From a virus: a DNA stretch of 21,084 nt. The translations under genes were made by a program, and so were the position numbers. How positions within the stretch are numbered: position 1 is the first letter of the stretch; the number at the start of each line of letters is the position of its first letter. Below the pieces are notes generated by a model that saw nothing but the letters and a program-made list of their open reading frames with translations, searched no databases and was not told where the DNA came from. Shown here in pieces: positions 1-21,084 of the stretch. The stretch lies in the IMG/VR virus record IMGVR_UViG_3300048837_000493, positions 1 to 21,084 of that record. One strand, 5' to 3'.

Positions 1-1889
1 GGGCTGGGGTCGGTGTTGCTCACGTCCAGCACGGTGCGCGACGGTTTGTTGCGCCGCATCTGCGAGCCATCGGCCACGTCGTTGCGCACCACGCCCTGCA
101 CGGTGTGGTTGACGAAGAAGTTTCGCCCCACGGCCTCGGGCGCCATCTCGACGTTGTTGAGCGTGTCCGCTGCGACATCCGGATAGCGCCACCCGACGTT
201 GGCCTCGGTGTTGCCGCCGACGACAACGATGTCGGATGTGGTCGAGTCGAAGAACCAGCCGCGCGCGTTGGTCTCGCATTTCGGGGCGACGATGGTGCCG
301 CCGAGGAAGGTTTTGCCGAACAGGAACGCCGTGCCCGCGTTCTGTTGCGCCACGGGCGATTCGATGAGGAACGCGTTTGCGTCGATGGACCCGCTGTCGT
401 CGCTGATGTGGAACGCGTGCCGCCCGTTGCGCACCGCAATGGGCTTTTGTAGATAGACCCCGTTCGCGTTCGTGCCCGGGCCGCTGTCGTAGTCGCCGAT
501 CCGGAAAGCGTCTCGTCCCATGTTGGCGATGACGGGCGAGTCGAACCACGCAAACGAATTCGAGCCGATGAAAATGCCGTCCCGCGCCAGGCCATCGGGG
601 TAGTACCACACGCCATCCACGTCCGTCTGCTCGTAGATCGGGCCGAGGATGCCGCCCCCGAAAAACCGCACGCCTGGGTGCGTCACCATGCACAGCACGG
701 AGCCCACCATCGCGGTGTTGGCCTGGTACAGGTAGCTCTGCGGCAGGTTGAGATAGGCGTTTCCGGTGCCCACCCCGTTGCGGCCCGAGAACCGCCACGT
801 GGTAGGCGCAGCGACCACTACCTGTTTGTCACAATGGACCACGCCTTCGATGCCGAGCGCTTTCCCGAGCGCGCGGACCTGTTCGTTTGCCGCCATCAGC
901 CAGTCGGTGGTGCTGTAGCCGTTCGGCAGGGATGCCGGCTCGTGCGGGCCGGAACCCGTGACCGCGCCATTCCAGCGCGTGTTGTGCCCCGGGTTACCGG
1001 GGTCTGGCGCCTCGATGCGCGCGGCCGGGATGTAGACGCCTAGCTGCCGCGCCGGGATGGTCTCGCCGGGCGCGTGCAGGCGATACCAGCGGCCATCTGC
1101 GCGCTGGATCACGGTCCCGGCGTTGTCGCCCGGGGATGCGGGGACCAGGGGCTGCAGCACGTAGAAGGCGGCGCCGCCGTCGTTCGCGGTCCAGTAGCCG
1201 CGCGTCATCGCCAGCGGCTCGGCGCCGGTCTCCAGCCGCAGCGCCGCCACGGTGTCGACGACGGCCGAGCCGGCAGCGGCCAGGTCCGCCAGCGCCGCGC
1301 CCACGGTGCCGGCGTCGTAGGTCAGGCTCGGGTTGTAGGCCACGAGGCCGGCGCCGTGCGCGGACTCGGCGCCGTCAGCGAGCAATGTGGCCAGCTCCAG
1401 GCCCGAGCCGTCGACAGTCGGCACGACCGTCACCCCGCCGCCGGAATCGAACGCGGCGATCTGCAGCGCACGCACCTCGACCGGCGGGTAGACGGTGTTG
1501 ATGTTCTCGCCGACCTCGGGGATGCGCAGCACGCCCTGGGCCGTCGTCTTCCCGCCGCGGACGATCTCCTGGATCACCAGCCAGATGCGATCGAAGTCGC
1601 GGTTGAGCACGGCGGCCAGCAGATCGCCGTCGCTCTGATAGTCGGTCTCGCGGCTCAGCTCGCTGTCGCGGTACAGCACCACCGTCTGGCCGGCGGTCGG
1701 CATCGGCGTGATCGTGACGGTCCCGCCTGCCGGGTTCCCCACGCCGGACACCTCGAACGACGCCGGCGCGGCGCCGTCGACAAGCACAGCCATGTCCGCG
1801 GCGTGCAGCACCGGCCAGGCGAACGCGAACACCGCAGAAGCGCCGGACGCGGTGTAGGTCTGAAGGGGGGTGTTCTCGGAAACTGCCAT
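1..1889 (-). CDS. Tail fibre/spike, T7 gp17-like N-terminus, 3' end outside window
   Basis: Receptor-binding or depolymerase appendage of the short tail. About 629 codons are visible from ATG at 1889-1887, with GAGGG five bases upstream; the frame stays open to the left edge, so the C-terminus is missing. Residues 1 to about 140 (MAVSENTPLQTYTASG, then VLYRDSELSRETDYQSDGD, LNRDFDRIWL, LRIPEVGE) match the phage T7 tail-fibre N-terminal domain that docks on the tail. Around residue 215 a stretch with RGYWTANDGGAAFYVL resembles the entry to pectate-lyase-like beta-helix spikes, and the rest is Gly/Asn/Val-rich as expected for a right-handed beta-helix. I infer a polysaccharide-binding or -degrading spike, but no catalytic residues can be assigned. 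It follows the large terminase by 33 bases and is the last gene of the operon in view. The attachment domain is confident; the enzyme activity is not. Confidence 0.88.
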   Translation of the reverse strand, partial: MAVSENTPLQTYTASGASAVFAFAWPVLHAADMAVLVDGAAPASFEVSGVGNPAGGTVTITPMPTAGQTVVLYRDSELSRETDYQSDGDLLAAVLNRDFDRIWLVIQEIVRGGKTTAQGVLRIPEVGENINTVYPPVEVRALQIAAFDSGGGVTVVPTVDGSGLELATLLADGAESAHGAGLVAYNPSLTYDAGTVGAALADLAAAGSAVVDTVAALRLETGAEPLAMTRGYWTANDGGAAFYVLQPLVPASPGDNAGTVIQRADGRWYRLHAPGETIPARQLGVYIPAARIEAPDPGNPGHNTRWNGAVTGSGPHEPASLPNGYSTTDWLMAANEQVRALGKALGIEGVVHCDKQVVVAAPTTWRFSGRNGVGTGNAYLNLPQSYLYQANTAMVGSVLCMVTHPGVRFFGGGILGPIYEQTDVDGVWYYPDGLARDGIFIGSNSFAWFDSPVIANMGRDAFRIGDYDSGPGTNANGVYLQKPIAVRNGRHAFHISDDSGSIDANAFLIESPVAQQNAGTAFLFGKTFLGGTIVAPKCETNARGWFFDSTTSDIVVVGGNTEANVGWRYPDVAADTLNNVEMAPEAVGRNFFVNHTVQGVVRNDVADGSQMRRNKPSRTVLDVSNTDPS

Positions 1890-1922
1890 CAAGCCCTCGC
1901 GCTGGCGGCGCGCGGGGGTCTT

Positions 1923-3557
1923 TCAGGCTTCGAGAATTACTTCGCACACCCCAGCGCTTGGGCGCCAATCGTCGGCGCGTGCCCCGTTCGGAATCCCGTC
2001 CGTAGAAATGGCCCGGGTGATGCGCTCGGGCTGCTCCGTGACCGCCCCGGCCAATGCGTCGAGGTAGTCGTCGGGCTGCTCCTTGACCGCCGGGTTCCAC
2101 TCGCGCATCTGCGGGAACAGCGGCCCATCGGCCACGCTCACGTGCGCCCAGAGCTGGTCGGCCGTCGTCAGCAGCGGCTCCAGCGCTTCGAGGATGCGGC
2201 GGTTCTTGTTGAGGACGGCCGGCTCCTCCTTCACCCCCACGCCGTGCAGACCTCGCTGCTTCAGCGCCGCCTTGACGATGGCCGGCGAGAACTTGCCGAT
2301 GCCGTTGGTCTCGATGGTGATGCGCGGCAGGTTCAGCTTCTCGACCAGGTTGCACAGGCCCACCACCTGGCCGCCGGTGATGGTCTTCCCGTCCTCGGCG
2401 AACTCGGCAACGTCGCCCAGCAGCCGCTCGGTGCGGTGCGCGTAGCGTCGGCCCTGCTCGTCCTGCAGCACGACGGCCACCGCGGACACGTCGCTGGTTA
2501 GCTTGCCGGACGACGGGTCCCACCGCAGCACCGCGCCAGCGATGCGCGCATCCCCCAGCGTCATCACCGCCTTGCCGTTTGCGCGGCGCATCACCGGCTC
2601 GCAGTCGTAGAGCTGCATGCGGTCGGGGTCCAGGCGCGTGCCGGTGATCGGCTTGGAGTGCAGCTGGTACTGGCTGTCCCACTCGTTGAGCGTGCGGCAC
2701 TCGCGCCGGCGGATCAGCAGTTCCTCTGGCGTGAAGCGGTCCGGCCAGGCGATGCCGGCATAGCAGTCCAGCACCGAGCCGTCAGGCTTCGACAGCAGCA
2801 GCTGGCCGCGCTTGTAGGTGTAGTCCTTCCCGCGCTGAAGCATGCGCGCCGGTGCACCGATGCCGGCGAAGACGAACTCTGGCTCAAACGGGACCGGGTA
2901 CTCGCGGTCGGTCGATGCCTCGATCCGGTGCTCGTTGCTGAACATGCGGATGGTTAGGCAGTCCGCGCCGGCGCGCTGCTGCTCGTCGTAAAGGCTGTCA
3001 TGCGTGTGAGGCGTGCCGATGTAGAGCTTCCTGCCGCCCGGGACCAGAATGTGGGTCTGCTCCCCAAGCCGATAGCGCAGCTTCTCGCGCGCCTCCGGCG
3101 TCTGGATGTTCTTGGGCACCTCGACGTCATCGTTCTGCACCTCGTCGGCTCGCGAACTGGTGATGTTCGACAGGATGCCGGCGGCCTGCATCGACGGGTT
3201 TCGCTCGTCGTCTGCGCCTGGCACCCACCAGAACGAGACCTCGCCGCGCAACTTGGTGCCGCGGGTCCATGGGTGCCGCTCCAGCACCGCCCGGGTGTCG
3301 CGCGCCGTCTTGTGCGCCGTGCCGTCTTGGTCGCCCTGATGCAGAATCCGAAACGTCGGGTCTTGGTGATACCGCCACGCGTTGTAGATCGCCAGGAGGG
3401 TGGACTTACCGAAGCCCCGAAAGCAGCGAAGTACCGCATGGCGCCCGCGGTGCTCCAGCCATTCGCAGGCCAGCCAGTGGATGTCTGGCACCGCCCAGCC
3501 GCGCTCCACGGCCCAGACGCCGAAGAACGCGGCGAAGCTGGCGTCTCGTTCAGCCAC
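1923..3557 (-). CDS. terL: Terminase large subunit (T7 gp19/maturase B type)
   Basis: ATP-driven packaging motor with a headful or site-specific nuclease; works at the portal. Starting at GTG 3557, which overlaps the small-terminase stop (GTGGCTGA), the protein is 544 aa, close to the 586 aa of T7 gp19. Walker A is RCFRGFGKST at residues 44-53. The Walker B-like acidic pair is NDDVE near 142-146, followed by VPKN. The nuclease part has D347 (RWDPSS), E416 (IETNGIGKF) and DDYLDALAGAV at 496-506, where T7-type enzymes carry their metal ligands. An in-frame ATG exists at 3698, but it would add an Arg/Ala-rich tail that is merely the small-terminase gene read in another frame, so the GTG start is preferred. 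The codons near 1983-2002 contain a 20-bp sequence repeated near the capsid gene. Confidence 0.93.
   Translation of the reverse strand: MAERDASFAAFFGVWAVERGWAVPDIHWLACEWLEHRGRHAVLRCFRGFGKSTLLAIYNAWRYHQDPTFRILHQGDQDGTAHKTARDTRAVLERHPWTRGTKLRGEVSFWWVPGADDERNPSMQAAGILSNITSSRADEVQNDDVEVPKNIQTPEAREKLRYRLGEQTHILVPGGRKLYIGTPHTHDSLYDEQQRAGADCLTIRMFSNEHRIEASTDREYPVPFEPEFVFAGIGAPARMLQRGKDYTYKRGQLLLSKPDGSVLDCYAGIAWPDRFTPEELLIRRRECRTLNEWDSQYQLHSKPITGTRLDPDRMQLYDCEPVMRRANGKAVMTLGDARIAGAVLRWDPSSGKLTSDVSAVAVVLQDEQGRRYAHRTERLLGDVAEFAEDGKTITGGQVVGLCNLVEKLNLPRITIETNGIGKFSPAIVKAALKQRGLHGVGVKEEPAVLNKNRRILEALEPLLTTADQLWAHVSVADGPLFPQMREWNPAVKEQPDDYLDALAGAVTEQPERITRAISTDGIPNGARADDWRPSAGVCEVILEA
1983..2002 (-). repeat. 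20-bp perfect direct repeat, copy 1
   Basis: The same 20 bases as 18526-18545, in the same orientation, here inside the last 30 codons of the large terminase (DGIPNG). A hairpin with GCGCC/GGCGC arms and a seven-base loop (1978-1962) follows four bases later. The fibre gene starts about 94 bases downstream. Confidence 0.85.
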
Positions 3558-3900
3558 CCGCCTGCGTGCGTTTGACCAGCCCGGAGGACCGCGCGCGCGC
3601 CGCCTCCAGCGCCTTGGCCGCCATCTTCTCGGCCTTCTTGACCTCGGCCTCCAGGTCGGGCGGCATGTCGGGTCTGCCCGGCAGCTGCGAATCCACAACC
3701 AGCGACTCGGTGCGCTGCAACAGGGCGAACGTGGCCGCCGCGTTCTTCTTGCTCCAGTAGCGGTCGCCGCGCTCCTGCTGCGTCATGTCGGCCGGCTTCT
3801 GGCCTGCGCCGGGCCATGTGTCCGGGTCGGCCTCGAACAACACCACGTCGGCCAGCTTCTCCGAAAGCGCCTTCAGCCTCTCGATCTGATCTGCTCGCAT
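3550..3900 (-). CDS. Probable terminase small subunit
   Basis: A 116-aa, mostly helical protein immediately upstream of the large terminase and overlapping its GTG start by 8 bases, the usual place for the DNA-recognition subunit. ATG at 3900-3898 has GGGGGA about eight bases upstream, and only three bases separate it from the preceding stop. An N-terminal helix (residues 1-22) leads to a conserved-looking block, LFEADPDTWPGAG (21-33) and QERGDRYWSKKNAAATFALL (42-61), then a charged Ala/Lys/Glu C-terminal helix (81-108) that could be the oligomerisation or large-subunit contact. No classic helix-turn-helix is obvious by eye. The assignment rests mainly on position and size. Confidence 0.7.
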   Translation of the reverse strand: MRADQIERLKALSEKLADVVLFEADPDTWPGAGQKPADMTQQERGDRYWSKKNAAATFALLQRTESLVVDSQLPGRPDMPPDLEAEVKKAEKMAAKALEAARARSSGLVKRTQAGG

Positions 3901-3903
3901 CGC

Positions 3904-6414
3904 TCAATCCCCCGCCACAGCCTGCCAGTCCGGCGCCCGCATCTCTTCGAACGACGCGCCAGGCTCCCACCACCACGAACCGCCCCAGTCCTTGCGCTGC
4001 TTGTTGCGCACGCGCGAGAGGTAGCCGGGGCTCATTGCCTCCTGCATCCCGTGCAGGGCGGCATGATCCAGCGCCGCCTTCGAGTACCAGAGGTTCACCA
4101 GCGGCAAGTGTGACCGCGCGAAGCGGAGCGACTCGGCGCCGGCGTGCGTGTCCTTGCCGGCGATCAGCTCGTCCGCGTTGCCCTTTGTCAACTCGTACAG
4201 ATCAGCCGCGCTGCCAAACGTTGGGCCCAGGATGGCCCGGCCGAAACTGTCCAGCGGGGACCGGTCGTCCGTCGTGTCCGAAAGCAGCAGGTCGCCGACG
4301 AATCCCAGGCCGCCGCCCTGCGCGAAGGCGCGCGTCCAGAACTTCGGCGTGGTCATGTCGACCGGGTCTTTCCCGCTGACGACCTGCTTCGACTGGAAGG
4401 CCACTGCACCAAGCATCGTCAGGCTGGCCAGCAGCGCACCGGAGTAGGCCAGCCGATTGGCGGTCATCGGTGCGCCGTCCAACCCCTGCGGGGTGTCCAG
4501 CATGCGCCGCCAGTGCCGCGAGATCATGGCGATGGGGAACGACTTGAACTGCGCCACCGCTCGCGCGGTCTCGCCGCCCACCGAGCCGGCCTGCGCGCCG
4601 CCGCCCGTGGTGATGGCCCTGGTCGTCAGGTCAGGATTCAGCACGGCCACCTCGGACTCGTCGGAGATCATGCCGATGAACTTCGCCACCACCTCGCCGG
4701 CGCGCGGGTCGCCGGTGGCGTAGATCGCGTCCGGCGTCACGAAGTCAGCGCCACGATGCTGGATCGCCTGCGCCCGCTGGATTAGCGCCCAGTCGTCGGC
4801 CGTGAGCCCGTGCGACTCCATGCGGAAGCGGTCCCACTGCGACAACTGGTCCCAGGCCGTGCCGCGCATGCGGCCCACCGCCTGCATCATCGTCAGCTGG
4901 AACCCCCGGCGCAGCGTGTCCGTCCAGGCGTTCATGAGCGACAGCCGCATGGTCGCATTGGCGATGCGCCCGGACCAGGACTGCGCGACGTTCTCGCCGC
5001 TCCAACGGTTCAGGTCGGAGATCATCGACTCGGCGATCAGGCCGTGCGCGTTAAGGAAGTCGCGGTCGGCCTTCGTCGCCGCCCGGCCGATGTTGGCGAT
5101 GCTCTGAAAGTACGGCAGCCGGTTGTAGCCGACCGTCACGGCGTAGGTTCCCAGGTCGGTGATCGACGAGAGCACGGCGCCCTGCAGCTTTCCGAACACC
5201 TCGACATTGCGCACGTGCTGCATCACGCCAGCGACCCGTGCATGCTGCGGAGTGCCAGCGGCGCCGGAGAGCACGCGCCACTGCGCCTCGGGCCCGGCCA
5301 CGTTGTCGGCGATCCCGCCCATGAACGACTGGCGTGCGCCGTCGATGCGTTCGGCCAGGTCGAACTGCACGCGCATCGCCGACTCGGGGTTCGGGCCGTA
5401 GCGCTCCACGAGACCGATGTCCCGCGCCAGCCCGCCCAGGTGGCCGATCATCGCGTCGTACATGCTGCCGGTGCCGTACTGGCGCTGATAGTCGAGGTAC
5501 GCCTGACCGTCCTTGAAGTGGATCTCGCGCGACTCGCTGCCGCGGTTGGCCCGCGCACCTGAGCCACGGAACGCACCTGGTGCGGTCTTGTTGGCGCCGT
5601 CGCTGCTGATCGTCTCCCATGCCCCGCGCAGCACGTCGAGCACCTGCGCGTCGGTCATGCGGCTGCCGTCCTCGTTGACGTAGCGCCGCCGGTCCAGAAG
5701 TGGCAGCGTGTCCTGCGCCCAGGCGTCGCGGCCGCGGGCCAGCACGCGCAGGTCGTCGTGCGCCTGCGGCAGATAGCCGTAGTCCAGCCGTCCGACATCG
5801 CCACCGCCCGCGTTGAACCGCTGGCGCATGGCCTCGGTGACTTCGAGCCAGGCCTTCGCGCCGGCCTGCGCGAGCTTGTTGCCGGTGCCGGCATTGCCGC
5901 GGGAGAACACCTCCAAGGCCAGATCGCGCGTCATGGCGGGGTTCTGGGCGTCGAACAGAACCATCAGGGCCTTCCTGGCCGCACCGACACCGAGCCTGGA
6001 ATCAGCCGCCGCGATCAAGTCCATCAGCCGCCGCGCACCGTCGCGCTTAACGCCGTCGATGTAGGCGTTCGTCCTGGCCATGTCCTCGACCAGCGTGCGC
6101 GCGCGGCTCCAACCGGCCTGCCGGGCCCGGGCATCGGCAATGCGCTGCTCCGTCTCGGCCGCCTTGAACGCCTGCCGCTGGGCGTTGTCCACCTTGCGCT
6201 GCGCCTCGGCCTTGATGTCGGCGGCCGCCTGCTGCGCGGCCAGCAGCAGCCGCTGGTCGGCCGGGTAGGTCTGCCACTGCGGATCCGATACCGCGAGCCG
6301 GCGCATCGTGGCGGCCATGCGGGCGTCGATGTTCGCGGCCTGGGCGTTGGTCAGCGGCTGGCCACCGGCCGCCACGCGCGCGGCGTTCAGCTGCGCACTG
6401 CACTTCGGGTTCAT
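3904..6414 (-). CDS. Large internal virion/ejection-type protein (836 aa)
   Basis: The biggest gene in the window. ATG at 6414-6412, with GGGGG seven bases upstream; stops three bases before the small terminase. Residues 55-120 are a charged, Ala/Gln/Arg-rich stretch predicted to be helical or coiled coil. The middle is soluble with conserved-looking aromatic patches, and residues about 656-674 (ALLASLTMLGAVAF) are a hydrophobic helix long enough to enter a membrane. A Trp-rich tail follows (GGSWWWEPG). Large helical proteins placed just before or after the gp15-like gene in podoviruses are normally ejection proteins that help carry DNA across the cell envelope, and the position fits T7 gp16 or its BPP-1 counterpart. 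I see no lytic transglycosylase active site, so I leave the biochemical role open. Confidence 0.72.
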   Translation of the reverse strand: MNPKCSAQLNAARVAAGGQPLTNAQAANIDARMAATMRRLAVSDPQWQTYPADQRLLLAAQQAAADIKAEAQRKVDNAQRQAFKAAETEQRIADARARQAGWSRARTLVEDMARTNAYIDGVKRDGARRLMDLIAAADSRLGVGAARKALMVLFDAQNPAMTRDLALEVFSRGNAGTGNKLAQAGAKAWLEVTEAMRQRFNAGGGDVGRLDYGYLPQAHDDLRVLARGRDAWAQDTLPLLDRRRYVNEDGSRMTDAQVLDVLRGAWETISSDGANKTAPGAFRGSGARANRGSESREIHFKDGQAYLDYQRQYGTGSMYDAMIGHLGGLARDIGLVERYGPNPESAMRVQFDLAERIDGARQSFMGGIADNVAGPEAQWRVLSGAAGTPQHARVAGVMQHVRNVEVFGKLQGAVLSSITDLGTYAVTVGYNRLPYFQSIANIGRAATKADRDFLNAHGLIAESMISDLNRWSGENVAQSWSGRIANATMRLSLMNAWTDTLRRGFQLTMMQAVGRMRGTAWDQLSQWDRFRMESHGLTADDWALIQRAQAIQHRGADFVTPDAIYATGDPRAGEVVAKFIGMISDESEVAVLNPDLTTRAITTGGGAQAGSVGGETARAVAQFKSFPIAMISRHWRRMLDTPQGLDGAPMTANRLAYSGALLASLTMLGAVAFQSKQVVSGKDPVDMTTPKFWTRAFAQGGGLGFVGDLLLSDTTDDRSPLDSFGRAILGPTFGSAADLYELTKGNADELIAGKDTHAGAESLRFARSHLPLVNLWYSKAALDHAALHGMQEAMSPGYLSRVRNKQRKDWGGSWWWEPGASFEEMRAPDWQAVAGD

Positions 6415-6425
6415 ACTCGGCCCCC

Positions 6426-6638
6426 ATGAAGATCCTGCTCGCCGCCATGTTCATCGCCGGCCTGGTGCTGATCGTCCCGCTGATGGTCTGGGGCGGCACC
6501 GGCGATTGGCGCCACGCGCTGCATGCGCTGCTGTCGTACCTGAAGATCATGGGCGCCTTCGCCATCATCGGCGGCGGCTTCGGCGTGCTGATGGCGTTCG
6601 CAGAGCATGGGACGGACCTGTTCAGGCTGTTCCATTGA
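6426..6638 (+). CDS. Small two-helix membrane protein, lone plus-strand gene
   Basis: A 70-aa protein read against the late operon. It starts MKILLAAMFIAGLVLIVPLMVWGG, a hydrophobic segment at about residues 3-23; then a short linker (GTGDWRHALHA) and a second hydrophobic segment at about 37-58 (LLSYLKIMGAFAIIGGGFGVLMAF), ending in a short polar tail. Codon third positions are nearly all G or C, as in real genes here, while both the antisense and shifted frames give Gln/His/Arg-rich nonsense. No Shine-Dalgarno precedes the ATG; a weak -10-like CATACT lies at 6412-6417, which could give a leaderless message, but no -35 is convincing. The 3' end overlaps the end of the minus-strand gene at 6622 by 17 bases. 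Candidates are a superinfection-exclusion or other lysogenic-conversion protein, or a holin-like protein. The gene is well supported; the function is unknown. Confidence 0.72.
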   Translation: MKILLAAMFIAGLVLIVPLMVWGGTGDWRHALHALLSYLKIMGAFAIIGGGFGVLMAFAEHGTDLFRLFH

Positions 6639-7065
6639 GCAAGGCACATTCGGCCGCCACCTGCATCAGCGGGGCGTCGGCCGCCAGCTCGTCGGCCTCG
6701 GCCTTCACCGCGGCCAGGAAGTCGTCCAGCCGCATCGGCGCGGCCATGCCGTCGAGCTGCACCATCAGGTCGGGGAACTGGGCCCGGATCTGAGCGAGGC
6801 GCATATCGCCGGCCTGCTGTTCAGCCTGAGCGCCAGGAGTCTCCGGCGCTTCCGCTTCGTCGGCAAACAAGGGCCGACCTTCCTTGACCGCTGCGTCGAT
6901 CTCGGCTTGCGCCTCATCTGTTCTGGCCAGGGCCTCGCGTACAGCCGAGGCCGCGTCTGGTGCGCCTTCCGCGCGCCCAGCCTCGTACGCGCGCGTGATC
7001 TCCGCGATACGTGCGGCACTGAGATAAGGCGCGGCCTCTGACAGGCACTTTGCAAAGCTAGGCAT
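6622..7065 (-). CDS. Acidic hypothetical protein
   Basis: A 147-aa protein I do not recognise with certainty. ATG at 7065-7063 has GGAG six bases upstream and overlaps the preceding TAG by 8 bases, which suggests translational coupling; longer in-frame starts would run through the repeat gene. The N-terminus (MPSFAKCLSEAAPYLSAARI) and residues to about 65 are amphipathic helix. The centre is Glu/Ala/Pro-rich, and the C-terminal 50 residues (VQLDGMAAPMRLDDFLAAVK, then QVAAECALLNG) look like a compact conserved helical unit. Similar ends occur on larger polyvalent phage proteins in my recollection, so this could be a detached module that works with the 836-aa protein, but that is inference. The 207-base space before the next minus-strand gene is filled by the plus-strand membrane gene. 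Confidence 0.72.
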   Translation of the reverse strand: MPSFAKCLSEAAPYLSAARIAEITRAYEAGRAEGAPDAASAVREALARTDEAQAEIDAAVKEGRPLFADEAEAPETPGAQAEQQAGDMRLAQIRAQFPDLMVQLDGMAAPMRLDDFLAAVKAEADELAADAPLMQVAAECALLNGTA

Positions 7066-8383
7066 CCATCTCTCCCAACATGGCCACCACCGCCAACACC
7101 TGTACGACGATGGTCTGCACGCGAGCCAACTCGCGCACGCGAACATCCTCGCCGGAGACAAGGTTGCCGTTGCGGCTGAACCAGCCGAGGCTGATCACCT
7201 CATCGCCTGCTGCGCCATCGGTGCCCTCACCCGCAGCGACGACATGCACCACCGCCGCCCCGCCGCCCGAGGCGTGCTCGGCGGCGGTGCCTTCGCCGAT
7301 GGCCGAGATCTGCACGACGGCGTCGCCGCCGCCGCTGTGGTGTTCGGCGCCGTCCTCGGTGGCAAAGCCCTCGCCCTCGGCCGAGATCTGCACCACCGCA
7401 TCGCCGCCACCCGAGGCGTGCTCAGCAGCCGTGCCGGCACCCGCTGCCGCGACGTGCACGGTGGCATCGCTGCCCCCGCTGGCGTGCTCTGCAGCGGCGC
7501 CCTCGCCAACGGCCAGCACGCTGACGGCTGCATCGCCGCCGCCGGCGGCATGCTCGGCCGCGGTGCCCTCGCCAGCAGCCGAGATCACGACGACCGCGTC
7601 ACCGCCGCCGCTGTAGTCTTCGCTGCCGCCGCCACTGCTCACCGGCACCCAGATCCGCCGCGGCGCAAACAGCGCCCAGGGGTTGGCGTGCAACTCGCTG
7701 ATCTGCTCGTCGCTGATCGCCCAGCCGCTGATCAGCGCGCCGTACAGCAACTGGTCGTGCCCGTCGCGCCCCAGAGTGGCCGTGCCCCACTCGTCGAACA
7801 CCAGCGAGCCGGTGTTGGTGGTGTCGATCGTCTCGTCGCGACGGCGCTTGCCGGTCAGCTCCAGCGTCGTCAGCCGCGTGTCGGTGGCACTGAGCGCGCG
7901 GCCCACCAGCAGGAACACGCGCCCGGCAATCGGCTGGGCGGTGGCGCCGTCGGTCGTCCATGCCTGCTGCACGAACGGGCCGCCGTAATCGTTGCGGGCC
8001 TGGAACTGCCAGACGTAGCCACCGCGCGCGATGCCCACGATATCGCCCGAACTCGCCCCGCTTGGGCCGGAGAACACGCATGTGTTGCCGGCGCCTCCAG
8101 AGCCCGAGAGCACGCGCACCATCGCCAGGCAGGTGAGCGGCTGGCCCCCGCCGTGCAGCAACTGGCCGTTGCCGGGGCCGGATACCTCCGCCGCGCCCGC
8201 CAGGGCCAGCCCGTCAGGCGTGGCCTGCGCCGGCCCGCCAGATCCGGCGTACAGCAGCGGCGCGGGCGGGACATTGCCGCCCACCGTGAGGGCCAGCATG
8301 CGCCCGCCCACCCAGTCGGCCAGGCGCACATCGGCGCCCTGCGGCTGGCGCGTCCAGGGTCGCCGGATCTCGCGCAGTGCCAC
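7058..8383 (-). CDS. LamG-like virion protein with 22-residue tandem repeats
   Basis: A 441-aa probable tail appendage protein. It begins at GTG 8383-8381, with GGGGC about eight bases upstream, 13 bases after the previous stop. Residues about 40-240 read as a concanavalin/LamG-type beta-sandwich: LHGGGQPLTCLAMVRV, CVFSGPSG, FLLVGRALS, and GALISGWAISDEQISELHAN then PWALFAPRR, a phrase typical of phage LamG-like proteins. Residues 257-394 are six copies of a 22-residue unit, consensus SGGGDAVVxISAxGEGTAAEHA; the fourth copy carries four extra residues. A short C-terminal domain follows (ISLGWFSRNGNLVSGEDVRV), ending in a hydrophobic stretch at 420-436. I infer carbohydrate or receptor binding plus a repeat stalk. 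It sits between two ejection-type genes, among other small virion genes. Confidence 0.78.
   Translation of the reverse strand: MALREIRRPWTRQPQGADVRLADWVGGRMLALTVGGNVPPAPLLYAGSGGPAQATPDGLALAGAAEVSGPGNGQLLHGGGQPLTCLAMVRVLSGSGGAGNTCVFSGPSGASSGDIVGIARGGYVWQFQARNDYGGPFVQQAWTTDGATAQPIAGRVFLLVGRALSATDTRLTTLELTGKRRRDETIDTTNTGSLVFDEWGTATLGRDGHDQLLYGALISGWAISDEQISELHANPWALFAPRRIWVPVSSGGGSEDYSGGGDAVVVISAAGEGTAAEHAAGGGDAAVSVLAVGEGAAAEHASGGSDATVHVAAAGAGTAAEHASGGGDAVVQISAEGEGFATEDGAEHHSGGGDAVVQISAIGEGTAAEHASGGGAAVVHVVAAGEGTDGAAGDEVISLGWFSRNGNLVSGEDVRVRELARVQTIVVQVLAVVAMLGEMDA
7202..7615 (-). repeat. Six imperfect 66-bp in-frame tandem repeats
   Basis: Each unit encodes about 22 residues built on SGGGDAVVxISAxGEGTAAEHA. 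On the minus strand they run 7615 to 7202: units at residues 257-279, 280-301, 302-323, 324-349 (with a GAEH-type insertion), 350-371 and 372-394. Units 1, 4 and 5 are the closest to one another, and the last is the most diverged. In-frame tandem repeats of this kind can change copy number by recombination or slippage without breaking the gene. Confidence 0.85.
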
Positions 8384-8396
8384 GGGTGGCGCCCCG

Positions 8397-8786
8397 TCAG
8401 TAGGCGTAGGTGGTCGCCACGGCCTCGACCGTCACGGCCTGCCCGGTGTTGCCGGTGGCTTCGACCTCGATGTAGGCAACCTCGGGGCCGAAGGTGTAAC
8501 TGCCGCGCGTCTTGGCATTGGCGACGGTGCCGCCGCCCAGCACGTAGACGATCTTCCAGTCGCCGTCGCCGGTGCCCTCGGCCCCGGCTGCCGGCATGGC
8601 CGAGTCCTTGTGCGCCACGAGCACGCGGGCCTCACACTGCGCGGTCGGGCCGGTGGCGCCGTTGGTGAGAGCGAAGGTGAGGATGCCGCCGTCCACGGCG
8701 GTGCAGTCGAGCCGCCCGCGCCTGGTGGCGCCGGCCGCGTTGCTGGCGCTGCTAATCAGCGCGGTGCGGGTGAGGGTCTTTGCCAT
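8397..8786 (-). CDS. Small beta-rich virion protein, hypothetical
   Basis: A 129-aa protein that starts one base after the upstream stop: ATG 8786-8784 with GGGGCG close upstream. After a short Arg/Thr-rich N-terminus (MAKTLTRTALISSASNAAGA), the protein alternates strand-like segments: RRGRLDCTAVDGGILTFALTN, AQCEARVLVAHKD, DWKIVYVLGGG, VAYIEVEATGNTGQAVTVEA, ending TTYAY. This pattern suggests a single beta-sandwich domain such as those used in tail appendages or capsid decoration. Two cysteines are present. No family is recognised. Its close linkage with the 109-aa and LamG-like genes suggests that the three products act together, for example as parts of one fibre. Confidence 0.72.
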   Translation of the reverse strand: MAKTLTRTALISSASNAAGATRRGRLDCTAVDGGILTFALTNGATGPTAQCEARVLVAHKDSAMPAAGAEGTGDGDWKIVYVLGGGTVANAKTRGSYTFGPEVAYIEVEATGNTGQAVTVEAVATTYAY

Positions 8787-8787
8787 G

Positions 8788-9117
8788 TCACGCCCCGACC
8801 GTGATGCTCGTGCTCGCCGCCAGCAGCGTGTACGTGCCCGGGTTGCTGTAGTCGCGCTCAGTGACCGCTGCGCCACCGTAGTCGGTGCCGCCGCTGCTGG
8901 CGCTGTAGCCGCGCCACGCGGCCACCTCGTCGCCGGCCTCGGTCGTGAAGACCAGATTGGCGTCCGGCCGCAGCACGGCACCGGTCTGGTCCCAGGTCAC
9001 GGCCTGGCGCGCGTAGCCGCCGCCGGAAAGCTCGGTGCCGCCCGAGTCGACCAGGCCGATGTGGGTGATGAGTGTGGCGCCTTCGGCCGCCAGCGCTGCG
9101 TGGAATGTGGAGTTCAT
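8788..9117 (-). CDS. Small phage structural protein with GGGYARQAVTW motif
   Basis: A 109-aa beta-rich protein, ATG at 9117-9115, four bases after the previous stop. Key phrases are THIGLVDSGGTELSGGGYAR and QAVTWDQ (residues 18-44), VAAWRGYSASSGGTDYGGA (about 65-83) and GTYTLLAASTSITV near the C-terminus. I recognise this layout (IGL-D-x-GTEL-GGGYARQ-TW, WR-GYSA-GGTDYGG, AGTYTLLAAST) from small proteins coded beside tail-fibre genes in many phages, where the role is structural but undefined. The start site has only a weak purine run ahead of it, so translation is probably coupled to the gene before it. Confidence 0.75.
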   Translation of the reverse strand: MNSTFHAALAAEGATLITHIGLVDSGGTELSGGGYARQAVTWDQTGAVLRPDANLVFTTEAGDEVAAWRGYSASSGGTDYGGAAVTERDYSNPGTYTLLAASTSITVGA

Positions 9118-9121
9118 GGTC

Positions 9122-9442
9122 TCAGTTCTCCGTTCTCGTCAAGGTCATGCCAGTCATCTCGCCGCGGCCATTGGTCTCGATCGCCACATGCAAGCGCTTC
9201 CAGTCCGCGCGCAGCACAGGCTGCATGTTCACGGTCGGCGCCGGCACCTTCAGCCCAGCCAAAGCCGCTGCGATGGCCGCGCTGTTGTCCGCCGGCTCGG
9301 CCTTCGGCTTGTTGAGCGCGTCCGCGATCTCGGAAAGCGCGACGTTGATGCGCCCGAGCAGCGCATCCATCTGGTCGTCGCGCTTGCCGGCCTCTCGCAA
9401 GCGCTTAAGGACGCGCTCGATCTGATCCAGGTCTTCAGCCAT
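9122..9442 (-). CDS. Small coiled-coil protein, hypothetical
   Basis: A 106-aa protein whose ATG (9442-9440) overlaps the end of the preceding gene by 8 bases, with GGAG seven bases upstream. Residues 1-45 (EDLDQIERVLKRLREAGKRD, then LLGRINVALSEIADALN) have the heptad spacing of a coiled coil. A Pro/Ala linker (46-72) leads to a short beta-like C-terminus, LRADWKRLHVAIETNGRGE then MTGMTLTR. This layout could be an oligomerising trimer tag with a small domain, as seen in phage tail or chaperone proteins, but no family is recognised and no function is claimed. Confidence 0.7.
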   Translation of the reverse strand: MAEDLDQIERVLKRLREAGKRDDQMDALLGRINVALSEIADALNKPKAEPADNSAAIAAALAGLKVPAPTVNMQPVLRADWKRLHVAIETNGRGEMTGMTLTRTEN

Positions 9443-11135
9443 TCAGGCACTCCAGTAGTCGGTTGAGGACTGCGCGCTCCTTGCGCAGGGCGATGGTCTC
9501 TGCTTGAAGGTCGCGCTGCTTTCCGTTCCGCGCTCCCGCTTGATCTGCCGGCGCGTCCGCCGTTCTTGCTGCATGCAGTTCCTCCCCCACCAGGCGCCGC
9601 ATCGTCGGCGACAGGGGCGCGATCTCGCGCTCGTAGTCGGCCAGCGTCCGGTCGCCGTCCTCGATGTCGCGCGCCAGCGTCTGTGCACGCTCCTGCAGTG
9701 CGGCGTACTCCGGCGAGAACTCGTCGGCCGCTCGTGCTTCGTCCAGCGCCGCGCGCAGGATGGCCGGCTCGTGCTGGCGGGCATAGGCCTCCAGCGCCGC
9801 AACATTGCCGCGCGCCGGCGCCGGATCCACGCCCAGCAGTCGCAACCGGTCCTCGACAGCCTGCAGCCTGGCCGTCATGTCGGCGTCAACCGCGGAACGC
9901 TGCGCCGCTCTCATCTGCTGCTCAAAGTCGAGTACCCGCTCGCCACGAATGGCGCGCTGCACCAACTCCACGAACTCACGAGAGCCGGCGCCATCGGTGA
10001 GATAGCCGCGCTCGATGGCAACCTCGGCCAGCGAGTCCGTCGGCCGGCCGCCCGACCTGAAGATGCCGCCAGGATTGGCGCGCACGCCGTTGGCCTCCCC
10101 GGTGATGTCCAGCTTCTGCGCCATGTCGATGCCGCCGACCTCGCGCAGCCATGCGATGAAGTCGCCCGTGACCTCTGGCGGCATGGCCTCTGGCTTGATC
10201 TTCTCGCGGGCGAGGAACGTCTCCAGCGGTTCATAGGCCGGCCGCCCGGTGCTGTCTGGAACCTCAACCACCTCGCCGCGCGCAATCTGCGACTCAGCGC
10301 GGCCCATCGCGTCAGCGTGCGCATCAGCGGACACGCCGGGATTGCTCCCCTGCCGCTGCTCGGCCTGCAGCAGCACGCGCGCCGCGTCCTCGGCTTCACG
10401 TGAAACCGTCGCCGCGCGCCGCTGCCCACGCAGCGCGGCCGCGGTGAAGGCGGCCGGCACCAGCGCCGACACCGCCAGGCCCACCAGATCGAGCGGGTCA
10501 TAGCCCTCGGCGATCTTGTCGTAGCCGCCCTGCTTCAGGATCTCTCGCGTCAGCGCCTGCTGCGCCACGAAGCCCCCCGGCCCGCCGGCCAGGTACAGCC
10601 CGGCCGTCTGCGCCAGCGTCTTGCCGGCCAGCGGGAGAGCGGCCAGCGCCAGGCCGGCACCCTGCACGCCACCAGCCTTCCAGGCGGTCGCATCGTCCAC
10701 GCCCTGCCGCTGCAGGTCGCGCGCCGCGGTCGCGGCTTCTTCGGCCCCGGCCAGGGCGAAACCGGCAGGCCCAGCAGGCGCGCCCAGCACCACCTTCGTG
10801 GCGCCGCGAGCGAAGCCGTACAGCACCTGCTCGGCGGCTGACGAGTCCGCCGGGTCGGGCGCCAGGTTCTCGCGCACGCCGGTGCGCACCTCGTCGGCCA
10901 TGCGCCGGCCCATGTCGGCGTCCGGCGTCTCCCCGGCCAGCCGGCCCATCGTGGCGCCGAAGGGCTGCAGCAGTTCGAGAGCCGATGCGCTGATCTCGGA
11001 ACCGGCAGCCGCGATGCCACGCGGCGCAGCGGTCAGCATCGACCAGACCGAGAACTTCGGCTCCGACTTCGGCACATCCACCCGCGCCGGCATGGCGGCC
11101 AGGGTGTCGGCGGCGTACAGGTCGAGGATGCTCAT
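9435..11135 (-). CDS. Internal virion/ejection protein with hydrophobic segments
   Basis: A 566-aa protein starting at ATG 11135-11133, which overlaps the previous stop as ATGA. Three Ala/Gly/Leu-rich hydrophobic blocks lie near residues 113-131, 155-192 and 215-236 (AGGVQGAGLALAALPLAG; LVGLAVSALVPAAFTAAAL). They are flanked by soluble, charged regions, and the C-terminal 150 residues are strongly helical and charged (RDIEDGDRTLADYEREIAPL). Such soluble proteins with cryptic membrane segments, coded directly after the gp15-like gene, are typical of podovirus ejection proteins that leave the head and build the channel in the envelope. It occupies the place of T7 gp16 but is much shorter than gp16 (about 1,300 aa), and no transglycosylase motif is visible. 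The remaining work may be done by the 836-aa protein further along. Confidence 0.7.
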   Translation of the reverse strand: MSILDLYAADTLAAMPARVDVPKSEPKFSVWSMLTAAPRGIAAAGSEISASALELLQPFGATMGRLAGETPDADMGRRMADEVRTGVRENLAPDPADSSAAEQVLYGFARGATKVVLGAPAGPAGFALAGAEEAATAARDLQRQGVDDATAWKAGGVQGAGLALAALPLAGKTLAQTAGLYLAGGPGGFVAQQALTREILKQGGYDKIAEGYDPLDLVGLAVSALVPAAFTAAALRGQRRAATVSREAEDAARVLLQAEQRQGSNPGVSADAHADAMGRAESQIARGEVVEVPDSTGRPAYEPLETFLAREKIKPEAMPPEVTGDFIAWLREVGGIDMAQKLDITGEANGVRANPGGIFRSGGRPTDSLAEVAIERGYLTDGAGSREFVELVQRAIRGERVLDFEQQMRAAQRSAVDADMTARLQAVEDRLRLLGVDPAPARGNVAALEAYARQHEPAILRAALDEARAADEFSPEYAALQERAQTLARDIEDGDRTLADYEREIAPLSPTMRRLVGEELHAARTADAPADQAGARNGKQRDLQAETIALRKERAVLNRLLECLNG

Positions 11136-13147
11136 CGGATCTCCAGCACCACCGGCCGGCGGTCCTTGCCGGTGACCAGCGTCCCGCCGGCGCGCACCGC
11201 GTAGCGGCCCAGGCCAGCCGGCTCCAGCTGCGCCGACGGCAGCGCGGCCAGGAACTCAGGCACGCCCATCGGACGGCCACCGACGTAGACCCAGCCGTCG
11301 TCCGCCTGCGCGGCGATGGCGCGCTCGGGATAGGTCTGCAGCCGCTGCCCCAGGTCCACGCCCGCCGGCACCGGCACCCGGCGGCCGTTGTGCTCGATCA
11401 GGTCGCCGCCGATGGCCAGGCGCAGGGCACCCTTCTCGCTGATGCGCTCGCCGGCCGCAGCCTTGCCCAGGTAGATCAGCCGGGCGGCCTCGATCACATC
11501 CTCCCGCGCCGCCTGCGGCACCGCCTCGCCGACCTCGGCCGACAGCGTGGCCAGGAGCCCGGACTCAGCGGCCTTGTCCTCCTTGATCGTCTTGTCCTTC
11601 ACCGCCTGCGCGCCGCGCAGGATCAGCTCGGCCACGGTGCGGCCCTGATTCGTGCGGCCAGCACCTGCGGCCAGGGCCAGAGCCAGCGGCTTGTCCTTGG
11701 TGTCGATCTGGCGCGCGATGGCCTGGGCCTGATCCGCCGGCACGACGGCCGAGATGGTCGCCAGGTAGTTCGCGCGCTGGTCGGCTGGCAGGCTCTCCAG
11801 CATGCGGCCGACCTGCTGCGCCTCCTCGCTGGTCAGCGGCGACACCGCGGCGCCGGCCCACTGGCCTACCCGCTGGGCGTCGGCCACGCGCTGCTGCAGC
11901 TGGCCGACCGCGCCCTCGATGCCGCCGGCCAGGTTCAGCGGCTCGATCTGGTCGATCAGCCCGCGCTCCAGGCCGGCGCGCAACCCGTCGCGCTGGAAGT
12001 CCGCGCGCGATCCGTCGACCACCTTGGCCACCTGGGCTCGGCGCTTGTCCAGTTCCGGGGTGCGGCCGCCCTGCGCGATGCGGGCGTCGATCGCGTCGAG
12101 CGTGGCCTGCTGCGCCGCGATGGGCTGCGCGGCCAGGCCGCCGTTCTCGGCTGCCAGCTTGGCCAGCGCCTGCACTCCGGCCTGATAGGGCGTGCCGGCC
12201 GTCGCGGCGGCTACGCGGTCCACGTAGGCCGGGTCCAGCATCCCGCCCTTGTCGGCCAGCGCCTGGAAGGACTCGAACTCGGCGCGGGCTCGGGTCATCA
12301 CCCGCTCGGCCTCGCGTGCCGCGCGCTGCGCCGCGATCTCGCGCCGCTGCTCCTGCGCCAGCCGGTAGCCGGCAGCCCGGTCCTGCAGCACGGCGCGCTT
12401 CTGCGGGTCCAGGTGCTGGAGTGTGCCCAGCATCTTCTCGGCGTCGGCCAGGGCCTGGGGGTCGTTGCGGCCGCGGCTCACGGCCTCATACCCGGCGGCG
12501 TACTGCGCGCCTTCGAGCCACTTCTGCCGGCCGGCCGCGAGCTGCGCCGGCCCGAGCGTGGAGAACGGGCCGAGGGTGTCGAACACCGCGCCCGCCTCGC
12601 GTTCGGCCTTGGCCGGGTTGGCGGCGTAGTCGCGCTGCAGCCGTTCCAGCCGGCTGGTCATGTCCGCGGTCACGTCCTCGCGGTCCTTCTTCTCGACCGT
12701 GCGGCGGACCGAGTTGCCCAGGCGCAGCGCCATGCCGCCCAGCCGCGGCGCGGCGGTCTCCTTGCCGAAGTCGCTGAACCCCGATTGGCCGTCGTCGATC
12801 AGCTTGCGCGAGCGCTCGGCCCACACCTTCTCGGCGTCGGCCTTCGGCACTTCGCCCCGCAGCACCTGGCCGCCGATCTCGTCGTGCAGATCGGTCAGTT
12901 GGTCCTCGACGTTCTGGAGCTGCACCGCGTCGCGTGCGCGCTCGGCTGCCTGGCGCGTGGCCTCCTGGCGCCGGCGCTCGTCCTCGGCCGCGGCATCCTG
13001 GCGTGCCTGCTGCTGCAGGCCGAACTGCACGCCAACGGCGCCGAGCTGCTGCAGCGCCTGCGCCGGCGCGCCGGTGTCGGCGACCTGAACCATGGGAGCG
13101 CGCTGCGGGAGCACGCGCCGGCCGGGTCCGATGGGAATGGTGGCCAT
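11132..13147 (-). CDS. Internal virion protein, T7 gp15-like position
   Basis: A 671-aa, overwhelmingly helical and charged protein. ATG at 13147-13145 has AGGGG seven bases upstream and follows the gp14-like stop by three bases. The N-terminus (MATIPIGPGRRVLPQRAPMV) is extended; residues 35-100 form a Gln/Arg/Glu-rich coiled-coil stretch (QQQARQDAAAEDERRRQEAT). Further helical blocks run through residues 190-520 with many Ala and Gln, and the last 100 residues look like a small beta-containing domain (WVYVGGRPMGVPEFLAAL; VRAGGTLVTGKDRRPVVLEI). Size (T7 gp15 is 747 aa), composition and gene order support a head-core/ejection protein that forms part of the periplasmic tunnel. The assignment is by context and composition, not by a named motif. 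Confidence 0.75.
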   Translation of the reverse strand: MATIPIGPGRRVLPQRAPMVQVADTGAPAQALQQLGAVGVQFGLQQQARQDAAAEDERRRQEATRQAAERARDAVQLQNVEDQLTDLHDEIGGQVLRGEVPKADAEKVWAERSRKLIDDGQSGFSDFGKETAAPRLGGMALRLGNSVRRTVEKKDREDVTADMTSRLERLQRDYAANPAKAEREAGAVFDTLGPFSTLGPAQLAAGRQKWLEGAQYAAGYEAVSRGRNDPQALADAEKMLGTLQHLDPQKRAVLQDRAAGYRLAQEQRREIAAQRAAREAERVMTRARAEFESFQALADKGGMLDPAYVDRVAAATAGTPYQAGVQALAKLAAENGGLAAQPIAAQQATLDAIDARIAQGGRTPELDKRRAQVAKVVDGSRADFQRDGLRAGLERGLIDQIEPLNLAGGIEGAVGQLQQRVADAQRVGQWAGAAVSPLTSEEAQQVGRMLESLPADQRANYLATISAVVPADQAQAIARQIDTKDKPLALALAAGAGRTNQGRTVAELILRGAQAVKDKTIKEDKAAESGLLATLSAEVGEAVPQAAREDVIEAARLIYLGKAAAGERISEKGALRLAIGGDLIEHNGRRVPVPAGVDLGQRLQTYPERAIAAQADDGWVYVGGRPMGVPEFLAALPSAQLEPAGLGRYAVRAGGTLVTGKDRRPVVLEIR

Positions 13148-13150
13148 GCG

Positions 13151-13642
13151 TCAGCCCCTGAAGTCTCGGGACACGATCGGTGCCGGCGCCTGCTGCGCGC
13201 CGGTGAAGTAGCCGCGCGAACCCGCAGACAGGAGCGACGTGAAGCCCTGCATGTAGCCCGCCCGGCTTGCCGCCCTGCCCGCTGCCCGGCGCTGCTTGGC
13301 CGATGCCTCCAGGCTCCTGGCGCTTCGGTCACCCGTCAGCAGCGCGAGCTGGGCGTCGACCTCGGCGTCTTCCATCACCTGCCGTTCGGCGTCGAGCGCA
13401 GACCCCTCGCCGATCTTGATGCCGGCGCCTGCGATGCCTGCCAGCGTCTCGCCGCGCGCGCGGTCGCCAGCGCGCCGGATCAGCGCCGCCTCGGCCACCG
13501 CGTTGTCGCGTTCGAGCGCCGCCTGGTAGTCGAGCTGCCCAGCCTCGCCGTAGGCTTGTGACTTGGCCGCCCGGCCCTGGCTGACGGCGCCCACCGCCTG
13601 AACGCCAGCACTGGCCATCGTGATCGTCAGCGGATCGCACAT
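13151..13642 (-). CDS. Internal virion protein, T7 gp14-like
   Basis: A 163-aa protein. ATG at 13642-13640 (MCDPLTITMASAGVQAVGAV) has GGGAG upstream and overlaps the preceding gene by 16 bases. The short hydrophobic N-terminus is followed by a long Ala/Arg/Glu helix (QGRAAKSQAYGEAGQLDYQA, NAVAEAALIRRAGDRARGET). A Gly-rich turn (LAGIAGAGIKIGEGSALD) and a C-terminal Ser/Gly/Tyr segment come after. The MCDP-type start, an internal helix with an AGQLDYQA block and the Gly/Ser-rich tail are common in podovirus gp14-family proteins, which insert in the outer membrane during ejection. Position between the gp13- and gp15-like genes fits exactly. Confidence 0.8.
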   Translation of the reverse strand: MCDPLTITMASAGVQAVGAVSQGRAAKSQAYGEAGQLDYQAALERDNAVAEAALIRRAGDRARGETLAGIAGAGIKIGEGSALDAERQVMEDAEVDAQLALLTGDRSARSLEASAKQRRAAGRAASRAGYMQGFTSLLSAGSRGYFTGAQQAPAPIVSRDFRG

Positions 13643-14091
13643 GCTTCGCGCTCCCAATCGAACAGGTAGAACTCGCCCCGAGGGCCTCGCGGCGTGTCCC
13701 GGTGCACGTTGAAGCGCAAGGCCTCGATGAAGCGGATGGCACGCTCGTTGCGACGGTGCACGAGGTTGGCCAGGCGGGAGAAGTCGCCCCGCATGCGCAG
13801 CACCGCGCGCCTGGCGGCCATGGCCACGGCAGACGATGCAGCACCGTCCATGTGCGCCGTCGTCAGCATCCACGGCACGCCCATGCCATGGTGCGGCCGC
13901 ACACCGAACACCGCGATGGGCTTGCCGTCCCAGTCGGCCTCCTGCACCCACAGGCACCACGGCACCGCTTCGCGCAGCATGGCCACCGCATCGGCGATGC
14001 CGGCGGCGTCAAGCTCGGCCATGTCCTCGGCGCACAGGTCGGCCGCGATGGGCACGATGCGGTCGAATTCGAGGTCGCGCACGGTCAGCAC
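13627..14091 (-). CDS. Internal virion protein A, T7 gp13-like (GNAT-like fold)
   Basis: About 154 aa from GTG 14091-14089, which overlies the end of the tail tubular B gene by none and follows its TGA by one base; GGGGG lies five bases ahead. A second GTG at 14082 is possible. Longer in-frame starts only read the tail gene in another frame. The protein shows a degraded acetyltransferase-like pattern: AMLREAVPWCLWVQEADWDG, KPIAVFGVRPHHGMGVPWML, and the C-terminal LVHRRNERAIRFIEALRFNV then GPRGEFYLFDWE, which is the signature of the phage gp13/DUF2833 family. In T7 this protein is needed for infectious particles, although its presence in the mature virion is variable. Confidence 0.82.
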   Translation of the reverse strand: MLTVRDLEFDRIVPIAADLCAEDMAELDAAGIADAVAMLREAVPWCLWVQEADWDGKPIAVFGVRPHHGMGVPWMLTTAHMDGAASSAVAMAARRAVLRMRGDFSRLANLVHRRNERAIRFIEALRFNVHRDTPRGPRGEFYLFDWEREACAIR

Positions 14092-14092
14092 G

Positions 14093-16330
14093 TCAGCCCC
14101 CGTTGACCGTGTGCCGGCGCACCACCGCCAGCAGGTGCATCGGGTACGGCTTGCTCTGCACCACCGACAGGTCGGCGTCGCCCTTGTCCCAGCCCAGCAG
14201 GCTGGCGGCATACAACCCGGTGAACATCTCCGGCGCCTGGTCGAGCACGCCCACGCCGAGCTGCCGGAACGGCAGGTCCTGCGCGCTCTTGACCTCGCCG
14301 CGGACGCTGCTCTCGACGCGCGCGCTGATGGTGTCCAGGAACCGCAGCGTCACCTGCCCGGTACGCGCAGCCTGCGCCTGCGACGATCCCATCGCGGTGC
14401 CGAACTCAGGCGGCATCAGGCCGACCCGGCTCTCGAACGGCAGCCCCACGAGCACGCGCTTTGCGCGCCGCGGCAGCGCAACCGTGGTGCCGCCCACGGG
14501 GCACTGCCCCAGGTCGGTGGCGTCGCCGACAACAGCCACCTCCGCGCCGGCCAGGTGCGCAACCGTCACCGCGTCCACGCCCGAGGCGTCATCCACCACG
14601 ATGGCGCAGTCGGCCGTGTAGCCGTAGTCCCGGCCGTCCCCCTCGACCGAGGGATGGAACGGATCCCAGGTGTGCTCCATGCGCTCGATGTAGCGGCAGA
14701 CCTCGCCGTTGATCGTGCGGCGCACCAGCAGCCACAGGTACTCGCTGTCTTCGTGCGGCAGCACGGCGCAGCACTCGATCACCCCGGCTGTGTCGTGCCG
14801 GGCCCAGGCCACCACGGTCGGCTGCTGGTCGCGGTCGAAGGTGCACGACAGCAGGCCGCCGTCGGCGGTCACGCCCCAGATGATCGGGTCTGGCAACTGC
14901 TGGTAGGCCATCCACACGATGCCCGCCTTCGTCAGGTGCTCGGCAAGCGCGCTCATGTCCACCGCCGAGTAGGCGTCGAAGTCGTAGCGGTAGCCGTAGC
15001 CGCGCAGCCGCGTGCCGCCGCGCTGCACGAACATCACCTCGCGCCCCACCGTCACCGGGCGCACAGCCGCGCATCCCACGTTGCTGTCGGAGTTGACGCG
15101 CACGTTCGTGGGCGTCAGCGGCTTCTCGACCCCGCCGCGCATCGTCACCTCGGCCGACTCGGTGAACACCGCCAGCTCGCGCGTGCTGCTGACGAAAGCG
15201 ATGGGGCTGGCCTCGTCGCCGTCCATCGTGAACGCGAAGGCGTCGTCGTCGTTGGTGCCGCGCAGGAAGTCCAGCGACTCTCCCAGGCGCGAGCCCCAGA
15301 CCGTGCGCGGGTACTTGGCCGAGCCGGCGCAGATCAGCCGCTGCTGGTGCACGGTGCCGGTGCGCGGGTAGCCGCGGGCAGCGCTCCAGATCGGCGGCTC
15401 CAGGCTCCACGCCAGCGCCTGCGCGGCCACTGTCGCCGACAGCTCCTTCAGGATCACCGCGTTGACCGACGTGGCGCTGCTGTACGCGCTGATGCGCAGC
15501 AGGCCGCCGTTGATCCGCACGATGCTGCCCACGTCGCCAGGACGCCAGCCCGCAATGTCCAGCGCCAGCGTCGTCGTTGCGCCGACCGGGTCCTTTGCGC
15601 CCGGCGTGCACTCTGCCTGGGGGCTGATGTCGATGGTCCACTGCCCGGCGATCAGCGTCGCCGACGGGAAGGCGCGCGTGATCTCCACCGTCACCTGCGT
15701 GGTGCTGGTGTAGCCGGTGATCACCGCGAGGCCGGATTCGGCCACCACGCCGCGGCCGACATCCGAGGCCAGGAATACGGGCGCCTCCGCGTTCAGCGTC
15801 CGGCCAGCGCCCACCGTGACGGCCGACAGGACCGCGTTCGTTGACGCCAGAATCCCGGCCTCGTCGTGGGGCACCTGCGTGAACGGCGCCGGCGAAAGCA
15901 CCCACGCTCCACCGTCGAGCAACTGCAGCCGCTGCACCGGGTAGCCCGGGTGGAACAGCCACATGGTGCTGTCGGCCTGCGCCCAGTCCAGCGCGGCCAG
16001 GTCGCCAGTCGTGTAGGGGGTGGCCAGCGTGGTGCTGGTCAGCGTGCCGTCGGCTGCGAACACCCGGCACGTCAGGTTGCCCAGCTCGACCAGGAACGCA
16101 GCATCACGCCCGGCGACGAACGGCAGCAGGATCGTGGCGTTTGCCGTGGTCGACGTGCTGGCCCCGAGAAACCGCGTGCCCGGCCGGCGCCGCACGCCGC
16201 CCTGCTGCACCGGGTAGGCGTTGCGGCAGCGCTTGAGCGCCGTCGCGTAGCGGTCGAAGTCCGTCCGGCCTTGCGCCTTGGGCGACCACTCGCCGCCGGT
16301 GAACGCCGTCTGGTTCAGGTTCGCCCGCAT
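14093..16330 (-). CDS. Tail tubular protein B (T7 gp12-like nozzle)
   Basis: A 745-aa protein (T7 gp12: 794 aa) that forms the tail nozzle below the gp11-like ring. ATG at 16330-16328 overlaps the previous stop as TGATG; the longer open frame to 16759 is only a shadow of the gp11-like gene. The N-terminus is diagnostic: NLNQTAFTGGEWSPKAQGRT then DFDRYATALKRCRNAYPVQQ and GGVRRRPGTRFLG, as in gp12-family proteins. Later hallmarks are PFVAGRDAAFLVELGN, HPGYPVQRLQL, the PRTVWGSRLGESLDF block with DDDAFAF, and SSTRELAVFTESAEVTMRGG. The remaining strands build the nozzle propeller. It is co-transcribed with tail tubular protein A. Confidence 0.93.
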   Translation of the reverse strand: MRANLNQTAFTGGEWSPKAQGRTDFDRYATALKRCRNAYPVQQGGVRRRPGTRFLGASTSTTANATILLPFVAGRDAAFLVELGNLTCRVFAADGTLTSTTLATPYTTGDLAALDWAQADSTMWLFHPGYPVQRLQLLDGGAWVLSPAPFTQVPHDEAGILASTNAVLSAVTVGAGRTLNAEAPVFLASDVGRGVVAESGLAVITGYTSTTQVTVEITRAFPSATLIAGQWTIDISPQAECTPGAKDPVGATTTLALDIAGWRPGDVGSIVRINGGLLRISAYSSATSVNAVILKELSATVAAQALAWSLEPPIWSAARGYPRTGTVHQQRLICAGSAKYPRTVWGSRLGESLDFLRGTNDDDAFAFTMDGDEASPIAFVSSTRELAVFTESAEVTMRGGVEKPLTPTNVRVNSDSNVGCAAVRPVTVGREVMFVQRGGTRLRGYGYRYDFDAYSAVDMSALAEHLTKAGIVWMAYQQLPDPIIWGVTADGGLLSCTFDRDQQPTVVAWARHDTAGVIECCAVLPHEDSEYLWLLVRRTINGEVCRYIERMEHTWDPFHPSVEGDGRDYGYTADCAIVVDDASGVDAVTVAHLAGAEVAVVGDATDLGQCPVGGTTVALPRRAKRVLVGLPFESRVGLMPPEFGTAMGSSQAQAARTGQVTLRFLDTISARVESSVRGEVKSAQDLPFRQLGVGVLDQAPEMFTGLYAASLLGWDKGDADLSVVQSKPYPMHLLAVVRRHTVNGG

Positions 16331-16911
16331 CAGCGGACCCCGCGGTAGCGCGCCAGCATCAGCGGCGACTCGTCCAGCGCGTCGGGCTCGTCTTCCAGAC
16401 CGTCCACCGCGCGCGCCTGGCGCAGCACGTCGCGCATGACGGTCTCGACAAGCTGTTCCAGGCTGGTGCTCTGCGTGATGCCGTAGGAGAACACCGCGCG
16501 CATCACCTGGGTCATGCCCCAGACCAGCAGCGTGTCCCAGGTCGACGTGACTTCGTTGCGGAATACGTAGCGCAACTGCAGCGCCGAGGCGTCGCTCAGG
16601 ATCTTCCTGCCCTCGACCTTGTACGGGATGCGCTCCCCCTCGCGCCCAATCGACAGGACGCGCAGCAGGTCGCCCGGGACACTGAACTGCCGCGCGTAGT
16701 CGAAGGCCGGCGCGTCCATGTCGGGGTTGAGCACCACGCGCTTGACCGCGCAGTTCCACGGGTGCCGGCGCAGCACGTAGTCGCGCGCCGTCGGCCAGAT
16801 GTTCGCGGCCAGGCGTGCGCGGTCGCTGTCGTCCTCGAAGCTGCTGATCGGCGCATCGCCGAGCATCAGGAGCGCGTTGCTGCAGATCGAAACCGGCGTG
16901 GCGCTGGACAT
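16330..16911 (-). CDS. Tail tubular protein A (T7 gp11-like adaptor)
   Basis: A 193-aa protein, the same size as T7 gp11 (196 aa), forming the ring between portal and nozzle. ATG at 16911-16909 has a perfect GGAGG five bases upstream. The family pattern is clear: SICSNALLMLGDAPISSFED (residues 8-27), ARLAANIWPTARDYVLRRHP then WNCAVKR (32-58), and the FDYARQFSVPGDLLRVLSI block (69-89). The C-terminal helix is Glu/Arg-rich. It is the first gene after the hairpin terminator at 16919-16950, so its message is probably less abundant than that of the capsid and cement genes upstream. Confidence 0.93.
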   Translation of the reverse strand: MSSATPVSICSNALLMLGDAPISSFEDDSDRARLAANIWPTARDYVLRRHPWNCAVKRVVLNPDMDAPAFDYARQFSVPGDLLRVLSIGREGERIPYKVEGRKILSDASALQLRYVFRNEVTSTWDTLLVWGMTQVMRAVFSYGITQSTSLEQLVETVMRDVLRQARAVDGLEDEPDALDESPLMLARYRGVR

Positions 16912-16918
16912 GCTGCCT

Positions 16919-16950
16919 CCAAGAAAGACGGGGGCTCAGCGGCCCCCGTC
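16919..16950 (-). terminator. Hairpin terminator between cement and tail genes
   Basis: On the minus strand GACGGGGGC, a six-base loop CGCTGA, then GCCCCCGTC form a perfect nine-base-pair stem (positions 16950-16927), followed by TTTCTT. This is the layout of an intrinsic terminator read leftward. It sits in the 74-base gap after the cement gene, and its tail overlaps the ribosome binding site region of the gp11-like gene. The U-tract is short and interrupted, so partial readthrough is expected, as the tail genes need the same transcript. Read on the plus strand there is no T-run. Confidence 0.75.
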
Positions 16951-16985
16951 ACACCGAACCGCCGGGGTGGCGGCTGGCAACTGCA

Positions 16986-17450
16986 TCAGGCCTGCGGGCC
17001 AACCCAGTGGATCTCGATCTCGGCCTGCGCGTTGTCGGTCGGGTTGGCCGACAGCAGCGAGACGTAGACCTCCACCTCCTGCGTCATCACGCCGCCAGGG
17101 ATGCCGCCGACGAACAGCGAGCCGCTGTTCAGGTCCTTCGCGCCGGCCGCGGCGATGTCCAGGCCGTCGGCGATGCCGTCGACGTCGACCACTGTGCCGT
17201 CGAGAGCGCGGATGCCGACATCGGCGGTCACCGAGGAACCGAACGCCGCGTGCTGCAGCTTGCCGCTGCGCAGAATGCGCGCGCCCTTCGGGATCTTGAT
17301 CCCGGTGTTCCAGGTGTCGTTCTGCGCCCAAGCCGCGACGGCCGGCGTGGTGGCCACCGCCACGTGCACGCGGCCATCGTCGTAGGGCGCGGTCTTGACC
17401 GGCGGCACCGCCTCGCGGGCGGCCAGCTGGAGGGAGTCGAATTCGGGCAT
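16986..17450 (-). CDS. Capsid cement/decoration protein (BPP-1 Bbp16-like)
   Basis: A 154-aa beta-rich protein coded directly after the major capsid gene. ATG at 17450-17448 has a strong AAGGAG eight bases upstream. After a short tail (MPEFDSLQLAAREAVPP) the pattern is of alternating strands: RVHVAVATTPAVAAW, NTGIKIPKGARILRSGKLQH, ADVGIRALDGTVVDVDG, SLFVGGIPGG, TQEVEVYVSLLSANP and QAEIEIHWVG. This agrees with the jellyroll cementing proteins of BPP-1-like podoviruses that lock capsomers at their junctions. Composition, length and position support the call; no catalytic role is expected. Confidence 0.75.
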   Translation of the reverse strand: MPEFDSLQLAAREAVPPVKTAPYDDGRVHVAVATTPAVAAWAQNDTWNTGIKIPKGARILRSGKLQHAAFGSSVTADVGIRALDGTVVDVDGIADGLDIAAAGAKDLNSGSLFVGGIPGGVMTQEVEVYVSLLSANPTDNAQAEIEIHWVGPQA

Positions 17451-17476
17451 GTTGCTGCTCCTTCAGGTGCGGCCGA

Positions 17477-18376
17477 TCAGAAGCCGGTGTTGGTCATGAA
17501 GTCGATCTGCACGACCTTCTTCTCGTCCTGGCGCGTGGCGCCCAGCGAGAGCCAGCCGTAGACCTCGGTCGGGTGGCCGCGCTTGGCCTTGTTCTGGCCC
17601 ACGTCGGTGCGCACGTCGATGCCGGTGCCGAACTGCACTGCGCCCTTGGTCCAGGCCACGGTGCGGTTCGTGTTTGCGGCCGGCGCGTCCAGCGCCTGGT
17701 AGGGGATCCAGGTGAACCCCATCCAGTTCTTGGCGACCTGGCCGGCCTGCAGCATCTGCACGGCCATGAAGTCGGCGCTCGTCAGCGTGGTGTCGGCCAT
17801 GATCTGGCGCGCCTGCACCGCGTTGTAGGCCATGAACAGCTCGGTGCCCTCGTCCACCTCGTTGGTCATGAACAGCGACCGGGCCTGGATGATCTTGGCC
17901 TTGGTGAACGCAGTGCTGCCCGCGGCGATCTGCTGGCCGGAGGGAAGCGTGGTCGTGGTGATCGAGCCGCCTTCCGTCGTGCGGGTCAGCGAGCCATCGA
18001 GCAGCGCCCGATAGATCGTCTTGTTCTTGCGGCGGTTGGCGGCGGCCACCAGGATCTCGACGTACTTGAACGTCGGGTCGGCGACCATCTTGGCCAGATC
18101 GAAGCCGTCGACCACCATCGGGCCGATGTCGAAGTCGGCCATGTACGCCAGGCGCGTCTCGTGCGCGATCTCGGCGGCTTCCTTGTCCTGGTAGCGGCCG
18201 GTGACCTCGCGCGCTTCGGTCGTGCCGACGTTGTTGGTCGTGAAGCTGGAGCCGGAGATCATGCCGCGGTCCGTCACGGTGGACTGGAAGCGGCTGTCCT
18301 TCTGCTGCAGCGCGTGGATGAAGGTGTCGTGGAACTGCTGCTTGAACGCAGTGGTGATGGTCGGCGAAGTGGACAT
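17477..18376 (-). CDS. Major capsid protein (BPP-1 Bbp17 type)
   Basis: A 299-aa capsid subunit. ATG at 18376-18374 has GAGGG four to five bases upstream. N-terminal residues MSTSPTITTAFKQQFHDTFI and LQQKDSRFQSTVTDRGMISG lead to a helix-strand body: REVTGRYQDKEAAEIAHETR, DFDIGPMVVDGFDLAKMVAD, VEILVAAANRRKNKTIYRAL, and the C-terminal block KNWMGFTWIPYQALDAPA with YGWLSLGATRQDEKKVVQID. This is the pattern of the Bbp17 family of capsid proteins, whose founding member has a topologically permuted HK97-like fold. Scaffold upstream and cement downstream agree. The five-prime untranslated gap of 169 bases is the longest in the operon and holds hairpins, consistent with special control of this highly expressed gene. 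Confidence 0.87.
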   Translation of the reverse strand: MSTSPTITTAFKQQFHDTFIHALQQKDSRFQSTVTDRGMISGSSFTTNNVGTTEAREVTGRYQDKEAAEIAHETRLAYMADFDIGPMVVDGFDLAKMVADPTFKYVEILVAAANRRKNKTIYRALLDGSLTRTTEGGSITTTTLPSGQQIAAGSTAFTKAKIIQARSLFMTNEVDEGTELFMAYNAVQARQIMADTTLTSADFMAVQMLQAGQVAKNWMGFTWIPYQALDAPAANTNRTVAWTKGAVQFGTGIDVRTDVGQNKAKRGHPTEVYGWLSLGATRQDEKKVVQIDFMTNTGF

Positions 18377-18501
18377 GGTTCCCTCGTGGAATCAGGTCGC
18401 CTATCGCGGGTGTCCCATCGGGGCCGCAGGTGCAGCAGATCAGCGCGGCGCGTGGCTGTCGGCTGGGCTCACACCCGGTATCCGGCTGCCACACCGGGCG
18501 G

Positions 18502-18523
18502 GGTGCCGGCAATGTCCGGCACC
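18502..18523 (-). other. Perfect 8-bp hairpin upstream of capsid gene
   Basis: GGTGCCGG and CCGGCACC form a perfect inverted repeat around a six-base loop, two bases after the 20-bp repeat on the minus strand. No T-run follows. Confidence 0.65.
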
Positions 18524-18525
18524 TG

Positions 18526-18545
18526 CCCGTTCGGAATCCCGTCCG
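18526..18545 (-). repeat. 20-bp perfect direct repeat, copy 2
   Basis: Minus-strand CGGACGGGATTCCGAACGGG, beginning immediately after the scaffold stop codon. It is identical to the copy at 1983-2002 inside the terminase gene. In both places a hairpin follows within two to four bases. Confidence 0.85.
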
Positions 18546-19469
18546 CTACGCCCTCTCTTGGTTCGGGTACTTCTTGGCGTAGAGCGCCTGCACCTTGCGC
18601 ACCGTCGCCGCGTGGTCCTGGTGCGCCGAGTCCAGGTAGGCGGCCGATCCCATCATCGACTCCAGCGTGTCGCTCTCGGCCTGCGTGATGCCGGCCGGCG
18701 GGCTGTCCTCGTGCAACTCGTTGCCGATGCGCGCCATGAGCCGGATGAAGTCCGGGTCGTTGCCGAACTTCGCGTCCAGCCTTGCCCGCGTCTCGTCGTC
18801 GCCTGCGTAGGCTGCGGTCGCGCGGTAGGACTGCGCCAGGCCGCGCTGCAGTTGCTCGTCGCTCGCCCAGGTCTTGCGCAGGTCGGCCTCGGCGCCGGCG
18901 ACATCGGGCTGCAGCGCCATCGCGTAGTGGTCGAGCACGTAGCCCAACTGCGCGTTGGTCATGCCGCGGGCATGCGCGCCCTTCAGGAAGCCCTGGTACT
19001 TCGGATCGGCCTTGAGCTTGTCCAGGCTGATGCCAGCCGTCACCGCGGGGGCATAGTCCTCGGGCGCCTTCGGCGGCGCGTCGCCCGAGCCCAGGCGCTT
19101 GGACAGCGAGTCGTAGCCGCCGGCCTGCTTCAGCGCCGTCGCTTCCCAGTCCGTCGTGCCGTCTTCGCGCTTGACGAGGTACTTCTCGGGCACGGCTGGG
19201 GGCTGCCCGCCATCTCCTGCTGGCGCTGGTGCAGCGCTTGATCCAGCAGGCGCAGGTGCGGCGCCGCGAGAAAGCAGGCTGCCAGGTGCCGGAGCTGGTG
19301 CAGCTGGTGCACCGTCCGCAGCCGGGGCACTTGTGCCAGCAGGGCCGGGAGCAGGTGCGGGGGCGGCGGGGGCGGCGGGGGCCGGCGCAGCAGCAGCCGG
19401 CGCGGGAACAGTGGCCGCAGCACCGCTGCCAGCCGTCGCGTCCATGAGAAAGGGGAAGTGGTCACGCAT
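18546..19469 (-). CDS. Head assembly scaffold-like protein, Ala/Pro-rich N-terminus
   Basis: A 307-aa protein directly before the major capsid gene, the usual place for a scaffold (T7 gp9 is 307 aa as well). ATG at 19469-19467 has GGAG five bases upstream. Residues about 11-93 (bases 19439-19191) are almost only Ala, Pro, Gly and Ser, a disordered low-complexity arm. From residue 94 a typical scaffold-type body begins: VPEKYLVKREDGTTDWEATA, KQAGGYDSLSKRLGSGDAPP then KAPEDYAP. Helices rich in Leu/Ala/Glu (GMTNAQLGYVLDHYAMAL) and a basic C-terminal helix (AATVRKVQALYAKKYPN) follow; the basic end is where scaffolds usually contact the capsid protein. Function is inferred from position, composition and the PEDY-type phrase. 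Confidence 0.78.
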   Translation of the reverse strand: MRDHFPFLMDATAGSGAAATVPAPAAAAPAPAAPAAPAPAPGPAGTSAPAADGAPAAPAPAPGSLLSRGAAPAPAGSSAAPAPAGDGGQPPAVPEKYLVKREDGTTDWEATALKQAGGYDSLSKRLGSGDAPPKAPEDYAPAVTAGISLDKLKADPKYQGFLKGAHARGMTNAQLGYVLDHYAMALQPDVAGAEADLRKTWASDEQLQRGLAQSYRATAAYAGDDETRARLDAKFGNDPDFIRLMARIGNELHEDSPPAGITQAESDTLESMMGSAAYLDSAHQDHAATVRKVQALYAKKYPNQERA

Positions 19470-19536
19470 CGTCTCTCCATGGCCGGCCTACGGATGACGG
19501 TGCGCGCCGGGCCGGCTCACGACGCAGCGCCGAGTA

Positions 19537-19770
19537 TCAGGTGCGCTGCGGCAGTGGCTCGGCCTTGGCCAGCGTGCTGACGATGTGCTCGATCACCGAC
19601 TTCTGCCCGCACTTGAACGCGGTCACGTCGGGCTGGCCAGGCGCGAATGACGGCCCGCCGAAGCGCTCGATCAGGTCGTCGAGCACGGCCCGCGCGTCCG
19701 GGTTGAACTCGAACGTGGCGTGGTACTGCTGCGGCGTGGCCATCACCGTACGCGCCGGCGGCGTGCGCAT
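19537..19770 (-). CDS. Bbp19-like conserved small phage protein
   Basis: A 77-aa protein placed between the phosphatase and scaffold genes. ATG at 19770-19768 is preferred because GAGGA lies seven bases upstream; an internal ATG at 19743 has a weaker site. The core ARAVLDDLIERFGGPSFAPG then QPDVTAFKCGQKSVIEHIVS (residues 26-65) follows the pattern of the small Bbp19-family proteins found before the scaffold gene in BPP-1-like phages: a helix, an F-x-PG-x-P turn, AF-x-x-GQ and a closing helix. The family's job is not known to me; its location suggests an assembly or portal-associated role. Confidence 0.75.
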   Translation of the reverse strand: MRTPPARTVMATPQQYHATFEFNPDARAVLDDLIERFGGPSFAPGQPDVTAFKCGQKSVIEHIVSTLAKAEPLPQRT

Positions 19771-19780
19771 CCACGATTCC

Positions 19781-20962
19781 TCACGCCCTCACCGCCGCCG
19801 GCTCGGCGTAGATCGGCAGGTTCGAGCGCGGGGCGAACTCCGCGGCCCACACCTCGCTGTTGGTGCGCGCGTTGCGCACCGCGATGCGCAGCCCGCCCTC
19901 AGCCGTGCGCGCGATCTGGCCGTAGACGTTGACGTTGGCGTACCAGCGCAGCTGTGCATAGCGGCCCTGTGCCGCCGTCCCGGGCCCGCCGCCGTTGTTG
20001 ATGGGCTGCCCCGCCGGGCACGCACAGATGTCTATCAAATCAGCGGCGTCCCCGTTCGCCACGCTGGCCTGAGCAACCTGCGGCGTGTGGCGGTCGCCTG
20101 AGCACCAAATCACGCGCGCGCCGCTGGCCTGGATCGCGCTCAGAACCTGGTTGCGATTGGCGCTGTACTCGCCCCAGGTGTCGCTGTTGTCGCTCCCGCT
20201 CGACGCGCGAAACAGTTTCTTCGGGCTCATGACCACGATGTGCGCGAACCCCGCCGCGTGCGCCTGCACGATCTGCTCCAACAACCACGCCTGCTGTGTG
20301 GCGCCCAGCATCACCTTGGCTGCCGTGTCCGGCTCGGCGAGCACGCTGCGGTAGGTGATGCAGTCCGGCACGATCACGCGCAGCCACGTGCCGCCGGGCT
20401 CGAAGCCGGGGCCGTAGTCGTTCACGAAGTAGCGCTTGAGGTACTTCGCGGCGTGGCTGGCGTTGCTGCCGCTAGGGTAGTCGCCCTCGGTGTTGGCGCC
20501 GGGGGCGGGGTTGTCGTAGTACTGCCCGGGGCCGCTGCCGATGCACTGGATTGACGCCTGCGCCATGCGCTGATAACCGTCGGCCAAGTCGTCGACGTTG
20601 GCAGCACCCAGGCTGGGTGCACCGTTGGCCTGCACGAGGCTGTGGTCCCAGTTGTCGCCGTAGTACTCGTGGTCGTCGGCCATGTGGTACACGCGCAGGG
20701 CGCCGGCCGCGCGTGCGGTCTTGAGCTTGGCGAAGCCGTGTTTGGCCCACATCTGGTCGTGGCGGCGCTTAATGTCGGCCACGGTGGCATTGCCGGGCAG
20801 CCTCACCTTGTCCACGTCCTCGTTGAACCCGTAACCGGCGCCGAAGTCGCCGCAATAGGGTACGTCGCCGATCATGTACAAGTCGCGCACGCCGGCACGC
20901 AGGATGAACTGCGCGCACCACAGCGGTACATGGAGGTGTTGGCATGACATCCATGCAATCAC
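19781..20962 (-). CDS. PhoD-like metallophosphatase
   Basis: A 393-aa phosphoesterase of the alkaline phosphatase D family, which hydrolyses phosphomono- or diesters with Ca/Fe-type metals. Start is GTG 20962-20960, with GGAGG five bases upstream, overlapping the previous stop as GTGA. Motifs in family order: MSCQ with Cys7; IGDVPYCGD (Asp33, Tyr36); ADDHEYYGDNWD (residues 95-106); LGATQQAWLLEQI (219-231); SDTWGEYSANRNQVLSAI (260-277); and WCSGDRHTP (286-294). All the usual metal-site blocks are present, so it looks active. Unlike secreted bacterial PhoD it has no signal peptide or Tat motif, which suggests action in the cytoplasm or as part of the particle. It lies between the right-edge gene and the Bbp19-like gene in the head cluster. 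The fold is confident; the substrate is unknown. Confidence 0.87.
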   Translation of the reverse strand: MIAWMSCQHLHVPLWCAQFILRAGVRDLYMIGDVPYCGDFGAGYGFNEDVDKVRLPGNATVADIKRRHDQMWAKHGFAKLKTARAAGALRVYHMADDHEYYGDNWDHSLVQANGAPSLGAANVDDLADGYQRMAQASIQCIGSGPGQYYDNPAPGANTEGDYPSGSNASHAAKYLKRYFVNDYGPGFEPGGTWLRVIVPDCITYRSVLAEPDTAAKVMLGATQQAWLLEQIVQAHAAGFAHIVVMSPKKLFRASSGSDNSDTWGEYSANRNQVLSAIQASGARVIWCSGDRHTPQVAQASVANGDAADLIDICACPAGQPINNGGGPGTAAQGRYAQLRWYANVNVYGQIARTAEGGLRIAVRNARTNSEVWAAEFAPRSNLPIYAEPAAVRA

Positions 20963-21084
20963 GCCGGCCTCCGTAGCGATCGCGGGAACTCGAACCGGCT
21001 TGCCAACATGTCGGCGAACGCCAGACTTGCTGCGGTCTCGTCAATGCTGCTGCGGCGCTGAAACCACACGCCGCCCAGGCGCGT
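20959..21084 (-). CDS. C-terminal fragment of a gene cut by the right edge
   Basis: The last 41 codons of a minus-strand gene that enters from the right and ends at TGA 20961-20959, overlapping the phosphatase GTG by three bases. The visible residues begin TRLGGVWFQRRSSIDETAAS and continue LAFADMLASRFEFPRSLRRP. The overlap with the next gene's ribosome binding site, GC-rich third positions and uninterrupted frame argue that it is real. In this kind of operon the portal gene would be expected just here, but the fragment is too short and lacks a motif, so I do not name it. Confidence 0.55.
   Translation of the reverse strand, partial: TRLGGVWFQRRSSIDETAASLAFADMLASRFEFPRSLRRPA

Follow-up and report, generated by a model that had tools for sequence, protein, structure and literature searches.

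An intact PhoD-family phosphatase gene in the exchangeable portal-Bbp19 slot of a short-tailed phage as a candidate virion-borne enzyme for host-surface phosphoesters

Bacteria commonly display surface glycans that carry phosphate, and most coat-directed phage enzymes described to date either cleave sugars or take off acyl groups. Earlier work has established PhoD, the exchange of tailspikes, and the presence of phosphodiesterases in the tail modules of phages with Gram-positive hosts. PhoD enzymes hydrolyse both phosphomonoesters and diesters, and in the Bacillus subtilis enzyme the calcium site is formed by D265, D266, N271, N272 and D436; substituting C180, D207 or any of these five residues abolished or strongly reduced activity, with the N271A version being inactive (PMC4223295). 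Glycerophosphodiester phosphodiesterases found in enterococcal phage tail modules have been proposed to cut wall teichoic acid (PMC10194240). In the openly accessible literature searched, we found no report of PhoD in a virion, of PhoD as tailspike-slot cargo, or of a pairing between a LamG-like gene and PhoD.

The window, which is the entire 21,084-base virus contig that was analysed, carries its genes on the minus strand and comes from a short-tailed phage whose PhoD is an intact, cell-type phosphatase. The features around this gene are as follows:

20959..21084, minus strand: end of the upstream gene (its final 41 codons plus the stop), truncated where the contig stops; the gene is probably PhoD's ConA/LamG-like partner
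20968..20972, minus strand: ribosome-binding site GGAGG of the PhoD gene, 5 bases upstream of the GTG, read from the sequence
19781..20962, minus strand: PhoD-family phosphatase/phosphodiesterase, 393 aa, catalytic domain only, with a PF09423 match, a 2YEQ fold match and the metal ligands
19537..19770, minus strand: Bbp19-like gene (Pfam Phage_Bbp19 PF25181, 1.2e-11), at the same place in relatives and the fixed right-hand neighbour of the cargo slot
18546..19469, minus strand: scaffold-like protein gene (phrog_3742, 3e-33), with a homologue at the same place in YeP5 and others
17477..18376, minus strand: major capsid protein gene (PF19821, 1.9e-60; phrog_3437)

The PhoD open reading frame begins with a GTG start codon that is part of a 4-base GTGA overlap with the upstream gene (20959-20962), ends 10 bases before the Bbp19-like gene, and is followed beyond that gene by the scaffold-like, major capsid, tail tube and nozzle genes. 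This agrees with the overlap and the 10-base gap described in an earlier note on this DNA, and PhoD is co-oriented and tightly packed with virion genes. A search of 18400-21084 revealed neither sigma-70 promoter-like nor terminator-like sites, which fits co-transcription of PhoD with the virion genes but is no proof of it. The window contains no Rfam matches or tRNA genes, the region 17477-20962 has no DNA match among catalogued phages, and an exact-peptide scan using the window PhoD protein alone returned no close relative. Elsewhere in the window, the ORF at 7058-8383 (minus strand) encodes a 441-aa fibre-like protein with about five tandem 66-base units at 7245-7609, which produce an SGGGDAVV..GEGTAAEHA run near its C-terminus. 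A 109-aa protein encoded at 8788-9117 (minus strand) weakly resembles gp80, the fibre I protein of podophage GP4 (9.8e-5, below cut-off). On this match its gene may be a separate second fibre gene, located where one is expected, behind the genes for internal virion proteins.

The protein contains each of the PhoD blocks, namely SCQ (C7), GDVPY (D33, Y36), DDHE (D96, D97), LGATQQAWL and SGDRH (D290, H292). These motifs are not a chance resemblance, since the protein passes the curated threshold of Pfam PF09423 (2e-12, 47.3 bits against a cut-off of 27) and matches the B. subtilis PhoD fold across the whole domain. In an AlphaFold model generated with seven diverse phage homologues (pTM 0.85, mean pLDDT 75), the best match among solved structures is B. 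subtilis PhoD (2YEQ, Z 28.4, rmsd 3.1, 329 residues aligned), followed by purple acid phosphatases (Z 21.4), with SMPDL3A-type and other nucleotide-cleaving metallophosphatases at a Z of about 17. The Fe site is made of C7, Y36, D33 and H292, equivalent to C180, Y210, D207 and H438 of the B. subtilis enzyme, and all four residues are invariant across the seven phage homologues. At the Ca site, D96, D97, D103, N104 and D290 correspond to D265, D266, N271, N272 and D436, such that the change from N271 to D103 is the only one among the activity-critical residues; there is a one-residue insertion nearby, and the Asp is invariant in the seven-sequence phage alignment. Although Asp serves well as a Ca ligand, the N271A variant of the B. 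subtilis enzyme is inactive. Across phage PhoD homologues that are only about 30% identical, the catalytic ligands are invariant. The complete PhoD with all its named motifs that the earlier note had recognized is therefore upheld by both the Pfam and the fold match, and the metal ligands, whose loss that note had considered, are kept apart from the single Asn-to-Asp change. Its reading that the protein lacks a signal peptide was also correct, as the N-terminus, MIAWMSCQ, is already at the first core strand and no N-terminal PhoD_N domain is present. Extracytoplasmic cellular PhoD enzymes usually have an export signal, although it does not strictly define the family. The part of B. subtilis PhoD that aligns to the window protein stops at chain residue 489 of 522, and therefore the C-terminal helix that covers the B. 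subtilis active site is probably missing, leaving the site open. We infer that an open active site would suit a polymer substrate.

Searching IMG/VR with the capsid protein yielded 80 relatives, in none of which a PhoD occupies the slot between the portal and Bbp19 genes. These two genes abut in 61 of the 70 readable loci, and in eight loci, including that of the phage contig L012, 1.4-2.5 kb of cargo lies between them. The slot cargo proteins of the relatives show no similarity to one another: a polysaccharide deacetylase is found in L016, SGNH/GDSL hydrolases in L019, L023 and L027, and fibre-like proteins in others, with unrelated coat-active or fibre-type cargo present at the slot in L012, L016, L019, L022, L023, L026 and L027. 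The bodies of six first cargo genes are likewise unrelated, except that these genes have in common a short N-terminal anchor, M-x-M-x-ISGPPW-V-V, which begins about 10 bases past the portal gene. The anchor-bearing genes are:

L016, 3726-5084
L017, 3096-5453
L019, 4179-5324
L094, 78-1538, minus strand
L012, 3293-3721
L015, 2351-2575

Receptor-binding enzymes are known for this pattern, in which the anchor stays fixed while the body is exchanged, next to virion genes that are conserved. Because the cargo of relatives is varied while the anchor is common to six of them, the portal-Bbp19 slot appears to exchange tailspike or receptor-binding enzymes, and the anchor marks likely host-range genes of this phage group. 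The window PhoD itself has no anchor sequence, and the start of its upstream gene lies outside the contig.

The closest relative, L012, matches the window in one segment:

14662..19798, minus strand: segment shared with phage contig L012 (blastn, single match, 5,137 bases, 99.73% identity)

The identity breaks off at 19798, within the last five PhoD codons, and beyond this position the two sequences are unrelated; 19798 is thus the exchange point, inside the final codons of PhoD. In L012, two genes lie between portal and Bbp19: one of 142 aa, whose product starts MPISGPPWVVS, and one for a 539-aa beta-helix protein. The earlier note, which had placed PhoD inside the head-assembly cluster, did not mention that related phages carry variable cargo at this position. 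A place in the head-assembly machinery is not supported, as the gene lies between portal and Bbp19 in a slot where tailspike or receptor enzymes are exchanged.

Only the last 41 residues of the upstream gene are available, and a scan with the end sequence of the window found no overlapping contig. The fragment fits the C-terminus of a seven-member LamG-like profile, with 5 of 20,000 shuffles scoring as well, and is the best among 150 natural C-termini. Against smaller LamG-like profiles, 41 and 1003 of 20,000 shuffles were as good, and pairwise shuffle tests against single LamG-like proteins were not significant. The identification of the upstream gene as a ConA/LamG-like partner is suggestive only. 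A portal gene was rejected for this position, as the fragment is unlike any portal C-terminus and relatives have cargo between portal and Bbp19.

Homologous LamG-like genes of 257-373 aa directly precede PhoD in seven other phages (L002, which is MW202489, L009, L101, L102/L103, L104, L105 and L106), with the junctions that were measured ranging from a 1-base overlap to 9 bases. The LamG-like family is coherent (leave-one-out E 1e-10 to 1e-28), although its LamG or lectin label is tentative because the Pfam ConA-like lectin model is matched, weakly, by only one of the seven proteins; the profile has no match among PDB sequences. The pair follows the portal gene in L102/L103, the capsid gene in L105 and L106, and an endolysin gene in L101; in L104 it is flanked by head-tail connector genes, in L009 it adjoins spike-like and GH5 genes, and in L002 it separates terminase from portal. 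Its usual surroundings are thus head, connector or tail genes. The search for conserved synteny that the earlier note had called for is therefore answered in two ways: PhoD does not recur beside Bbp19 in the phage's own relatives, but the LamG-PhoD pair recurs in other phages, usually inside modules for the head, the connector or the tail.

A broader search of IMG/VR for PhoD returned 27 loci. In L101, the LamG-paired PhoD has a tail-spike domain (phrog_11182) at its end, and among more distant phage PhoDs, those of L108 and L115 are fused to the tail protein phrog_1887. Large phage proteins join PhoD to DUF5047 or DUF6093 (L108 6266-8647, L113 5351-8656, L115 5866-8274, L119 5636-8083). We dropped the idea that fused PhoDs carry a LamG-like domain, as the LamG-like profile has no match to their extra domains. 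In Streptomyces phage Daubenski, PhoD lies among tRNA genes, away from virion genes. Two non-exhaustive scans of about 85,000 species' genomes with short patterns returned only the phage contig L127 and one cellular PhoD, L128, which is the sole cellular relative found and has a signal-like start. L127 (JAOUNI010000022.1), binned in a gammaproteobacterial MAG, is identical to the IMG/VR phage contig L104 over 14,852 bases; it is a phage or prophage, and its bin hints at the host of the L104 phage.

Taken together, our preferred explanation, to which we give a probability of roughly 0.6, is that the window PhoD is the catalytic part of an exchangeable tailspike-like, virion-borne cassette that acts on host-surface phosphoesters with a LamG-like partner. 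Recombination would have placed this receptor-processing cassette between the portal and Bbp19 genes, and the phage would make the ConA/LamG-like lectin protein from the upstream gene together with PhoD. Both would be carried on the virion, where the lectin-like protein would join the particle to the host coat and PhoD would hydrolyse phosphomonoester or phosphodiester groups in a host surface polymer such as capsule or O-antigen. The proteins that relatives carry at the slot (SGNH hydrolases, a polysaccharide deacetylase and beta-helix proteins) presumably act on their own hosts' coats in a comparable way. We infer the identity of the partner gene, the presence on the particle, the mode of attachment, the enzymatic activity and the substrate. 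Weighing against this reading are the missing anchor on PhoD itself, the suggestive rather than firm LamG-like match of the truncated upstream gene, the tentative lectin label and the position of some phage PhoDs outside virion gene clusters, as in Daubenski. The earlier note had offered several options, and the best of them is a virion protein that acts on phospho-polymers of the host during entry. More broadly, it is possible, though we put this forward only tentatively, that a mainly phage-borne PhoD branch (DDHxxxG[D/S][N/D]WD) forms with the ConA/LamG-like gene a mobile two-gene receptor-processing module, which podo- and siphophages that are unrelated to each other insert near tailspike, portal or capsid genes.

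A virion enzyme need not process receptors, and PhoD could instead decorate the capsid or neck, for example freeing phosphate from phosphate-rich debris once the cell has lysed, or detaching particles from such debris. The pairs between head-tail connector genes in L104 and after the capsid gene in L105 and L106 are in line with this, as are the PhoD of Microbacterium phage Pioneer3, between capsid and head-to-tail stopper genes, and those of Dfl-JY23 and YongM, which adjoin a gene annotated as capsid fibre. We nevertheless consider decoration unlikely, given that the slot in this phage group holds tailspike-type cargo with a common anchor and that in L009 the pair adjoins GH5 and spike-like genes. 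The earlier note had also proposed the recycling of nucleotides or phosphate late in infection, for which PhoD would act inside the cell as an auxiliary enzyme. This would fit the missing signal peptide, the probable expression among late genes and the ability of PhoD enzymes to cut both monoesters and diesters (PMC4223295). However, PhoD occupies the interchangeable coat-enzyme slot of relatives, where it is exchanged with non-phosphatase, coat-active or fibre-type genes, and for this reason we favour a virion-borne surface enzyme over a metabolic gene. The pairing with a lectin-like gene and the fusions to tail domains also speak against such a role, and Fe/Ca loading in the cytoplasm would be less natural for a family that normally works outside it. 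Our evidence adds nothing in favour of recycling, which we regard as quite improbable.

The absence of PhoD from all of the capsid relatives could also mean that this cargo gene is neutral and does nothing for the phage. In accordance with this, a UV mutant of the Nostoc phage YongM with a one-base PhoD deletion is viable and close relatives are without the gene, showing that such a gene can be dispensable (PMC11356776). The catalytic ligands, however, are invariant despite low overall identity, the gene pair is conserved, and the ORF and ribosome site are intact, making neutrality very unlikely. The YongM mutant does not separate the readings, because tailspike-type enzymes are often dispensable on one laboratory host. 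Finally, a counter-defence enzyme destroying a host signalling nucleotide would draw on nothing more than the fold shared with SMPDL3A-type and other nucleotide-cleaving metallophosphatases, whose matches fall far below that of PhoD itself (Z about 17 versus 28), and the genomic context is virion structural rather than a counter-defence locus; we hold this to be extremely improbable.

If the tailspike-like, virion-borne reading is true, a PhoD on the particle would explain how some phages handle phosphorylated coats, would provide a tool for stripping or cutting phosphorylated polymers, and would mean that many phage genes annotated as 'PhoD' or 'alkaline phosphatase D' serve host recognition and not phosphate metabolism. 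Should the mobile module also exist, glycan cleavage and deacylation would be joined by a further chemistry, in which an Fe/Ca enzyme dephosphorylates surface glycans or cleaves their phosphodiester bonds. The portal-Bbp19 slot in turn makes likely host-range genes of this phage group findable by position.

Compared with known systems, the window protein resembles B. subtilis PhoD (2YEQ; PMC4223295) in its whole catalytic-domain fold, its Cys, Tyr, Asp and His ligands for Fe and Ca, and its GDxxY, DDHE and GDxH blocks, but differs in having no export signal, PhoD_N domain or sign of a C-terminal lid helix, in the replacement of Asn-271 by Asp, and in the location of its gene among phage virion genes. 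It is 32-35% identical over the full length to the PhoDs of L009 and of the uncultured phage MW202489 (Manatee Spring), which likewise have a short N-terminus without an Ig domain and are tightly packed in virion gene clusters, though their cassettes are inserted elsewhere: that of MW202489 separates terminase from portal, and that of L009 adjoins tailspike and GH5 genes. Like the enterococcal glycerophosphodiester phosphodiesterases (PMC10194240), it is a predicted phosphodiesterase among virion genes, although those enzymes belong to a different family and to phages of Gram-positive hosts. Lastly, the conserved anchor and swapped catalytic bodies at the relatives' portal-Bbp19 slot are like those of exchangeable tailspike depolymerases and esterases, for example the tailspikes of Przondovirus (PMC12692247), whereas in the window the catalytic body is a metallophosphatase encoded by a separate gene, next to a partner whose gene start lies beyond the contig.
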